Below are positions 1-64,000 of a DNA stretch of 64,000 nt, in pieces (within the stretch, counting starts at the first letter, position 1; each line of letters begins with the position of its first letter). Origin of the DNA: Paracoccaceae bacterium (GTDB lineage Bacteria; Pseudomonadota; Alphaproteobacteria; Rhodobacterales; Rhodobacteraceae); the NCBI GenBank assembly GCA_021741245.1, contig JAIOYF010000003.1, positions 248,001 through 312,000 of the forward strand, given 5' to 3'. The position numbers were made by a program, and so were the translations under genes. Below the pieces are notes generated by a model. The model had not been told where the DNA came from and did not search any database. It worked only from the letters and a program-made list of their open reading frames with translations.

Positions 1-435
1 CTGAACAGCTTGCCGCCGTCAGTGACCAGCCCCGTCTTTTCAAAAAACGTGTCCGAGATGGCCGCAACGGTGCCCGGACGGCCGGGTGGCGACCAGCCCG
101 AGGCGAAGGGCGCGCCACAAGATGCGCCTTTGGATGGCATCCGAAATACCGGCGTAGCCAGCCACAACCCTGTCCTTTGGCCGTTGCAAATTGACCCGGT
201 CGCCGTGCATGCCGCCGTGTTGATCGCGCAAGAAACCTATCGCAATCAAAGGGCACTGGAGGGTTTGGCCGTGCTTATGCAGGCGGGCTTGGTGCTGAAT
301 GTGCCGCCGGGGCAGGCGGCAGACAGGGTCGCTGCGCGCAATGACGTGCGCCCGGTCTCAACAGCCGATAAACGTCGGGATCATGGCGATGGCCGATCGT
401 CGTAGCTGTCGTTTTGGCGCGGCGGGCATCGTTTC
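1..435. other. Unresolved left edge, overlapping partial ORFs
   Basis: Two competing open frames cover this stretch and I cannot choose between them. A plus-strand frame is open from the window edge to a stop at 403-405 and could be the C-terminal end of an upstream gene. A minus-strand frame is open from an ATG at 138-140 leftwards off the window, and its last visible residues (ISDTFFEKTGLVTDGGKLF) look protein-like. Neither matches a family I recognise. Genes next to ScfR/RamB-type regulators in related bacteria are often isocitrate lyase or propionyl-CoA carboxylase, but neither is visible here. The sequence left of base 1 would settle it. Confidence 0.3.
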
Positions 436-461
436 TTGTAAAATTTACAAATAGGTGTAAA
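436..461. promoter_or_regulatory. Overlapping palindromes, probable ScfR operator
   Basis: Bases 436-450 read TTGTAAAATTTACAA, a perfect 7-1-7 inverted repeat. The right arm is reused in a second dyad, TTTACA (444-449) with TGTAAA (456-461). They lie 45-70 bases upstream of the regulator ATG at 506. ScfR/RamB/PccR proteins are known to bind TTTGCAAA-like sites, so autoregulation, or control of a divergent gene to the left, is a reasonable inference. Confidence 0.55.
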
Positions 462-505
462 TTCCGGCTACTCCCGCTTTGGCCAAAGGTCGCCTGTTCG
501 CACCC

Positions 506-1813
506 ATGCCCCAATCCTCTGCCGCCCCCCTGATCGGTAGCTTGATCCGCGAGCGGCGGTTGGCCATGGATTTACGGCAAGGGGATTTGGCGGAACGGGT
601 GGGGATATCGGCCTCATACCTCAATCTGATCGAACACAATCGTCGCCGGATCGGCGGTGATGTCTTGGCCCGTATCGCACAAGTGCTGCAGGTGGACCCT
701 GCGCTTTTGGCCCAAGGGGCCGGCGGGGCGCTGGTTGATGATCTGCGCGCGGCGGCGGCGACCTCGGGCACGGCGGGGCGACAAGCGGAATTGGACCGGA
801 TCGAGGATTTTGTCGGCCGTTTTCCCGGTTGGGCGGCGGTCACTGCCGCCACCCAACAGCGCGTGGGTCAGTTAGAGCGCGTCGTCGCCGCCCTGAATGA
901 CCGGCTGGCGCATGACCCGCACCTGTCTGCTTCGCTGCATGAGGTTTTGTCTGCTGTCTCTTCCGTGCGCTCCACCGCCGGGATTTTGGCCGAGACAGAG
1001 GATATTGATCCCGACTGGCGTCTGCGGTTTCATCGCAATCTGCATCAAGACAGTGAACGACTGGCCAGCGGTGCCGAGGCTTTGGTGGCCTATCTGGATG
1101 GTACAGACCGCCCCGGCGACATCGCCTTGGCCGCCCCACAAGAAGAGGTGGAGGCATGGCTGGCAGAGCGGGGGTGGCATCTGGCCGAGGTTGAAGCCCC
1201 CGGTGGCCGGGCGCGGATCACGGCAGAGGTCGCGGCGCTTGCCTCTGTCGCCGCGCGAAAACTGGCCCAGACCGTTGTGGATCAGGCGGTGCAAGAGGCC
1301 AGTCTGCTCCCCGACGCGCGGCTGAGGGCGCTGATGGACGCGCAGGGTGATGATCCTGCCTTGGTGGCACGGGCCGCCGGGGTTTCGGTGATTTCCGTGA
1401 TGCGGCGGATGGCTTTGCAGCCCGGTTCACCCTTTGGCTTGGTGATCTGCGACGCCTCGGGCACAACGCTGTTTCGCAAGCCGGTTGAGGGCTTTGCCTT
1501 GCCCCGCTTTGGCGCGGCCTGCCCACTTTGGCCGCTGTTCACCGCACTTGGCCGCCCCATGATGCCCGTCACGGCACTGGTGGAGACGGCAGGGCGCGCG
1601 CCCCGTCTGTTTCGCGCGCAGGCAATCAGCGAAACGCGCCTGCCCCTTGGGTTTGCCGGGCCGGAACTGCGCGAGGCGGCCATGCTGCTGTCGGCATTGG
1701 ACGTTGTTCCACCAAAGGCTGCGGTCACACCCGTGGGCAGCTCGTGTCGCATCTGCCCCCGTCTGGATTGCCCCGCCCGGCGCGAGCCGTCGATCATGAC
1801 CGACGCTGGATAG
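506..1813 (+). CDS. Short-chain fatty acyl-CoA regulator (ScfR/RamB/PccR-type XRE)
   Basis: A 435-residue transcription factor. Residues about 10-65 form an XRE helix-turn-helix (GDLAERVGISASYLNLIEHN). The long C-terminal part is the acyl-CoA-sensing DUF2083-type region and ends in the Cys cluster CRICPRLDCPAR that is typical of this family. Characterised members (RamB, PccR) control glyoxylate-shunt or propionyl-CoA carboxylase genes in response to acyl-CoA. I take the ATG at 506; an upstream TTG at 479 would add nine residues but overlaps the promoter zone. The palindromes at 436-461 lie just upstream. The family is clear; the exact target genes are not, because the usual neighbours are not visible. 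Confidence 0.85.
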   Translation: MPQSSAAPLIGSLIRERRLAMDLRQGDLAERVGISASYLNLIEHNRRRIGGDVLARIAQVLQVDPALLAQGAGGALVDDLRAAAATSGTAGRQAELDRIEDFVGRFPGWAAVTAATQQRVGQLERVVAALNDRLAHDPHLSASLHEVLSAVSSVRSTAGILAETEDIDPDWRLRFHRNLHQDSERLASGAEALVAYLDGTDRPGDIALAAPQEEVEAWLAERGWHLAEVEAPGGRARITAEVAALASVAARKLAQTVVDQAVQEASLLPDARLRALMDAQGDDPALVARAAGVSVISVMRRMALQPGSPFGLVICDASGTTLFRKPVEGFALPRFGAACPLWPLFTALGRPMMPVTALVETAGRAPRLFRAQAISETRLPLGFAGPELREAAMLLSALDVVPPKAAVTPVGSSCRICPRLDCPARREPSIMTDAG

Positions 1814-1929
1814 CGAATGCTATCGTAATTGCAGGGTGCCTGATCTACACGACCTTTGACTCGATGCCACTTTCCCCGGATAGTTGGCCAAATCCGGCAC
1901 TAGATCGGCATGGGAGGAAAGAGGGAACC

Positions 1930-2298
1930 ATGACAGCACGCGTGCTGCTCATTGAGGATGAGCCAAACATCTGCGAGGCGATCCGCTTTATACTGTCGCG
2001 TGACGGCTGTGACGTGACAACACTGTGTGATGGTACGGGCATGGCCGAGGCAATGCGCAAAGGCATGCCCGATCTGGTGATCCTTGATCTGATGTTGCCG
2101 GGGATGAGTGGTATGGAGATATTGGCCCAATTGCGCGCCGACCCGGCCACACATGCCTTGCCGGTGATGATGCTGACGGCAAAGGGGCAGGGGCGCGACC
2201 GTGAGGCGGCCGAGCGTGCGGGGGTAAACATGTTCATGACAAAGCCGTTTTCCAATGATGATATCCGCGCCGCCGTGCGCCATTTGACGGCGCGTTAG
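1930..2298 (+). CDS. Stand-alone response regulator receiver
   Basis: A 122-residue CheY-like receiver with no output domain. The acidic pair in LLIEDEPN, the phosphoacceptor Asp53 in VILDLMLPG, the Thr in MMLTAKG and the Lys in MFMTKPF are all present, so it should be phosphorylatable. It is preceded by a strong GGAGG-type ribosome binding site. It is followed after three bases by a small membrane protein and then by a large sensor kinase, which is the likely phosphodonor. Without an effector domain it probably acts through protein-protein contact or as a phosphate shuttle. Confidence 0.85.
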   Translation: MTARVLLIEDEPNICEAIRFILSRDGCDVTTLCDGTGMAEAMRKGMPDLVILDLMLPGMSGMEILAQLRADPATHALPVMMLTAKGQGRDREAAERAGVNMFMTKPFSNDDIRAAVRHLTAR

Positions 2299-2301
2299 GC
2301 C

Positions 2302-2613
2302 GTGGCCCGGTTTCGTGCGCCCCTGTTCGTGCAGCCTGCCCATTACCGGCTGAGACGGCGGCGGGATGCGGCCAGGTTGTTGCCGGTGGTGGGGGCGTTC
2401 TTGTTCTTGCTGCCGATCCTCTGGGCCCCGGCCCAAAGTTTTCGCCGCGACACCGCGCCGGATGGGATTTTCCTGTTTGTCGCCTGGGGTGGGTTGATCG
2501 CCCTTGCCCTGATCACCGCGCGCAGCCTGTCTGCCCCCGGCGCCCCGACGGACCGTGACCCCGAAGACGAGGCCGAGGCTGCTTTTGACGCAGACCACGG
2601 CGACAACAGCTAG
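2302..2613 (+). CDS. Small two-helix membrane protein, unknown function
   Basis: A 103-residue protein starting at a GTG four bases after the receiver stop. It has a basic N-terminus (RLRRRRDAAR), two hydrophobic segments at about residues 26-42 and 58-74, and a very acidic tail (DRDPEDEAEAAFDADHGD), so both ends are probably cytoplasmic. No known family is recognised. Its position between the receiver and the SSS-type kinase, in one tightly packed operon, suggests an accessory role in that signalling system. This is an inference from context only. Confidence 0.6.
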   Translation: MARFRAPLFVQPAHYRLRRRRDAARLLPVVGAFLFLLPILWAPAQSFRRDTAPDGIFLFVAWGGLIALALITARSLSAPGAPTDRDPEDEAEAAFDADHGDNS

Positions 2614-2630
2614 GGGGGCAGGGGCAGGCG

Positions 2631-5318
2631 ATGCCGTTCAATATTCTCGTTGCGGCCTGTGTGGCCTATGTCATCTGCCTTTTTCTGGTGGCTTGGGTTG
2701 TTGAACGGCGGGCAGATCGCGGGCAGATTGGTTGGCTGCGCTCTCCGCTTGTCTATACCTTGTCGTTGTCGATCTATTGTACGGCGTGGACGTTTTATGG
2801 TGCGGTCGGATATGCCGCGCGCTCAGGTCTGGAGTTTCTGACGATCTACCTTGGGCCGACGCTGGTGTTCATCGGCTGGTGGTGGATCTTGCGCAAGCTG
2901 GTGCGGATCGGGCGGCAACAGCGCGTCACCTCGATTGCCGACCTGATTTCCAGCCGGTTTGGCAAATCAAACCTGCTTGGCGTGATCGTGACCGTGATCG
3001 CGGTGGTGGCAGCCACGCCCTATATCGCCTTGCAATTGCAATCGGTGACCCAGTCCTTCGGGGCCTTTGCCAGCCCCACGCAAGACGGCTTTGCCCCGCC
3101 CGATACGGAATCGACGGCGATCTGGGTGGCGGCGGGACTTGCGCTGTTCACCATTATCTTCGGCACCCGCAATCTGGATGCCAAGGAACAGCATCATGGC
3201 ATCGTCATCGCCATCGCGGTGGAGGCGGTGGTCAAATTGGTGGCCTTGGTCGGGGTGGGGGTTTTTGTCGTCTGGGGGCTGGCCGACGGCCCTGCCGATA
3301 TCATCGCCCGGATCGATGCGTCTGATATCGCCGATTGGGACCTGCAGCCCGGCCGTTGGGCGGGGTTGATCTTTGTCTCTGCCGCCGCCGTGATCTGCCT
3401 GCCGCGCATGTTTCAGGTGATGGTGGTCGAGAATGGCGATGAGCGTCATCTGTTTACCGCCGCATGGGCCTTTCCCCTGTACCTTTTCGCGATGAGCCTG
3501 TTCATCGTGCCGATTGCCGTTGTTGGCTTGGAGCGTCTGCCCAGCAGCGCCAACCCCGATATGTTCGTTCTGACCCTGCCCTTGGCCGAGGGGCAGGGAA
3601 CCCTTGCCATGTTGGCCTTTCTTGGTGGCTTTTCGTCGGCCACATCCATGGTCATCGTGGAAAGCATTGCGCTGGCCACGATGGTTTCAAACCACATCGT
3701 CATGCCAATCTGGTTGCGGCTGCGCCCCTCGCAGGCGGTGTCGGGTGATGTGCGGCGCCTCGTGCTGTTGTCACGGCGGTTTTCCATCGCGGCTGTGCTG
3801 GGGCTTGGCTATGCCTACTACCGCATGTCGGGCGGATCGACAGCCCTTGCGGCCATCGGTTTGATCGCCTTTGCCGGGGTGGCGCAATTCCTGCCCGCCA
3901 TGCTTTTTGGCATCTTTTGGCGCGGCGCCACACGGGTTGGCGCGGCGCTGGGTCTGAGTGTGGGGTTTGGCGTCTGGGCCTATACGCTGTTCTTGCCCTC
4001 TTTCGGGCCAAACGCGGTGATCCCGGCGATGGTGTTTGTCAACGGTCCCTTTGACATTGACTGGTTGCGCCCCCGCGCCCTTTTGGGCGTCGATAGTATG
4101 GACCCTTTGATCCATTCGCTGTTCTGGTCGCTGGTTCTCAACACGGCGACGTTTTTGTTGGGCTCTTTGCTGACATTCCCCGGCCCGGTGGAGCGGATGC
4201 AGAGTGCGGCTTTTGTGCGCGTGTTTGACGCTGCCGCCTCTGGTCCGCGCGGTTGGTCACGCGGAATGGCCGAGCCGGAAGAGTTGTTGGTGATGGCGCA
4301 GCGCATTCTGGGCGATGACGATGCGCTTTTGTTCTTTGAGGCCGAGGCCCGCGGGCAAGGCAAATTGGGCTATCTGCCCGATCCAACGCCCGAGTTCATG
4401 GCGCGACTGGAGCGCCGTCTGGCAGGCTCCGTCGGGGCGGCCACCGCCCATGCGATGATCTCACAACTGGCTGGGCGGGCCATGGTGACGGTCGAAGATC
4501 TGATGGCGGTTGCCAGTGAATCGGCGCAGATCATGGAATATTCCGCCCGGCTGGAAAGCCAGCAATCCGAATTGACCCGCACCGCCCGCGCTTTGCGGGA
4601 TGCCAATGAAAAGCTGATGCAGCTTTCGGTGCAAAAGGACGCGTTCTTGTCGCAGATCAGCCATGAATTGCGCACCCCCATGACCTCCATCCGCGCCTTT
4701 TCAGAGATCCTGACCGAAGGCGATCTGCCGCCCGATATGGTCACCAACTATGGCCGGATCATCCATGATGAGGCCAAGCGCCTGACGCGGTTGTTGGACG
4801 ATCTGCTGGATCTTTCGGTGCTTGAGAATGGTTCGGTGCAATTGAACCTTGGGCTGACCAATCTGGGCGAGATGATCGACCGCGCCCTTGCTGCGGCCAG
4901 CAACACCAAGCCCGAGCGCAGTTTCCTGATCCACCGCGATCTGCCGATGGAGAATATTTTTCTGCGCACCGATGCGGATCGTCTGGTTCAGGTCTTTATC
5001 AACCTGATCTCGAACGCGCGGAAATATTGTGATGCCGCGACCCCGGAATTGAAGATCACCGTGCGCCAAAGGGCCGGGCGGGTGACCATTGATGTGATCG
5101 ACAATGGCTCGGGGATTCCCAGTGTCAGTCAAGGCATCATATTCGAGAAATTCGCCCGCCTGACCGATCAGACCCGGGCCGGGGGGGCGGGGCTTGGACT
5201 TGCGATTTGTCGCGAGGTCATGGCCAATCTGGGGGGCACGATCACCTATCTGCCGGGGCAAGGCGGGGCTGCGTTCAGGGTCTCATTGCCGCTGCGGCTT
5301 GAACGGGAAGCGGCCTGA
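2631..5318 (+). CDS. SSS-STAC hybrid sensor histidine kinase (CbrA-like)
   Basis: An 895-residue membrane kinase. Residues about 1-490 are a sodium:solute symporter (SSS) domain with about 13 hydrophobic segments. A STAC-type linker follows at about 550-615 (PEELLVMAQRILGDDDALLF). Then come a coiled-coil segment, the HisKA domain with phospho-His678 in ISHELRTPMTSIRAF, and a HATPase with N (NLISNARKY), G1 (DNGSG) and G2 (GGAGLGLAI) boxes. CbrA, the best-known relative, couples a transporter-like domain to nutrient-responsive control. The ligand here cannot be read from sequence. It is the last clear member of the 1930-5318 signalling operon. All catalytic boxes look intact. Confidence 0.85.
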   Translation: MPFNILVAACVAYVICLFLVAWVVERRADRGQIGWLRSPLVYTLSLSIYCTAWTFYGAVGYAARSGLEFLTIYLGPTLVFIGWWWILRKLVRIGRQQRVTSIADLISSRFGKSNLLGVIVTVIAVVAATPYIALQLQSVTQSFGAFASPTQDGFAPPDTESTAIWVAAGLALFTIIFGTRNLDAKEQHHGIVIAIAVEAVVKLVALVGVGVFVVWGLADGPADIIARIDASDIADWDLQPGRWAGLIFVSAAAVICLPRMFQVMVVENGDERHLFTAAWAFPLYLFAMSLFIVPIAVVGLERLPSSANPDMFVLTLPLAEGQGTLAMLAFLGGFSSATSMVIVESIALATMVSNHIVMPIWLRLRPSQAVSGDVRRLVLLSRRFSIAAVLGLGYAYYRMSGGSTALAAIGLIAFAGVAQFLPAMLFGIFWRGATRVGAALGLSVGFGVWAYTLFLPSFGPNAVIPAMVFVNGPFDIDWLRPRALLGVDSMDPLIHSLFWSLVLNTATFLLGSLLTFPGPVERMQSAAFVRVFDAAASGPRGWSRGMAEPEELLVMAQRILGDDDALLFFEAEARGQGKLGYLPDPTPEFMARLERRLAGSVGAATAHAMISQLAGRAMVTVEDLMAVASESAQIMEYSARLESQQSELTRTARALRDANEKLMQLSVQKDAFLSQISHELRTPMTSIRAFSEILTEGDLPPDMVTNYGRIIHDEAKRLTRLLDDLLDLSVLENGSVQLNLGLTNLGEMIDRALAAASNTKPERSFLIHRDLPMENIFLRTDADRLVQVFINLISNARKYCDAATPELKITVRQRAGRVTIDVIDNGSGIPSVSQGIIFEKFARLTDQTRAGGAGLGLAICREVMANLGGTITYLPGQGGAAFRVSLPLRLEREAA

Positions 5319-5370
5319 AAACCGCATCCCCTCAACACTTTGGTAAGGAATATGCGCCATCTTGCCTGCT

Positions 5371-6489
5371 ATGTCGGCAAGGAAGGGCAGGGTTTTGGCC
5401 AGTGAGGTTTTGCGCAAAAAGCTGCTGTCTGGTCTAGAGTCCGTTCCAGACGGGGGCCCCGGTTTTGACCGGGCATGGCGCGTGGCCTTTGCCCGTGCGG
5501 CGCGCGACATGATGAAACTGCCGGTGGATTTCGTGGCGCTGAAACAGGTGCGCATGTCCTTGGCCGAGGTGCTGGATCTGCCCAGCGAGCGCGCCTTGAT
5601 CTTTATGCTGGAGGGGCCTGAAGACGGGCTTGGCCTGTTGATCCTGTCATCAGACCTGTTGTCCGTGATGATCGAGGTTTTGACGATGGGCATCGTTGCC
5701 CAACAACCCAGCGATCCGCGCAAGCCCACGCGCACCGATGCGGCCATGCTGGCCCCCTTGGCCGATCTGGCGCTGCGCAATCTGGAAGACGCTTTGGCCG
5801 AAGAGGCCGATCTGGTCTGGACCAGTGGCTTTCACTATGGCTCGTTTATTGAAGAGGCGCGGTCACTTGCGCTGCTGCTCGAAGACATGCCCTACCGGGC
5901 TGTTACCGCCAAAGTGTCCTGTGCACAGGGCGCGCGGGTGGGCGAGATGCAGTTGATCCTTCCGGCCGAGGGGCGGGGCCGCAAACCCAAACTCAAGGCC
6001 CGTGGGGTGCCCGCTTCGGTGGCAGGACCTGCCTTTACGGCTGCGCTTACCGCGCGGGTGGAGGCGGCGGATTGCCCGCTTCAGGCCGTGGTCGGGCGCA
6101 TGTCGCTGTCCTTGCTGGACACTATGCGCCTTGGCGTGGACATGGTTTTGCCGCTGCCCTCGGCGCGGTTGGATCAGGTCAGCATCGAAGGGTTGGACGG
6201 GCGGCAGGTGGCCTTGGGCAAGTTGGGTCAACATCGCGGGATGCGGGCCATCCGATTGTTGGATGCGGTGTCACAGGCGTCGTCCGGGGGGGCGTTGATG
6301 GGATCGGGGGCCAAACCAAACGAAAACACCGCCCAAGCCTGGGGCGGTGAACAAGGTGCACATGTCGTTGATAACGCGCAGCAAGGCGGCTTTGCAGGCG
6401 ACCTTCCCACGCTGTCTGTGGCAGGGGGGGAGGACTTTCCGGCGATGGATTTTGACTTCAACGCCCTGCCAGCAACCGGAACGGAATAG
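5371..6489 (+). CDS. Orphan FliM/FliN-family (SpoA domain) protein
   Basis: A 372-residue cytoplasmic protein. Residues about 20-225 resemble the FliM middle region. The segment from about residue 240 (VVGRMSLSLLDTMRLGVDMV) is a SpoA/FliN-type C-ring fold with the usual D/G-rich loop. The last 60 residues are Gly/Asn/Ala-rich and probably disordered. FliM/FliN build the flagellar switch, but no flagellar gene is near; the gene follows the SSS kinase at 52 bases. Start taken at the ATG at 5371; a TTG at 5362 is possible. It could act in motility switching or be a co-opted SpoA protein. Confidence 0.7.
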   Translation: MSARKGRVLASEVLRKKLLSGLESVPDGGPGFDRAWRVAFARAARDMMKLPVDFVALKQVRMSLAEVLDLPSERALIFMLEGPEDGLGLLILSSDLLSVMIEVLTMGIVAQQPSDPRKPTRTDAAMLAPLADLALRNLEDALAEEADLVWTSGFHYGSFIEEARSLALLLEDMPYRAVTAKVSCAQGARVGEMQLILPAEGRGRKPKLKARGVPASVAGPAFTAALTARVEAADCPLQAVVGRMSLSLLDTMRLGVDMVLPLPSARLDQVSIEGLDGRQVALGKLGQHRGMRAIRLLDAVSQASSGGALMGSGAKPNENTAQAWGGEQGAHVVDNAQQGGFAGDLPTLSVAGGEDFPAMDFDFNALPATGTE

Positions 6490-6510
6490 CCCAAGGTGGC
6501 TTGGACTGCG

Positions 6511-6548
6511 GGGCAAAGGCCCGGTTACAGCGGCCCGGACCTTTGCCC
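6511..6548. terminator. Bidirectional hairpin between convergent genes
   Basis: GGGCAAAGG at 6511-6519 pairs perfectly with CCTTTGCCC at 6540-6548, with a 20-base loop that can itself pair CCGG to CCGG. It lies between the plus-strand SpoA gene (stop 6489) and the minus-strand DUF442 gene (stop 6566), where a shared terminator is expected. There is no strong U-tract on either side. Confidence 0.6.
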
Positions 6549-6565
6549 ACAAAGACCTTCAGCGA

Positions 6566-6991
6566 TCACCCACGTGCGAGGACGTCAATCTGTTGGCGCA
6601 GCCCTTCCAGATTATAGCCGTGTTGCGCGGGCAGGGCGATCAACTCATCCGTCGGGCGCGTGCCTGCCTGTGACAGGGCCCAGCAGATGGAAGAGCGGTT
6701 TCCGCTGGCGCAGTAGGCAAGGATCGGCCCCGTCGCCTCGGCAATCGCGGCGGCCTGGGCCTGCACATTCGCCATGGTCAGTGCCCCCCCGATGACCGGA
6801 TTGGCGACGAAGGTCAGGCCCGCAGCCTCGGCCGCGGCACGCATCGCCTGCGTGTGCAGATGCGGCGGGATTTCGCCATCGGGGCGGTTGTCGATGATGG
6901 TGACAAATCCCGCCTCTTTGATTGCGGCAAGATCTGCCAGATCAATCTGCGGCGAAACGGCGTAATCTGGGGTCAGCGAGCGGATGTCCAT
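6566..6991 (-). CDS. DUF442 / Blh phosphatase-like domain protein
   Basis: A 141-residue protein of the TIGR01244/DUF442 family, a dual-specificity-phosphatase-like fold in which the signature loop reads CASGNRS, with Cys94 and Arg99. In many bacteria this domain is fused to, or encoded beside, a persulfide dioxygenase-like metallo-hydrolase (Blh), and a rhodanese-like sulfur transferase role has been proposed. Here it is a separate protein, the last of a four-gene minus-strand operon. Its ATG at 6991 overlaps the preceding YeeE gene by 19 bases, which supports the start and suggests translational coupling. Confidence 0.8.
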   Translation of the reverse strand: MDIRSLTPDYAVSPQIDLADLAAIKEAGFVTIIDNRPDGEIPPHLHTQAMRAAAEAAGLTFVANPVIGGALTMANVQAQAAAIAEATGPILAYCASGNRSSICWALSQAGTRPTDELIALPAQHGYNLEGLRQQIDVLARG

Positions 6992-7425
6992 GCGGTTTTT
7001 CCTGTCGATGCAAAAGCGCGGCGAAGCGCGGGCAAGGTGATCATAGCCGCGAGCATGGCGAGAATAAAGATCACACCGCTGAGGCCGTTGATGGTCGATG
7101 CCGCCAGAGCAGGCCCCGGGCACAGGCCGACCAGCCCCCAGCCCGCCCCGAACAGGATCGAGCCTGCAATCAGGTTGGGGTCAAGCTTTTGCACGCTGGG
7201 GGACGGGATGGGCGTGCCCAGACCCGAAAGCTTGCGCCGTGCCGCAACACGCCATGCAATCGCCATGGGAATGATCGCGCCGCCCATGACAAAGGCAAGG
7301 GTCGGATCCCAAGCCCCAAACACATCCAGCCAGCCCTGAACCTTGACCGTATCGACCATGCCCGAAACCAGCAATCCAGCACCGAACAGACCACCCGCGA
7401 GGGCTGCGAAAAACATGCGCAACAT
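6973..7425 (-). CDS. YeeE/YedE-family transporter subunit (DUF6691-type)
   Basis: A 150-residue integral membrane protein with four hydrophobic segments and the family's conserved Gly/Cys motif GLVGLCPGPAL near residue 100. YeeE/YedE proteins carry thiosulfate or related sulfur anions. This half-size type works together with a partner half, which is encoded one base upstream (7427-7855). The operon also has a persulfide dioxygenase-like hydrolase and a DUF442 protein. I infer import or export of a sulfur species during sulfide or persulfide handling. Confidence 0.85.
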   Translation of the reverse strand: MLRMFFAALAGGLFGAGLLVSGMVDTVKVQGWLDVFGAWDPTLAFVMGGAIIPMAIAWRVAARRKLSGLGTPIPSPSVQKLDPNLIAGSILFGAGWGLVGLCPGPALAASTINGLSGVIFILAMLAAMITLPALRRAFASTGKTAWTSAR

Positions 7426-7426
7426 T

Positions 7427-7855
7427 TCAGATCACTCCCAACAGGTGCCGTGCGATCAAGACGGTCACACCACCTGCCGCAATGTAGAAAACGGTCGCGG
7501 CCATGCCACGCAAAGACAGGCGCGAAATCCCGCAAACCCCATGCCCCGAGGTGCAGCCATTGGCCAGACGCGTGCCAAAACCCACCAGCAGACCTGCCGC
7601 CACCAAGAGCCAGACATTGTCGGTCAGGCGGGTGTCAACGCTGCCATAAAGCGGCACCAGCAGGGCCGGAACGATGACCAGCCCGGCCAGAAACGCCGCC
7701 CGCTCCGTCCAGTTTGCACGGCCCGATCCATCGACAAGGCCGCCGATGATCCCGGACGCCCCCATGATCCGCCCGTTCATCAACAGAAAAAGCGCACCCG
7801 CGCCGCCGATCATCAGCCCGCCGATCAGGCCCCAGATCCAGTCTTGTTCCAGCAT
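7427..7855 (-). CDS. YeeE/YedE-family transporter subunit
   Basis: A 142-residue membrane protein with about four hydrophobic segments. The signature [17 protein letters not shown] (about residues 98-114) contains the conserved Cys residues of the YeeE/YedE pore. It pairs with the downstream half-transporter, and the two genes are separated by a single base, so a heteromeric channel is likely. In relatives (the PmpA/PmpB pair next to BigR and Blh) this unit is induced by sulfide. The start ATG is at 7855, 45 bases after the hydrolase stop. Confidence 0.85.
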
Positions 7856-7900
7856 GATATTCCCGTGTGTCTTAAAGGTAAAAAGATGATTGCCGGGGCC

Positions 7901-8764
7901 TTACAGCCCGTTGATCGGCACTTTGATGTAGGATTTCCCGTCATTCTCTGGCTCTGGCATGTGCCCGGCGCGCATATTGATCTGAAGCGAGGGCACGATC
8001 AGGCGCGGCATTGCCAGCGTGGCGTCGCGGGTTTGGCGCATGGCCACGAAATCGTCCTTTGATTTCCCGGCACCCACATGCACGTTCAGCGCCTTTTGTG
8101 CGCCAACCGTGCTTTCCCAAGCATAGGTTTCACGGCCCGGTGCCTTGTAGTCATGGCCCACGAAAATCCGCGTGCTTTCGGGCAGGGCAAGGATCTTTTG
8201 GACGGAGTCGAACATGACTTCGGCCGAGCCTCCGGGGAAGTCGCAGCGCGCCGTGCCAAAATCGGGCATGAACAGCGTATCACCCACAAAGGCCGCGTCG
8301 CCAATCACATAGGTCAGGCAGGCGGGTGTGTGGCCGGGCGTGTGCATCACGTCGCAGCGCATCTGGCCGATGTGCAGGCTGTCGCCATCATGGAACAGTT
8401 GATCGAATTGCGAGCCGTCGCGCTGAAAGCGGGTGCCTTCGTTGAAAACCTTGCCAAAGGTTTCTTGCACCACGGTGATGCGGTCACCAATGCCGATCTT
8501 GCCGCCAAGGCGTTCTTGGATATAGGGGGCCGCACTTAGGTGGTCTGCATGGACATGGGTCTCCAAAATCCATTTCAGTTCAAGGCCTTCCTTGGTGATG
8601 AAAGCAATCACGGCATCGGCTGACCGGGTGTCGGTGTGGCCAGAGGCATAGTCGAAATCCAAGACGGAATCGATCACCGCACAGGCGCGCCCTTCGGGCT
8701 CCACCACGACATAGGTGATGGTGTTGGTCGCTTCGTCGAAAAATCCATGGACGGCGGGTGTCAT
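7901..8764 (-). CDS. MBL-fold persulfide dioxygenase-like hydrolase
   Basis: A 287-residue metallo-beta-lactamase-fold enzyme. It has the metal motif H70-x-H72-x-D74-H75 (THVHADHLSA), H141/H145 in HTPGHTPA, an Asp in VGDTLF and a late His in VGHDYKAPG. The order of motifs and the sulfur-transport neighbours fit the ETHE1/Blh group, which oxidises glutathione persulfide to sulfite with mononuclear iron. It is the first gene of the minus-strand sulfur operon, and a SqrR/BigR-like site lies about 55 bases upstream. A glyoxalase II-like activity is the main alternative but less likely in this context. Confidence 0.85.
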   Translation of the reverse strand: MTPAVHGFFDEATNTITYVVVEPEGRACAVIDSVLDFDYASGHTDTRSADAVIAFITKEGLELKWILETHVHADHLSAAPYIQERLGGKIGIGDRITVVQETFGKVFNEGTRFQRDGSQFDQLFHDGDSLHIGQMRCDVMHTPGHTPACLTYVIGDAAFVGDTLFMPDFGTARCDFPGGSAEVMFDSVQKILALPESTRIFVGHDYKAPGRETYAWESTVGAQKALNVHVGAGKSKDDFVAMRQTRDATLAMPRLIVPSLQINMRAGHMPEPENDGKSYIKVPINGL

Positions 8765-8816
8765 CGGTCATTCTCCGTATCTGACGGTCATGGAGTGCAT
8801 ATAGAGGGCTGCAAAC

Positions 8817-8836
8817 ATATTGCAAGTATTGAATAT
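8817..8836. promoter_or_regulatory. Candidate SqrR/BigR operator
   Basis: Bases 8817-8836 form an AT-rich dyad beginning and ending in ATATT/AATAT. Within it, ATTG-N8-GAAT (8819-8834) differs by one base from ATTC-N8-GAAT, the site I recall for the sulfide-responsive repressor SqrR/BigR. It lies upstream of the sulfur operon reading leftwards from 8764. No SqrR/BigR gene is in the window. Confidence 0.5.
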
Positions 8837-8941
8837 GACTTTTATTGACATGGGTCAAGGTTATGCGCCTCACACCGTCTTAGGCGTTGATCAACCGAAT
8901 ATGCAGCGCCTTGGGCCTGTAGCAAGTGACAGGGGAAAGCC

Positions 8942-9115
8942 ATGACGCAGTTCTCAAACTCTGCCAGCCAAACAGGGTCGGCGCCCAGAGGCGGGGCAAC
9001 CGATGGTCTGTCGCGGCTTTTGCAAGAGATGCAGGGCCTGCGCGATCTGATGCCGGGCGTGGCCGATGGCCCGCAGATTGGCCAAAGCGCCTCGTCGGGG
9101 CGTCACAACGCTTGA
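8942..9115 (+). CDS. Small hypothetical protein, 57 aa
   Basis: ATG at 8942 to TGA at 9113-9115, preceded by AGGGGAAAG at good spacing. The product starts with a Ser/Gly/Ala-rich part and then has an amphipathic helix around LSRLLQEMQGLRDLMPG. No membrane segment or signal peptide is visible. The codon usage matches neighbouring genes. It sits between the sulfur operon promoter and the FadB-like gene and is on the same strand as the latter. No family is recognised, and the reading is offered as a plausible small gene only. Confidence 0.45.
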   Translation: MTQFSNSASQTGSAPRGGATDGLSRLLQEMQGLRDLMPGVADGPQIGQSASSGRHNA

Positions 9116-9197
9116 CCGGGCCCTTGGGTTGCACGCACAGTTTCCGCCAAGATGTCTAAGCGACGTTCGGCGATGTGTGTGATGGCAGGGGTGTGGT

Positions 9198-11033
9198 GTG
9201 ATTGACGGCGTAAAGAGCTTTCGCGAGGCGATGGTGATGCATCTGGTGCTGAGCCATCCGGTCGACGGCGGGGCGTTGAGCCCTTGCCAACGCGAGGGGA
9301 TCGTATCGGCTCTGGAGGGTTTGCCGCATGATATCCGCGCGGTCTTGATCCGCTGGGACGGGGATGCCAAGGGCGGAACTTTCGGCCCGGACCAGCCCCA
9401 CCCCGAAGACCTGCGTGCGCCTGACCTTGCCGCCGTCTGCCACGCGATTGAGGGCTGCCCGCAACCCGTTTTCGTGCTGCTTGGCGGGCCAGTGGCAGGC
9501 GCTGCGGCAGAAATGGCGCTGGCCGCGCATGGCCGTATTGCTGTGCCAAAGACGCGCTTGTTGTTTGCGCAGATGCGGCTTGGCATGATCCCCAATTGTG
9601 GGACAACCCAACTCCTGCCCCGGCTTGTGGGGGCGGCAGAGGCGCTGCGTTTGCTTCGAGGTGCTCAAGGCATCCCTGCGGCAGAGGCTTTGGCCATGGG
9701 CCTGATCGATCATGTGGTCGAGGGCGATGACGCGCCGTCAGAGGCCGCCTTGGCGTGGATCGACGGCGCACTTGCCGAGGCGGGCAAGCCCCTTTCCAGT
9801 ATTGCGCGAGGGACGGGGTTTCGGGATGGGCGGGCCTATCTTGCGGCGGTTGCGGCGGCACGGGCCGAGGTGGATGCAGGGGACAGCGTTGACAAGGCTT
9901 TGATCGACTGTGTCGAGGCCGCGATGCTTTTGCCCGTGCAGCAGGGGATGGAGTTTGAACGCAGTCTTGCCGCCGATCTGGCGGCATCCCCCCGTGCGGC
10001 GGCGCTGTGCCATATTCACCGGGCCGAATTGCGCGCCGAACAGATGCCCGAGGGCCTGCGCGCCTTTGCCCCCGCGCCCGTGCGCCGCCTTGGCATATTG
10101 GGGGCCGCCCCTGCGTTTTCCGGTCTGGTCCTCACGGCGCTGTCGCGTGGGGTGGCGGTGTCTTTGGTGGAAACCGATCGGGCCAAGCTGGTCGCGATGT
10201 TGCAAACGATTGCGTCCCGCCAAGAGGCGGCTGTTGCCTCGGGTCGTTTGAGCGCGGCGCAGCGGGATGCGGACTGGGCGCGGCTTGCCGCTGTTGCAGA
10301 CCCATCGGCGCTTGAGGCCGCAGATATGGTGCTGATCGCCCCGGAGTGCGAGATGCCCTTGCCCCAGATCGCGGCCCTGATTGCCCATCGCAAGGGGCGC
10401 GCTGTTTTGTTGGCCGGGCGGGGCGAGGTGCCAAATGGCGCCTTCCGCCTGATCCTGACTGGGCGCGTGGCCGAGATTGCCTTGCCACAGGGCGCTGCAG
10501 CGCAACCCGCCGTTCAGGCCATCGCCTTTTTGCGGCGCATGGGAATGACAGTGGTGCCCGTCGGGGATCAGAACCCCGCCGGAATTGCGGGCCGTTTGGC
10601 GGTTGCCGCTGCCGCCAGCCTTCGCGCCCTGTTGGCCATGGGCGTGCCCGCCCCGGCCATCAGTGCTGCGTTGATGACATTTGGCCTGAAATCCCCAACC
10701 CTTGTGCCGCCTGACGGCGTCACCCCGCGCGACATGCCGCAGGCCGAGATTGTCAGCCGCTGGCTTGGTGCCCTTGCCAATGAGGGCGCGCGGTTATTGC
10801 AGGCGGGATTGGCGCTTTCGCCGCTGGATGTTGATCTGGTTGCCGTGGCTGGCATGGGCTTTCCACGCGACAAGGGCGGCCCTTTGCACCAATCCGACCA
10901 GCGCGGCCTTTTGGTGGTGCGTCGTGATCTGATCCAATGGTCTGCCGATGCAGAGGTCTGGAAACCTATGCCCGCATGGGATGCCTTTGTTTCGGTTGGT
11001 CGTGGCTTTGCAGGCTCGCTCAGCCCAAGATGA
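9198..11033 (+). CDS. Degenerate FadB-like enoyl-CoA hydratase/3-hydroxyacyl-CoA dehydrogenase fusion
   Basis: A 611-residue protein with the FadB domain order. Residues about 10-190 are crotonase-like (VFVLLGGPVAGAAAEMALAA oxyanion-hole region, then LGMIPNCGTTQLLPRLVG). From about 295 there is a Rossmann-like domain, then helical C-terminal domains ending with a KGGP motif. Several dehydrogenase hallmarks are missing: the NAD loop GxGxMG reads GILGAAPAF, and I find neither the NTSSL segment nor the HFFNPA catalytic His. It may be only a hydratase/isomerase, or a structural or inactive paralogue. The start is a GTG at 9198; an ATG at 9231 is an alternative. Confidence 0.65.
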   Translation: MIDGVKSFREAMVMHLVLSHPVDGGALSPCQREGIVSALEGLPHDIRAVLIRWDGDAKGGTFGPDQPHPEDLRAPDLAAVCHAIEGCPQPVFVLLGGPVAGAAAEMALAAHGRIAVPKTRLLFAQMRLGMIPNCGTTQLLPRLVGAAEALRLLRGAQGIPAAEALAMGLIDHVVEGDDAPSEAALAWIDGALAEAGKPLSSIARGTGFRDGRAYLAAVAAARAEVDAGDSVDKALIDCVEAAMLLPVQQGMEFERSLAADLAASPRAAALCHIHRAELRAEQMPEGLRAFAPAPVRRLGILGAAPAFSGLVLTALSRGVAVSLVETDRAKLVAMLQTIASRQEAAVASGRLSAAQRDADWARLAAVADPSALEAADMVLIAPECEMPLPQIAALIAHRKGRAVLLAGRGEVPNGAFRLILTGRVAEIALPQGAAAQPAVQAIAFLRRMGMTVVPVGDQNPAGIAGRLAVAAAASLRALLAMGVPAPAISAALMTFGLKSPTLVPPDGVTPRDMPQAEIVSRWLGALANEGARLLQAGLALSPLDVDLVAVAGMGFPRDKGGPLHQSDQRGLLVVRRDLIQWSADAEVWKPMPAWDAFVSVGRGFAGSLSPR

Positions 11034-11235
11034 CGCCGGTGACCACGGCCATCAGGCCGATCGCCGAAATGGCCAGCGCGCCAAGGTTCCACGCCACCAC
11101 ACGTTGCAAGGCAAGCTTGATCTGATCATCCGGCAGGCCAGACTTGCGCGCCCGCATTGCAAGGATGATGCACCAGACCAGCCCCAAAAGGCCCACAACC
11201 GTCAGCGCCGCGCCCAGCCAGATCAGGATTTCCAT
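11020..11235 (-). CDS. Small two-helix membrane protein
   Basis: A 71-residue protein starting at the ATG at 11235. It has two hydrophobic segments (about residues 3-23 and 48-68) with a short basic loop between them (RARKSGLPDDQ). No enzymatic motif is present and I do not recognise a named family, though small proteins of this layout are common in Rhodobacterales. Its stop lies inside the last codons of the convergent FadB-like gene, an overlap of 14 bases. Confidence 0.65.
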   Translation of the reverse strand: MEILIWLGAALTVVGLLGLVWCIILAMRARKSGLPDDQIKLALQRVVAWNLGALAISAIGLMAVVTGVILG

Positions 11236-11374
11236 GCCATGCCCCCTTGTCCAAAGGTTCGGTCCCGAACCCCCGGACTGCCGCCTAGCGGCTTGTCTTG
11301 CCGCTTGCAAGCCTTGAACCCCGCCACGGGCTTCGATAGGGAGGGGCAGTTCCCGGTTCCGATGCAATGAGGCC

Positions 11375-11632
11375 ATGATGAGCGACCCAATCGACACCTA
11401 TTCCGTCACCGCAGATGAGTTGCGCCAATTCATCGAACGGGCCGAGCAACTGGCCTCCGAAAAGAAAGATATCGCGGAACAGGAAAAAGAGCTGTTCGCC
11501 GAGGCCAAGGGGCGCGGCTATGACACCAAGGTGATGCGCAAGGTGATTGCGCTGCGCAAGCGCAAGCCCGATGAAATCGCCGAAGAAGAAGCTGTGCTGG
11601 AAATGTACAAAGCCGCGCTTGGCATGGGCTGA
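11375..11632 (+). CDS. gapR: GapR-family nucleoid protein (DUF2312)
   Basis: An 85-residue all-helical protein matching DUF2312 along its whole length. It has an N-terminal long helix (AEQLASEKKDIAEQEKELFA), the conserved GYDTKVMRKVIALRK segment with the DNA-contacting Lys/Arg residues, and a C-terminal helix. GapR of Caulobacter forms a tetrameric ring or clamp on overtwisted DNA ahead of replication and transcription forks and stimulates topoisomerases. The start is the ATG at 11375, with a second ATG at 11378. The gene stands alone with its own terminator. Confidence 0.9.
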   Translation: MMSDPIDTYSVTADELRQFIERAEQLASEKKDIAEQEKELFAEAKGRGYDTKVMRKVIALRKRKPDEIAEEEAVLEMYKAALGMG

Positions 11633-11661
11633 TCCGGCGACGGTGCGGCACATCTATTGAA

Positions 11662-11691
11662 AGCGGGCCGCGCCGTTTCTGCGGCCCGTTT
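11662..11691 (+). terminator. Intrinsic terminator after gapR
   Basis: CGGGCCGC (11664-11671) pairs with GCGGCCCG (11681-11688) around a nine-base loop, followed by a short T run (GTTTG). It lies 30 bases after the gapR stop and just before the convergent gene that ends at 11698, so it may serve both strands. Confidence 0.75.
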
Positions 11692-11697
11692 GATCGT

Positions 11698-12570
11698 CTA
11701 AGGCGTGATGAATGTGACGCCCGGCATGGAACGGATGCGGATGATATCCGCACTATAGGCCGAGGTCAGCGCGGCCACGGTATCATCTGTCCAGCCGGGC
11801 AGTTCCCACTCCATCTCAACCTTTTCCGGCAAGGCGAATTTGTCGAGGAAGGCCGAAACGATGCGGCGGCGCTGCACAACGCTTTGCGGTGCATGGGTTT
11901 CCAGATAGGCCTTCATCCGCACCATGCCTTCGGGTGACATGATGCTGGCCAAGAGATCATCCGCATCATCCAGCACCAAATTTTCGGGATGCCCCGACAC
12001 GGCACGCAAAACCTCTGGCCAGATCAGCGGCGTATCCTCGTCACACCAGACGGTCAGGGGCACGCCGGGATTTTCATCAATCACATCGGCCACCACATCC
12101 GACCAATGCAGCAACATCGGATCGGCCCCGGCCATGAACTGTTCATAGGTCTTGTCGCGCTGCTTGGCGAAAAGATCTGGCAGAAAGGTTGCCGGATTGC
12201 GGATGGCCAGATGGAATTCAGCCTCGATCTCGGGGAAAATCTGGGTAAAGGCCCGCACACGTTCGGCCGCTGCCGGATACAGGCGTTCCTTCAGAACCCA
12301 TTGCGGAAAGCTCAGGAAATTGTCCCACGACAAGATAAGGCGATCCGCGCGATCCTCTTCCATGATCTGTTCAAGGACCAGCGCTTGGGTATCGCGGCTG
12401 GCCGCCTGCCCTTTGAGTGCAATTGCCGTATCGCGCAGCAAACTGCGATAGCGGGTAGGCCCCGGCACCACGATGCCATTTTCGGCCAAGATCTGACGGT
12501 TTTTCAACAGGCACCGCAGCAGGCGCTCTTCATCCGTGCAATGGGCACCAAGGTGATAGACGATCCGCAT
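11698..12570 (-). CDS. Sulfotransferase-like protein with degenerate nucleotide loop
   Basis: A 290-residue soluble protein. The N-terminus (IVYHLGAHCTDEERLLRCLLKN followed by QILAENGIVVPGP, given as two pieces) follows the pattern of bacterial sulfotransferase-like proteins, in which IHIGAHKTGTTSLQ precedes a helix and a 'GI.YP' strand. Here the PAPS-binding KTGTTS loop has become CTDEER, so sulfo-transfer as usually understood is doubtful. The rest has no clear motif. The ATG at 12570 is the only convincing start. The gene is divergent from the FbpB-like permease with about 200 bases between. Annotation as 'hypothetical' would also be fair. Confidence 0.55.
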   Translation of the reverse strand: MRIVYHLGAHCTDEERLLRCLLKNRQILAENGIVVPGPTRYRSLLRDTAIALKGQAASRDTQALVLEQIMEEDRADRLILSWDNFLSFPQWVLKERLYPAAAERVRAFTQIFPEIEAEFHLAIRNPATFLPDLFAKQRDKTYEQFMAGADPMLLHWSDVVADVIDENPGVPLTVWCDEDTPLIWPEVLRAVSGHPENLVLDDADDLLASIMSPEGMVRMKAYLETHAPQSVVQRRRIVSAFLDKFALPEKVEMEWELPGWTDDTVAALTSAYSADIIRIRSMPGVTFITP

Positions 12571-12774
12571 CTGCCTGTAACCTGCCTTCGGGCTTTGTGA
12601 TTTGATCTGACTATAGGCAATTTTTGCGCCTTGCAAACCGGGGCCGCGCCAAGAAAGGCCAAAGGCGGCAGCAGGGCCACGCCTATTTGTCACGATGGGT
12701 GCGAAAGCGAAACCGCACAACCATTTCCGACCGACTGGACAGCCAAAGCCCTTGGGTGTAATCCCAAGATCAAG

Positions 12775-14439
12775 ATGGTTGAGCAAAACACTCAAGTTCC
12801 CGGTCGCAGCGCGCCCTTTCGTCCTGATCTGTGGACGATCGGGGCCGGGCTGATTGCATTTGTGGTCTTGGCACCCATGGCCTCGGTGCTGTGGATCGCC
12901 TTTCACCCGACCGAGAATATCTGGCCACATCTGGCCGCAACCGTCTTGCCGCGCTATCTGGGTGCGACGCTGACATTGATGCTGGGCGTGGCCAGCCTGA
13001 CCGCGCTTGTGGGCACGGGGGCGGCATGGCTGGTGACCATGTACCGCTTTCCGGGCAGCCGCTGGCTTGACTATGCGCTTTTGTTCCCGCTTGCGATACC
13101 GGCCTATGTCGGGGCCTATGCGGTGGTGGATTTCTTGCAATATGCAGGCCCCGTGCAAACCGCGCTGCGTGAGGTAGTGGGCTGGACCACCGCGCGCGAT
13201 TACTGGTTTCCCGAAATCCGGTCACGCTGGCTGGCCATCGTCGTGCTGTCGGCCGCCCTTTACCCCTATGTCTATCTTTTGGCCCGCGCCGCCTTTCGTG
13301 AACAATCGGGCTGCAGCTATGAGGTCGCGCGCGCCCTTGGCTGTGGCCCCTTTGGCGTGTTCTTTCGCGTTGGCCTGCCGCTGGCCCGCCCGGCCATTGC
13401 CGCAGGGGTCGCGCTGGCGCTGATGGAGACCGTGGCCGATTATGGCACGGTGCAATATTTCGGGGTGCAGACTCTGACCACGGGGATCTTCTCGACATGG
13501 CTCAACGGCAATAACGCGGGCGGCGCGGCGCAGATTGCCGGGGTGGTGCTGGCCCTGATCCTGATTTTGGTGGGAATCGAGCGGGCAGGGCGGCGCAACG
13601 CAAGGTTTCACCGCATCAGTCGCGCCGATCGGCCCGTGGCCCCCGGCCTGTTGGTCGGGCCGCGCGGCATGTTGGCGATGGTGCTTTGCCTTGTGCCCTT
13701 TGCGGTGGGGTTTGTGCTGCCGGTGGCCGTGATGCTGTGGCATGGGATGAAAAAGCCCGAGGCTTGGGTTGCCCCCGGTCTGGTGCGCGCCCTTGGCAAT
13801 ACGCTGATCGTGGGCGGGGCAGCGGCCGTGATGACGGTCGGTGCCGCGATCTTTTTGGTTTACGGTGTGCGGATGGCCGGGCGAGGCGCTGCACGCATTG
13901 TGCTGCCCCTGACGACGCTTGGCTATGCCGCACCGGGGGCTGTGTTGGCCTTGGGGCTGCTTATTCCGCTGGCCGCCCTTGATCACCGGATTGCCGATGG
14001 CATCCTTGGGCTGACAGGCTGGGACCCCGGGCTTTTGATGACCGGAACGGCTGGGGCTTTGGTCCTTGCCTATTCTGTGCGGTTCTTTGGCGTGGCGCAG
14101 GGGGCGGTGGATGCCGCCTTTGGCCGGATCTCGCCCTCGTTGCCGATGGCGGCGCGGTCTTTGGGCCGCTCACCGGGGGGCACGCTGCGGTCGGTGCATC
14201 TGCCTTTGATGCGGGCCTCGGTCGCGACCGCGCTGCTGGTTGTGTTTGTGGATTGCGTCAAGGAACTGCCGGCCACCTTGCTGCTGCGTCCCTTCAACTA
14301 CAACACCTTGTCGACGCGGGTTTTTGAACTCGCCAGTCTTGAACGGCTGAGCGAGGCGGCCCCAGCCGCATTGATGGTGATGGCAGTCGGCCTGTCCGCC
14401 GTGGCGCTTTTGGCGCGCGCCAACCGCGTCCGCCCGTAG
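12775..14439 (+). CDS. FbpB-type iron(III) ABC transporter permease
   Basis: A 554-residue inner-membrane protein with two tandem binding-protein-dependent permease modules, each with about six segments. Both EAA-type loops are visible (YEVARALGCGPFGVFFRVGL near residue 180, and MAARSLGRSPGGTLRSVHLP near 458). This duplicated arrangement is typical of the FbpB/SfuB/HitB family of ferric iron importers. No periplasmic binding protein or ATPase gene is next to it, so the partners must be encoded elsewhere. I chose the ATG at 12775; the frame is open further upstream but that part reads as non-coding. Confidence 0.85.
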   Translation: MVEQNTQVPGRSAPFRPDLWTIGAGLIAFVVLAPMASVLWIAFHPTENIWPHLAATVLPRYLGATLTLMLGVASLTALVGTGAAWLVTMYRFPGSRWLDYALLFPLAIPAYVGAYAVVDFLQYAGPVQTALREVVGWTTARDYWFPEIRSRWLAIVVLSAALYPYVYLLARAAFREQSGCSYEVARALGCGPFGVFFRVGLPLARPAIAAGVALALMETVADYGTVQYFGVQTLTTGIFSTWLNGNNAGGAAQIAGVVLALILILVGIERAGRRNARFHRISRADRPVAPGLLVGPRGMLAMVLCLVPFAVGFVLPVAVMLWHGMKKPEAWVAPGLVRALGNTLIVGGAAAVMTVGAAIFLVYGVRMAGRGAARIVLPLTTLGYAAPGAVLALGLLIPLAALDHRIADGILGLTGWDPGLLMTGTAGALVLAYSVRFFGVAQGAVDAAFGRISPSLPMAARSLGRSPGGTLRSVHLPLMRASVATALLVVFVDCVKELPATLLLRPFNYNTLSTRVFELASLERLSEAAPAALMVMAVGLSAVALLARANRVRP

Positions 14440-14479
14440 TGCGGGCAGCAACCTGCGCAAAATCATCGCGTTCAGGGTC

Positions 14480-14508
14480 TTGCACCCGACGTGACAGAGC
14501 GCTATTTC
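14480..14508 (+). promoter_or_regulatory. Sigma-70-type promoter of tRNA-Thr
   Basis: TTGCAC at 14480-14485 and TATTTC at 14503-14508 are separated by exactly 17 bases. The predicted transcript start falls a few bases before the mature tRNA 5' end at 14518. Confidence 0.55.
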
Positions 14509-14517
14509 ACACACCAT

Positions 14518-14593
14518 GCCTCTATAGCTCAGCTGGTAGAGCACCTGATTTGTAATCAGGGGGTCGCGGGTTCAAATCCTGCTGGGGGCACCA
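14518..14593 (+). tRNA. tRNA-Thr (anticodon UGU)
   Basis: A full 76-base cloverleaf. The seven-pair acceptor stem is closed by GCCTCTA and TGGGGGC (two G-T pairs). The D arm contains AGCTGGTAGAG. The anticodon arm is CCTGA-TTTGTAA-TCAGG with anticodon TGT, and the T arm is GCGGG-TTCAAAT-CCTGC. The discriminator is A14590 and the CCA end (14591-14593) is encoded. It reads ACA (and related) threonine codons. It is followed by a strong terminator. Confidence 0.95.
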
Positions 14594-14904
14594 CTTTTCA
14601 TAACGGCGACAATGGGTTGGGCCATTGTCGCCGTTTTCATTTCGTGCAGATGAACGACATTGACTGCGTGAAACGGATTTAAAGGCTCTCGCTTCGTTTG
14701 AGTCGACCTGCGGGGAAGGATGGCGACGTCAAGGGTTTGTCCCAAAGCGGCGTATCTTTCGGATGTAAGACTCCATCTTTTGCATTGTTGACCTGCACTG
14801 CTGGTGTGTCGGACAAAATAGCGGATGTTTCTACACGCAAGACATATTCCCTGTGATCGCTGATTCCGGGATTCAATCATGAAAAATCCTATCGTGAGGT
14901 ACTA
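14594..14904. other. Intergenic region after tRNA-Thr, no gene seen
   Basis: Apart from the tRNA terminator at its left end, this 311-base stretch shows no convincing gene. I looked for a direct repeat of the tRNA 3' end here and downstream to 16.5 kb, as left by tRNA-targeted integration, and did not see one. The right part is more AT-rich and must hold the promoter of the secreted protein at 14905, but no clear -35/-10 pair stands out. Confidence 0.5.
14602..14638 (+). terminator. Intrinsic terminator of tRNA-Thr
   Basis: CGGCGACAATGG (14604-14615) pairs perfectly with CCATTGTCGCCG (14622-14633) around a six-base loop, followed by TTTT. It starts eleven bases after the tRNA CCA end. Confidence 0.9.
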
Positions 14905-16305
14905 ATGAGATCACCGCTTACGACGCTTTTGGTCATTGCAACAATGAGCTCTTCTCCCGCTGCTGCGGATGATTTTGTGAAAGGGCTTATTGGAGGCATG
15001 ATCGGTGCCGCAATCGTGAATCAAGGTAACAACAACAATAATAACAATGGGTCAAGCCGTAGCCGGACCACGTCGAGAAGCACTGTCAACAGTGGGGTTT
15101 CTTCCGAAACAAGAGCCAAGAATAAAGGAATTCAAGAGGCGCTGAATCACTTTGGCTTTAATGTTGGTGTCCCGGATGGTGCGCTGGGTCGAAAAAGCCG
15201 CGCAGCTATTTCGCAATTACAGGCCTGTCTTGGCAGACCGATCACTGGTGAGCTGGATTCTTTTGAAGATCAGTTTTTGAAAAATTCATATTTCAAGGCA
15301 CAGGCCGGTGCGTCCGAAACCCTTCGGATCGTGGCATCCAAGCCAAATGGCTATTGCGGATTGCTGCAACAATATCTTCAGGACCTGATTGCCCCTGCGC
15401 AGCCTGTCGTTGTTCAACAGCCAGCCCCCCCGGCGCCAAGTCCAGCGCCCACAACGGCGGTCTCGAATGTTGCCCAGTCGACTACAATTGTCAGCAATCA
15501 GGTCACGAACAACAGCACAACCGTGATCGTCATTGATCAAGATATTCAGGCAAAATACGACCTTCTTCTGAATCAGCTTAAGCTTTTGGAGCAGATTCAA
15601 AATCACATATCCGCAAAGGTGAAAGACGAACCTAGCGGAAAGAAACTTGCTGTCATTGATTCGCGTCTTTATGAACTTCGCTCGTTGATCCAATCGATTG
15701 AAACACAGACTGAAGGAAAATACGGCACCCCAATCCGGCCGACAAACGCCAATCTGGGGGTCACCGCCGCAAAAGCGTCCGAGGTTTTTCCACGGGTTCC
15801 GTATTATATCCCCGGAACGGAAGAAACTGGAGAGCTTTGGATCAAACCCTATGTCACCAATGACGGAAGGCTGATGTATGACTTTAACTTCGTCGCAGCA
15901 TTCTCTGATTTTGAGAAGATAAAAGACACTATTGAAGTCACGCCAGAAAACATCCGATCCGTTTCAGAAGCTTTGGTCAAAGTCACGCAATGGAGTGATC
16001 AGGCTGTTGCAAATGGCATACGTCGGACCTACGAGAAATCGGCGCTTTGCTTCCCAACCTTGATGTGTGGAAACACCGAAGCGGGGAACAATTCGGCGGA
16101 AGTCTTCTTTGTGATCTATGAAGATGGATCGACAGCGGCACGTCTGCAGGAAAACAAGGGCAAGTTCCGCTCGGCCTATAACTTCTCGATTGAAAGTGGA
16201 CTGCTTTTGTCAGCCTACATGGACTATATGGCAGAGTTTGGTGAGAAAGAGTTCGAAGCCAACACAATGACCGAAACTGATCTGGACGCCATTTTTAAGG
16301 ACTGA
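14905..16305 (+). CDS. Secreted Asn-rich protein with peptidoglycan-binding domain
   Basis: A 466-residue protein with a signal peptide (about 1-21, ending SSPAAA). A short glycine-zipper-like segment follows (GLIGGMIGAA), then a poly-Asn/Ser linker (residues about 40-70). A PG_binding_1-type repeat is at about 72-115 (IQEALNHFGFNVGVPDGALG). A Pro-rich linker, a helical segment and an uncharacterised C-terminal domain with one Cys pair complete it. PG_binding_1 domains attach to cell-wall peptidoglycan, so it is probably periplasmic. Its DNA is visibly more AT-rich than the flanks. No partner gene is next to it, and the function of the C-terminal half is unknown. Confidence 0.75.
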   Translation: MRSPLTTLLVIATMSSSPAAADDFVKGLIGGMIGAAIVNQGNNNNNNNGSSRSRTTSRSTVNSGVSSETRAKNKGIQEALNHFGFNVGVPDGALGRKSRAAISQLQACLGRPITGELDSFEDQFLKNSYFKAQAGASETLRIVASKPNGYCGLLQQYLQDLIAPAQPVVVQQPAPPAPSPAPTTAVSNVAQSTTIVSNQVTNNSTTVIVIDQDIQAKYDLLLNQLKLLEQIQNHISAKVKDEPSGKKLAVIDSRLYELRSLIQSIETQTEGKYGTPIRPTNANLGVTAAKASEVFPRVPYYIPGTEETGELWIKPYVTNDGRLMYDFNFVAAFSDFEKIKDTIEVTPENIRSVSEALVKVTQWSDQAVANGIRRTYEKSALCFPTLMCGNTEAGNNSAEVFFVIYEDGSTAARLQENKGKFRSAYNFSIESGLLLSAYMDYMAEFGEKEFEANTMTETDLDAIFKD

Positions 16306-16457
16306 TCTTTTCGAGGGGGGAAACACATTCACGTTTGGATTGCACAGATGATGTGAAATTCCATCGGTTGACGTGATCCCCCCCTTCTTTGCGCAGACTT
16401 GGTCGTGCTGTAACGTGCCACCGAAACATGCCACCGAAAGGCGGCCATGGCGGTGCC

Positions 16458-17645
16458 CTAGGCCTGTCGGTTCATGGCAAGCGCTGTCATTTGGGCGCTG
16501 AACGCGTCAGGTGACACATTTTGGGCCAGTGCCTCTGCCATGCGGGTGGCTTGCGTTTTTGGGGCGAGGCCGCCGATGGGCGGGTCACGGTCCAGATTGG
16601 TGGGAAAGGCATAGCCTTCGGCGCTGCTGGCGATGATATTGGCAATCTCGCGCGGGGACAGGTCTGCCATCCCCGCGAGCAACACGGGGTAAAGGGCGGT
16701 CACCATCCGTTCTCGGTTGACCGTTTCCATTGCCCGGCCAAAGGCAGAGGACACTTGCAACAGGTTTGCCATGCGCTGCACATCCGTCGTGGAATTGTGC
16801 CCCGCGCCATGCATCACAGCGGGGTTGAAGAACATTGCATCCCCCTTGGACAGGGGCAGTTGCACATGGTGGGCGGCGAAATGCGCCTGAAACTCTGGCC
16901 TGCCAAAGGCAAGATAGCCCTCAAAGAACCGCTGCGAATAGGGCAGGAACTGGGTTGGTCCCGTTTCCACCGGCATGTCGCAATGCGCCACCGCCCCTTG
17001 CAGCGTCAACAAGGGCGAGACGCCGTGAATATGGGCGGGATAGGTGGCCATCTGGGCGGCCGACATGAAGCCAAGGTGGTAATCACGATGCGCGGTTTGC
17101 GCGGCCCCGCCCGGATTGACGCGGTTGACCTGCGCCGTCATCTGATAGCCCGCGCCAAGCCAAGCCTCGGCTGCCATGGCAAGCGCATCCGCGGCATAGT
17201 AGCGGGCGAAATTGGCAGGGTCGGCAAGGCAATGCTTTTCCAGCGCGTTCCAGATGCGGTCATTGGCACCCGGCTTTGCGAAATGGTCGCCGCCACCGCT
17301 GTTGGTGCGGTGTTGCTCGGCAATCATCGCTTGAAAGATCTCGGTGGCGCGGTCCACGACGGCGGCATCGGGCAGGGCGTTGCGGATCACGATAATGCCG
17401 GGTCCGGTGGTGAAAGCCTCTGCCCATTCGGCCATCATCTCTTTGCGCGCAGCATCATTCGTGGCGGCGTCACGGACGGCATCGCCCTGATAGATCAGCA
17501 CATTCTGGGCGACCTCGGCGGCAAGAGGCCAATCGGCAAGGCGGGTGCGTTGGTCAACGAGGCTGGCGAAGTCCGCAAAATTGCCGCTGCTGCTGTCCAG
17601 CCAAACAGCCTTGCGCCGCTGTGCCGTGATGCTGTGTGTGTCCAT
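16458..17645 (-). CDS. Phytanoyl-CoA dioxygenase (PhyH) family protein
   Basis: A 395-residue protein of the Fe(II)/2-oxoglutarate-dependent PhyH family. The metal facial triad is visible as H-x-D in TAHRDYHLGF and a distal His in MHGAGHNST, followed by an Arg that can hold 2-oxoglutarate. PhyH members hydroxylate diverse substrates, and the substrate here cannot be deduced. The gene is divergent from a LacI-type regulator 97 bases away, which suggests a sugar- or polyol-linked catabolic role. Start taken at the ATG at 17645; the frame extends 11 codons further upstream without support. Confidence 0.75.
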   Translation of the reverse strand: MDTHSITAQRRKAVWLDSSSGNFADFASLVDQRTRLADWPLAAEVAQNVLIYQGDAVRDAATNDAARKEMMAEWAEAFTTGPGIIVIRNALPDAAVVDRATEIFQAMIAEQHRTNSGGGDHFAKPGANDRIWNALEKHCLADPANFARYYAADALAMAAEAWLGAGYQMTAQVNRVNPGGAAQTAHRDYHLGFMSAAQMATYPAHIHGVSPLLTLQGAVAHCDMPVETGPTQFLPYSQRFFEGYLAFGRPEFQAHFAAHHVQLPLSKGDAMFFNPAVMHGAGHNSTTDVQRMANLLQVSSAFGRAMETVNRERMVTALYPVLLAGMADLSPREIANIIASSAEGYAFPTNLDRDPPIGGLAPKTQATRMAEALAQNVSPDAFSAQMTALAMNRQA

Positions 17646-17711
17646 CCTCTGATCCCCCCAAATCGGCATGATGGGCAAAGCTTAGCAGTCTTTGGGCAAG
17701 AAATGGCTGGA

Positions 17712-17733
17712 AAACACCTCAGAAACACCTCAG
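17712..17733. repeat. Perfect tandem 11-bp direct repeat
   Basis: AAACACCTCAG occurs twice in direct tandem (17712-17722 and 17723-17733), ending nine bases before the ATG of the LacI-type regulator. The unit length is about one DNA helical turn. It may be a regulatory element or a chance duplication covering the ribosome binding region. Confidence 0.5.
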
Positions 17734-17742
17734 ACATTGGCC

Positions 17743-18765
17743 ATGGGCCGGAAATTCACCCTCAAGGAAATTGCGTTTCAGGCGGGGCTTAGCCTCGCCA
17801 CGGTGGACCGGGTCGTTCACAACCGCCCCGGCGTGACCCTGCGGGCGCAGGCGCAGGTGGCTGCGGCGATAGAGGCGTTGGAGCGCCAGTCTGACACCAC
17901 GCGCGCGGTCGGGCGGCGGTTTGGTCTTGATGTGGTGGTCGAGGCCCCGAGGCGGTTTTCCCATGCCGTGCGTCTTGCCTTTGAGGCAGAGGTGGGGGGC
18001 TTGGGGCCTGCCAGCCTGTCGGCGCGGTTTCATATGGCGGACCGGATGGAGCCTGCAGATCTGCGGGCCATCCTTTTGGCCATTCGCAAGCGGGGCAGTC
18101 ATGGCGTGGTGCTCAAGGCGCGCAACACACCCGCCACCGCCGATCTGGCGCATGGGCTGATGGCGGCGGGAATTCCCGTGGTCACCCTGGTGACCGATCT
18201 GCCGTCGGAGTGTCGGGTGGGCTATGTCGGCATCGACAATCAGATTGCGGGGGCCAATGCGGCCTATCTGTTGGGGCGGATGTCGCCTGCGGCGGGGCAG
18301 GTGCTTGTCACCTTGTCCAGCGGCGATTTTGCGGGCGAGGGGGACCGCGCCCTTGGCTTTGCGACCGTGCTTGGCCGCGATTTTCCACATCTGTCGGTGG
18401 TGACCGTTTCCGAAGGCGGGGGCGTCAATCGATCCACCTACGATCTGGCCCTTGTCGCGCTGGAGCAGAATCCGGGCCTTGATGCGGTCTATTCCATCGG
18501 GGGTGGCAATCGGGCGATCTTGCAAGCCTTTGGCGATTCGCGGGCCAAGTGTCGGGTGTTCATCGCCCATGATCTGGATGCCACGAACCGCACGCTTTTG
18601 GGGCAGGGGGCGTTGACCTGCGTCATCCATCACGATCTGCGCGAGGATGCGCGCAAGGCCTGCCAACTGGTTCTGCGACATCACCGAATGCTGCCAAGTG
18701 ACCTGAGCCTTACCCCCAGCCGCATGATGCTGCTGACACCGCACGATGACCTGACGGGGCTGTAA
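17743..18765 (+). CDS. LacI-family transcriptional regulator
   Basis: A 340-residue regulator. The N-terminal HTH (residues 5-50) contains AGLSLATVDRVVHNRPGV, the variant with Asp before the hinge-side Arg that is common in rhizobial and rhodobacterial LacI proteins for sugars and polyols. It is followed by a periplasmic-binding-protein-like effector domain (about 60-330). I use the ATG at 17743, which places the HTH at the N-terminus. It is divergent from the PhyH gene and convergent with the ornithine cyclodeaminase gene, so PhyH is its most likely target. The effector is unknown. Confidence 0.8.
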   Translation: MGRKFTLKEIAFQAGLSLATVDRVVHNRPGVTLRAQAQVAAAIEALERQSDTTRAVGRRFGLDVVVEAPRRFSHAVRLAFEAEVGGLGPASLSARFHMADRMEPADLRAILLAIRKRGSHGVVLKARNTPATADLAHGLMAAGIPVVTLVTDLPSECRVGYVGIDNQIAGANAAYLLGRMSPAAGQVLVTLSSGDFAGEGDRALGFATVLGRDFPHLSVVTVSEGGGVNRSTYDLALVALEQNPGLDAVYSIGGGNRAILQAFGDSRAKCRVFIAHDLDATNRTLLGQGALTCVIHHDLREDARKACQLVLRHHRMLPSDLSLTPSRMMLLTPHDDLTGL

Positions 18766-18768
18766 CGG

Positions 18769-19815
18769 TCAGGCTGCGCGCAGGATCATGCCGAACAGAT
18801 CGCGCGGATCGTCGGGGTCGGCGATCATGTCCAGGTTGTCGAAAAGGCCGGTTTCGGAAAGCTTGCCGCGGATATAGCGCAGGGCGCTGAAATCCTCGAT
18901 CGCAAAGCCCACGCTGTCAAACAGCGTCACCTGATCGGCAGAGGTGCGGCCCGCTGCTGTGCCTGCCATGACCTGCCAAAGTTCGGTCACCGGATGGTCG
19001 GGGGCGAGTTGCTGAATCTCCCCCTCCACCCGCGTTTGCGGCGGGTATTCGACAAAGATGGCGGCGCGCAAAAGGATATCGCGGTGCAACTCTGTCTTGC
19101 CGGGGCAATCGCCCCCCACGCCGTTGATATGCACCCCTGCGCCGACCATGTTGTCGGTCAGGATCGTGGCGTTTGCCTTGTCGGCGGTGACGGTGGTGAT
19201 GATGCCTGCGCCCAAGATTGCCTCTTCCGGGTTGTGACAGGGGGTGACGGTCAGCCCGCGCCCGGCAAGGTTTGCCCTGCATTTGGCCGTTGCGACGGGG
19301 TCAATGTCGTAAAGCCGCACCTCGCGGATGCCGCAGATCGCCTTGAAGGCCAGCGCCTGAAACTCGGCCTGCGCGCCATTGCCGATCAGGGCCATGGTCG
19401 CGGTTTCGGGGGCCAGCCACTTGGCCGCCAAGGCCGAGGTCGCCGCCGTGCGCAGCGCGGTCAGGATCGTCATTTCCGAAAGCAAGACCGGATAGCCCGT
19501 GGCCACATCGGCCAAAAGGCCAAAGGCGGTAACGGTTTGCAGCCCTTTCTTCATGTTGGCCGGGTGGCCGTTGACATATTTGAACCCATAGGTCTGGCCG
19601 TCTGATGTGGGCATCAGTTCGATCACGCCGACATCAGAATGGCTGGCGATGCGGGGCGTTTTGTCAAATTGCGGCCAGCGCAGGAAATCGGCCTCAACCT
19701 CGGCTGCGATGTCTTGCATCATCCGCTCCACCCCAAGGTGCAGCACCAGTTTCATCATCTTGTCGACCGAGACAAAGGGAACAAGGTTGCGGGTGGGCAG
19801 GGCGTTTGGGGTCAT
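18769..19815 (-). CDS. Ornithine cyclodeaminase
   Basis: A 348-residue enzyme of the ornithine cyclodeaminase/mu-crystallin family, which converts L-ornithine to L-proline and ammonia using bound NAD. The Lys-bearing GFKYVNGHP segment near residue 75, the Rossmann GNGAQAEFQ motif near 145 and HINGVGGDCPGKTEL with its catalytic Asp are all present. It lies 15 bases downstream of the arginase gene on the same strand, so the pair forms a short arginine-to-proline route. Confidence 0.9.
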   Translation of the reverse strand: MTPNALPTRNLVPFVSVDKMMKLVLHLGVERMMQDIAAEVEADFLRWPQFDKTPRIASHSDVGVIELMPTSDGQTYGFKYVNGHPANMKKGLQTVTAFGLLADVATGYPVLLSEMTILTALRTAATSALAAKWLAPETATMALIGNGAQAEFQALAFKAICGIREVRLYDIDPVATAKCRANLAGRGLTVTPCHNPEEAILGAGIITTVTADKANATILTDNMVGAGVHINGVGGDCPGKTELHRDILLRAAIFVEYPPQTRVEGEIQQLAPDHPVTELWQVMAGTAAGRTSADQVTLFDSVGFAIEDFSALRYIRGKLSETGLFDNLDMIADPDDPRDLFGMILRAA

Positions 19816-19830
19816 GTCATGCGCTCCGGT

Positions 19831-20754
19831 TCACTTGGCCCGTGTCGGGCGGTCAAAAACCTTCTTGCCCATCAGGCTGCCCACCAGATCAACCATCAGC
19901 CGCGCTGTCATGCCGCGATCATCGAGAAAGGGGTTCAACTCCACCAGATCAAGTGAGGTGACAAGGGCGGATTCGTGCAGCAACTCCATCACCAGATGCG
20001 CCTCACGAAAGGTGGTGCCGCCGGGAACGGTCGTGCCGACTGCGGGGGCAATGGCGGGGTCCAGAAAATCCACGTCAAGGCTGACATGCAACATCCCGCC
20101 CATGCGCCGCACCTTTTCCAGAAAGCTGCGCAGGGGGGCAACAACGCCCTGTTCATCCAGAACCCGCATATCGTTGATGGCAATGTCATGCGTCAACAGC
20201 GCTGCATGTTCCGCCGGATCGACCGAGCGGATGCCATAAAGGCAGATACGGTCGCCGGGGATGGGCGCGGGAAAGGGCGGAAAGGGATCAAACCCCTCAC
20301 GCCCGGCGATATAGGCAACGGGGGTGCCGTGTAGATTGCCGCTGGTGGTGGTCAGGGGGGTGTGAAAATCGGAATGCGCATCCAGCCACAAAAGGAACAG
20401 CGGGCGGTCTTGCCGCGCAGCAAAGGCCGCCGCCCCCGCAACCGACCCCAGCGCCAAGGAATGATCGCCCCCCAGAATGATCGGCATCGCCCCTGCTGAC
20501 AGGGCATCATCAACCTTGTCCGTCAGCGTTTGCGTCCAGCCAATGGTTTCAGCCAGCGAATGCACCGCCGGGTTTGCACAAGTTGCAGGCTCCAAGGGCG
20601 GCAAGGACAGATCACCCCAATCCTCGACCCCGTGGCCCAACTCTCGAATGGCATGGGCAAGCCCCGCCACGCGATAGGCCGCAGGGCCCATCAGGCAACC
20701 GGGGCGGCGCTGGCCGCTGTCAATCGGGGCACCGATCAGAATTGTGCGTGGCAT
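19831..20754 (-). CDS. rocF: Arginase
   Basis: A 307-residue ureohydrolase that splits L-arginine to L-ornithine and urea. All three manganese motifs are present: GGDHS, DAHSDFH, and SLDVDFLDP near the C-terminal third. Start at the ATG at 20754 (MPRTILIGAPIDSG), where the family normally begins. It forms an operon with ornithine cyclodeaminase downstream and is divergent from an Lrp/AsnC regulator, a common arrangement for arginine catabolism. Agmatinase-type activity is possible for the superfamily, but the ornithine cyclodeaminase partner favours arginase. Confidence 0.9.
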   Translation of the reverse strand: MPRTILIGAPIDSGQRRPGCLMGPAAYRVAGLAHAIRELGHGVEDWGDLSLPPLEPATCANPAVHSLAETIGWTQTLTDKVDDALSAGAMPIILGGDHSLALGSVAGAAAFAARQDRPLFLLWLDAHSDFHTPLTTTSGNLHGTPVAYIAGREGFDPFPPFPAPIPGDRICLYGIRSVDPAEHAALLTHDIAINDMRVLDEQGVVAPLRSFLEKVRRMGGMLHVSLDVDFLDPAIAPAVGTTVPGGTTFREAHLVMELLHESALVTSLDLVELNPFLDDRGMTARLMVDLVGSLMGKKVFDRPTRAK

Positions 20755-20807
20755 GGGCCTCTCCTCTTTCCTGCGTGTATGGAACAGTATTGTGGTGGAA
20801 ACTGACG

Positions 20808-20834
20808 CATTCTTGTGCAAAAACTGCATGAATG
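20808..20834. promoter_or_regulatory. Dyad between arginase and Lrp gene, candidate operator
   Basis: CATTC (20808) and TGCA (20816) are mirrored by TGCA (20825) and GAATG (20830), giving a 27-base imperfect dyad centred in the divergent intergenic region. Lrp/AsnC proteins bind such degenerate AT-centred dyads. It is the only clear dyad between the two genes. Confidence 0.45.
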
Positions 20835-20853
20835 TGCCAAATCGGCGGTTCAG

Positions 20854-21294
20854 GTGATCAAAGTGGACGAAGCAGATCAACGCATCCTATCAGAATTGCG
20901 CCGCGATGGCCGTGCCGCAATCTCGGATATCGCAGATCGTCTTGGCCTTGCCCGTGCCACGGTGCGCAGCAGGATCGAGCGTTTGGTGGAAAAGGGTGAG
21001 ATTGCGGGGTTTACCGTGGTTACCCGCGCCGATGTGACTGCAGCCCCCGTGCGCGGATTGATGATGATCGGGATCGAGGGCAAAGGGGCCGAGCGGATCA
21101 TGGCGCGGCTTGCGGGCCTGCCTGCGGTGCTGGCCGTGCATTCGACTAATGGCAAATGGGACCTGATCGTGGAGTTGGGCGCGCAAACCCTGCAAGAGCT
21201 TGACGACATGATCTTTCGCATCCGCAATATCGATGGCGTGATGACAAGTGAGACGAACCTGCTGTTGTCCACCCGCAAAGCGGGGCGCAAATAG
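20854..21294 (+). CDS. Lrp/AsnC-family regulator, probable arginase operon activator
   Basis: A 146-residue regulator. The N-terminal winged HTH (LSELRRDGRAAISDIADRL) is followed by the RAM/AsnC ligand-binding domain (about residues 70-140). It is divergent from arginase and ornithine cyclodeaminase, so control of those genes by arginine or ornithine is the likely role. I choose a GTG at 20854; GTG codons at 20863 and 20815 are alternatives, and no in-frame ATG sits at the family start. Confidence 0.8.
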   Translation: MIKVDEADQRILSELRRDGRAAISDIADRLGLARATVRSRIERLVEKGEIAGFTVVTRADVTAAPVRGLMMIGIEGKGAERIMARLAGLPAVLAVHSTNGKWDLIVELGAQTLQELDDMIFRIRNIDGVMTSETNLLLSTRKAGRK

Positions 21295-21385
21295 GGTGGG
21301 CTGGACAACTCCTTGCGACCAGACCGCGCAGGGCATGGCGCGGGCGCTGTTTTGGCTCTAATGTATTCCCAACAGGGAGACGCAG

Positions 21386-23356
21386 ATGATTGTCGAATTT
21401 GGCCATTTCGCACTTGTACTGGCTTTGGGCGTGGCACTGATTCAATCGGTGCTGCCGCTTTGGGGGGCCTATCGGCGCAACGCGGCTGTGATGGCGGTGG
21501 CCGAACCCGCAGCCTTGATCCAATTTGCCTTGGTCGCGTTCAGCTTTGTCGCGCTGACCTATGCCTTTGTGGCCTCGGACTTTTCACTGAAACTGGTGGT
21601 GGACAACAGCCATACGCTCAAGCCGATGCTTTACAAGGTTTCGGGCGTCTGGGGCAACCATGAGGGGTCTTTGTTGCTATGGACGCTGATCCTCGCCCTG
21701 TTCGGGGCCTGTGCGGCGGTGTTTGGTGGCAACCTTCCTCCCACGCTCAAGGCGCGGGTGATCGGGGTGCAGGGGTTGATCGGGGTCGCCTTTTTGCTGT
21801 TCATGCTGCTGACCTCGAACCCCTTCTTGCGTCTGGCTGTGCCGCCCTTGGATGGCCATGACCTGAACCCGCTTTTGCAAGACCCCGGCCTCGCCTTTCA
21901 TCCGCCGTTTCTCTACCTTGGCTATGTCGGGCTCAGCATGTCGTTCAGCTTTGCCGTCGCCGCCTTGCTGGAGGGGCGGGTGGATGCCGCGTGGGGCCGC
22001 TGGGTGCGGCCTTGGACGCTGGCTGCGTGGATTTTCCTGACCATCGGCATCGCGCTTGGGTCGTGGTGGGCCTATTACGAACTTGGCTGGGGCGGGTTCT
22101 GGTTCTGGGATCCGGTCGAAAACGCAAGCTTCATGCCGTGGCTTTTGGCGGGGGCGCTGTTGCACAGTGCCATCGTGGTGGAAAAGCGCGAAAGCCTGAA
22201 GGCATGGACGATTTTGCTGGCCATCATGGCCTTTGGCTTTTCGCTGATCGGCACCTTTATCGTGCGCTCGGGCGTGATCACCTCGGTCCATGCCTTTGCC
22301 AATGACCCCGAGCGTGGGGTGTTCATTTTGATGATCCTTGGTGTTTTCATGGGGGGCGCGCTGACACTGTTTGCGTTTCGCGCCGGCACGATGGAGGCCA
22401 AGGGCGTGTTTTCCATGGTCAGCCGCGAAAGTGCCTTGGTGATCAACAACCTGTTGCTGGCGGTGGCCTGTTTCGTGATCTTTATCGGTACGATCTGGCC
22501 CCTTGCGGCAGAGTTGTTCTTTGACCGCAAGCTGAGTGTGGGGGAGCCGTTCTTTAATGCCGCCTTTACGCCCTTTATCGTGGCTTTGGCGATGCTGATG
22601 CCGATCGGTGCGATGATGCCGTGGAAGCGGGCGGATGTCGGACGCACCTTGCGCCCCCTTTGGCCTGTGCTTGCTCTGTCACTTGCCTGTGGCGCGCTGG
22701 TGTTTGCGATACAGACGGGGCGTTCGGCCATGGGGCCGATTGGCGTTGTGCTGGGCCTTTGGGTGGTCTTGGGGTCGGTGACGGATCTTTGGGCCAGAAC
22801 CGGGCGCGGGGCTGTGTCTGGGCGTCTGGCACGTCTGACGCGCCTGCCGCGCGCCGATTGGGGCAAGGCTGTCTCGCATGCTGGCCTGGGCATTACGGTT
22901 TTTGCTGTGGCGGCCATGCTGTCATGGAAGATCGAGGATATCCGTGTGGTGCAGGTGGGCGAAACCTTCCCGCTGGGCCAATATGAGGTCACGCTGAAAT
23001 CCGTGGACAGAGTCGAGGGGCCGAATTACCTGTCCACCATGGCGCAGATGGAGTTGCGCTCAGGTGGCAGTCTGGTTGCCGTTCTGACGCCCGAAAAGCG
23101 GTTCTATCCGGTGGCGGGCATGCCCACGACCGAGGCTGGCATTGATTCAGGCCTGTTTCGTGATGTCTATCTGGTGATCGGCGACGCGCAAGACAACGGC
23201 GGTTGGGCAGTGCGGTCCTATGTGGAGCCCTTTGCCATGTGGCTTTGGGGTGGGGCGATCATCATGGCGCTGGGGGGGATGCTATCGCTCAGCGACCGTC
23301 GCTACCGCGTGGCCGCTGGCGCATCCAAGCGTCTGGATGCGGTGCCTGCGGAATGA
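21386..23356 (+). CDS. ccmF: Cytochrome c maturation protein CcmF
   Basis: A 656-residue multi-spanning membrane protein with about 15 hydrophobic segments. The tryptophan-rich heme-handling WWD motif is present (WGGFWFWDPVENASFMPWL, residues about 235-253), together with conserved periplasmic His residues. A periplasmic beta-rich domain precedes the last membrane segment. CcmF takes heme from holo-CcmE and, with CcmH, attaches it to apocytochrome c in system I. The ATGA overlap with ccmH shows an operon. ccmE is not immediately upstream as it is in many genomes. Confidence 0.95.
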   Translation: MIVEFGHFALVLALGVALIQSVLPLWGAYRRNAAVMAVAEPAALIQFALVAFSFVALTYAFVASDFSLKLVVDNSHTLKPMLYKVSGVWGNHEGSLLLWTLILALFGACAAVFGGNLPPTLKARVIGVQGLIGVAFLLFMLLTSNPFLRLAVPPLDGHDLNPLLQDPGLAFHPPFLYLGYVGLSMSFSFAVAALLEGRVDAAWGRWVRPWTLAAWIFLTIGIALGSWWAYYELGWGGFWFWDPVENASFMPWLLAGALLHSAIVVEKRESLKAWTILLAIMAFGFSLIGTFIVRSGVITSVHAFANDPERGVFILMILGVFMGGALTLFAFRAGTMEAKGVFSMVSRESALVINNLLLAVACFVIFIGTIWPLAAELFFDRKLSVGEPFFNAAFTPFIVALAMLMPIGAMMPWKRADVGRTLRPLWPVLALSLACGALVFAIQTGRSAMGPIGVVLGLWVVLGSVTDLWARTGRGAVSGRLARLTRLPRADWGKAVSHAGLGITVFAVAAMLSWKIEDIRVVQVGETFPLGQYEVTLKSVDRVEGPNYLSTMAQMELRSGGSLVAVLTPEKRFYPVAGMPTTEAGIDSGLFRDVYLVIGDAQDNGGWAVRSYVEPFAMWLWGGAIIMALGGMLSLSDRRYRVAAGASKRLDAVPAE

Positions 23357-23823
23357 GGCGGGTGTCGGTCATGCTGCGCGGCCTTGGGCTGTCGCTTTTG
23401 GTGGCCATGGCGGTCACAGGCGCAGCCCACGCCGTGCAACCCGATGAGGTTCTGGCCGACCCTGCGCTGGAGGCGCGCGCCCGCGCGATCAGCCACAACC
23501 TGCGCTGCCCGGTCTGTCAGGGTGAAAGCATTGATGACAGCAGCGCCCCCATCAGCCGCGACCTGCGCCTTGTGGTGCGTGAGCGGATCATGGAGGGCGA
23601 CACCGACGCCGAGGTGGTGGATTTCATTGTGGCCCGCTATGGCGAATTTGTGCTGTTCAATCCCAAGGCCGAGGGCGCAAACCTGATCTTGTGGCTTGCC
23701 GGACCGGGGCTTTTGCTGATGGGTCTGGCCGGGGCCTTTGTCTATATCCGCCGCAGGGCAGACCCGGTCGCGGCTGTGGAGTTGACCGAGGGCGAAAAGG
23801 CCCGGCTAAAGGATTTGATCTAA
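23353..23823 (+). CDS. ccmH: Cytochrome c maturation protein CcmH
   Basis: A 156-residue protein with a signal peptide (about 1-27). The redox motif is RCPVCQ (Cys52, Cys55), which reduces or holds apocytochrome c cysteines, followed by a three-helix bundle. One membrane anchor is at about 113-134, and a short charged tail faces the cytoplasm. Its ATG overlaps the ccmF TGA (ATGA at 23353-23356). It lacks the TPR domain of long CcmH, so a separate CcmI is expected elsewhere. Confidence 0.95.
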   Translation: MRRVSVMLRGLGLSLLVAMAVTGAAHAVQPDEVLADPALEARARAISHNLRCPVCQGESIDDSSAPISRDLRLVVRERIMEGDTDAEVVDFIVARYGEFVLFNPKAEGANLILWLAGPGLLLMGLAGAFVYIRRRADPVAAVELTEGEKARLKDLI

Positions 23824-23837
23824 CCGCTTGGTCCTGC

Positions 23838-23875
23838 GCGCAAAGGTGACGCCGGGTTTCGCTTTTCCTTTGCGC
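23838..23875 (+). terminator. Hairpin after ccmH
   Basis: GCGCAAAGG (23838-23846) pairs perfectly with CCTTTGCGC (23867-23875) with a 20-base loop, starting 15 bases after the ccmH stop. There is no T run on the 3' side, so it may be a stabilising or Rho-associated 3' end rather than a true intrinsic terminator. Confidence 0.4.
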
Positions 23876-23914
23876 ATCTGCCGCTAGTCTGTCGCAAAAC
23901 CCATGGAGACAGAC

Positions 23915-24691
23915 ATGACCTATGAAACCATCACTTTGACCGAGGCCGAGGGCACTGCCACCATCACCCTCAACCGTCCCGAGGTGATGAATGCCCTGTC
24001 CACCCTGATGCGGGCCGAACTGCTGGATGCGGTGAAGCGCGCCGAGAAGACCGCGCGGGTGATCGTGCTCACCGGGGCGGGACGGGCCTTTTGCTCGGGC
24101 CAGGATCTGGGGGATCGGGCCAAGGTGGCGCAGATCGATCTGGAACGCACCTTGCGGGATGAATATGAACCCTTGCTGCGCGCCATCATGGATTGCCCGG
24201 TGCCCACGATTGCCGCCGTGAACGGCGCTGCGGCCGGGGCAGGGGCAAACCTTGCTCTGGCTTGTGACGTGGTGATTGCCAGCGCCTCTGCCAGTTTTAT
24301 CCAAGCCTTTACCCGCATTGGCCTGATGCCAGACGCAGGCGGCACCTATTGGCTGCCGCGTCAGGTTGGCTTTGCCCGAGCGATGGGGGCCATGCTTTTC
24401 GCCGACAAGATCACCGCACAGCAGGCCGCCGATTGGGGCATGATCTGGGAGGTGGTCGCCGATGAGGGTTTTGCGACTCATATCGCCGCCCGCGCCGGGG
24501 CCTTGGCCAAGGGGCCAACGGTCGCCTATCACGGGGTCAAACAGGCACTGCGTCAGACCTACTCCAATGACCTTGAGGCGCAGCTGGCGCTGGAGGCGCG
24601 TTTGCAAGGCGGTTGTGGCCTGACCCGCGATTTCAAGGAAGGGGTTGTTGCCTTTATGGAAAAGCGCCCCGCGGCGTTTGAAGGGCGATAG
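23915..24691 (+). CDS. Enoyl-CoA hydratase/isomerase, PaaG-like
   Basis: A 258-residue crotonase-fold enzyme. The oxyanion-hole segments (GRAFCSGQDLGD and NGAAAGAGANLALACD) and the RIGLMPDAGGTYWLPR region match 2-(1,2-epoxy-1,2-dihydrophenyl)acetyl-CoA isomerase (PaaG). That enzyme converts the ring epoxide to an oxepin in phenylacetate breakdown and also isomerises enoyl-CoAs. No other paa gene is nearby, so a general enoyl-CoA isomerase role is possible. Start at the ATG at 23915, preceded by GGAGA; an ATG at 23903 is the alternative. Confidence 0.8.
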   Translation: MTYETITLTEAEGTATITLNRPEVMNALSTLMRAELLDAVKRAEKTARVIVLTGAGRAFCSGQDLGDRAKVAQIDLERTLRDEYEPLLRAIMDCPVPTIAAVNGAAAGAGANLALACDVVIASASASFIQAFTRIGLMPDAGGTYWLPRQVGFARAMGAMLFADKITAQQAADWGMIWEVVADEGFATHIAARAGALAKGPTVAYHGVKQALRQTYSNDLEAQLALEARLQGGCGLTRDFKEGVVAFMEKRPAAFEGR

Positions 24692-24756
24692 TCTATTCAC
24701 ACACCAACATTTTATTGTAGGCTTGAATGATTGGATGAGTGAATTTCGGGGGTGTG

Positions 24757-25962
24757 ATGTGGGCGCGCATTTTGGACCGCGTGATGACCAAGGGCATTTC
24801 CTATGGTCGTCTTTCGGTTGAATTTCCGGATGGGCATACCCGGACCTATGGGCAAGGGGGCGGCCCAGAGGCACACATAGCCCTGACTGACCCCCGGTTA
24901 GTAAGGCGCATTCTTACCAACCCGCAAATGGCGCTGGGCGAAGGCTATATGAATGGCCAGCTTACGTTTCCTTCGGACGAGGATTTGCGCCATTTCCTGC
25001 AAATTGCCGCCATCAGCGCGCAGAGTGGCTCGTTGCCCTTGCCGATGCGCCTTGCCCATAAGCTTCGGATCAAGACCAAAGGCCTTATGCAATGGAACAC
25101 CCTGTCGGCCTCCCGCCAGCGGGTAAAGCATCACTACGATATTCCCGATGCCTTCTACGCCCTCTTCATGGAAGAGGACCTGCAATACACCTGCGCCTAT
25201 TTCCGTGATCCCGAGGCCTCGCTTGAGGCCGCGCAGGCCGACAAGATGGATCATATCGCAGCCAAACTCTGCCTGCGCCCCGGTCTGCGGGTGCTTGATA
25301 TTGGCTGCGGCTGGGGCGGTCTTGCCCTGCGCTTGGCGCGTCTGCACGATGTGCATGTCACAGGGGTGACCCTGTCGCCGGTGCAACTTGCCGCCGCCCG
25401 TGCGCGGGCCGCGGCCATGGGGCTGTCAGACCGGGTGGAGTTTCGGCTGCAAGATTACCGCCACATCCCCGATCAGTTTGACCGCGTGGTCTCGGTCGGC
25501 ATGATGGAACATGTCGGGGTTCCGCAATATTCAAGCTATTTCAAAAAGATAAACGAAATTCTGCTGCCTGACGGCTTGGGGCTGATCCATTTCATCGGGC
25601 GCTCTACACCGCCACGCGTTTTGTCGCCGTGGTTTCAGAAATACATCTTTCCCGGTGGCTATTCCCCAGCCTTTTCCGAGGTGGTGCCCGTGGTTGAGCA
25701 GTCCGGCCTTGTGGTCTGCGATCTGGAGGTCTGGCGCGGTCACTATGAGAAAACCCTGCGCCATTGGCAGCAGCGCTTTCGCCAGAACGAAGACACGGTG
25801 CGTGCCATGTTCGATGACCGCTTTATCCGCATGTGGTGGTGGTACCTGGTCGCGGCCGAGGTCTCCTTTACCCACATGGGACTGGTCTTGTTCCAGATGC
25901 AGATCGCCCATGACCCATCCACCGTACCCGCCACGCGCGACTATCTCTATGCCAAGTCTTAG
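24757..25962 (+). CDS. cfa: Cyclopropane-fatty-acyl-phospholipid synthase
   Basis: A 401-residue SAM-dependent enzyme. It has an N-terminal lipid-binding domain, the entry motif VKHHYDIPDAFYALFM, the SAM-binding loop LDIGCGWGGLALR and the active-site segment SVGMMEHVGVPQY. It transfers a methylene group to cis double bonds of membrane phospholipid acyl chains. A C-terminal aromatic-rich segment (MWWWYLVAAE) is typical. The ATG at 24757 is preferred over a GTG at 24739. It stands alone. The methyl transfer could instead yield mycolic-type branches in relatives, but the plain CFA call fits best. Confidence 0.9.
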   Translation: MWARILDRVMTKGISYGRLSVEFPDGHTRTYGQGGGPEAHIALTDPRLVRRILTNPQMALGEGYMNGQLTFPSDEDLRHFLQIAAISAQSGSLPLPMRLAHKLRIKTKGLMQWNTLSASRQRVKHHYDIPDAFYALFMEEDLQYTCAYFRDPEASLEAAQADKMDHIAAKLCLRPGLRVLDIGCGWGGLALRLARLHDVHVTGVTLSPVQLAAARARAAAMGLSDRVEFRLQDYRHIPDQFDRVVSVGMMEHVGVPQYSSYFKKINEILLPDGLGLIHFIGRSTPPRVLSPWFQKYIFPGGYSPAFSEVVPVVEQSGLVVCDLEVWRGHYEKTLRHWQQRFRQNEDTVRAMFDDRFIRMWWWYLVAAEVSFTHMGLVLFQMQIAHDPSTVPATRDYLYAKS

Positions 25963-26225
25963 TAAGGGGGGCCCTAGGCACCCTTGGCCAAGTCGCCGTG
26001 TAGCGGATCTGTGACCTGCTGTGCGGCAGGTGCCTGATCTTTCGGGATTTCTCTCACCGATCTTGGTCATTGCCTGCAGGCGCTGTCGGGCCATGCTGGG
26101 TCATGTCTGCCCCGCATGATCCTCCTGCGCCTTGGCAGATGCACAGCTTTGCCAAGCGTCAACTCAGGATGCCGCTGCCCCCGCACCGGGCGGGCCGCAC
26201 AGCACGCTTGCGGCCCCCTTGCAGA

Positions 26226-26786
26226 TCAGAGACCGCGCGCCAAGGCCGCAACCCCGGTCCGGGCAATCTCGCGCAGGCCAAGCGGGCGCATCAATTCGGC
26301 AAAGGCGTCAATCTTCTCGGGCGTGCCGGTCATCTCGAACACAAAGCTTTCCAACGTGCTGTCGACCACATTGGCGCGGAAAATCTCGGCCAGACGCAGC
26401 GCCTCGATCCGCGCATCTCCCTTGCCCGCCACCTTGAACAGCGCCAATTCCCGCTGCACCGACGGGCCCTCTTCGGTCAGGTCATGCACCTGACGCACCG
26501 GCACCATGCGCGCCAACTGCGCTTTGATCTGTGCAATCACCTGTGGCGTGCCGCGCGTGACAACAGTGATCCGGCTCAGATGCCCGGTATGATCCACCTC
26601 GGCCACGGTCAGGCTGTCGATGTTATAGCCCCGCCCCGAAAACAGCCCGATCACGCGGGCCAGAACGCCCGGCTCGTTCTCGACAATCACGGCCAGAGTA
26701 TGCGCCTCGATCACCTCTGCATTGGGGTCACGCAGATCATAGGCAGAATGGCTGCTGGAGCCCTTTTTGATATTGAGCGGCGACAT
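26226..26786 (-). CDS. ilvH: Acetolactate synthase small (regulatory) subunit
   Basis: A 186-residue protein with an N-terminal ACT domain (about residues 27-100; VIVENEPGVLARVIGLFSGRGYNID) and the C-terminal domain of acetolactate synthase small subunits. It binds valine and confers feedback inhibition on the catalytic subunit encoded upstream. The gap from ilvI is 81 bases and contains a GC-rich hairpin. The operon is controlled by the attenuator upstream of ilvI. Confidence 0.95.
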   Translation of the reverse strand: MSPLNIKKGSSSHSAYDLRDPNAEVIEAHTLAVIVENEPGVLARVIGLFSGRGYNIDSLTVAEVDHTGHLSRITVVTRGTPQVIAQIKAQLARMVPVRQVHDLTEEGPSVQRELALFKVAGKGDARIEALRLAEIFRANVVDSTLESFVFEMTGTPEKIDAFAELMRPLGLREIARTGVAALARGL

Positions 26787-26830
26787 CGGCCTCTCCCCTT
26801 TTCATCTGTTCATAAATATCCCACGGGGGT

Positions 26831-26851
26831 CCGGGGGTGTGAAACCCCCGG
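26831..26851 (-). repeat. GC-rich hairpin between ilvI and ilvH
   Basis: CCGGGGGT (26831-26838) pairs perfectly with ACCCCCGG (26844-26851) around a five-base loop, in the 81-base gap between the two ilv genes. There is no T run, so partial termination or mRNA stabilisation is more likely than full termination. A similar hairpin lies at 47073-47093. Confidence 0.55.
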
Positions 26852-26867
26852 CGCCATCAGCAAAAGA

Positions 26868-28622
26868 TCACACCAGAACAGCGCCTTTCGCGCCAATCAC
26901 CCCTTGGGTATCGGCATCGCCCAACAACATCTCATTGTGCGGCCTGCCAGATGGGATCATGGGGAAGCAGTTTTCATGCTTTGCCACAAGGCAATCAAAG
27001 ATCACCGGGCCGTCATAGCGGATCATCTCCATGATGGCGTCATCCAGATCCTTGGGGTCTGACACCCGGATCCCCTTGCAGCCAAAGGCCTCGGCCAGTT
27101 TGACGAAATCGGGCAGCGATTCCGACCAGCTGTGCGAATAGCGCTCGCCATGCAGCAATTCTTGCCACTGGCGCACCATGCCAAGGCGTTCGTTGTTCAA
27201 GATGAACTGCTTGACGGGCGCGCGGAACTGCATGGCCGTGCCCATCTCTTGCATGTTCATCAGCCACGATGCCTCGCCCGCCACGTTGATCACCAGCGCC
27301 TCCGGGTGGGCGATCTGCACGCCGATGCTGGCGGGCAGGCCATAGCCCATCGTGCCCAAGCCACCGCTTGTCATCCAGCGGTTCGGCCCCTCAAACCCAA
27401 GGAACTGCGCCGCCCACATCTGGTGCTGGCCGACTTCGGTGGTGATATAGCGATCCATCCCCTTGGTCAGCGCTTCCAGACGCTGCAGGGCATGCTGGGG
27501 CTTGATCACCTTGTCTGTGTTGTTGAACGACAGGCAGTCAACCGCGCGCCATTCGTTGATCTGTTTCCACCACTTGGCCAGCCCCTCGTTGTTGAGCTTG
27601 CGGCCACGCGCGGTCCAGACCTGCAGCAGGTCTTCCAGAACCGATGCCACATCACCAAGGATCGGCACATCGACATGGATCACCTTGTTGATCGAGGACG
27701 CGTCGATATCGATATGCGCTTTTCTGGAGCCGGGGCTGAAATCCTTGATCCGCCCGGTGATGCGGTCATCAAACCGCGCACCGATGTTGATCATGAGATC
27801 ACAGCCATGCATGGCAAGGTTGGCCTCGTAAAGACCATGCATCCCCAGCATGCCCAGCCAATTCTTGCCGCTTGCCGGATAGGCGCCCAGACCCATCAGG
27901 GTGGAGGTGACGGGAAAGCCGGTCGCCTCGGCCAGATCACGCAGCAATTGGCTGGCGCGCGGGCCCGAGTTGATCACGCCGCCGCCGGTGTACAAGATGG
28001 GGCGTTCGGCCGTCTCCAGCATCTCGACCAGACGGGTGATCTGTTCAATATCCCCCTTCACGCGCGGCTGGTAATGGCTGACCTTGATCTTTTCGATCTG
28101 CGTATAGGTGCCGGTGGCAAATTGAACATCTTTGGGGATGTCGATCAGCACGGGGCCGGGGCGACCGGAGGTTGCCACATGAAAGGCCTGATGGATGGTT
28201 TCCGACAATTTGTCGGTGTCCTTGACCAGCCAGTTCATCTTTGTGCAAGGCCGGGTGATGCCCACCGTGTCGGCCTCTTGAAAGCCATCGGTGCCGATCA
28301 TGAACGTGGGCACCTGACCGGTCAACACGACCAGCGGAATGCTGTCCATCAGCGCGTCAACAAGGCCGGTTACGGCATTGGTCGCGCCGGGACCCGAGGT
28401 CACCAGAACCACGCCGGGTTTCCCGGTTGAGCGTGCATAGCCCTCGGCCATATGCACCGCACCCTGTTCGTGCCGAACGAGGATGTGGCGGATGTCGTTT
28501 TGCTGAAAGATCTCGTCATAGATCGGAAGTACTGCGCCGCCCGGATAGCCGAACACCACGTCGACGCCCTGATCCTTAAGCGCCTTCACCACCATCGCCG
28601 CACCGGTCATCGTATTCGTCAT
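26868..28622 (-). CDS. ilvI: Acetolactate synthase large (catalytic) subunit
   Basis: A 584-residue TPP-dependent enzyme that makes acetolactate or acetohydroxybutyrate, the first common step to valine, leucine and isoleucine. It shows the cofactor-activating Glu in VRHEQGAVHMAEGYAR and the FAD/central domain. The C-terminal TPP/Mg region is GEASWLMNMQEMGTA with ILNNERLGM; the usual GDG start reads GEA, a variation I know from other alphaproteobacterial enzymes. The start ATG at 28622 lies about 30 bases after the attenuator. It is co-transcribed with ilvH. Confidence 0.95.
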   Translation of the reverse strand: MTNTMTGAAMVVKALKDQGVDVVFGYPGGAVLPIYDEIFQQNDIRHILVRHEQGAVHMAEGYARSTGKPGVVLVTSGPGATNAVTGLVDALMDSIPLVVLTGQVPTFMIGTDGFQEADTVGITRPCTKMNWLVKDTDKLSETIHQAFHVATSGRPGPVLIDIPKDVQFATGTYTQIEKIKVSHYQPRVKGDIEQITRLVEMLETAERPILYTGGGVINSGPRASQLLRDLAEATGFPVTSTLMGLGAYPASGKNWLGMLGMHGLYEANLAMHGCDLMINIGARFDDRITGRIKDFSPGSRKAHIDIDASSINKVIHVDVPILGDVASVLEDLLQVWTARGRKLNNEGLAKWWKQINEWRAVDCLSFNNTDKVIKPQHALQRLEALTKGMDRYITTEVGQHQMWAAQFLGFEGPNRWMTSGGLGTMGYGLPASIGVQIAHPEALVINVAGEASWLMNMQEMGTAMQFRAPVKQFILNNERLGMVRQWQELLHGERYSHSWSESLPDFVKLAEAFGCKGIRVSDPKDLDDAIMEMIRYDGPVIFDCLVAKHENCFPMIPSGRPHNEMLLGDADTQGVIGAKGAVLV

Positions 28623-28650
28623 CGTCTATCTCTCCGCTTGCATCGCGCAA

Positions 28651-28679
28651 CAAAAAGCCCCCGGGGGTGATCCGAGGGC
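28651..28679 (-). terminator. Intrinsic terminator (attenuator) upstream of ilvI
   Basis: On the minus strand GCCCTCGG (28679-28672) pairs with CCGGGGGC (28664-28657), including one G-T pair, around a seven-base loop, and is followed by five T residues. It lies between the leader peptide and ilvI. Its 5' arm overlaps the arm of an alternative stem (28677-28686 with 28712-28721), the antiterminator. Confidence 0.85.
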
Positions 28680-28721
28680 GCATGGGAACCTTTATGGTCA
28701 ACCGTTACCGGCCCATGCGCC
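28677..28721 (-). promoter_or_regulatory. Antiterminator stem of the ilv leader
   Basis: GGCGCATGGG and CCCATGCGCC form a perfect ten-base inverted repeat (28677-28686 with 28712-28721). One arm lies within the end of the leader peptide. The other overlaps two to three bases of the terminator 5' arm and abuts the rest. The two stems should therefore be mutually exclusive, as in classical amino acid attenuation. Confidence 0.75.
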
Positions 28722-28752
28722 AAATCTCCCCAAGTACGAGAATGTGCAGCAT
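28705..28752 (-). CDS. ilvL: ilv operon leader peptide
   Basis: A 15-codon ORF, MLHILVLGEIWRMGR, on the minus strand with GAGGGGG upstream of its ATG at 28752. Six of its 15 residues are Leu, Ile or Val, including the run ILVL. These are the end products of the pathway encoded downstream. Ribosome stalling at these codons would free the antiterminator arm, and smooth translation would let the terminator form. It is too short for usual gene callers. I use the symbol ilvL by analogy of function and position, not homology. Confidence 0.85.
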   Translation of the reverse strand: MLHILVLGEIWRMGR

Positions 28753-28780
28753 TGCCGCCCCCTCTGACCCTACGGTGGGC

Positions 28781-28809
28781 AAACTATGGCGCAGCTATGG
28801 GGTCGTCAA
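28781..28809 (-). promoter_or_regulatory. Sigma-70-type promoter of ilvL-ilvI-ilvH
   Basis: On the minus strand TTGACG (28809-28804) and TAGTTT (28786-28781) are separated by exactly 17 bases. The predicted transcript would start near 28774, about 22 bases before the leader peptide ATG. Confidence 0.65.
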
Positions 28810-28991
28810 CCACAAAAGCGCATATAAAGTGTCGCAGGTTGGGGTAAATTTTGAACTTTTATTGCTTTTGGGTGGCTGTCTGAGAAATTTTCGCAAAAAT
28901 GACTGTTGATCCGGGCGTTGTGTCCGACTCAATAGCCGCGTGTGCGGGCGGCAAAAAAAGGGTCCAAACCATGTTGCCGCCCGTGCCGATC

Positions 28992-29906
28992 TTAAAGTGC
29001 GGTCAAGCCGACGTAGACGGCATAGGTGGCCAGCAGGGCAAAACCCGCCCAACGCGGCACGCCGCGCAGCCCAAAGGCCATGGCCACAAGCAAGACAGAA
29101 GCGCCTGCAACCCAAACCATATCCACCGAGGCAAAGCGCGGATCGGCAGGGATTGGCGATATCAAGGCGGTGATGCCAAGGATCGCCAGCACGTTGAAGA
29201 TGTTGGAACCGATGACATTGCCGACGGCGATATCGGTTTGGCGGCGCAAGGCCGCGATAACGGAGGTTGCAAGTTCTGGCAGCGAGGTGCCCACGGCCAC
29301 CACCGTCAGGCCAATCACGGCCTCGGACACGCCGAAGGTGCGGGCAATCTCGGATGCGCTGTCCACCAAAAGTCTGGCCCCGATGACCAAGGCCACAAGG
29401 CCCCCCAAGGTCATCACGATGGCCAGCGGCAATGAACTGGGCACCGCGTCTTCGTCGGGCACTTCCGGCTCGCCCAACAAAAACGCGCTGGCCAGAAATC
29501 CGATCAGGCCAAAGACCAGAACGATGCCATCAAACCGGCTGATTGTGCCATCAAGCAACATGAACCAGACCATTGCTGTCGCCAGCAACATGATCCCCAG
29601 ATCGCGCCAGACGCTGCGCAACGGGATCACCAGCGCCGCAATGGCGGCGGAGGTGCCAAGGATCAGCAAGATATTTGCGATGTTGGAGCCAAGCACATTG
29701 CCAATGGCCAAGCCGGGTTGGCCAGCAAGGGCGGCCTGCACCGAGACCAGCAATTCCGGCGCGGACGTGCCAAAACCCACGACCGTCAGCCCGATCACCA
29801 TAGGGGAAAGGTTCATTCTGCGGGCCAATCCCGAGGCCCCCCTAACCAAGAATTCCCCCCCAACAAGCAGGGCCACAAGTCCGAGCGCAAAAAGAAGATA
29901 GGTCAC
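28992..29906 (-). CDS. Calcium/sodium antiporter (YrbG/CaCA family)
   Basis: A 304-residue membrane protein with about ten hydrophobic segments and the two alpha-repeats of the cation/Ca2+ exchanger family. The repeats are GFGTSAPELLVS with GNVLGSNIANI in the N-half, and AVGTSLPELATS with GNVIGSNIFNV in the C-half. The paired acidic residues and Asn/Ser residues that line the ion site are intact. It probably exchanges Ca2+ for Na+ or H+. It stands alone in its orientation. Confidence 0.9.
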   Translation of the reverse strand: MTYLLFALGLVALLVGGEFLVRGASGLARRMNLSPMVIGLTVVGFGTSAPELLVSVQAALAGQPGLAIGNVLGSNIANILLILGTSAAIAALVIPLRSVWRDLGIMLLATAMVWFMLLDGTISRFDGIVLVFGLIGFLASAFLLGEPEVPDEDAVPSSLPLAIVMTLGGLVALVIGARLLVDSASEIARTFGVSEAVIGLTVVAVGTSLPELATSVIAALRRQTDIAVGNVIGSNIFNVLAILGITALISPIPADPRFASVDMVWVAGASVLLVAMAFGLRGVPRWAGFALLATYAVYVGLTAL

Positions 29907-30075
29907 GTTCTGAATCCATTATCTTGGGAGAGGCCCGGCTGACATCGGTGATTGTGTCGAAATTTCAAGTGCAAAGGATCGGCTTTCCCAGCCATATTTC
30001 CTGTGCTGGGCTGATCTGACACAAGAATTGGCCGATCCGGGTTGCCCGATGCTGTAAGGTTCGGCGACCAGAACG

Positions 30076-30720
30076 CTATCGCCCGGTGCCTGTGCCCTGC
30101 AGCACGCCATGTTCCATCGCATAGCGGGTGAGCCCGGCGGTGGATGAAATACCAAGCTTGCGCTTGATGTTTTTGCGGTGCGTCTCGACCGTGCGCACAG
30201 AAATGTCGAGGGCGACGGCCACCTCTTTATTCGACCTGCCCTGTGCCAGTTCCAATAGGATTGTCTGCTCGCGCGAGGTCAGCGCCTCGCGGCCATAGCC
30301 CAAGCTGGGGCGAAGGCTGGCGGTGGCACCTGTGCACATGTACAGACTTCCTGCCATGACGGTATCGATGGCGCGCTTGACCTCCTCTGTCGGCACGTCT
30401 TTGAGGAGATAGCCCATGGCCCCGTGATTCAGGGCGGTTGCAATGTATTCACCACTGTCATGCATCGACAGGATGAGAATGCGGGTATCGGGGCGGCGCT
30501 CAAGGATCATCTCGGTTGCTGCCAGACCGTTGACCTGCGGCATGTTGAGATCGAGCAAGATCACATCGGGGTCCAGCGCCTCGACCTGATCAATGGCCTC
30601 GCGCCCGTTGGACAGGGTGCCCACCACCAGCAAGTCGTCATAGGTTTCAAGGATGGCGCGGATGCCTTCGGCAACCATGGGATGATCATCAACGATCAAA
30701 ACGCGGGTCTTGACTGTCAT
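30076..30720 (-). CDS. NarL/FixJ-type response regulator
   Basis: A 214-residue two-domain regulator. The receiver has DDHP at 11-14 and phospho-Asp57 in ILLDLNMPQVNG. The LuxR-type HTH at about 150-210 contains LTSREQTILLELAQGRSNKEV and VRTVETHRKNIKRKLG as separate conserved parts. It follows the kinase gene with a 4-base ATGA overlap. The pair is divergent from a TRAP transporter operon, which is the most likely target. Confidence 0.9.
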   Translation of the reverse strand: MTVKTRVLIVDDHPMVAEGIRAILETYDDLLVVGTLSNGREAIDQVEALDPDVILLDLNMPQVNGLAATEMILERRPDTRILILSMHDSGEYIATALNHGAMGYLLKDVPTEEVKRAIDTVMAGSLYMCTGATASLRPSLGYGREALTSREQTILLELAQGRSNKEVAVALDISVRTVETHRKNIKRKLGISSTAGLTRYAMEHGVLQGTGTGR

Positions 30721-32120
30721 GCACTTGCCTTTGTTGTGCCGGTGGGCGGCAGCATATGGGTCAGCGGCACCTGCGCCTCGATCATGGTGCCGGTTTTGGT
30801 GGACAAGATGCGCAATGTGCCGTCTAGCCGCTCCACCCGTTCGGCCATATTGCGCAGTCCCAGACCGTCGGCGCGGGTTGCGGGCATGCCGCGGCCATTA
30901 TCCTCTATCCGCAAGACAGCGCCTGATTTCGTGCCGCGCACGAACATGGTCACCTTTGTCGCGCCTGAATGGCGTTCGATATTGGTCAACGCCTCTTGGG
31001 CGATGCGGTACAGCGCGATCTTGGCATCCTGATCCAGCCGGTTTCGGAACACCACAGTTTCAAACGCGGTCTCGATGCCCGTGCGCTTGCCGAATTCTTC
31101 GGTCAGGGCCTGAAGCGCGGGGCCAAGGCCCAGATCGTCCAGCACGCCGGGGCGCAGGTCGCGGCTGATGCGGCGGACCTCTTGGATGGCACCGTTCAGG
31201 TTGTCGATCCCCTGACCAAGGCTTTCGCCCGTCCGCGCGTCGCCCGAGGTCAGCCGTTTGCGTGCCAGTTCCAAGGTGTAGCGGACTCCGACCAGCATTT
31301 GGCTGATGCTATCGTGCAACTCACGTGCGACGCGGCCCCGTTCTTCTTCTTGCGTGTCAAAGATGCGCTGGGTCAGCGCCTTGAGTTTGGCATCGGCCAG
31401 CCGCCGTTCGCGTATGTTCAGGAACAGACCCGACAGGAACACCAGCAAGACCGAGGCGGCCGTGACGGCCCCGATATACAAAAAGGTGCGCTGCACCCGG
31501 GCTTCGGTTGCCTCGCGGGCTGTGGCGACAGAGGCCAGAACGTCATCGATAAACACCCCCGTGCCAATCGCCCAACGCCAATCTTGCAGCCCGATCACAT
31601 AGGTGATCATCCTCCCATCCCGCCCCGAGGATGGTTTGGGCCAGACATAGGTGTGAAATCCCGATCCTTGCCGTGCCGTGGCGATCAGCTTGTCGACCAC
31701 GGGAGTGCCTTCGGCATCCGCAAGTCCGGCCCAGTTCTTTTCGATCAGCCATGTCTGGCGAGGACTGACGATGTTCTTGCCGTCATAGTCATAGACAAAA
31801 AAGAAACCGTCCGTGCCATAGGTCATGGCTGCAAGGATCTGGGCGACACGGGTTTTCGCGCCCTCATCATCCGGCAGGGCATTGCCATAGATCGGGCCAA
31901 AGGCTGTCCGCGCAATGGAGAGGTAGTTTTTCAGCTCTTCGCGTTTGGCTGCGATCAGTTGCGCCTCAAGCCCCGCGATTTCCCGTTGGGACATCACGCG
32001 GGCCTCGTTTGTCACCAGAAAGGACAGCATCGCCATGGCAAGGATGAGGGGCAGGGTGGCCAGAAGAAAGATCTTCTGCCCATAGCTGAGCCCGCCCTTG
32101 TGCCTCGACCTGTATGACAT
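30717..32120 (-). CDS. Cache-domain HisKA_3 sensor kinase
   Basis: A 467-residue membrane kinase. A first membrane helix (about 15-35) and a second (about 240-260) flank a periplasmic sCache_2 domain (FHTYVWPKPSSGRDGRMITY and IGTGVFIDDV are typical). HisKA_3 follows with phospho-His in RVARELHDSISQMLVG, then a HATPase with NIERHSGA and DNGRGMP. Cache domains often sense small carboxylates. Its position opposite a TRAP transporter, which also imports carboxylates, suggests a shared ligand. Start taken at the ATG at 32120; the frame upstream is open but reads as non-coding. Confidence 0.85.
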   Translation of the reverse strand: MSYRSRHKGGLSYGQKIFLLATLPLILAMAMLSFLVTNEARVMSQREIAGLEAQLIAAKREELKNYLSIARTAFGPIYGNALPDDEGAKTRVAQILAAMTYGTDGFFFVYDYDGKNIVSPRQTWLIEKNWAGLADAEGTPVVDKLIATARQGSGFHTYVWPKPSSGRDGRMITYVIGLQDWRWAIGTGVFIDDVLASVATAREATEARVQRTFLYIGAVTAASVLLVFLSGLFLNIRERRLADAKLKALTQRIFDTQEEERGRVARELHDSISQMLVGVRYTLELARKRLTSGDARTGESLGQGIDNLNGAIQEVRRISRDLRPGVLDDLGLGPALQALTEEFGKRTGIETAFETVVFRNRLDQDAKIALYRIAQEALTNIERHSGATKVTMFVRGTKSGAVLRIEDNGRGMPATRADGLGLRNMAERVERLDGTLRILSTKTGTMIEAQVPLTHMLPPTGTTKASA

Positions 32121-32380
32121 TCCCAAACGCGTCTTTTGTGGCGATCCCTTCCAACGAAGGGTCGCCCGCAAGATGGGCCATGGGTGCCAAAGCGTCAACG
32201 CCTGCCATTGGGTTGGCGCTATAGCCCAAGATATCAAGTGAAGCGGCAAGATTTTTTTGGTCGCCTGCGTAGTACTTGGTATTCCCATGCCGCAATTTGC
32301 GCGATTAGGGTGAGGTCGCTCGGGTGCCGAGGAGCGCCCGCCGAGACCTGAAGATAAAACACTTGGGGAGGAGATACCCG

Positions 32381-33466
32381 ATGGATCGTCGTTCATTCTT
32401 GACGAAGGCCGCCCTTGGCGGTGCGACTGCGGCTGCCGCGACAACGCTTGCGGCCCCGATGTATGCGCAGGGAAAGCGCACGCTGACGCTGGTCACCACG
32501 TGGGGCCGTGGCCTTGCGGGCGTGCACGATTCCGCACAGCGCTGTGCCGACAGCATCACCGCCATGACCGATGGCGCCCTGACCGTGGATCTGAAAGCGG
32601 CGGGCGAATTGGTTGGTGCGTTTGAGGTGTTTGACGCCGTGACCTCGGGGCAGGCGGACATGTACCACGGGGCTGACTACTATTTTGTGGGCCAGCACCC
32701 TGCCTATGCCTTCTTTACCAGTGTGCCGATGGGCATGACGGCCCAAGAGCTGGCGAACTGGTACTACCATGGCGGCGGGATGGAGTTGCATGACGAACTG
32801 GGCCAGATCTTTGGCCTCAAGGCGTTCCTTGGCGGCAACACGGGTGCGCAATGTGGCGGTTGGTTCCGCAAGGAAATCGCAGGCCCAGAGGATTTCAACG
32901 GCCTGAAGTTCCGGATGCCGGGGCTGGGTGGCAAGGCATTGGGCAAGCTGGGCGCATCGGTGCAAAACCTGCCGGGCGCGGAAGTGTATCAGGCGCTGGC
33001 CTCGGGTGCGATTGACGGCACCGAATGGATCGGCCCATGGGCGGATGAAAAGGCTGGCTTCCAGGAAATCACCAAGTTCTACTACACCGCCGGTTTCCAT
33101 GAGCCGGGCGCGGGCCTGTCGCTGGCGATGAACCGCGAGGTCTATGACAGCCTGACGCCATCGCAGCAAAAGATCTATGAGATCGCGGCAGGCGAGGCGC
33201 ATCAGCACAACCTTGCACAGTTCTTGTCGAACAATGCGTCGGCCCTGACCCGCTTGCAGGCCGCTGGCGTCAAGACGCTGGAATTCCCGGACTCAGTCTG
33301 GGATGCCTTTGCAAAGGCAAGCCAAGAGGTTCATGACGAGAACCTTGGCGACGAGATCTACAAGAAGATCTACGACAGCTATATGGAATCGATGAAGTCA
33401 TCCTCCAAGTGGATCAAGCTGTCGGACGGCGCCTATACCGCGCAGCGTGACCGCACGCAGGGCTGA
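32381..33466 (+). CDS. TRAP transporter substrate-binding protein (DctP/TakP-type)
   Basis: A 361-residue periplasmic protein. The N-terminus (MDRRSFLTKAALGG, cleavage near PMYAQG) is a Tat-like signal peptide. The mature part is a DctP-family solute receptor, with the conserved ligand-binding Arg region FRMPGLGGKALGKLG and a Trp/Asp site in DGTEWIGPWAD. This subgroup resembles TakP, which binds 2-oxo acids such as pyruvate, but I cannot fix the substrate. It is the first gene of a three-gene TRAP operon and has a good GGGAGGAG ribosome binding site. Confidence 0.9.
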   Translation: MDRRSFLTKAALGGATAAAATTLAAPMYAQGKRTLTLVTTWGRGLAGVHDSAQRCADSITAMTDGALTVDLKAAGELVGAFEVFDAVTSGQADMYHGADYYFVGQHPAYAFFTSVPMGMTAQELANWYYHGGGMELHDELGQIFGLKAFLGGNTGAQCGGWFRKEIAGPEDFNGLKFRMPGLGGKALGKLGASVQNLPGAEVYQALASGAIDGTEWIGPWADEKAGFQEITKFYYTAGFHEPGAGLSLAMNREVYDSLTPSQQKIYEIAAGEAHQHNLAQFLSNNASALTRLQAAGVKTLEFPDSVWDAFAKASQEVHDENLGDEIYKKIYDSYMESMKSSSKWIKLSDGAYTAQRDRTQG

Positions 33467-33585
33467 TCCGCGCCTTGGCAAGGATGATGTGACATGACTG
33501 CCCGGCCCCTGAGTGGGGCCGGGATATCTTGCGGTTAGGGCCCACAAGAGCCGACCGCCGCCTTCGGGGAACAGGGGGAGAGGGG

Positions 33586-34503
33586 ATGCTGGATGGCATT
33601 TCTTGGGTTGTCCAAAATATCGGACTGGCCTTTGTCAATTTCTTTAGCGCGATCTTTCAACCCGGCCTTTGGCTGGATTGGTCGGATAAACAAGCGCTTG
33701 CCCGCTTTATCTATTACGGCGGCTCGGTTGAGTTCTTTTTTGTGGTCTTTACGACTTTCCTGATCCTGACAATGATCGGCCTTTGGCGCAGCGGGTTCAT
33801 GTGGGGCATGGTGCGCGGGCTGGAGGGATTTGCCAACGGCCTTGGCCGATTTGTGGCGTGGTTTGGCCTGATCATGGTCTTGCAGCAGATCATCATCATT
33901 TTCTTGCAGCGGATTTTCCGGGTGGCCACGATAGAATTTGGCCCCTTTGCCCCCTTTGGTTTTCCATTGATGCCGGGGCCATCATTCATGCGCGACCTGT
34001 CGTGGTGGTCCGAGGAATTGAAGCTGTACAACGCGATGATCGTTTGCCTGTGCGTGACTTATACCTTTGTGCAAGGCGGGCATGTGCGGGTGGATCTTAT
34101 GTACGCCAATGTCAGTTTCCGGACGAAAAAGGTCATCGACATGTTGGGCAGCCTGCTGTTCATGATGCCGGGGGCCGTTTTGACGTGGCTGTTCGCATGG
34201 TTCTTCATGTGGCGCGGGCTCATCACGCCCAAAGTCTCGGCCAGCGACAAGTTGCAGGCGCTGATGGCGAAATCAAAGATCATCAAATGGAATGTCGAGA
34301 CGATTGCCTTTTCGCCCAACGGCTTTGACGCCTATTTCCTGTTCAAATTGTTGATGGTGGCCTTTTGCGGCCTCGTCTTCTTGCAGGCTTGGGCGTTCTT
34401 GTGGCGATCCATCCTTGAATTCCGAGAAGGGCCAAGTGCCGAGGGCAAGTTTGTCGATCGCGACACGCCGGGCGACAGCACTTCTGAACTTCAAACACAC
34501 TAA
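33586..34503 (+). CDS. TRAP transporter small permease (DctQ-type)
   Basis: A 305-residue membrane protein. It is larger than typical DctQ (about 170-230) but has the expected four main segments and the conserved GGHVRVDLMYANV motif after the third. Extra N-terminal and C-terminal hydrophobic parts account for the length. It forms the membrane complex with the DctM-type protein encoded 14 bases downstream. I use the ATG at 33586, which follows GGGAGAGGGG; the frame opens earlier without a good start. Confidence 0.85.
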   Translation: MLDGISWVVQNIGLAFVNFFSAIFQPGLWLDWSDKQALARFIYYGGSVEFFFVVFTTFLILTMIGLWRSGFMWGMVRGLEGFANGLGRFVAWFGLIMVLQQIIIIFLQRIFRVATIEFGPFAPFGFPLMPGPSFMRDLSWWSEELKLYNAMIVCLCVTYTFVQGGHVRVDLMYANVSFRTKKVIDMLGSLLFMMPGAVLTWLFAWFFMWRGLITPKVSASDKLQALMAKSKIIKWNVETIAFSPNGFDAYFLFKLLMVAFCGLVFLQAWAFLWRSILEFREGPSAEGKFVDRDTPGDSTSELQTH

Positions 34504-34517
34504 GGGGCAGACTTATC

Positions 34518-36869
34518 ATGATTTTCGGTCTAGACGGCGTGGAAGTCGGCCTTGTTATCGTTTTCCTGTGTCTTTTTGGCGGCATCATCTCGGGCTTTCC
34601 GGTGGCCTTTGCGATTGGCGGGGCGGGGATCATTGCCTTTGGGATCATTGCGGCCCTTGATAGCACAGGCGTGCTTGTCCATGCCTCGGTCGATACGGGG
34701 TCTGACGCCTATCGGGCGTTGATTGCGCAAGGCGTGCCGGTGATCGACATCACCACCTTCAGATACCCCGACCTGCCCACCATGGCCGAGCATCTGTTCC
34801 CCGGCGGATGGGAATTGGCGCTGGATCGCAACCTGTCCTTCATCGTCAACCGCATGAATGAGCGGGTGATCGCGGGGGCCAGCATCGAGACGCTGCTGGC
34901 CGTCTTGATGTTTGTGATGATGGGGATCGTGCTGGAGCGGTCAAAGATCGCCAATGATCTGCTGACCACAATGGCGCGGGTGTTTGGCCCCTTGCCCGGT
35001 GGTCTGGCGGTTTCCGTGGTGGTTGTGGGGGCGTTTCTGGCGGCCTCAACCGGGATCGTGGGCGCGACTGTGGTGACGATGGGGTTGCTGAGCCTGCCGA
35101 CCATGCTGCGCGCAGGCTATAGCCCGCAACTGGCGACAGGTGTGATCGCGGCCAGCGGCACCTTGGGGCAGATCATCCCGCCCTCGATCGTGATCGTCCT
35201 TTTGGGCACCATGGCGGGCGATCTTTACGCGGCGGGCCAAGAGATCAGGGCGCAGGCGGCGGGATGCTCGGATGCGCTGACCTATCTTGGCAAGGCGGCG
35301 GTGGTGTCCGTGGGCACGCTGTTTCAGGCAGCGATCCTGCCGGGGTTGTTGTTGGCTTTCCTTTACGCGGCCTATGCCTTTGGCTTTGCGCTGACCAATC
35401 CAAGCAAGGCCCCCGCTGTGGTGAGCGGGACCGGCAAGGGCCAGTTGGTGACCCGCCGGGAAGCGACCACATGGTTCTTGATCGTGCCCGTGGCGCTGAT
35501 CGGGGGCATGATCGCCTTGGCGCAGTTCAATGTCATCGGTGATCAGGATGTGACCATCGACAGCTATTCCGATGCCGGGCAATCGGCCAGCCTGCGCACC
35601 GGTGTTCCGGATCAATGCAAGGCCAGCATGATCGCGCTGCATGGGCAAGACAAATGGGATGCCGCCGTGGCCGAGCAAGCCAGCATTGTCGCCGCCGGGG
35701 GCGTTGCGGAATCGCAGGCGCTGACCTCGGATGAGGTGCAAACTGCACGGGCAGAAAAGATTGCCAGCCGTGCACCTGTGGGCACTGGCGTGGCTGTGTT
35801 GTTCTTGATGATCGCGCTTGTCTTGACCACGGCACGGGGTCTGGCCCCCATGTCGGAGCATCGCCCGGTCTGGATCGGTCTGGCCGGGGTGGCGCTTGGG
35901 TTGATCGTTGATGCGGCCCTGATCGGCCCCTTAACCAGCCCCGGAATGACCATTGTCTGGTTGGCCATCCCACTTGCGCTTGCCCTTTACGGGATGTGGG
36001 GCGCGATGCCGCTTTTGGTGCAAAACGATCTGGTGCGCGTCGTCTTTCCGCCCATGGTGCTGGTGGTGGCTGTGCTTGGGTCGATCCTTGGCGGGATCAC
36101 CAACCCGACGCCTGCGGCGGCACTTGGGGCCGGGGGGGCGATCTTGTTGGCCGCCTATCGCAAGCTAAAGGACGATGGGCGCAGCCCGCGCATCATTCTT
36201 GGGGCGTCATTCTCGATTGTGATCATGCTGCTGGTTGGGGTGAACTTTGACCTGCGCATCGGGGTGGGTGTCACCACGACCGAACAGGTCATCGCGTTCT
36301 GGGTCACCATGGCGACGTACAGCTTTACGATCTTTGGCATTTTGTACGGCTGTTGGGTGCTGTGGCGGGCGACGGTGCTGACCTCGGTCGTGCGCGAAAC
36401 AACCAAGATCACCTCGATGGTCTTTGCCATTCTGATCGGCAGCCAGATCCTGAACCTTGTGCTGATCTCGTTCGGGGGTGAGCATTACATCCAAAGCTTT
36501 CTGCGCAGCTTTGACAACGAGCTGACGGCGTTCCTGATCGTGATGATGGTGCTGTTCATCCTTGGGTTTGTGCTGGATTTTCTGGAGATCATCTACATCG
36601 TGGTGCCGATTGTTGGCCCGGTGATCTATGGTGGGACGTTTGATCCAAGCTGGGTGACCATCATGATCACAGTCAACTTGCAAACCAGCTTTCTGACGCC
36701 GCCCTTTGGCTTTGCGCTGTTCTATTTGCGCGGGGTAGCCCCGCCCGAGGTGACGACGCGGCACATCTATACCGGGATCATCCCCTTTGTGGGCATACAG
36801 GTGGGGACCTTGTTGTTGCTGTATTTCGCACCATGGATCGTGACTATCGTGCCAAACCTGCTGAACTGA
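34518..36869 (+). CDS. TRAP transporter large permease (DctM-type), extended
   Basis: A 783-residue membrane protein, far longer than the usual 425-450 residues of DctM. Family motifs are clear (GASIETLLAVLMFVMMG, IAASGTLGQIIPPS, and GFVLDFLEIIYIVVPIVGPV near the end). The extra length includes a soluble loop at about 85-110 and a hydrophilic segment at about 345-415 rich in Asp/Ala/Gln with one Cys, followed by additional membrane helices. It is the translocating subunit, energised by sodium or proton gradient. It may represent the long DctM class that goes with TakP-like receptors. Confidence 0.85.
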   Translation: MIFGLDGVEVGLVIVFLCLFGGIISGFPVAFAIGGAGIIAFGIIAALDSTGVLVHASVDTGSDAYRALIAQGVPVIDITTFRYPDLPTMAEHLFPGGWELALDRNLSFIVNRMNERVIAGASIETLLAVLMFVMMGIVLERSKIANDLLTTMARVFGPLPGGLAVSVVVVGAFLAASTGIVGATVVTMGLLSLPTMLRAGYSPQLATGVIAASGTLGQIIPPSIVIVLLGTMAGDLYAAGQEIRAQAAGCSDALTYLGKAAVVSVGTLFQAAILPGLLLAFLYAAYAFGFALTNPSKAPAVVSGTGKGQLVTRREATTWFLIVPVALIGGMIALAQFNVIGDQDVTIDSYSDAGQSASLRTGVPDQCKASMIALHGQDKWDAAVAEQASIVAAGGVAESQALTSDEVQTARAEKIASRAPVGTGVAVLFLMIALVLTTARGLAPMSEHRPVWIGLAGVALGLIVDAALIGPLTSPGMTIVWLAIPLALALYGMWGAMPLLVQNDLVRVVFPPMVLVVAVLGSILGGITNPTPAAALGAGGAILLAAYRKLKDDGRSPRIILGASFSIVIMLLVGVNFDLRIGVGVTTTEQVIAFWVTMATYSFTIFGILYGCWVLWRATVLTSVVRETTKITSMVFAILIGSQILNLVLISFGGEHYIQSFLRSFDNELTAFLIVMMVLFILGFVLDFLEIIYIVVPIVGPVIYGGTFDPSWVTIMITVNLQTSFLTPPFGFALFYLRGVAPPEVTTRHIYTGIIPFVGIQVGTLLLLYFAPWIVTIVPNLLN

Positions 36870-36876
36870 CGCGACA

Positions 36877-36902
36877 GGGGGCCCTTCCAGGGGGCCCTTT
36901 TC
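36877..36902 (+). terminator. Terminator of the TRAP operon
   Basis: The self-complementary GGGCCC core occurs twice (within 36877-36884 and 36890-36897), so the two copies can pair with each other around a TTCCAGG loop, and the second is followed by TTTT. It starts eight bases after the DctM stop. Confidence 0.65.
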
Positions 36903-37280
36903 ATGCGCGGTGGAAATCCATGATCCGGTAGCCTTTGCGCCCCCCATCTGCTGACGGGACTGGAAGGCAAAAAGGAGGCCGTTGCCCGCGTTTTGCTGGC
37001 GTTGAAATCACAGGCGTATGGCCGGGCCATGCCGTAGACGCCATCCTTTTCGGGGCATTGGCAACGGTGCGTTTTCTGGTGGAGAGGTGCGCCACACTTG
37101 CGCCTTAAGGCATGATCTAAACCTTGCAAGGCATCTTCGCGCATCAGGTCACATCTGACCCGGTGTGCGAAGGACTTGTAATGCCGCTTTTGCGCCATGC
37201 GGGACCGCGCCCCATTCGGAAGTCTTGCGCATGGATGCTATTTTTCTCCCAAAGCGCTTTGGACCGTGATAGTTTGAGGC

Positions 37281-37294
37281 TGTTAGCGCTGACA
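37281..37294. promoter_or_regulatory. LacI-type operator upstream of thuA-like gene
   Basis: TGTTAGCGCTGACA is a 14-base dyad with one mismatched pair and the central CG step typical of LacI-family sites. It ends 16 bases before the ATG at 37311, which suits a repressor that blocks transcription. Confidence 0.6.
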
Positions 37295-37310
37295 TGTTGG
37301 GGGAATCGAT

Positions 37311-38096
37311 ATGGCGATCCGGGTCACTGTGTGGGGTGAGAATGTTCACGAGCAAAAGAATAAGATCGTGGCGGACCTCTATCCCGAGGGGATGCACACA
37401 ACCATTGCCGAGGCCCTGAATCGCGATGCCGGGGTGCAGGCTGGCACGGCGGTTTTGCAAGACGCCGAGCATGGTTTGACCGCAGAGCGGCTTGCCGCGA
37501 CGGATGTGTTGATCTGGTGGGGGCACGCTGCGCATGGCGATGTGTCGGACGCGGTGGTGGAGCGGGTTTGTGATGCGGTCTGGGGGGGGATGGGGATCAT
37601 CTTCCTCCACTCGGCGCATTTTTCCAAGCCGTTCAAGCGTCTGATGGGCGCGCCGTGCAACCTGACATGGCGCGAAGCGGGTGAGCGGGAGCGGCTTTGG
37701 GTCACCTCGCGGTCGCACCCGATTGCGGCGGGGCTGCCGGATCATTTCGAGTTGGAACATGAGGAAATGTATGGCGAGCCTTTTGGCGTGCCCGAGCCGA
37801 TGGAGACGGTCTTTGTCAGTTGGTTTGCGGGGGGCGAGGTGTTTCGCTCGGGCCTGACCTACAAGCGGGGGGCGGGGTCGGTGTTTTACTTCCGTCCGGG
37901 GCATGAGACCTATCCTACCTACCACGATGCAAATGTGCAGCGCGTGATCCTGAATGGGGTGAAATGGGCATACAACCCGGCAGCGCGGATTGCCGATCCG
38001 AATGACGCCCCCAACGTGCCCGTGGTGCGCGCGCTGGAGCCGATTGTGGAGCGCGGCCCGCGACTGCACCATGATGGTGAGGAGGGGTTCCGGTGA
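37311..38096 (+). CDS. ThuA-like domain protein
   Basis: A 261-residue cytoplasmic protein of the ThuA-like family (class I glutamine amidotransferase-like fold without the catalytic Cys triad). Characteristic parts are [12 protein letters not shown] and [20 protein letters not shown]. ThuA of Sinorhizobium is linked to trehalose and related disaccharide use through 3-keto sugars. It overlaps the next gene, a Gfo/Idh-type dehydrogenase, by four bases, the same pairing as thuA-thuB. The gene follows a LacI-type operator. The precise sugar is unknown. Confidence 0.85.
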
Positions 38097-39145
38097 GCAT
38101 TCGACTATTGATCCTTGGCACCGGGGGTATGGCCAACAACCATGCCGAAGGGTTTGCGAAGATTCCGGGGGTGGAGCTTGTTGGCGGGGTGGATACTAGG
38201 CCCGAAAACCTGACGGTGTTTTGTGAAAAACACAGCATTCCCAAGGGATTTGCCAGCGTTGCTGAGGCTTTGGACTGGGGTGGGTTTGATGCCGTGACCA
38301 ATGTCACGCCGGATGCGGTGCACTTTGCCACGACCATGCCTGTCTTGGCGGCGGGCAAGCATGTGCTATGCGAAAAGCCGCTTGCCACCTCGGCCAGTGA
38401 TGCGCGGGCCATGGCAGAGGCGGCGGCGCGGGCGGGTGTGGTCAATATGGTGAACCTGACCTATCGCAATGTGCCAGCCCTGCAGCAGGCCGCGCGCATG
38501 GTGGCCGAAGAGGCCATCGGCACCGTGCGGCATTTCGAGGCGAGCTATCTGCAAAGCTGGCTGACACAACCCGCATGGGGCGATTGGCAGACCGAGGCAC
38601 AATGGCTGTGGCGGCTGTCCTCGGCGCATGGGTCAAAGGGGGTTCTGGGGGATGTGGGAATTCACATCCTTGATTTTGCGACCTTTATCGCGGGGCAATC
38701 GGCACAGACGATAGCGTGTCAACTCGCGACCTTTGACAAGGCGCCGGGGGGGCGGATCGGGGAATATAGCTTGGATGCCAATGATAGTGCTGTGATGCAG
38801 GTGCGGTTGGCAGGGGGGGCCTTGGGCGTGGTGCATACGACGCGCTTTGCCACCGGCCATCTGAACGATTTGCGCCTGCGGATCTATGGTGATCTTGGCG
38901 GGCTGGAAGTCGGCTTTGAAGGGGCGGTCAGCCGATTGCGCGCCTGTCTTGGGGACAACCGTCTGACGGGCGCTTGGGAAGACGTGACCTGCCCGGATGT
39001 GCCCACGGTCTATGAGCGGTTTGTGGCGGCGATCCGGGGCGAGGGGCCTATGGAGCCGGACTTTGCGAGGGGGGCGGTTTTGCAATCGCTTTTGGACCAT
39101 GCCGAGGAAAGCGCGGCCCAAGGTGGGATGAGCCTGAGCGTGTAA
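38093..39145 (+). CDS. Gfo/Idh/MocA-family oxidoreductase (ThuB-like context)
   Basis: A 350-residue NAD(P)-dependent sugar dehydrogenase-fold enzyme. It has an N-terminal Rossmann domain ([15 protein letters not shown]), the conserved CEKPLATS motif with catalytic Lys near residue 97, and a C-terminal beta-sheet domain in which GDVGIHILD supplies the catalytic His/Asp pair. It starts with a GTG at 38093 overlapping the thuA-like stop. With the ThuA-like partner it probably forms 3-keto glycosides or processes them. Confidence 0.85.
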
Positions 39146-39262
39146 ATTTTCGCCCCTTTGCCCCTTTTTTGCCATCTTGCGCCATAGGGAACGCCGGGAT
39201 GTTGCGCAGAACCTGCCCCCCGTGTATCAGGCGACAAAGCAGGTTTGAGCCGGGAGAAGCCT

Positions 39263-40522
39263 ATGCGTCGCGTTGTTGTAACGGGTTTGGGGATGGTTAC
39301 ACCACTGGCCTGCGGGGTGGAGGAAACCTGGACCCGTCTGATCGCAGGGCAGTCGGGGGCGGGGCCGATCACCCGCTTTGATGCCAGCAACGTGGTGACG
39401 CAATACGCCTGTGAGATCCCCTATGGCGATGGCAGCAACGGAACCTTCAACCCAGATCACTGGATGGAGCCAAAGGACCGCCGCAAGGTGGATGATTTCA
39501 TCTTGTATGGTATGGCGGCGGCAACGCAGGCTGTGGCCGACAGTGGCTGGGTTGCCGAGACCGATGAGCAAAAGGAACGCACGGGTGTGATGATTGGTTC
39601 GGGGATCGGCGGTTTGACCTCGATCGCCGAGACGGCCGTGCTGATCAAGGAAAAGGGGCCCAAGCGGGTTTCGCCGTTTTTTATTCCCGGCGCGTTGATC
39701 AACCTGATTTCGGGGCAGGTGTCGATCCGCTTTGGCTTCAAGGGGCCGAACCATGCGGTTGTGACGGCCTGTTCAACCGGTGCCCATGCCATTGGCGATG
39801 CCGCGCGGTTGATCCAGTGGGGCGACGCGGATGTGATGATCGCGGGTGGGGCGGAAAGCCCGATTTCCGAGATCGGTATTGCGGGGTTCAACGCCTGCAA
39901 GGCGCTGTCGACCAAGCGCGCCGATGATCCCACAAAGGCCAGCCGCCCCTATGACGCGGACCGGGACGGCTTTGTCATGGGCGAAGGCGCAGGCGTGGTT
40001 GTGCTGGAGGAATATGAGCATGCCGTTGCGCGGGGGGCCAAGATTTACGCCGAAGTGTTGGGCTATGGCCTGTCGGGCGATGCCTATCACATCACGGCCC
40101 CTTCCGAGGATGGCGAAGGTGGTTTCCGCAGCATGAAGGCGGCGATTGCGCGGGCGGGGCTGACGCCTGCCGATATCGATTACATCAACGCCCATGGCAC
40201 CAGCACCATGGCAGACACGATTGAACTGGGCGCGGTGGAGCGTCTGATGGGCGATGCGGCCGATCATGCGACGATGTCCTCGACCAAATCATCGATCGGC
40301 CATCTGTTGGGTGCCGCTGGCGCGGTTGAGGCGATTTTTTGCGTGCTGGCGATCCGTGATCAGGTGGCACCGCCGACGATCAACCTTGACAATCCTGCCG
40401 TGATGCCGCGGCTTGACCTTGCGCCGAACAAGGCGGTCAAGCGGAAGATTGACGTGGCCCTGTCCAATTCCTTTGGGTTTGGTGGCACCAATGCAAGCCT
40501 TGTCATTGGCAAGGTGCGCTGA
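39263..40522 (+). CDS. fabF: 3-oxoacyl-ACP synthase II
   Basis: A 419-residue condensing enzyme of fatty acid elongation. The catalytic triad is present: Cys in VTACSTGAHA, His in NAHGTSTMADTIE and His in KSSIGHLLGAAG. The C-terminal GFGGTNAS motif closes the fold. It condenses malonyl-ACP with acyl-ACP, including the C16:1 to C18:1 step. I use the ATG at 39263, which follows GGGAGAAG. It is three bases from mltG, a widely conserved pairing. The usual upstream acpP is absent. Confidence 0.95.
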   Translation: MRRVVVTGLGMVTPLACGVEETWTRLIAGQSGAGPITRFDASNVVTQYACEIPYGDGSNGTFNPDHWMEPKDRRKVDDFILYGMAAATQAVADSGWVAETDEQKERTGVMIGSGIGGLTSIAETAVLIKEKGPKRVSPFFIPGALINLISGQVSIRFGFKGPNHAVVTACSTGAHAIGDAARLIQWGDADVMIAGGAESPISEIGIAGFNACKALSTKRADDPTKASRPYDADRDGFVMGEGAGVVVLEEYEHAVARGAKIYAEVLGYGLSGDAYHITAPSEDGEGGFRSMKAAIARAGLTPADIDYINAHGTSTMADTIELGAVERLMGDAADHATMSSTKSSIGHLLGAAGAVEAIFCVLAIRDQVAPPTINLDNPAVMPRLDLAPNKAVKRKIDVALSNSFGFGGTNASLVIGKVR

Positions 40523-40524
40523 GG

Positions 40525-41703
40525 ATGTGGCGGGCCATCGCCTCTAACGCCTTGACGTTGTTCATCGTCATCCTGGTCGTTGCGGCCGGGATTTTGGCAT
40601 GGGGGCGTGAGGCGTATCGGGGGCCGGGCCCGCTTGCCGATGCGGTGTGTTTCCGGGTGGAACGGGGGGCGAGCCTGTCGGCGGTCAGCCGGGCGCTGGA
40701 GGCGCAGGGGGTGGTGTCGGATGCGCGGATTTTTCGCATTGGCGCGGATTATTCCGACAAGGCCGATCTATTGAAATTCGGCAGCTATCTGGTGCCGCCA
40801 AGTGCCAGCATGCGCGATGTGGTGGATTTGCTGACCGCTGGGGGGCAATCGACCTGTGGGCGGGAGGTCAACTTCCGCATCGGCGTGAACTCTGCCGATG
40901 TGATCTTGCGCGAGTTGGACCCCGGCACAAACCGCTATGTGGAAGTGGTAAAGTTTGATCCGGCGGAGGAAGCCATTCCGCAACCCTATATTGATGTGGC
41001 CGAGGATCGCGACCTGCGGTTTCGCGTGACGCTGGCCGAAGGGGTCACGAGTTGGCAGGTGGTGGAGGCGCTGAAGCGTGCCGATTTCCTGACCGGCGAG
41101 GTGGCCGCCGTGCCGCCCGAGGGCGCGCTGGCCCCCGACAGCTATGAGGTGGAGCGGGGCAGTGCGCGAGAGGCGTTGATCGGTCGGATGACAGAGGCGC
41201 AATCCCTTATTCTTGAGGCGCTTTGGGCCAGTCGGGCTGCAGATCTGCCCTATGACACGCCGGAACAGGCGTTGGTCATGGCCTCGATTGTGGAAAAGGA
41301 AACGGGTATCGCCGACGAACGTCCGCAGGTGGCCAGTGTTTTTGTGAACCGCATGAACAAAGGGATGCGGTTGCAGACGGACCCGACGGTTATCTATGGC
41401 ATTACAAAGGGTGAGGGCATTTTGGGGCGCGGCTTGCGGCAAAGCGAACTGCGCCGTGAGACACCCTATAACACCTATGTCATCACCGGATTGCCGCCGA
41501 CACCCATTGCCAATCCGGGGCGGCTGAGCATTGAGGCGGCGCTGAACCCCGATACGACGCCCTATATCTTTTTTGTGGCCGATGGCTCTGGCGGCCATGC
41601 TTTTGCCGAAACCTTGGAGCAGCACAACGCCAATGTGGCGCGGTGGCGCGAGATCGAGCGGGCGCGCGGCGAGGAAGGCTCGACCGGGGTTCAGGGGGAG
41701 TAG
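40525..41703 (+). CDS. mltG: Endolytic murein transglycosylase MltG
   Basis: A 392-residue inner-membrane protein with one N-terminal membrane helix (about 8-27), a LysM-like subdomain and the YceG catalytic domain. The catalytic Glu257 lies in ASIVEKETGI, and the substrate-groove segment QTDPTVIYGI is intact. MltG cuts nascent glycan strands and sets their length. It follows fabF at three bases on the same strand, as in many bacteria. Confidence 0.95.
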   Translation: MWRAIASNALTLFIVILVVAAGILAWGREAYRGPGPLADAVCFRVERGASLSAVSRALEAQGVVSDARIFRIGADYSDKADLLKFGSYLVPPSASMRDVVDLLTAGGQSTCGREVNFRIGVNSADVILRELDPGTNRYVEVVKFDPAEEAIPQPYIDVAEDRDLRFRVTLAEGVTSWQVVEALKRADFLTGEVAAVPPEGALAPDSYEVERGSAREALIGRMTEAQSLILEALWASRAADLPYDTPEQALVMASIVEKETGIADERPQVASVFVNRMNKGMRLQTDPTVIYGITKGEGILGRGLRQSELRRETPYNTYVITGLPPTPIANPGRLSIEAALNPDTTPYIFFVADGSGGHAFAETLEQHNANVARWREIERARGEEGSTGVQGE

Positions 41704-41941
41704 TCGCTGAGCGATTACATGTGAAGGGTTGCCTAAAGCGAGCGATACCTGCCACGCGGCAGCCCTTGTCACGAGATTGCCAAGCGTCGGATTTTCCGAT
41801 CATGACGTGGGTCCAATGACCAATCCTTGAAAGCATTTTTCGGCGGTAGCTTGAGGCACCAATGGTACGAAGGCGGGCAGGCATGTTAACGAAAGGTAAA
41901 TGGATCGTCCTGTAAGGCATTGATCCAGATGATTTTTTAGC

Positions 41942-41970
41942 TTGACTCTGCGTCCGGTCGGATGTAGAAC
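41942..41970 (+). promoter_or_regulatory. Sigma-70-type promoter of the GTA cluster
   Basis: TTGACT (41942-41947) and TAGAAC (41965-41970) are separated by exactly 17 bases. The predicted start is near 41977, about 100 bases before g1. In R. capsulatus the GTA cluster is activated by GafA with input from CtrA; whether GafA acts here cannot be read from sequence. Confidence 0.6.
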
Positions 41971-41997
41971 TTGTGACATGCTAGAAGAAGTGTCGAA

Positions 41998-42029
41998 AGC
42001 GGCCGGGGCCAGTCCCCGTGCCGCTTTTT
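41998..42029 (+). terminator. Intrinsic-terminator-like hairpin in the GTA leader
   Basis: AGCGGC (41998-42003) pairs with GCCGCT (42020-42025) and CGGGG (42004-42008) with CCCCG (42014-42018), leaving one bulged T and a short loop, followed by TTTTT. It lies about 20 bases after the predicted GTA transcript start and before g1, so it would end transcripts early unless bypassed. Confidence 0.75.
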
Positions 42030-42075
42030 CATTTCTACTCGTCCGGAGGGCAAGCGAGGCGGGTGGCAGCACAGC

Positions 42076-42423
42076 ATGACAATGAACTTCTCGACGAAAG
42101 ATGCGTCGGCTTCAAAGGCAGCGGACAGGACCCTGGTCGATTTCATCGAAGAAACCGAGGACTTGTATCGGGAGGCTGCCGCGCACCTTTTTGGGGCGTT
42201 GAAGATCGTAAAATCTGGTCAGTTTGACGACAGCAAGTCGGTGCCCAATGCGGTGCGCGATCTGCGTCAGGCGATCGAATGGGTGATGGATGAAAGGAAT
42301 CGCGTTGAAAAACTCCGTAAATCAGCGGTCGGGGCTGTCGGAGCCTGCGACCTCGACTTTTCAGCCGCGCGTGATGAAATCGGGCGCCGCCTGGCTGTCC
42401 TCCGCGACGCAGGAAGCGATTGA
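42076..42423 (+). CDS. GTA g1, small terminase subunit
   Basis: A 115-residue helical protein, the first gene of an RcGTA-type cluster. In R. capsulatus g1 encodes the small terminase (TerS) that works with the large terminase g2 but has lost specific DNA recognition, so random host DNA is packaged. The family is judged by position, size and an N-terminal helix rich in acidic residues (TLVDFIEETEDLYREAA). The start ATG at 42076 has an ATG two codons later as an alternative. It overlaps the g2 frame. Confidence 0.75.
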   Translation: MTMNFSTKDASASKAADRTLVDFIEETEDLYREAAAHLFGALKIVKSGQFDDSKSVPNAVRDLRQAIEWVMDERNRVEKLRKSAVGAVGACDLDFSAARDEIGRRLAVLRDAGSD

Positions 42424-43720
42424 TGCGTTTCTGGCTGGGCTGAGCAATGAGGCCTTGCTGGCGCTGCCGTGGATTTTTGAGTTCTGGGCGCTGCCGCATC
42501 AGTTGCCGCCGGAGGGCGCATGGAAAACATGGGTCATCATGGGGGGGCGTGGTGCGGGCAAGACGCGGGCCGGGGCCGAGTGGGTGCGCGCGCAGGTGGA
42601 AGGCGCGCGGCCATCGGACCCCGGCCGGGCCACACGGGTGGCTCTTGTGGGCGAAACGGTTGATCAGGTGCGCGAAGTGATGATCTTTGGGCAAAGCGGC
42701 ATCCTTGCGGTGTCGCCCCCGGATCGGCGGCCGGAGTGGAATGCGACGCGCAAGATGCTGACCTGGCCAAACGGGGCGACGGCGCAGGTCTATTCGGCGC
42801 ATGATCCCGACAGTCTGCGGGGGCCGCAGTTTGATGCGGCTTGGGTGGATGAGTTGGCAAAGTGGAAGAAGTCGCAAGAGACATGGGACCAGTTGCAATT
42901 TGCGTTGCGGTTGGGGGCGAACCCGCAGCAGGTGGTGACAACAACGCCGCAAAGTGTGCCGGTGCTGAAGGCGATCTTGAAGAACCCTTCGTCCGTGGTC
43001 ACCCATGCGCCGACCGAGGCGAACCGGGCCCATCTGGCGGCGTCATTCCTTGAAGAGGTGCAGACCCGCTATGGCGGGACGCGCCTTGGGCGGCAAGAGT
43101 TGGAGGGGGTGCTGATCGAGGATGTCGACGGCGCGCTCTGGACCACAAAGATGCTTGAAGCCGCGCGTGACGACCTGCCAGAGGCCTTTGACCGGATTGT
43201 CGTGGCGGTGGACCCCCCGGTTTCGGGCAAGGTCACGTCAGATGAGTGCGGGATTGTCGTTGTGGGGGTGAGCACGAAGGGCCAGCCTCGGGAGTGGCGG
43301 GCGGTTGTGCTTGAGGATGCGACGGTGCGGGGCAGTTCGACCACCTGGGCCACGGCGGCGGTGGCGGCCTATCACCGGCATGGGGCGGATCGGATGGTGG
43401 CCGAGGTCAATCAGGGTGGGGCCTTGGTGGAAGAGATGATCCGGCAGGTTGATCCGCTGATCGCCTATCGGGCCGTCCATGCGGCGGTGGGCAAGTCGGC
43501 GCGGGCGGAACCTGTGGCGGCGCTGTATGAACAGGGCCGGATCAAGCATCAGTGCGGGCTGGCCGCGCTTGAAGAACAGATGTGCCTGATGACCACCCAA
43601 GGCTTTATGGGCAAAGGCAGCCCGGACCGGGTGGATGCCCTTGTCTGGGCGGTGACCGAGGCGATGATCGAGCCCGCAAAGGCCTATATCGGGCGGCCAA
43701 GGGTCCGCCCCTTGATCTGA
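42374..43720 (+). CDS. GTA g2, large terminase subunit
   Basis: A 448-residue packaging motor. The ATPase domain has Walker A GGRGAGKTRAGAEW and Walker B AAWVDELAKW. The nuclease domain has the acidic strand VVAVDPPVSG and a late Asp in SPDRVDALVW. It drives DNA into GTA heads in a headful manner. The start is uncertain: the ATG at 42374 gives a 50-base overlap with g1, and an ATG at 42290 would add 28 residues with a 134-base overlap. It is the most diagnostic phage-type gene of the cluster. Confidence 0.9.
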   Translation: MKSGAAWLSSATQEAIDAFLAGLSNEALLALPWIFEFWALPHQLPPEGAWKTWVIMGGRGAGKTRAGAEWVRAQVEGARPSDPGRATRVALVGETVDQVREVMIFGQSGILAVSPPDRRPEWNATRKMLTWPNGATAQVYSAHDPDSLRGPQFDAAWVDELAKWKKSQETWDQLQFALRLGANPQQVVTTTPQSVPVLKAILKNPSSVVTHAPTEANRAHLAASFLEEVQTRYGGTRLGRQELEGVLIEDVDGALWTTKMLEAARDDLPEAFDRIVVAVDPPVSGKVTSDECGIVVVGVSTKGQPREWRAVVLEDATVRGSSTTWATAAVAAYHRHGADRMVAEVNQGGALVEEMIRQVDPLIAYRAVHAAVGKSARAEPVAALYEQGRIKHQCGLAALEEQMCLMTTQGFMGKGSPDRVDALVWAVTEAMIEPAKAYIGRPRVRPLI

Positions 43721-43816
43721 ACCGACAGCCTATTTTTGGAACAAAGGAACCGGCCGGGTGCACTTATGCCCGCGCCGCCGGCCGGGGCATGCCCCGCGAA
43801 AAGGAGATCGGAAAAG

Positions 43817-45007
43817 ATGGTGTTCAATTTCCTGCGGCGAGGTGAGGGATCGCCGGCGCCCCAATCGGCCATTGAGAAAAAGGCAAGTGCCACGGGCCGC
43901 GTGGTGGCCTGGGGCTCATCCGGGCGGGTGAAGTGGAGCCCGCGCGATGCGGTTTCGTTGACCCGGACGGGGTTCATGGCCAATCCAGTCGGGTTTCGGG
44001 CGGTCAAGCTGATTGCCGAGGCGGCGGCGGCCTTGCCGCTGGTGTGTCAAGATGCCGAACGGCGCTATGACAGCCATCCGGTGCTGGGGGTGATTAATCG
44101 CCCCAATGGCGCACAGGGGCGGGCGGAGTTCTTTGAGGCCGTCTATGGCTATCTGATGCTGTCGGGCAATGCCTATCTGGAGGCGGTGCCGGGGCCGGGT
44201 GCCGTGCCGGGGGAGGTGCATGTTCTACGCTCGGACCGGATGAGTCTGGTGCCGGGCGCGGATGGCTGGCCCGTGGCCTACGACTATACGGTGGGCGGGA
44301 AATCGCACCGGTTTGATATGCGGGGCGCCGTCAAGCCGATCTGTCATCTGAAGGTGTTTCATCCGCAAGATGACCACTATGGCCTGTCCCCCCTGCAGGC
44401 GGCAGCGGTGGCAGTGGATGTGCATAACGCAGCCAGTTCATGGTCAAAGGCGTTGTTGGACAATGCAGCACGGCCCTCGGGTGCGATTGTCTACAAGGGC
44501 GTGGATGGGCAGGGCAGCCTGTCGACCGATCAATATGACCGATTGGTGAGTGAGATCGAGGCCAACCATCAGGGTGCGCGCAATGCGGGTCGGCCGATGC
44601 TGCTGGAAGGGGGGCTGGACTGGAAGCCGATGGGTTTCAGCCCCAGCGATATGGAGTTCCAGAAGACCAAGGAGGCGGCGGCGCGGGAAATCGCGATCGC
44701 TTTTGGCATTCCACCGATGCTGCTGGGCATACCGGGGGATGCAACTTACGCCAATTACCAAGAGGCCAACCGCGCCTTTTACCGGCTGACGATCCTGCCG
44801 CTGGCGGCAAAGGTGATGGCGGATGTCAGCCATTGGCTGTCGGGTTTTGCTGGTGAAGAGATCGAGGTGAAGGTTGATCTGGACCAGATCCCGGCGCTGG
44901 CAGTGGAGCGCGATCAGCAATGGGCGCGGGTCGGTGCAGCTGATTTCCTGACGATGGCAGAAAAGCGGCGGCTGTTGGGTCTGCCCGTCTTGCAGGAGGG
45001 CGAATGA
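43817..45007 (+). CDS. GTA g3, portal protein
   Basis: A 396-residue HK97-family portal protein that forms the dodecameric channel at the head vertex for DNA entry. Family segments are clear (RTGFMANPVGFRAVKLIAEA, YLMLSGNAYLEAVPG and FGIPPMLLGIPGDATYANYQ). The ATG at 43817 has AAGGAG eleven bases upstream. The frame is open to 43736 but the upstream part is not needed. It follows g2 after 96 bases and overlaps the next small gene by four bases. Confidence 0.9.
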   Translation: MVFNFLRRGEGSPAPQSAIEKKASATGRVVAWGSSGRVKWSPRDAVSLTRTGFMANPVGFRAVKLIAEAAAALPLVCQDAERRYDSHPVLGVINRPNGAQGRAEFFEAVYGYLMLSGNAYLEAVPGPGAVPGEVHVLRSDRMSLVPGADGWPVAYDYTVGGKSHRFDMRGAVKPICHLKVFHPQDDHYGLSPLQAAAVAVDVHNAASSWSKALLDNAARPSGAIVYKGVDGQGSLSTDQYDRLVSEIEANHQGARNAGRPMLLEGGLDWKPMGFSPSDMEFQKTKEAAAREIAIAFGIPPMLLGIPGDATYANYQEANRAFYRLTILPLAAKVMADVSHWLSGFAGEEIEVKVDLDQIPALAVERDQQWARVGAADFLTMAEKRRLLGLPVLQEGE

Positions 45008-45249
45008 CGACCCGGAAATCGCCCGGTGGATCACGGTTCCTTTACGACAGTTTCGATGCTGCGGCTGCGCGGATCGAAGCGAACGAGCGCGTGGCAGATG
45101 AGCGTTGGGCGGCGTTGGACTATCGCCTTGGCCAGATCGATGTCGCGCTTGAGCGATTGGAAAAGCGCATCTGGCTGGGGGTTTACGGAGTGGCGGCATT
45201 CTTGCTGGCGCAGGGGGCAGAGGCCCTTCTTCAGGCGGCGATGAGGTAG
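45004..45249 (+). CDS. GTA g3.5, small membrane-associated protein
   Basis: An 81-residue protein with a helical N-terminal part (AAAARIEANERVADERWAAL, coiled-coil like) and one hydrophobic segment at about 57-75. It occupies the g3.5 position between portal and protease in RcGTA-type clusters. Its function is not established. It starts inside the portal stop region (ATGA overlap), so it is translationally coupled. Confidence 0.7.
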   Translation: MTTRKSPGGSRFLYDSFDAAAARIEANERVADERWAALDYRLGQIDVALERLEKRIWLGVYGVAAFLLAQGAEALLQAAMR

Positions 45250-45253
45250 AACA

Positions 45254-45826
45254 ATGACAGTAAATTCAAGTTACGGGGTGCCTGATTATGGTGCCCCGGA
45301 GCGCAAGTATCTTCGCCCTGAGGCGGGGTTGACGGTGATCGATGGCCGGGTGGTCGAGGGTTATGCCAGCCTGTTCGGGATGAAGGATCAGGGTGGCGAT
45401 GTGGTCATGGCGGGCGCTTATGGCGCAAGCCTGAAGCGGCTGTCGGCCAAGGGGGGCAAGGTCAAGATGCTGTGGCAACATGATCCGACCCAACCCATCG
45501 GCGTGTGGGACGAGGTGCGCGAGGATGAGACTGGCCTGTGGGTCAAGGGTCGCATTCTGGCCGAGGTGGATCGGGGCCGCGAAGCGCTGGCCCTTTTGTC
45601 CGCAGGGGCGATCGACGGTCTGTCGATCGGCTATCGCACGGTAAAGGCGGAACGCGACGGGAAGGGCCAGCGGCTCTTGTCTGAGCTGGAGCTTTGGGAG
45701 GTGTCGCTGGTGACATTCCCGATGCTTCCCGAAGCACGGGTGGCGGCCAAATCTGCGGATGAGGGCCTCTGGCGTGAAATGGCGGCGATCTTTGAACAGG
45801 CCCGCCAACAACTGGCCGAGCGGTAA
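45254..45826 (+). CDS. GTA g4, prohead protease
   Basis: A 190-residue HK97-type prohead serine protease. The family pattern is visible: GYASLFGMKDQGGDVVMAGAY near residue 37, KMLWQHDPTQPIG with the catalytic His, and GAIDGLSIGYRT with the catalytic Ser. It matures the capsid by removing the N-terminal delta domain of g5. The gene is 34 bases upstream of g5, as in other GTA clusters. Confidence 0.9.
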   Translation: MTVNSSYGVPDYGAPERKYLRPEAGLTVIDGRVVEGYASLFGMKDQGGDVVMAGAYGASLKRLSAKGGKVKMLWQHDPTQPIGVWDEVREDETGLWVKGRILAEVDRGREALALLSAGAIDGLSIGYRTVKAERDGKGQRLLSELELWEVSLVTFPMLPEARVAAKSADEGLWREMAAIFEQARQQLAER

Positions 45827-45860
45827 CGCACCGGCTTTCGTTCAAACTCAAGGAGAGATG

Positions 45861-47057
45861 ATGACCGAGAGAGAGGCTCGGGCCGGGGAAGATTTGCCCT
45901 ACGGCCTGCATCCGGGTGCGGAGATGAAATCCGCAATGGCCGGATTCATAAAAGAACTCAAAGGCTTTCAAGACGACGTGAAACAAGCGCTGCAACATCA
46001 GGAAGAGCGACTCACCATGCTTAATCAAAAGACGATGACCTATGGCCGCCCTGCACTTTCGGCATCTGCCGAAGTGGAGGTGCCACACCAAAAGGCCTTT
46101 GATGCCTATCTGCGTTCGGGCGATGATGACGGCCTGCGGGGCCTGGTGTTGGAGGGCAAGGCCCTGAATACGGCTGTGGCCGCCGAGGGCGGTTATCTGG
46201 TGGACCCGCAGACGGCGGAGATGATCCGCTCATCGCTGAAATCGACCTCGTCGATCCGGGCGATTGCCAATGTGGTTCAGGTGGAAGCCACCAGCTTTGA
46301 CGTGCTGATTGATCATTCCGACGTGGGCTCTGGCTGGGCGACGGAATCTGGTGCCATCGTGGAAAGCGCAACCCCGGCGATTGAGCGGATCTCGATCCCG
46401 CTGCATGAGTTGTCTGCCATGCCAAAGGCCAGCCAGCGGCTGCTGGATGACAGTGCCTTTGATGTGGAGGGTTGGTTGGCGGGACGGATTGCGGACAAGT
46501 TTTCCCGCGCTGAGGCTGCGTCTTTCGTTGGCGGTGATGGCGTTGACAAGCCGACGGGTTTTCTGACGCACACCAAAGTGGCCGAGGCGATCTGGAGTTG
46601 GGGCAACCTTGGCTATATCGCCACGGGTGTTGCAGGGGATTTCAACGGGGCAAATCCAGCGGATGCGATCGTGGATCTGGTTTATGCGCTGGATGCCACT
46701 TACCGTGCCAACGCGACCTTTGTCATGAATTCCAAGACGGCGGGTGCGGTGCGCAAGATGAAGGATGCCGATGGTCGCTTTTTGTGGTCGGACGGTCTGG
46801 CCGCAGGGGAGCCTGCACGCCTGATGGGCTATGCCGTGTTGATCGCCGAGGATATGCCCGATATTGCCGTTGACGCCTATGCCATTGCTTTTGGTGACTT
46901 TGCCTCGGGTTATACGGTTGCGGAACGCCCCGATATGCGTGTGCTGCGTGACCCGTTCAGCGCAAAGCCGCACGTTCTGTTCTATGCCTCCAAGCGTGTG
47001 GGCGGGGATGTCTCGGATTATGCGGCGATCAAGCTGCTGAAGTTCGCCCTGTCGTAA
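45861..47057 (+). CDS. GTA g5, major capsid protein
   Basis: A 398-residue HK97-fold major capsid protein. Residues about 1-100 form a charged helical scaffold (delta) domain (IKELKGFQDDVKQALQHQEE). The mature part begins around ALNTAVAAEGGYLVDP at residue 101, close to where I recall R. capsulatus g5 being cut (about 100 residues removed). The E-loop and P-domain regions follow. The ATG at 45861 is preferred over that at 45858 because of AGGAGA spacing. It is the most conserved GTA marker. Confidence 0.95.
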   Translation: MTEREARAGEDLPYGLHPGAEMKSAMAGFIKELKGFQDDVKQALQHQEERLTMLNQKTMTYGRPALSASAEVEVPHQKAFDAYLRSGDDDGLRGLVLEGKALNTAVAAEGGYLVDPQTAEMIRSSLKSTSSIRAIANVVQVEATSFDVLIDHSDVGSGWATESGAIVESATPAIERISIPLHELSAMPKASQRLLDDSAFDVEGWLAGRIADKFSRAEAASFVGGDGVDKPTGFLTHTKVAEAIWSWGNLGYIATGVAGDFNGANPADAIVDLVYALDATYRANATFVMNSKTAGAVRKMKDADGRFLWSDGLAAGEPARLMGYAVLIAEDMPDIAVDAYAIAFGDFASGYTVAERPDMRVLRDPFSAKPHVLFYASKRVGGDVSDYAAIKLLKFALS

Positions 47058-47072
47058 GGCCGGGCGAAGGGC

Positions 47073-47093
47073 CCGGGGGGCTTTGCCCCCCGG
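47073..47093 (+). repeat. Strong GC hairpin after the GTA capsid gene
   Basis: CCGGGGGGC (47073-47081) and GCCCCCCGG (47085-47093) form a nine-pair stem with a TTT loop, 15 bases after the g5 stop. There is no T run. It may cause partial termination or protect the upstream mRNA, so that capsid is made in excess over tail parts. Confidence 0.65.
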
Positions 47094-47209
47094 ACTTGTT
47101 GCGGGCGCGCGCATGAAACCCATGCCGTCTAGCTGCTCCCCCCTCCGTTCGAGCGGTATGGCGCGCGCGCCCGATCTTGCAAATCCAATGGGGCAATCGG
47201 AGACGAAAC

Positions 47210-47812
47210 ATGATGTTGACCGAGCAGACCGTGGTGCCGGGTTCGGCGCTGCCGGTGCAGGCGATGAAGGATCATCTGCGTCTGGGAACAGGCTTTGCCG
47301 ATGACGGGTTGCAAGACGGATTGGTTGAAGCGCATCTGCGGGCCGCAATCGCCGCCATCGAAGGGCGGACAGGCAAAGCCTTGTTGGCCCGCCGTTTCTT
47401 GCTGCGTCTGCCGTGCTGGCGCGACGTTCAAGGGGCGCAGGCGCTGCCCATGGCCCCGGTTTCGGAGATTGTGTCCGTGACCTTGCTGGATGCAGAAAAC
47501 ACGCCAACGTTGTTGAGCACCGACCGCTATCGGCTGGTGCCAGATATGCAGCGCCCGCGATTGGCGGGCACGGGCCGTGTCTTGCCGCCCCTTGCAGAGG
47601 GTGGGGCGGTGGAGATTGTCTTTGACGCGGGCTTTGGGTCGGAATGGACCGCTGTGCCAGCGGATCTGGGGCAGGCGGTCTTGCTGCTGGCGGCGGAGTT
47701 TTATGAGCGCCGTCATGATGGCGGCCAAGGTGGAGGTGCAATTCCACTGTCGGTGCAGGCCTTGATCGAGCGGTGGCGCACGGTCCGGGTCCTTGGGGGG
47801 GGCGGCGTATGA
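47210..47812 (+). CDS. GTA g6, head-tail adaptor (gp6-like)
   Basis: A 200-residue protein of the phage gp6/head-tail connector class. It begins with MMLTEQTVVPGSALPVQAMK, the usual short helix-turn that binds the portal. The fold is helical with a beta insertion and ends with YERRHDGGQGG and a basic tail. In the RcGTA structure this protein is the adaptor ring below the portal. It overlaps g7 by four bases. Confidence 0.8.
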   Translation: MMLTEQTVVPGSALPVQAMKDHLRLGTGFADDGLQDGLVEAHLRAAIAAIEGRTGKALLARRFLLRLPCWRDVQGAQALPMAPVSEIVSVTLLDAENTPTLLSTDRYRLVPDMQRPRLAGTGRVLPPLAEGGAVEIVFDAGFGSEWTAVPADLGQAVLLLAAEFYERRHDGGQGGGAIPLSVQALIERWRTVRVLGGGGV

Positions 47813-48147
47813 AGGCGGTCAATCTGAACCGACTTTTGGTTCTGGAACAATTGGTTCGGACGGCCGATGGCGCGGGTGGCTTTGCAAAGACATGGTCCCC
47901 GGTGGGCAGTCTTTGGGCAGAAATCCTTCCCGGTGCGGGCCGCGATGCCGGGGGGGAGGAGGTCACTTTGGCCTCTGTCCCCTATCGCATCACGGTGCGG
48001 GGGGCCGCGCAAGGATCGCCCCAACGTCCGCTGCCCGAGCAAAGACTGAGAGAGGGCAGCCGGGTGTTCAATATCCTTGCCGTCACCGAGCGTGATCCGC
48101 AGGGCCACTATCTGGTCTGCTTTGCCCGAGAGGAGGAACCTGCATGA
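47809..48147 (+). CDS. GTA g7, head completion/stopper protein
   Basis: A 112-residue beta-rich protein of the phage head-closure class. It starts with MKAVNLNRLLVLEQLVRTADG, the typical strand and 'D..GG' turn. Members close the head after packaging and form the interface to the tail. It starts with an ATGA overlap with g6 and ends with an ATGA overlap with g8, so the three are coupled. Confidence 0.75.
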   Translation: MKAVNLNRLLVLEQLVRTADGAGGFAKTWSPVGSLWAEILPGAGRDAGGEEVTLASVPYRITVRGAAQGSPQRPLPEQRLREGSRVFNILAVTERDPQGHYLVCFAREEEPA

Positions 48148-48542
48148 GCTATGGCGCAGCGGCGGCCCTGCAAGCCGCAATTTTCACCCTGCTGTCGGGC
48201 GCGCCCACCTTGGCGGGGGCATCGATTGTGGATGCCTTGCCGCCGGGCGCAGGCAGGGGAAGTTTTGTTCTTATCGGGTCGGAGGAGGCGCTGGATGCCT
48301 CGGACAAGAGCGGCGGCGGGGCTGAACATCGCATTTCGGTCAGCGTGATCAGCGATGCCTCCGGGTTTCTGACGGCCAAGACCTTGGCGGCAGCCGTCTC
48401 GGACGCATTGGTTGACGCATCCCCCGCGATGAGTGTGGGACGGATTGTCGGCATCCGCTTTGTCAAAGCGGTCGCGCGCAGGCTGGAGGATGGCGATGTG
48501 CGCAGGATCGACATGACCTTTCGTGCGCGGGTTGAAATTTAG
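48144..48542 (+). CDS. GTA g8, tail terminator (DUF3168)
   Basis: A 132-residue protein of family DUF3168. The N-terminal helix (YGAAAALQAAIFTLLSGAP) and the hydrophobic core strands (EHRISVSVISDASG and RRIDMTFRARVE) fit this family. In RcGTA this protein ends the tail tube at its head-proximal side. It overlaps g7 by four bases and is followed after 38 bases by the tail tube gene. Confidence 0.8.
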   Translation: MSYGAAAALQAAIFTLLSGAPTLAGASIVDALPPGAGRGSFVLIGSEEALDASDKSGGGAEHRISVSVISDASGFLTAKTLAAAVSDALVDASPAMSVGRIVGIRFVKAVARRLEDGDVRRIDMTFRARVEI

Positions 48543-48580
48543 GGGCGACTGAGCCCAAGGATCAGAACGGAGAGACGGTT

Positions 48581-48994
48581 ATGGCAGTGCAAAGCGGCAA
48601 GGATCTGCTGATCAAGATGGATATGACTGGCGACGGTCTGTTTGAAACGGTGGCGGGTCTGCGGGCCACGCGGATCAGTTTCAACGCCGAAGCGGTGGAT
48701 GTGACAAGTCTGGAAAGTGCGGGCGGCTGGCGTGAGTTGCTTGCCGGGGCAGGGGTGAAATCGGCCTCGATCAGCGGCTCTGGCGTTTTTCGCGACGCCA
48801 ACACGGACGAGCGCGCCCGGCAGATCTTTTTTGACGGTGAGGTGCCGGAGTTTCAGGTGATCATCCCGGATTTCGGGGTTGTAGAAGGGTTGTTCCAGAT
48901 CACGTCGATTGAATACGCGGGCAGCCACAATGGCGAGGCGACCTATGAGCTGAGCCTCGCCTCTGCTGGGGCTTTGACCTTTACGGCGCTGTGA
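48581..48994 (+). CDS. GTA g9, major tail tube protein (TP901-1 type)
   Basis: A 137-residue beta-sandwich protein. MAVQSGKDLLIKMDMTGDG and the SFNAEAVDVTSLESAGGWRE segment are typical of TP901-1-like major tail proteins. It polymerises into the short non-contractile GTA tail. Its TGA overlaps the ATG of g10 (TGATG). A spaced 38-base leader before it may allow stronger translation. Confidence 0.9.
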   Translation: MAVQSGKDLLIKMDMTGDGLFETVAGLRATRISFNAEAVDVTSLESAGGWRELLAGAGVKSASISGSGVFRDANTDERARQIFFDGEVPEFQVIIPDFGVVEGLFQITSIEYAGSHNGEATYELSLASAGALTFTAL

Positions 48995-49314
48995 TGGCCA
49001 ATTCATGGGCGGGAGAGGTGGCGGTTGTGCTGGATGGCAAACGCCATATCGCCAAGCTGACGCTTGGGGCTTTGGCTGAATTGGAAGGCGCGCTTGAGAC
49101 TGGGTCGCTGTTTCAACTGGTCGAGCGATTTGAGGGCGGTCGGTTTTCCACGCGGGATGTTCTGGCCCTTTTGGTCGCAGGCTTGCGTGGCGGTGGTTGG
49201 CAAGGAACGGCCGCTGATTTGCGGACGGTCGAAATTCAAGGCGGAGCGATCGAGGCCGCGCGCGTTGCGGCAGAGTTGCTGGCGCGTGCCTTTGCCTTGC
49301 CGGGCGAAGGATGA
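48994..49314 (+). CDS. GTA g10, tail assembly chaperone
   Basis: A 106-residue protein of the 'gene transfer agent family' (GTA gp10). In the RcGTA system g10 and g10.1 take the place of the tail assembly chaperones found before tape measure genes in siphophages. Characteristic is the LTLGALAELEGALETGSLFQ helix. ATG at 48994, with an in-frame GTG one codon earlier. It overlaps the next small gene by four bases. Confidence 0.8.
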   Translation: MANSWAGEVAVVLDGKRHIAKLTLGALAELEGALETGSLFQLVERFEGGRFSTRDVLALLVAGLRGGGWQGTAADLRTVEIQGGAIEAARVAAELLARAFALPGEG

Positions 49315-49550
49315 GTGCGATCGACTGGCCCGGTTTGATCCGGGCGGGTCTGCACGGATTGGGCCTTGAACCGGCGGTGTTCTGGCGACTGACCCCGGCA
49401 GAACTGAGGATCATGTTGGGGGCGGAAGCGGGAGCGCCGCCCCTGACCCGTGCGCGGCTGGCTGAACTGGCCGCGGCTTTTCCAGATGGCAGGAGGCAGA
49501 TTGCGAATGGCTCAGATCGAGGATCTTCAGGACCAAGTGGCGGCGCTTGA
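49311..49550 (+). CDS. GTA g10.1, small tail assembly protein
   Basis: A 79-residue protein with the phage TAC-type motif DWPGLIRAGLHGLGLEPAVFW and TPAELRIMLGAE. It corresponds to the short g10.1 gene, a second tail chaperone in RcGTA. It overlaps g10 by four bases and g11 by 44 bases in another frame. I saw no slippery heptamer, so it appears to be translated independently, not as a frameshift product. Confidence 0.75.
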   Translation: MSAIDWPGLIRAGLHGLGLEPAVFWRLTPAELRIMLGAEAGAPPLTRARLAELAAAFPDGRRQIANGSDRGSSGPSGGA

Positions 49551-50160
49551 GACGACACTTGGTGCCTCTACGTCGATGGTTTCACTGTTTGAGGGCGAAT
49601 TGGCGCGGATGCAGCAAACCATGCTGTTTGCGGGGCGTGAAGTGAATAGCCTGTCGAGTGGTATCGGCGGGGGGCTTCGCAAAGCCTTTGATGGGCTGAT
49701 CTTTGATGGAATGAAGCTGTCGGATGCGCTGCGGACTGTGGCGCAATCCATGATCAACGGGGTTTACAACGCAGCCATTCGCCCGGTTCAGGGCGCGCTG
49801 GGCGGTTTGTTGGCCAATGGCCTGAACTCTGCCCTGAGTGGGGTTTTGCCCTTTGCCCAAGGGGGGGCTTTTACCCAAGGCAGGGTGATGCCTTTTGCCA
49901 AGGGCGGAATCGTATCCGCGCCAACCAGCTTTCCCATGCGAGGGGGGCGGGGGTTGATGGGTGAGGCGGGACCGGAGGCCATCATGCCGCTGACCCGCGG
50001 TTCTGATGGAAAGCTGGGCGTGCAGGCCAGCGGTGGCGGTCGTCCGGTGACGGTGGTCATGAACATCCAAACGCCCGACGTTCAAGGATTTCAGCGCAGC
50101 CAGAGCCAGATCGCGGCGCAGGCAGCGCGGGCCTTGGCGCGCGGTCAGCGCAATCGGTAA
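49507..50160 (+). CDS. GTA g11, tape measure protein
   Basis: A 217-residue protein with an N-terminal coiled coil (MAQIEDLQDQVAALETTLGA), helical hydrophobic middle and a Gly-rich C-terminal part. The C-terminal part has the tape measure motif FAQGGAFTQGRVMPFAKGG and RGLMGEAGPEAIMPLTRG. Siphophage tape measures are much longer; this short size matches the very short tail of GTAs. I use the ATG at 49507, just inside the g10.1 end. Confidence 0.85.
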   Translation: MAQIEDLQDQVAALETTLGASTSMVSLFEGELARMQQTMLFAGREVNSLSSGIGGGLRKAFDGLIFDGMKLSDALRTVAQSMINGVYNAAIRPVQGALGGLLANGLNSALSGVLPFAQGGAFTQGRVMPFAKGGIVSAPTSFPMRGGRGLMGEAGPEAIMPLTRGSDGKLGVQASGGGRPVTVVMNIQTPDVQGFQRSQSQIAAQAARALARGQRNR

Positions 50161-50171
50161 GGGGCAGGGGA

Positions 50172-50804
50172 ATGGCATTTCACGAGATCAGATTTCCCGC
50201 AAACCTGAGCTTTGGCTCGGTTGGCGGGCCAGAGCGCCGGACAGAAGTTGTGACGCTGGCCAATGGCTTTGAGGAACGCAACACACCTTGGGCGCATTCA
50301 AGGCGGAGATATGAGGCCGGTGCTGGTCTGCGCAATCTGGATGATATCGAAACGCTGATCTCGTTTTTTGAGGCGCGTCGAGGTCGAATGCATGGTTTTC
50401 GCTGGAAGGATTGGTCTGATTACAAATCCTGTCTGCCCTCGCAAAGGACGACCGTTACCGACCAGCTTATTGGGACAGGCGACGGGGTGAGTGTGGTCTA
50501 TGCGCTGAGCAAGACTTATCGCTCGGGCGAACAGACCTACACGCGCGCGATCACGAAACCGGTTGAAGGCACGGTCATTGTGGGCGTGGCCCGCGATCCA
50601 AAGATTGAAGGTCTTGAATTCACGGTCAATACCGCGACGGGAGAGATCACCTTTGCGGTCCCGCCGGACATTGGGGTTCCTGTCTCGGCGGGGTTTGAAT
50701 TCGATGTTCCTGTCCGTTTTGACACGGATCGCATCATGACGTCGGTCGCGTCATTTCAAGCAGGTGAAATTCCTGATGTTCCAGTCATGGAGGTTCGGGT
50801 CTGA
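50172..50804 (+). CDS. GTA g12, distal tail protein (DUF2460)
   Basis: A 210-residue protein of family DUF2460 (TIGR02217-like). Clear parts are FHEIRFPANLSFGSVGGPE, the R..YEAGAGLRNLDDI segment and the FRWKDWSDYKS stretch. It forms the baseplate hexamer under the tail tube. It starts eleven bases after g11, with GGGGCAGGGG before the ATG, and its stop overlaps the g13 start (TGATG). Confidence 0.9.
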   Translation: MAFHEIRFPANLSFGSVGGPERRTEVVTLANGFEERNTPWAHSRRRYEAGAGLRNLDDIETLISFFEARRGRMHGFRWKDWSDYKSCLPSQRTTVTDQLIGTGDGVSVVYALSKTYRSGEQTYTRAITKPVEGTVIVGVARDPKIEGLEFTVNTATGEITFAVPPDIGVPVSAGFEFDVPVRFDTDRIMTSVASFQAGEIPDVPVMEVRV

Positions 50805-51664
50805 TGCAAGAGGCACTTTTGGCCCATCTGCGGTCTGGCTCTACCACTGTTTGCCGCGCCTGGGCCGTGCGGCGCAAGGATGGTGAAGTTCTTGGCTTTA
50901 CCGACCACGACAATGACCTTGAATTTGAGGACATAGTCTTTGTGGCTCGCACGGGGTTGACGGCCCGCGCGTTGCAACAATCGACCGGGCTTTCTGTCGA
51001 CAACTCTGAAGCCACGGGCGCGCTGACGGATGCAGCCGTTCGGGAGGAAGATATCCTTGCGGGTTTGTATGATGGTGCGGAGGTTACCGCCTTTCAGGTC
51101 AACTGGGAGAATGTCGACGAACGGAGCATCCTGTTTCGTGGAACATTTGGCGAGATTGTTCGCGCGGAAGGGGCCTTTCGGGTTGAACTTCGGGGTCTGA
51201 CCGAGGCGTTGAATCGCCCCATAGGGCATGTGTTTCATGCCGAGTGCTCAGCCGTTCTTGGGGATGGTCGCTGCAAGGTTGACCTAAAGAACGCCGCGTT
51301 TTCCGTTCAGGCTGAATTGCGATCGGAACGTGATGCCCGCATTCTTTCCTTTGATGCGCTGCCCGGCTTTGCGGCGGGGTGGTTCGGATCAGGCCGTTTG
51401 TTGCAGGAGATCAATGGCCAGTGGCGGCCATGCGGAGTCATAAAGCAAGATCGAACAGTTTTGGGCGCGCGCATCATTGAGTTGTGGCAGCCTTTGGTAA
51501 CGCCGCCGCCCGGCGGGAGCCTGTTCACGCTTGAAGCCGGGTGCGACAAGCGGTCGACGACGTGTCAGGCAAGGTTTGCTAATTTCCTGAACTTTCGCGG
51601 CTTTCCGCATATTCCGGGGGAGGACTGGTTGAGGGCTAGCCCTTCGGTCTCGGTCAGTGGGTAG
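50804..51664 (+). CDS. GTA g13, baseplate hub protein (DUF2163)
   Basis: A 286-residue protein of family DUF2163/TIGR02218. Diagnostic features are VCRAWAVRRKDGEVLGFTDHD, several Cys (ECSAVLGDGRC and GCDKRSTTCQARF) and the C-terminal FRGFPHIPGED. The Cys cluster may bind an iron-sulfur centre or zinc, as discussed for GTA hub proteins. It starts in the g12 stop and is followed four bases later by g14. Confidence 0.9.
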   Translation: MQEALLAHLRSGSTTVCRAWAVRRKDGEVLGFTDHDNDLEFEDIVFVARTGLTARALQQSTGLSVDNSEATGALTDAAVREEDILAGLYDGAEVTAFQVNWENVDERSILFRGTFGEIVRAEGAFRVELRGLTEALNRPIGHVFHAECSAVLGDGRCKVDLKNAAFSVQAELRSERDARILSFDALPGFAAGWFGSGRLLQEINGQWRPCGVIKQDRTVLGARIIELWQPLVTPPPGGSLFTLEAGCDKRSTTCQARFANFLNFRGFPHIPGEDWLRASPSVSVSG

Positions 51665-51668
51665 CGCG

Positions 51669-52136
51669 ATGGGTCGTGAGATCGAAGAATGCGCCGATCC
51701 TTTCGTTCGGGCGGTAGTGGACGCCGCACGTGGATGGATCGGAACCCCGTATCGCCATCAAGCGTCGGTCAAGGGGGCTGGTGCAGATTGCCTTGGGCTG
51801 GTCCGCGGTATTTGGCGCGATGTGCTTGGGCCGGAACCTGCGAGCATTCCCTCCTATACCCCGGATTGGTCCGAGGCCGCTGGCGATGAAGCGCTTATGC
51901 GATCCGCAGATCGTTGGTTGGTGCGGCGATCTGGTCTGGAGTGGCAGGTCGCCGATATCTTGCTGTTTCGCATGCGTCATGACTCGGTCGCAAAGCATCT
52001 TGGTGTGGTTTCGGCCCCCTTTGGGTCCTGTCGTTTCATCCATGCCTATACAGGTCACGGTGTGGTCGAGAGCCCTCTTTCAGAACCTTGGCGTCGGCGC
52101 GTTGCCGCTGTCTATCACTTCCCAAAGGGAGCGTAG
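51669..52136 (+). CDS. GTA g14, NlpC/P60-type cell-wall peptidase
   Basis: A 155-residue peptidase. The catalytic Cys41 is in GAGADCLGLVRG and His110 in DSVAKHLGVV, with a third polar residue in FIHAYTGHGVVES. In GTAs this baseplate enzyme cuts peptide cross-links so that the DNA can pass the recipient wall. The ATG at 51669 is used; a GTG at 51657 overlaps the g13 end. It is followed after three bases by g15. Confidence 0.9.
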   Translation: MGREIEECADPFVRAVVDAARGWIGTPYRHQASVKGAGADCLGLVRGIWRDVLGPEPASIPSYTPDWSEAAGDEALMRSADRWLVRRSGLEWQVADILLFRMRHDSVAKHLGVVSAPFGSCRFIHAYTGHGVVESPLSEPWRRRVAAVYHFPKGA

Positions 52137-52139
52137 TGA

Positions 52140-55100
52140 ATGGCGACCATTCTCTTTTCGGCGGCAGGGGCCGCCCTTGGCAGTGGATTTGGCGGGACGG
52201 TCCTTGGCCTGTCTGGCGCGGTGATCGGGCGGGCGGTCGGGGCAACGCTGGGCAGGGCGATTGATCAGCGCATCTTGGGGCTGGGGGCAGAGCCAGTTGA
52301 AGTGGGCAGGCTGGATCGCTTTTACCTGATGGGGGCAAGCGAAGGGGCGCCAGTTTCAAAGGTTTGGGGCCGTATGCGCGTGCCCGGTCAGGTCATCTGG
52401 GCGTCACCCTATTTGGAATCGCAAAGCAGCAGCGGGGGTGGCAAGGGCGCGCCGCGACCCCGCACAGTGCAGTTTTCCTACTCGGTCAGTCTGGCTGTTG
52501 CGCTGTGTGCTGGTGAGATCCTTGGCATAGGGCGCATCTGGGCTGATGGGACCGAGATCGCGCCAAACACCTTGGACCTGAGGCTTTACAAAGGAACGGA
52601 AGATCAGCTTCCGGACCCAGCCATTGAAGCCGATGTGGGATTTGGCCGGGCGCCAGCCTATCGCGGATGCGCCTATGTGGTTCTGGAAAACCTCGATCTG
52701 TCGGCCTTTGGGAACAGGGTGCCACAGCTGAGCTTTGAGGTTTTGCGTACCGCGCAAGGCTTAGAAACCGAACAGACGCTTGATCTGCAAAAGGCAATTC
52801 GGGCAGTCGCAATTATCCCGGGCACGGGCGAATATGCTTTGGCGACCGAAAAGGTCAGGCTCGAGCGCGGCTTTGCGGAGACGGAAACCGTCAATGCCAA
52901 TTCCCGCAGTGGGGAGCCGGATTTTGTGGCCTCCTTGGGCCAGTTGCGCAGAGAACTTCCGAATTGCACGGCAGCGTCGTTGATTGTTTCTTGGTTTGGC
53001 AACGATCTACGGTGTGGGAGTTGTGAGGTTCGGCCAAAGGTTGAGCAGTTGGATCTGGATGCTGCGTCAATGCCTTGGCGCGCAGGCGGAATCGGGCGGG
53101 CACAGGCCGGGATTGTTCCGAAAGACGTCGGCCGCTCGATCTATGGCGGCACGCCAAGCGATGCCTCGGTTGTTCAGGCGATCAAGGCCCTGCGCGACGG
53201 GGGCCAAACCGTGATGTTCTATCCGTTTATCTTGATGGAACAACTTGGTGGGAACAGCCTGACAGATCCCTATTCGGGGGAGGGCGAGCAACCTGCCCTT
53301 CCCTGGAGGGGGCGTATCACTCTTTCGGCAGCTCCTGGCCGTGAGGGTTCACCAGATATGACCACTGGGGCCGTCGATGAAGTGGCGTCGTTTTTTGGCA
53401 CGACAGCTGTTGGTGACTTCACAATAAGCGGAGACGATATTCTTTACACAGGTCCACTGGAGTGGGGGTATAGGCGATTCATCTTGCACTATGCGCATCT
53501 GTGCCAATTGGCCGGGGGCGTCGATGCGTTCTGCATCGGTTCAGAAATGCGGGGCCTTACGCAAATTCGTGGACCCGGCCACAGTTTTCCGGCAGTGCAG
53601 GCCCTTATTCAACTGGCGGCGGACGTGCGATCAATCCTTGGGCCATATACCGAAATCAGCTATGCCGCCGATTGGTCAGAGTATTTTGGATATCATGTCA
53701 ATGGAAATGTCTATTTTCATCTTGATCCACTTTGGGCCAGCTCTGACATTGATTTCATTGGTATTGACAACTATATGCCATTGTCAGACTGGCGTTCGGG
53801 ATACGATCATGCTGATGCCCACTGGAATTCCATTTATAACCTGAACTACCTGAAATCCAACATATGCGGTGGTGAGGGCTTCGACTGGTATTATGACAGC
53901 CCTGAAGGGATTGACTATCAATTGCGCAAACCAATTGAAGATGGTTTGTTTGGAGAGCCATGGGTTTTTCGCGTAAAGGATCTGCGATCATGGTGGGGAC
54001 ATACGCATCATAATCGCATTGATGGCCTTCGATCAAACAGTGCCACTGAATGGATACCACGCTCAAAACCCATTCGGTTTACTGAATATGGTTGCTCTTC
54101 GATTGACAATGGCACGAATGAGCCAAACAGATTTCTGGATCCTAAATCATCTGAATCCGCGCTTCCCAGAGCTTCGGAGGGAATCAGAGACGACTATATT
54201 CAGATGCAATACTACAGGGCGATGGTGGAATATTGGAAAGACCCTGAAAATAATCCGATCTCAGAGTTCTACAATGGTCCAATGCTTGATCTTGGCAATT
54301 GTTTTGCTTGGGCATGGGATGCGCGCCCGTACCCCGATTTCCCTAGAAATGAGGGGCTTTGGTCTGATGGCAGCAATTATCTGCGCGGTCACTGGTTGAA
54401 TGGTCGCGCAACCTCGGCCCCATTGGATGCGGTTGTGCGCGAAATATGTGAGACGGCTGGCCTGAAGGGCGTTGAAACCGGCCACCTGCACGGTCTTGTT
54501 CATGGCTATGTTGCAGCCGACATACAATCTGCTCGTGCGGCATTGCAACCGCTTGGTATCACGTATGCTTTTGATGCCATTGAACGGGATGGCAAGATGC
54601 ATTTCGTATCGAGAAGCACAGCCACAAAGTTTACTCTGACGGAGGATAAAACGGCCCTTGGTGTGGATCTGGACCGATCGCTTGAATTGACGCGCCTATC
54701 AGAGGCAGAAATATCTGGGCGCGCAAGATTTGGCTACGTCTCCGCTGACGGTGAATTTGACGTGCGAATTGCGGAAGCTGTTTTTCCATCTGACGATACC
54801 CAGCCTGTCTCCCAGACAGAGTATCCAATTTCCCTCCCAAGTGGAGCGGGAAAATCAATTGCCGAGCGTTGGTTGGCAGAGGCGCGTTCGGCTCGGGATG
54901 TTCTCAAGGTTAGGTTGCCAAACTCGTTGTCAAATATTGGTGCAGGATCCTTGGTTTCCGTCGCGGGCGCGACTTATCGAATCGATGGGGTCGAACTTGA
55001 TGATGCACGCACGATTGAAGCCGTCCGAATGGAGCGAAGCCATTACGAACTGCGTGATGCGGTGAGCGAAGTCACCGACTGGGTGGCATTTAGAGATCCC

Positions 55101-56039
55101 GCGCCAGTTGCGCATTTGTGGTTGGACCTTCCTCTTCTCAAGGGAACGGAGTTGCCTCATGCACCTTATATAGCGGCCATAGCGAAACCATGGCCGGGGC
55201 CAGTAGCCGTTTGGTCGGCAGAAGAGGATGCTGGATATGAATTGGACCTCGTGCTCGAAAGTCAGTCGATCGTAGGCACCACTTTGACGCCCTTGAAAGC
55301 AGCGCACCCTGGTTTGATTGATCGAGGAGCACCATTGCGGGTTAAGTTCTTGAACGGTGAAATTGCTTCCACCTCCCTTTCTTCGATGCTGAGCGGGTTG
55401 AATGTAATGGCAATTGGGGACGGAACCAAAGACTATTGGGAGGTGTTTCAGTTTCAAGAGGCAACATTGGTTGATCTTGATACCTACGAAATTTCGTTGC
55501 GCATTAGGGGGCAAGCGGGGACAGAGGCGTTAATGCCAGAAATCTGGCCCGTTGGAAGCTATGTAGTCTTGCTTGGCAGCGGCATCAGACAAGTTTCGCT
55601 TAATGCACAGTTGCGGGGGGTTGATCGGCACTATCGTGTTGGCGCTTCGGCTTTGGGTTTGGAGAACCCAGAAGCACAGCATGATATATTGGCTTTCAAG
55701 GGTAACGGCCTTCGGCCATACACTGTCGCACATTTGAAGGTAGTAAAGATGCTGAATGGAGATTTTAACCTGGGGTGGGTAAGGCGAACGCGGATTGATG
55801 GAGATGGATGGGACGCGGCTGATGTGCCGCTTGGTGAAGATCGGGAATCCTACTCCGTCACCATTAAAAATTTCTCAGGATCTACGGTGAGAACCTTTAT
55901 AACCGATGAGGCGGGCTTTGTTTATTCTACTGCCGAGCAATTGCTCGATGGTGTCGCCGCGGCATTTTCCGTGGAGGTTGCACAGCTTTCAAGCATTTTT
56001 GGCGCGGGGCCTGCAAAGCGATTGTTCGTAACGATCTGA
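52140..56039 (+). CDS. GTA g15, large tail protein with TIM-barrel domain
   Basis: A 1299-residue tail-tip protein ('megatron' of RcGTA) that starts with a hydrophobic, Gly-rich helical segment. A TIM-barrel glycoside-hydrolase-like domain lies at about 410-705. It has Glu469 in FCIGSEMRGL and Glu649 in RFTEYGC, placed like acid/base and nucleophile in clan A hydrolases. A phage-tail domain and an rcc01698-like C-terminal region follow. It probably contacts the recipient surface and opens a path for DNA. From about 53.4 kb the DNA is more AT-rich than in the earlier GTA genes. It is full length and intact. Confidence 0.9.
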   Translation: MATILFSAAGAALGSGFGGTVLGLSGAVIGRAVGATLGRAIDQRILGLGAEPVEVGRLDRFYLMGASEGAPVSKVWGRMRVPGQVIWASPYLESQSSSGGGKGAPRPRTVQFSYSVSLAVALCAGEILGIGRIWADGTEIAPNTLDLRLYKGTEDQLPDPAIEADVGFGRAPAYRGCAYVVLENLDLSAFGNRVPQLSFEVLRTAQGLETEQTLDLQKAIRAVAIIPGTGEYALATEKVRLERGFAETETVNANSRSGEPDFVASLGQLRRELPNCTAASLIVSWFGNDLRCGSCEVRPKVEQLDLDAASMPWRAGGIGRAQAGIVPKDVGRSIYGGTPSDASVVQAIKALRDGGQTVMFYPFILMEQLGGNSLTDPYSGEGEQPALPWRGRITLSAAPGREGSPDMTTGAVDEVASFFGTTAVGDFTISGDDILYTGPLEWGYRRFILHYAHLCQLAGGVDAFCIGSEMRGLTQIRGPGHSFPAVQALIQLAADVRSILGPYTEISYAADWSEYFGYHVNGNVYFHLDPLWASSDIDFIGIDNYMPLSDWRSGYDHADAHWNSIYNLNYLKSNICGGEGFDWYYDSPEGIDYQLRKPIEDGLFGEPWVFRVKDLRSWWGHTHHNRIDGLRSNSATEWIPRSKPIRFTEYGCSSIDNGTNEPNRFLDPKSSESALPRASEGIRDDYIQMQYYRAMVEYWKDPENNPISEFYNGPMLDLGNCFAWAWDARPYPDFPRNEGLWSDGSNYLRGHWLNGRATSAPLDAVVREICETAGLKGVETGHLHGLVHGYVAADIQSARAALQPLGITYAFDAIERDGKMHFVSRSTATKFTLTEDKTALGVDLDRSLELTRLSEAEISGRARFGYVSADGEFDVRIAEAVFPSDDTQPVSQTEYPISLPSGAGKSIAERWLAEARSARDVLKVRLPNSLSNIGAGSLVSVAGATYRIDGVELDDARTIEAVRMERSHYELRDAVSEVTDWVAFRDPAPVAHLWLDLPLLKGTELPHAPYIAAIAKPWPGPVAVWSAEEDAGYELDLVLESQSIVGTTLTPLKAAHPGLIDRGAPLRVKFLNGEIASTSLSSMLSGLNVMAIGDGTKDYWEVFQFQEATLVDLDTYEISLRIRGQAGTEALMPEIWPVGSYVVLLGSGIRQVSLNAQLRGVDRHYRVGASALGLENPEAQHDILAFKGNGLRPYTVAHLKVVKMLNGDFNLGWVRRTRIDGDGWDAADVPLGEDRESYSVTIKNFSGSTVRTFITDEAGFVYSTAEQLLDGVAAAFSVEVAQLSSIFGAGPAKRLFVTI

Positions 56040-56580
56040 GGCCGGCGTTTTGCTACCGTTCTGCTACAACGTCCATTAGACAAGAGTTGATGCAGACCTC
56101 GCAATTGAGGGACGCCTCTACTGCAAAGTGCCGCAAGAACCATTGCGGGGGTGGTTGATGCGGGGTGGTGGACCGTCAGTTCGAACGGGATGTAGGAATA
56201 GCTTGGCTTGACGCTTGGGGCCTTTTGCGGCCCTAAGTGGCGTCAACCATATTTGGCATCATGTCAGTGATTTTAGCAGTTTTCCTGCAGGGTAGTTCGT
56301 GAAGTGTCGCCAGAGATCCTTCTGGTTCGCGAAGGATCGTCTCTCCCCGGTGCCGCCGCTTAGGAACCGGATGCTCGGCCGTCGGAGAGCGAGTTCGACT
56401 ACGCAGCGGCGCTGGTCACTGAGCGATTGGTCATTTCGGCACCAGGTAGATAATTCGGGTTTGGTCGATTGGTTTGAGCGACTGAGTTCAGTAAGATATC
56501 GTGTGAGGGAGGCGGCTGACAAAGCTTCTACCCTTTTGAGGTGGATATATCCGTTTTGCGGCATCTTAGCTTTTTCAAAT
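56040..56580. other. Region after GTA g15, no convincing gene
   Basis: This 541-base stretch contains a large imperfect hairpin at 56208-56246 and two overlapping frames on opposite strands (56259-56681 minus, 56299-56586 plus). Neither has a recognisable motif, a good ribosome binding site or codon usage like its neighbours. In some relatives g16 follows g15; I do not see it. Remnants of a decayed gene are possible. Confidence 0.5.
56208..56246 (+). terminator. Large hairpin, probable GTA operon 3' end
   Basis: TTGACGC (56208) and GCGTCAA (56240) are perfect complements. Inside them TTGGGGCC (56215) pairs with GGCCCTAA (56229) with one G-T pair, around a TTTTGC loop; three bases (GTG) bulge on the right side. 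It lies 169 bases after the g15 stop. There is no T run, so termination efficiency is uncertain. Confidence 0.55.
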
Positions 56581-57429
56581 CTATAGCCGCTCATCGCGAT
56601 CGGGGCGCAAGTTGCGCAAGATGGTTTGGGCCGCTGTCGCCATCGGACCTTCGGTTTGTGACAGGATCGCGATCCTGTCAAAGGCCTCAGGCTCCGCCGT
56701 CATTGCGGCCCGCAAAGTACGGCCAAAGGTTTGGCGCAGTTCCGTTCCGATATTGAATTTCGACACCAGACCCGCTGCCGCAAGCAGCCGTCGCTGATCA
56801 AGGCTGACGCCCGATCCCCCGTGAATGACCAACGGAACATTGGGGCATAGTGCGGCGATGGTGGACAGCCGGTCAGTGTCGATCTTTGTCTGTGTGTTGG
56901 TTTGCAAGTGCACATTGCCGACCGACACAGCCATGGCATCTACTGCAGTTTGGGCCGCGAAGACTGCGGCCTCTGCCGGATCTGTTCCGGTTGAAGCGGC
57001 CCCAGCGTTGTAGCCGACAAAGCCGATCTCACCCTCACATGATACGCCCGCGGCATGTGCCAAAGCGGCAACGGCGGCGGTGCGGTCGATGTTTTCGCGC
57101 AACGGCAAGCGCGAGCCGTCATACATCACCGAGGTAAATCCAAGGTCGATCGCCTGCGCGCATTCCTCATAGCTATTGCCATGATCCAGATGCACGACCA
57201 CTGGAACCCGCGCGCCTTGCGCCAGATGCCGCAGCATCGCTGCCAGAACGGGCAGAGGGGTATGGGCGCGACATCCCGGCCCCGCCTGCAAGATCACCGG
57301 GGTATCCTCGGATTCGGCCGCCGTCACAAAGGCGCGCATATCCTCCCACCCAAGGGTGACAAGACCGGCGATGGCGTAACCGCCCTTTTGCGCCGGGCGC
57401 AGAACCTCCGACAGAGTGGCAAGTGTCAT
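56581..57429 (-). CDS. iolJ: Class II aldolase, probable IolJ
   Basis: A 282-residue zinc-dependent class II aldolase (FbaA/GatY/IolJ group). It has the Asp and metal His region VVVHLDHGNSYEE, SVMYDGSRLPLRENI, GEIGFVGYNAG and late zinc-binding His motifs in GNVHLQTNTQTKID and VIHGGSGV. In inositol breakdown IolJ cleaves 2-deoxy-5-keto-gluconate-6-phosphate to malonate semialdehyde and DHAP. Its start overlaps iolB by four bases on the minus strand (iolC-iolB-iolJ). Related tagatose or fructose bisphosphate aldolases are alternatives, but the neighbours favour IolJ. Confidence 0.8.
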   Translation of the reverse strand: MTLATLSEVLRPAQKGGYAIAGLVTLGWEDMRAFVTAAESEDTPVILQAGPGCRAHTPLPVLAAMLRHLAQGARVPVVVHLDHGNSYEECAQAIDLGFTSVMYDGSRLPLRENIDRTAAVAALAHAAGVSCEGEIGFVGYNAGAASTGTDPAEAAVFAAQTAVDAMAVSVGNVHLQTNTQTKIDTDRLSTIAALCPNVPLVIHGGSGVSLDQRRLLAAAGLVSKFNIGTELRQTFGRTLRAAMTAEPEAFDRIAILSQTEGPMATAAQTILRNLRPDRDERL

Positions 57430-58268
57430 TTGAACTTGGCAATCATGTCCTTGATGCCCGGGATCGTTTCGATCTGATAGGCATGAGTGGGCTGGAAATA
57501 CTGCACAAGGCTGCGCTGTGACAGACCGCCCAGAATGGTGAAGTAATACATCTCATACCCCGGCAGCACGCAGCAGGGGTGATAGCCGCTGTCCAGACAA
57601 ACGGTGGACCCGTCGACGATGTGATACGCCTCGCCCGGTTTGCCATCCTCGCGCTGAAGCATCTGCACGCCGGACCCATGGTTGGGGCGGAAGCGGAAGT
57701 TATACGTCTCGTCATGTCGGGTTTCCAGCGGCAGGCGGTCGGTGTCATGCTTGTGGCTGGGAAAGCCCGACCAGCCGCCCGCGCCTACGGTGAACAACTC
57801 GCTGACAAGCAAGCGACCTACGCGGCCGTGATATTTCGTGCCAAGGATATGCTTGATCTTGCGGTGCGTTTTGGTGTCGTCCGAGCCATATTGCACAAGG
57901 TCAAGGTCGTCGGCGCGTATGTCGAAAGGTTCCAGAACCTTGTCATAGGCGGCCCCTGCGACAAACACCTCGGCCTGCTCCGATGTGCAAACAAACGTCA
58001 CCTTCGCCCCAACAGGGATATAGGCGCCTTCGGGTTCGCCATCCCAAACATTCTCGCCGCGCAGGCCAAGGCCGGCAAAAGAAACCCCCTCTACCTCGAT
58101 ATCGACGGTGCCCGTGGCGGGCACAATGCAGGTTTCATAGCCCGGCACCTGATAGCTGAACGCCTGCCCCCGCTGAAGTTTGACGATGTTGAAATAGTTT
58201 AGCGGAACCAGAGTGTTGCCTGCATCCACGATGGGTTTGTTCTGATTGTCATAGGGGACGATATGCAT
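57426..58268 (-). CDS. iolB: 5-deoxy-glucuronate isomerase IolB
   Basis: A 280-residue cupin-type isomerase converting 5-deoxy-glucuronate to 2-deoxy-5-keto-gluconate. Family segments are clear: GWSGFPSHKHDTD with metal-binding His residues, ETYNFRFRPNHGSG, and YHPCCVLPGYEMYYFTILGG with the late His. The family length (about 270) fits. It lies 12 bases after iolC and overlaps iolJ, so all three are one operon. Confidence 0.9.
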   Translation of the reverse strand: MHIVPYDNQNKPIVDAGNTLVPLNYFNIVKLQRGQAFSYQVPGYETCIVPATGTVDIEVEGVSFAGLGLRGENVWDGEPEGAYIPVGAKVTFVCTSEQAEVFVAGAAYDKVLEPFDIRADDLDLVQYGSDDTKTHRKIKHILGTKYHGRVGRLLVSELFTVGAGGWSGFPSHKHDTDRLPLETRHDETYNFRFRPNHGSGVQMLQREDGKPGEAYHIVDGSTVCLDSGYHPCCVLPGYEMYYFTILGGLSQRSLVQYFQPTHAYQIETIPGIKDMIAKFK

Positions 58269-58280
58269 GGGGGTGTCCTT

Positions 58281-59288
58281 TCAGGGCTGCGTAGGGCCAG
58301 GGTGGTTGCGCAAGAAGGCGGCCAGCTCGGCAGGATCGGGCATGGCCGGTGCGCAGCCCACACGGGTGACCACTATAGCGGCACAGGCTGACCCGCTGAG
58401 CACCGCCTCCCGCAACGGGGTGTCTTTGCAGAGGGCGGCAACAAAGCCGCCCATGAAAGCATCGCCTGCGCCTGTGGGTTTCAGCGCATCAACGGCATAG
58501 ATCCCGGTGCGGACCTCATCCGCTCCGCTCAAAGAGATTGCGCCGTCTTCGCCCATCTTGTAGACCACAAGTCGCCCCTCATCGCGCGCAAGGGCGCGGG
58601 CCTTTTCCAGCCCCCGGTCATAGGACCCGGCCATAAAGCCGAACTCCACATCATTGCCGATGATAATGTCGCAATAGCTGGCCGCGCGGGAATAGACAGC
58701 GGCGGCCTCGTTGGCCGAGGCCCAGCTATAGGGACGGTAATCGACGTCAAAGATCAGGGGGAGACCCGCCGCACGGGCGCGGTCAAAGGCCGAAAAGGTG
58801 GCGCTGCGCGACGGTTCCGCCGCAAGCACAGTGCCCGTTGTGATGACGGCATCGAAGGTGCTGAAATCCACGGCATCCACATCCGCCACCGTCATCTGAA
58901 AATCCGCCGCTCCATTGCGATAGATCACCGATTGGCAATTCTCGATGCGGGTTTCCACCATGGCAAGGGAATTGCGGGCCTCGCCGCCCTCGACCTGAAC
59001 AAGGTGCGTATCAACGCCGTAGCCTGCCAGTTGCGTCAGGCAAAACCTGCCAACCGCATCGTCCGAGACGCGGGTCAATAAACTGGATTTCAGGCCATGC
59101 TTGCATAGGGCGACCGCGATATTGGCGGATGATCCGCCCAAGGCTGCGGTAAACTGCGTGGCGTCTTCTATGCGGGTGCCGGGCGGATCGGCATATAAAT
59201 CCATGCCTGCCCGTCCAATGACCAAAAACCGCCCGCCAGACAGTTTGTCGAGGTGCGTGGTCACTTCCGTCCGGTCCAAAAGGCGCAT
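58281..59288 (-). CDS. iolC: 5-dehydro-2-deoxygluconokinase IolC
   Basis: A 335-residue PfkB-family sugar kinase phosphorylating 2-deoxy-5-keto-gluconate. It has the N-terminal GRAGMDLYADP motif, the first signature FTAALGGSSANIAVAL and the second signature with the catalytic Asp, DALKPTGAGDAFMGGF. I place the start at the ATG at 59288 where the family homology begins; an ATG at 59345 would add 19 residues. It is the first gene of the minus-strand iol operon and is divergent from the oxidoreductase at 59431, around a LacI-type operator. Confidence 0.9.
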   Translation of the reverse strand: MRLLDRTEVTTHLDKLSGGRFLVIGRAGMDLYADPPGTRIEDATQFTAALGGSSANIAVALCKHGLKSSLLTRVSDDAVGRFCLTQLAGYGVDTHLVQVEGGEARNSLAMVETRIENCQSVIYRNGAADFQMTVADVDAVDFSTFDAVITTGTVLAAEPSRSATFSAFDRARAAGLPLIFDVDYRPYSWASANEAAAVYSRAASYCDIIIGNDVEFGFMAGSYDRGLEKARALARDEGRLVVYKMGEDGAISLSGADEVRTGIYAVDALKPTGAGDAFMGGFVAALCKDTPLREAVLSGSACAAIVVTRVGCAPAMPDPAELAAFLRNHPGPTQP

Positions 59289-59378
59289 CCCCTGTTCATC
59301 GGCCCATCCTTTGTGCGGCTTTGCCCGATTGTCTGAAACGAGCATCTTGCGTCTTGTCGAATCCAAGGATACGTTTTT

Positions 59379-59392
59379 TGAAACCGGTTGCA
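59379..59392. promoter_or_regulatory. LacI-type operator between divergent iol operons
   Basis: TGAAACCGGTTGCA is a 14-base dyad with the central CG of LacI-family operators and one mismatched pair. It lies between iolC (start 59288 or 59345) and the plus-strand gene at 59431, so one bound repressor could control both operons. The LacI-type gene at 62619-63629 is the obvious candidate regulator. Confidence 0.6.
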
Positions 59393-59430
59393 AATCGTTT
59401 GTTCAACCCCGGTCCTTGGGAGGGGACGCC

Positions 59431-60546
59431 ATGGCGCAGATCGGCATAGGCATCGTGGGTGGCGGCTATATGGGCAAGGCCCATGCGGTTGCGATGTCGG
59501 CTGTGGGGGCTGTTTTCGACACAGCGCTTCGCCCACGGCTAGAGATGGTCTGCGCTACCTCCGAGGATCGCGCCGCCGATTATGCCCGCGCTTACGGCTT
59601 TGCACGCTGGACCGCTGATTGGCGTGAATTGGTCACGGACCCAATGGTGGAGGCGGTGGTGATTGCCTCTCCGCAAGCCAGCCATCGCGCGATTGCCGAA
59701 GCTGCCTTTGCCCTTGGCAAACCGGTGTTTTGTGAAAAGCCCCTTGGCGCCGATCTGGACGACAGCCGCGCAATGGTGGCAGCAGCCGACGCGTCGGGTG
59801 CCGTCAATATGGTCGGCTTCAACTATATCCGCACGCCTGCCAGCCAATTTGCCCGCCAGCTGATTGCCGATGGCGTGATTGGCGAAATCACATGGTTTCG
59901 CGGTGAGCATGCGGAGGATTTTCTGGCCGACCCCTCCTTGCCCGCCAACTGGCGCACGCAAAGTCTGGCCAGCGGTGCCATGGGCGACCTTGCCCCGCAT
60001 ATGATCAACGCCGCCCTTGCGCTGATCGGTCCGATTGACAGGCTAAGCGCCGAGATTGAAACCGTGCACAGCACCCGCGTCGGTGAGAATGGGCCAGAGC
60101 CTGTGCTGAATGACGATCAGGGCCAGTTCATGTGCCGGTTTGCCAATGGGGCGATGGGGCATTTATTCTTTAGCCGCATCGCGACCGGCCGCAAGATGGG
60201 CTATGCCTATGAAATCACGGGCACAAAGGGTGCGATCCGCTTTGACCAAGAGGATCAGAATGCCCTGTGGCTGTATCGCGCCGAGGGGGATGAGGCCCTG
60301 CGTGGTTTCACCAAGATCCTGACCGGTCCCGCCCATCCCGATTACAAACCCTTCTGCCTGGGCCCCGGTCACGGCACCGGCTATCAGGATCAGATCATCA
60401 TCGAGGCGCGGGATTTTCTGCGCGCGATCCACCTTGGCACCTCGATCTGGCCGACCTTCCGCGATGGCATGGAGGTCAACCAGATCATCACCGCAGCGCG
60501 GGCCTCGGCCAAGGCGGGCACTTGGATTTCCGTCTCATCCGTCTGA
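59431..60546 (+). CDS. Gfo/Idh/MocA oxidoreductase, inositol dehydrogenase-like
   Basis: A 371-residue NAD(P)-dependent oxidoreductase. Rossmann GIVGGGYMGKAHAVA is at the N-terminus, CEKPLGADL holds the conserved Lys, and GDLAPHMINA has the Asp/His of the active site. Such enzymes include myo- and scyllo-inositol dehydrogenases (IolG, IolX, IolW). Its place at the head of the plus-strand iol operon makes a dehydrogenase for an inositol isomer or related cyclitol likely. A strong GGGAGGGG ribosome binding site precedes the ATG. Confidence 0.85.
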   Translation: MAQIGIGIVGGGYMGKAHAVAMSAVGAVFDTALRPRLEMVCATSEDRAADYARAYGFARWTADWRELVTDPMVEAVVIASPQASHRAIAEAAFALGKPVFCEKPLGADLDDSRAMVAAADASGAVNMVGFNYIRTPASQFARQLIADGVIGEITWFRGEHAEDFLADPSLPANWRTQSLASGAMGDLAPHMINAALALIGPIDRLSAEIETVHSTRVGENGPEPVLNDDQGQFMCRFANGAMGHLFFSRIATGRKMGYAYEITGTKGAIRFDQEDQNALWLYRAEGDEALRGFTKILTGPAHPDYKPFCLGPGHGTGYQDQIIIEARDFLRAIHLGTSIWPTFRDGMEVNQIITAARASAKAGTWISVSSV

Positions 60547-60559
60547 AAGGCCCGTGGTC

Positions 60560-61453
60560 ATGACGATACGTATTGGCAATGCCCCTTGTTCATGGGGGGT
60601 CGAATTTGCGGACGATCCGCGCAACCCCGATTGGCGCAGCATGCTGAAAGACTGCGCAGATGCGGGGTACAAGGGAATTGAGCTTGGCCCCATCGGCTTT
60701 ATGCCCGAGGACCCGGCGGTTCTGGCAGATGCTTTGGCCGAAAACGGGTTGGAGCTGATCGGGGGCGTGGTGTTCCGCCCGTTCCACGATCCCGACGCAT
60801 GGGCCGAAGTGATGGATGCCGCGATGCGGACCTGCAAGGCGCTGGTGTCGCGTGGGGCCAAGCATCTGGTTCTGATCGATTCCATCTCGCCCCGCCGCGC
60901 TCCGACCGCAGGACGTGCCGCCGAGGCCGAACAGATGGACCGCGCCGAATGGGTGGCCTTTCGCGACCGCATCACCACCGTCGCCAAGATGGGGGCCGAG
61001 GTTTATGGCCTGACCGTGGGCATCCACGCCCATGCTGCGGGTTTTATCGACTTTGAGCCTGAACTGGAGCGGTTGCTGGAAGAGGTGGACCCCACCATCC
61101 TGAAGATCTGCTTTGACACCGGCCACCATTCCTATGCGGGTTATGATCCTGTGGCCTTCATGCGCCGCCATATCGACCGCATTAGCTATATGCACTTCAA
61201 GGACATCGACCCAAAGGTGAAGGCGCAGGCCATCGCCAACCGCACCGGGTTCTATGATGCTTGCGGGCAGGGGATTTTCTGCAATCTGGGCAAGGGCGAT
61301 GTGGATTTTCCCGCCGTGCGCAAGGTGTTGTTGGACGCCAAGTTTGAGGGCTGGTGCACGGTCGAGCAAGACTGCGACCCGACGCTAGACGTCTCTCCCG
61401 TCGATGATGCGCGGGCCAATCGCGAATATCTTGAATCCATCGGTTTCAACTAA
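60560..61453 (+). CDS. IolE-like sugar phosphate isomerase/epimerase family protein
   Basis: A 297-residue TIM-barrel protein of the AP endonuclease family 2/xylose isomerase-like fold. MTIRIGNAPCSWGVEF is a hallmark of IolE/MocC (2-keto-myo-inositol dehydratase). Metal ligands lie in IELGPIGF, VGIHAHAAGF, CFDTGHHSYAG and MHFKDID. IolE dehydrates 2-keto-myo-inositol to a diketone that IolD then opens. The gene is between two Gfo/Idh-type genes. IolH- or isomerase-type activity is an alternative. Start at the ATG at 60560. Confidence 0.8.
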   Translation: MTIRIGNAPCSWGVEFADDPRNPDWRSMLKDCADAGYKGIELGPIGFMPEDPAVLADALAENGLELIGGVVFRPFHDPDAWAEVMDAAMRTCKALVSRGAKHLVLIDSISPRRAPTAGRAAEAEQMDRAEWVAFRDRITTVAKMGAEVYGLTVGIHAHAAGFIDFEPELERLLEEVDPTILKICFDTGHHSYAGYDPVAFMRRHIDRISYMHFKDIDPKVKAQAIANRTGFYDACGQGIFCNLGKGDVDFPAVRKVLLDAKFEGWCTVEQDCDPTLDVSPVDDARANREYLESIGFN

Positions 61454-61461
61454 GGGGCCAC

Positions 61462-62622
61462 ATGATGACACGACTGAACTGGGGACTGATCGGTGGGGGT
61501 GAGGGCAGCCAGATTGGCCCCGCCCACCGCCTTGGCGCGGGGCTGGACGGCCTGTTCACCTTTGCGGCGGGCGCGCTGGATCACCGCTCCGACGCGGGCC
61601 GCGACTATGGCCGCCGTCTGGGCCTTGCGCCCGACCGCGCCTATGGTGACTGGCGTGAGATGCTGGAGGGGGAGCGAAACCGTCCCGACCGCGTCGACCT
61701 TGTGACCGTGGCCACGCCCAATGCCACGCATTTCGAGATTACCAAGGCGTTTTTGCAGGCGGGCTTTCACGTGCTTTGCGAAAAGCCCATGACCATCACG
61801 GTCGAAGAGGGCGAAGAGATCGTCCGCCTGTCGCGTGAAACGGGCAAGATTTGCGCCGTGAACTATGGCTATACCGGCTATTCGTTGGTGCGCCACATGC
61901 GCGCCATGGTGGCGCGGGGCGATATCGGCCGCGTGCGCCTTGTGGTGGCGGAATTTGCCCATGGCCATCATGCCGACGCCGCCGATGCCGATAATCCACG
62001 CGTGCGCTGGCGCTATGATCCTGCACAGGCCGGGGTTTCGGCGCAATTTGCCGATTGTGGCATTCACGCCATGCATATGGCCAGTTTTGTGACGGGCCAA
62101 GAGGTGGAGCGTCTGTCCGCCGACACCGCATCGTGCATCGAAAGCCGGGTGCTGGAGGATGACGCGATGGTCAACTTCCGCATGACGGGGGGCACGGTCG
62201 GGCGGCTGTGGACCTCTTCTGTCGCCATCGGTCGTCAACATGGGCTGACCATTCAGGTCTTTGGTGAAACGGGTGGGCTTCGTTGGGCGCAGGAACAGCC
62301 AAACCAGCTTTATTACATGCCACTTGGCCAACGCTTGCAGGTGATTGAACGCGGCGAGGCCGGGTTGTCGCCCGAGGCGGACCGCTCCAGCCGCGTCACC
62401 ATTGGTCATGCCGAAGGGATGCCGCTGGCCTTCGCCAATATCTACAAGGACTTGGCCGAAGCGATCCGCGCCCGGGCCGAGGGCCGCGCGATTGATCCGG
62501 CGGCAGACCTTTACCCCAAGGCCGAAGATGGCCTGCGGTCGATGGCGGCGGTCTATGCGGTGGCCGCCTCGGGCAAAGCCATGGGCGAATGGCAAGACGC
62601 GCGCCCGCCGATGTTCCGCTAA
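61462..62622 (+). CDS. Gfo/Idh/MocA oxidoreductase, inositol cluster
   Basis: A 386-residue oxidoreductase with WGLIGGGEGSQIGPAHR at the nucleotide site, CEKPMTITVEEGEEI with the conserved Lys and FADCGIHAMHMASF with the Asp/His pair. The extended loop with GEGSQIG and the HGHHADAADADNPR segment are typical of a subgroup found beside iol genes. It probably oxidises a cyclitol or keto-sugar derivative different from that of the first dehydrogenase. It starts nine bases after iolE-like and overlaps the convergent LacI gene by four bases. Confidence 0.85.
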   Translation: MMTRLNWGLIGGGEGSQIGPAHRLGAGLDGLFTFAAGALDHRSDAGRDYGRRLGLAPDRAYGDWREMLEGERNRPDRVDLVTVATPNATHFEITKAFLQAGFHVLCEKPMTITVEEGEEIVRLSRETGKICAVNYGYTGYSLVRHMRAMVARGDIGRVRLVVAEFAHGHHADAADADNPRVRWRYDPAQAGVSAQFADCGIHAMHMASFVTGQEVERLSADTASCIESRVLEDDAMVNFRMTGGTVGRLWTSSVAIGRQHGLTIQVFGETGGLRWAQEQPNQLYYMPLGQRLQVIERGEAGLSPEADRSSRVTIGHAEGMPLAFANIYKDLAEAIRARAEGRAIDPAADLYPKAEDGLRSMAAVYAVAASGKAMGEWQDARPPMFR

Positions 62623-63629
62623 ACCTTGGTCGAGCGGGGGCGCAAGGTGCCCCGCTCGACCAACACGCAGTCGAAAAGCCGGGATTGCGGTTGATGCTCG
62701 GGCTCGGCCAACATCGCCTCGATCACGCAAAGCGAGGCTTCAATGATTTCGGGCACAGGCTGGCGGATGGTGGTCAGGTTGATATTTGCCCACCCCGCCA
62801 TCGACATGTCATTGACGCCAATGATCCCTATATCTTCGGGAACCCGCCGCCCGCTGTCGCGGATCGCACTCAGCGCCCCAATCGACAGTACATCATCGCC
62901 GCCAAAATAGGCCTCGGCAGGGGCATGCGCCAACAAGCCCTGCATGGCCGCGCGCCCCGCCTCAAAGGAATAGGCGCTGGCAAAGGAATGGCTGACTGCG
63001 ACCTGCGGATGCAGGGCCATCTCGTCGACAAAACCTTTCAATCGGTCTTGGGTCGAAGTGGCGCCTTTGGGCCCCCCCAAAAAGGCCACGGTTTTATATC
63101 CACGCGCCACCAGTTCTTGCGCCGCCAACCGCCCGCATGCCACGTTGTCGATGCCGACAATATCGACCAGCGGCATCGGCGCATGGCGGCCAAAACTGTT
63201 GACGATGGGAATCCCCGCCTTCCGGAACGCCATGGAAAAGCTGGGCGGCAAGGCAGAGGATGCCACGACAACCCCATCCACCGAATATTGCCGCAGCATC
63301 TGAACCGCCCCATCCAGATCTGACGCGCCCGACAGGTTCACCAAAAGCGGACGCAATCCCCGATCTTGCATGCCTCGGGTGAACAGGTCGAACACATCCA
63401 AAAACACCGGGTTGTGGAAGTTGTCCGAGACAAGGCCGATCATCCCGGTGCGCCGCGTGGTCAGGCTGCGGGCCAAAAAATTCGGGCTATAGCCTAACTC
63501 ATCAGCGGCTTGTTCGACGCGCGCGCGCATCTTAGCCGAGACCGAGGCCCCTTGGGTAAAGGTGCGCGATACGGCCGAGCGCGAGACCCCCGCCCGTATC
63601 GCCACATCCCTAAGCGTCGCTGTTGCCAT
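62619..63629 (-). CDS. LacI-family repressor of the inositol cluster (probable)
   Basis: A 336-residue LacI-type regulator. The HTH at about 5-25 reads LRDVAIRAGVSRSAVSRTFT, the hinge helix follows at about 50-58 (NFLARSL), and a periplasmic-binding-protein-like domain (about 60-330) binds the effector. It is convergent with the last plus-strand iol gene. Its probable operator is the dyad at 59379-59392 between the divergent operons. The effector is probably an inositol derivative or intermediate. No nearby ATG competes with that at 63629. Confidence 0.85.
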   Translation of the reverse strand: MATATLRDVAIRAGVSRSAVSRTFTQGASVSAKMRARVEQAADELGYSPNFLARSLTTRRTGMIGLVSDNFHNPVFLDVFDLFTRGMQDRGLRPLLVNLSGASDLDGAVQMLRQYSVDGVVVASSALPPSFSMAFRKAGIPIVNSFGRHAPMPLVDIVGIDNVACGRLAAQELVARGYKTVAFLGGPKGATSTQDRLKGFVDEMALHPQVAVSHSFASAYSFEAGRAAMQGLLAHAPAEAYFGGDDVLSIGALSAIRDSGRRVPEDIGIIGVNDMSMAGWANINLTTIRQPVPEIIEASLCVIEAMLAEPEHQPQSRLFDCVLVERGTLRPRSTKV

Positions 63630-63742
63630 GTCCCCTTAGTTCCTTTGGTGGCGTTGCAGCACGATTGCGCAGCCCTTCCATTCAATAGCAAATCAGCCCA
63701 AGGATTCAACGCCTTGACCGTGTTTTTCGGGCAATAGTCAGA

Positions 63743-64000
63743 TCAACCGCCTTGCGCCCGCAGTTCCAGCAAGAACAGGGTGGCCAAGGCCTGACCATAG
63801 GGCGTGGGCGTGTTGGGAATGCGGTGGTAATGGTCAAGATCTATCCCCATGGCCGTGCCATCCGACACATCCGCCAACAGACCATCCGCCCCGATCCGGG
63901 CAAAGATCGCCTCACGTGCCCCTTGCACAAGCCCCGCCTGATCCGTGGTCAGCAACCCCTCACGCAGGCCGGCCAGAACCCCATAGCCAAAGCCAGCCGT
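63743..64000 (-). CDS. GH88/GH105-like unsaturated uronyl hydrolase, partial
   Basis: The C-terminal 85 residues of a gene that runs off the right edge on the minus strand. The end reads DGLLADVSDGTAMGID, then a YHRIPNTPTPYGQAL helix and a final LLELRAQGG, a pattern typical of the C-terminal part of unsaturated rhamnogalacturonyl/glucuronyl hydrolases (alpha/alpha-barrel). The catalytic Asp residues lie outside the window. Such enzymes act on oligosaccharides released by polysaccharide lyases. Coordinates give the visible part only. Confidence 0.65.
   Translation of the reverse strand, partial: TAGFGYGVLAGLREGLLTTDQAGLVQGAREAIFARIGADGLLADVSDGTAMGIDLDHYHRIPNTPTPYGQALATLFLLELRAQGG

Follow-up and report, generated by a model that had tools for sequence, protein, structure and literature searches.

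A predicted branched-chain leader-peptide attenuator before ilvIH, conserved in its alphaproteobacterial family, and related leaders before efflux transporters

We present here a leader upstream of ilvIH that is very probably a ribosome-mediated transcription attenuator of this operon, located on the minus strand of a 64,000-nucleotide stretch of Rhodobacteraceae DNA (the window). Comparison of sequences indicates that the leader peptide and its RNA switch are widely conserved in the window's family, and through them the synthesis of valine, leucine, and isoleucine is probably adjusted to supply. A short leader ORF has clustered product codons in its predicted translation, and an intrinsic terminator lies between the leader and the first gene; since Ile/Leu/Val control codons and a terminator thus precede ilvIH, we infer attenuation by branched-chain amino-acid supply. 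The position before ilvI, the Ile/Leu/Val codons, and the conservation in alphaproteobacteria are those of an alphaproteobacterial ilvIH attenuator. At 15 residues the peptide is under usual gene-calling limits, and recognizing it adds a leader and a control switch to ilvIH, which is useful for annotation and for studies of branched-chain amino-acid synthesis.

Vitreschak et al. reportedly described, in 2004, a leader-peptide element before ilvIH/ilvB in alphaproteobacteria, which is like that of the window in operon, bacterial class, leader peptide, and position before ilvI. A sequence-only reading of the window had called the leader peptide new; because ilvIH leader attenuation is described for alphaproteobacteria in passages of three papers, the element belongs instead to an already known kind. 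These passages refer to an ilvB leader peptide in alphaproteobacteria (PMC1273637, citing Vitreschak et al. 2004), an ilvIH cis-regulatory element in Sinorhizobium (PMC2573895, citing the same 2004 source), and attenuation of Caulobacter ilvIH via an upstream leader ORF (PMC4117421, citing Tarleton et al. 1994). As described in the last passage (PMC4117421), the Caulobacter crescentus ilvBN/ilvIH leader resembles that of the window in its tandem Ile and Val codons, its terminator, and the operon attenuated.

The features of the window are as follows, in the order in which they would be transcribed.

28781..28809, minus strand: sigma-70-like promoter of the leader, TTGACG-N17-TAGTTT (read directly; recurs in relatives)
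28809-28804, minus strand: promoter hexamer TTGACG, then a 17-nt spacer
28786-28781, minus strand: promoter hexamer TAGTTT (read directly)
28705..28752, minus strand: leader ORF MLHILVLGEIWRMGR and stop, ATG at 28752, TAA at 28707-28705 (conservation, frame, and codon evidence)
28712..28721, minus strand: 5' arm of predicted stem P1, GGCGCATGGG, within leader codons 11-14 (fold and alignment)
28702..28711, minus strand: predicted inner hairpin P2, CCG-GUAA-CGG, with the leader stop UAA in its loop (MFE fold, alignment)
28687..28699, minus strand: predicted inner hairpin P3, GACC-AUAAA-GGUU, closing a three-way junction (MFE fold; weak in the alignment)
28677..28686, minus strand: 3' arm of predicted stem P1, CCCATGCGCC (fold and alignment)
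28652..28679, minus strand: predicted intrinsic terminator, 8-pair stem and T5 (terminator scan, covariation)
26868..28622, minus strand: ilvI, acetolactate synthase large subunit, 584 aa, the presumed regulated gene (Pfam TPP_enzyme_N, M, and C)
26226..26786, minus strand: ilvH, acetolactate synthase regulatory subunit, next after ilvI (Pfam ALS_ss_C and ACT)

Direct reading thus places the promoter, leader ORF, stem, terminator, and ilvI where the sequence-only reading had put them and in the same order. The leader has 15 sense codons with the control run Ile4-Leu5-Val6-Leu7. The terminator arms lie at 28679-28672 and 28664-28657, with T5 at 28656-28652, and the ilvI start codon (ATG at 28622) is 3' of the terminator. 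P1, earlier described as a perfect ten-base antiterminator stem, indeed consists of ten perfect pairs (28721-28712 with 28686-28677); the word antiterminator is an interpretation. Its claimed overlap with the terminator is true but small, namely the three bases 28679-28677, which are the terminator's first three. The attenuators of Escherichia coli ilvGMEDA, ilvBN, leu, and trp likewise comprise a leader peptide, control codons, and a terminator; in these, however, the antiterminator and terminator share most of an arm.

That the leader is more than a chance arrangement follows from conservation, and single-sequence statistics give no such support. A generic promoter scan of the sequence reported no promoter, that of the leader included; a generic terminator scan found one terminator versus a mean of 1.1 in shuffled sequences; and the leader fold is mildly more stable than shuffles (z of -1.61, with 11 of 200 shuffles as stable). 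A described riboswitch or T-box was considered for the ilvI leader and rejected, there being no gathering-level match to either in Rfam 15; the sole gathering-level match in the whole window was a tRNA at 14518-14590.

IlvI was present in 85 of 101 sampled genomes. The family sample comprised 61 genomes, from 57 of which 58 ilvI upstream regions were examined (G007 and G012 gave no match, in G010 the 5' end was missing, and G036 did not contribute a region; the element was found in G036 by a later RNA-model search). By an automatic criterion, 54 of the 58 regions contain an ORF in which four or more of six codons are Ile/Leu/Val, a weaker leader ORF is present in L022 and L033, and none is found in L048 and L057, so that the proposed check for relatives with ilvI but without the ORF came out favorably within the family. 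Most family leaders have 15 residues and the C-terminal end RMGR. The promoter recurs as well: of 56 rows including the window, 54 have TTGACN-16..18-TANNNN no more than 90 nt before the leader start, where shuffles lead one to expect 0.3, and it stands mostly 23-33 nt before the start codon. At L048, one of the two leaderless family loci, a promoter-like TTGACC-TAGTTT stretch was seen by eye near ilvI.

The 4-in-6 criterion is unspecific, as some unrelated ilvI upstream regions outside the family also pass it, and other tests therefore matter. At codons 12 to 7 before the stop, Ile/Leu/Val occupy 241/332 positions in frame versus 45/332 and 6/332 in the other frames. Across loci L001-L030, the Val codon GTA makes up 39/60 in leaders versus 33/1381 (2.4%) in ilvI, the Ile codon ATT 23/36 versus 7.9%, and the Leu codon CTA 5/59 versus 0.6%. 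Judged by this frame and codon evidence, the leader ORF is coding-like, with strong use of rare codons. These results bear on the reading in which a constitutive terminator merely accompanies a chance ORF and no amino acid is sensed. The weak single-sequence statistics and the 4-in-6 ORFs before some non-family ilvI genes fit that reading, but the frame-specific enrichment with its rare-codon bias and the matches of an RNA model in most family genera (given below) go against it, and we regard it as highly improbable.

The RNA model was built from 47 of the 56 leader rows (alignment A1), with nine divergent rows left out. The terminator is supported by covariation: 96.0% of its cells are paired, four of its eight pairs are changed on both sides, and its covariation score is reached in 0 of 500 shuffles. 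Over 44 distinct rows, P1 has 95.0% paired cells; its outermost pair is lost in 18 of them, and no pair is changed on both sides; the score for P1, P2, and P3 together was equalled or exceeded by 68 of 500 shuffles. Compensatory changes, which had been proposed as a check on both stems, were thus found for the terminator but not for P1. Since P1 is without covariation support, the evidence for it consists of its conservation and, for four of the nine divergent rows, of a replacement stem. By the contiguous-helix test, the replacements have 11 pairs in L084 (p = 0.022), 11 in L055 (p = 0.030), and 10 in L049 (p = 0.008, hand-chosen search segment); that of L069 has 12 pairs, with 9 of 500 shuffles equally long (computed separately). 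This test was used instead of an uninformative duplex-energy test of the stem against shuffles, in which p = 0.01 was reached in 9 of 45 usual-stem rows and in 0 of 10 rows without that stem (L069 left out). It gave p ≤ 0.05 in 43 of 55 rows and p ≤ 0.01 in 13 of 55; L022, L039, L050, L054, and L056 were above 0.05, as was L025, which is in A1. The three pairs of P2 are kept in 43-45 of the 47 aligned rows and by eye are replaced by different pairing sequences in L029, L021, and L053, while P3 is weak (55.4% of cells paired in the alignment).

At E up to 1e-4, matches to the RNA model occur in 167 of 198 family genomes and in 166 of 197 genera, counted by model score and not by ilvI downstream, so that a few weak matches (e.g., G016, G019, and G023) may be transporter copies. 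Matching genomes that gave training rows number 35, and among family genomes without a training row the model matches 132 of 163. In a 217-kb search at E < 0.01, the model trained on A1 recovers six of the nine left-out rows (L022, L039, L049, L050, L056, and L084, the others being L054, L055, and L069), and the leaderless rows L048 and L057 were both unmatched. In the window's genome no second copy was found at E < 0.1, and the window copy alone passes 1e-4. Outside the family, no RMG-type leader is visible in 25 ilvI upstream regions, and the CGCATGGG motif occurs in none of 28 ilvI upstream regions from the order of G167 (one of which, L235, starts inside the gene); named Rhizobiales carry a CGCATGGG-type leader before ilvI. 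The exact P1 pattern was found in at least 117 stretches of named genomes. Among the 117 listed, 87 have the leader and a downstream ilvI, 6 the leader and an MFS transporter, 1 the leader and an ABC transporter, 1 ends with its contig, and 22 are leaderless. In L208-L224, which belong to the order of G167, ilvI often comes after what by eye is a promoter-like stretch with a GC-rich hairpin, no leader peptide being visible; this is possibly another control element.

In the proposed mechanism, an ample supply of Ile, Leu, and Val would let the leading ribosome proceed to the stop codon and cover the 5' arm of P1, upon which the terminator would form and transcription would end near 28652. When branched-chain aminoacyl-tRNA is short, the ribosome would stall on Ile4 to Leu7; P1 would then form first, termination would fail, and ilvIH would be transcribed. 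For the window and most members of its genus, a longer pairing, which includes bases of the terminator, would form alongside P1. The mechanism was examined by equilibrium folding of the RNA left free by a ribosome at successive codons, with an assumed 12-nt footprint. For the window, the terminator probability is 0.00-0.02 with the first free nucleotide at leader offsets 9-21, rises to 0.87 from offset 24, and reaches 1.0 once the ribosome sits at the stop; with the assumed footprint, offset 21 corresponds to a stall with Ile4 in the A site. Because terminator probability goes from low to high with ribosome position, the window has a predicted switch, and in the model it is the longer pairing, from leader codons into the terminator, that makes it. 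Across the 56-row set (which includes L069, folded with the wrong T-run), the terminator probability falls by over 0.5 in nine rows when the stall is at the first control codon, and all nine are among the 13 rows of the window's genus; exclusion there is accordingly predicted for the window itself and for 8 of the 12 congeners included. For a stall at the last one, exclusion is predicted in 0 of 56 rows, with a median terminator probability of 0.994 and a mean of 0.959, no different from the 0.960 of a control with a shuffled leader arm. The earlier claim that ribosome stalling tunes ilv by branched-chain supply thus keeps its control-codon leader and its terminator before ilvIH, but the simple picture in which the stem excludes the terminator is not supported. 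This leaves two explanations, one in which the order of folding during transcription is decisive and one in which the junction acts by other means.

A related RNA is already on file. The best sub-threshold Rfam match of the window leader is RF02502, Atu_C8 (20.5 bits, E of 0.22); the cut-off is 50 bits, so that the leader falls below the gathering score for membership while being related in layout. The two are alike in layout, in the GCGCAUGGGC/CCCAUGCGC stem, and in an RMG-coding 5' arm, whereas the Rhizobiales leaders have a longer C-terminus and their stem and terminator are separated. The RF02502 consensus, taken from its alignment, reads as the ORF MIILVVGPRMGR, the third base of one Val codon not being displayed in that alignment. 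All 14 stretches given to Rfam (13 with the exact P1 pattern, and L085) scored above the Atu_C8 cut-off. Seven are ilvI leaders, from Agrobacterium (L104), Rhizobium (L094), a Rhizobiales isolate (L112), Sinorhizobium (L116), Ochrobactrum (L146), Phyllobacterium (L113), and Aminobacter (L139), and seven are transporter leaders (L085, L102, L114, L134, L157, L160, and L178). Because gathering-level matches coincide with Rhizobiales ilvI leaders and with the leader ORF, Atu_C8, filed as a "Rhizobiales sRNA," appears from genomic position and coding content to be this ilvIH attenuator; a curated RNA family named as an sRNA would then be an attenuator. A literature search on Atu_C8 found nothing relevant.

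Two further readings were considered. In one, to which we assign an appreciable but minority probability, the P1-P2-P3 junction with its stop codon acts without excluding the terminator, for example as a pause hairpin that couples the ribosome to the polymerase, or as an obstacle to terminator formation within the exit channel. It agrees with the coexistence of P1 and terminator at equilibrium in most rows, with the junction with the stop codon in a loop, recognized by eye in both Rhodobacterales and Rhizobiales, and with a terminator that begins several bases past P1 in the 12 rows displayed of 39 Rhizobiales-type leaders. In those 39 the median terminator probability is 0.999 whether P1 is free or masked. 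Equilibrium folding, however, disregards folding order during transcription, and in 54 Rhodobacterales-type leaders free P1 does lower the median, to 0.888 from 0.999 with the ribosome past the stop. Leaders for this comparison were picked by the exact stem pattern, the Rhizobiales type by peptide C-terminus and with transporter leaders included.

In the other reading, the terminated leader RNA or its peptide would also act in trans, as is reported for the Sinorhizobium trp leader, peTrpL (PMC7298713). Such a role would explain conservation of the stem sequence beyond that of its pairing: GCGCAUGGG and CCCAUGCGC are near-invariant across the 47 aligned family rows. The peTrpL precedent and the classing of the Rhizobiales version as an sRNA in Rfam point the same way, but the sequence is replaced in some divergent relatives (L084 and L069) and the location before ilvI speaks for a cis role first, so that we consider action in trans improbable.

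Attenuation of ilvIH may be one use of a more widespread device. When 385 genomes from across the class were searched with the model trained on ilvI leaders, 17 matched (E up to 1e-4). The five family matches (the window and L241-L244) are all before ilvI, and 11 of the 12 non-family matches (L245-L255, from ten families) lie directly before a transporter gene whose product is 39-52% identical to that of L134. The twelfth, L256, resembles a plain terminator. Of six transporters tested, five pass the NCBIfam Bcr/CflA cut-off and the sixth is short by one bit; the leader stands directly before Bcr/CflA-like MFS transporters in L245-L255, L257, L259, L262, L085, L114, L134, L157, L159, L160, and L178. 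An Atu_C8-type leader, MKTALMVVIGRMGRMV, also stands before a putative ABC transporter gene (named by eye) in Sinorhizobium sp. A49 (L102:1141-1260). In the 22 transporter leaders (21 MFS and 1 ABC), Ile/Leu/Val occupy 77/154 in-frame positions versus 12 and 6 in the other frames, and GTA makes up 19 of 78 Val codons, counted without background frequency. The middle of P1 is mismatched by eye in several.

Taking these together, we lean slightly towards a joint reading in which the ilvI attenuator belongs to a wider alphaproteobacterial RNA and leader-peptide family that has been reused to control Bcr/CflA-type transporters, with Atu_C8 as its Rhizobiales branch. If so, these transporters would carry leaders of about 15 codons, mostly Val-rich and with the stop codon placed in a hairpin loop, through which ribosome stalling would set pump expression in response to valine supply or to translation-blocking drugs. 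The same device before transporters in ten alphaproteobacterial families beyond the window's raises the question of what a valine-rich leader senses for a pump. Within our literature searches on leaders before such transporters, no description was recognized; PMC12218461 concerns another leader.

The leader is a facultative companion of the transporter. In 240 class genomes, six of the ten best transporter relatives carry it, the query included, and four lack it; of 20 family transporter loci examined, the window genome's own included, only three have it, and it was not seen at the window genome's own relative of the transporter gene (L270). At L134, L157, and L160, the spacing from a TTGACG-type promoter, judged by eye, suggests a transcription start at or beside the start codon, so that these Rhizobiales-type leaders would be leaderless.
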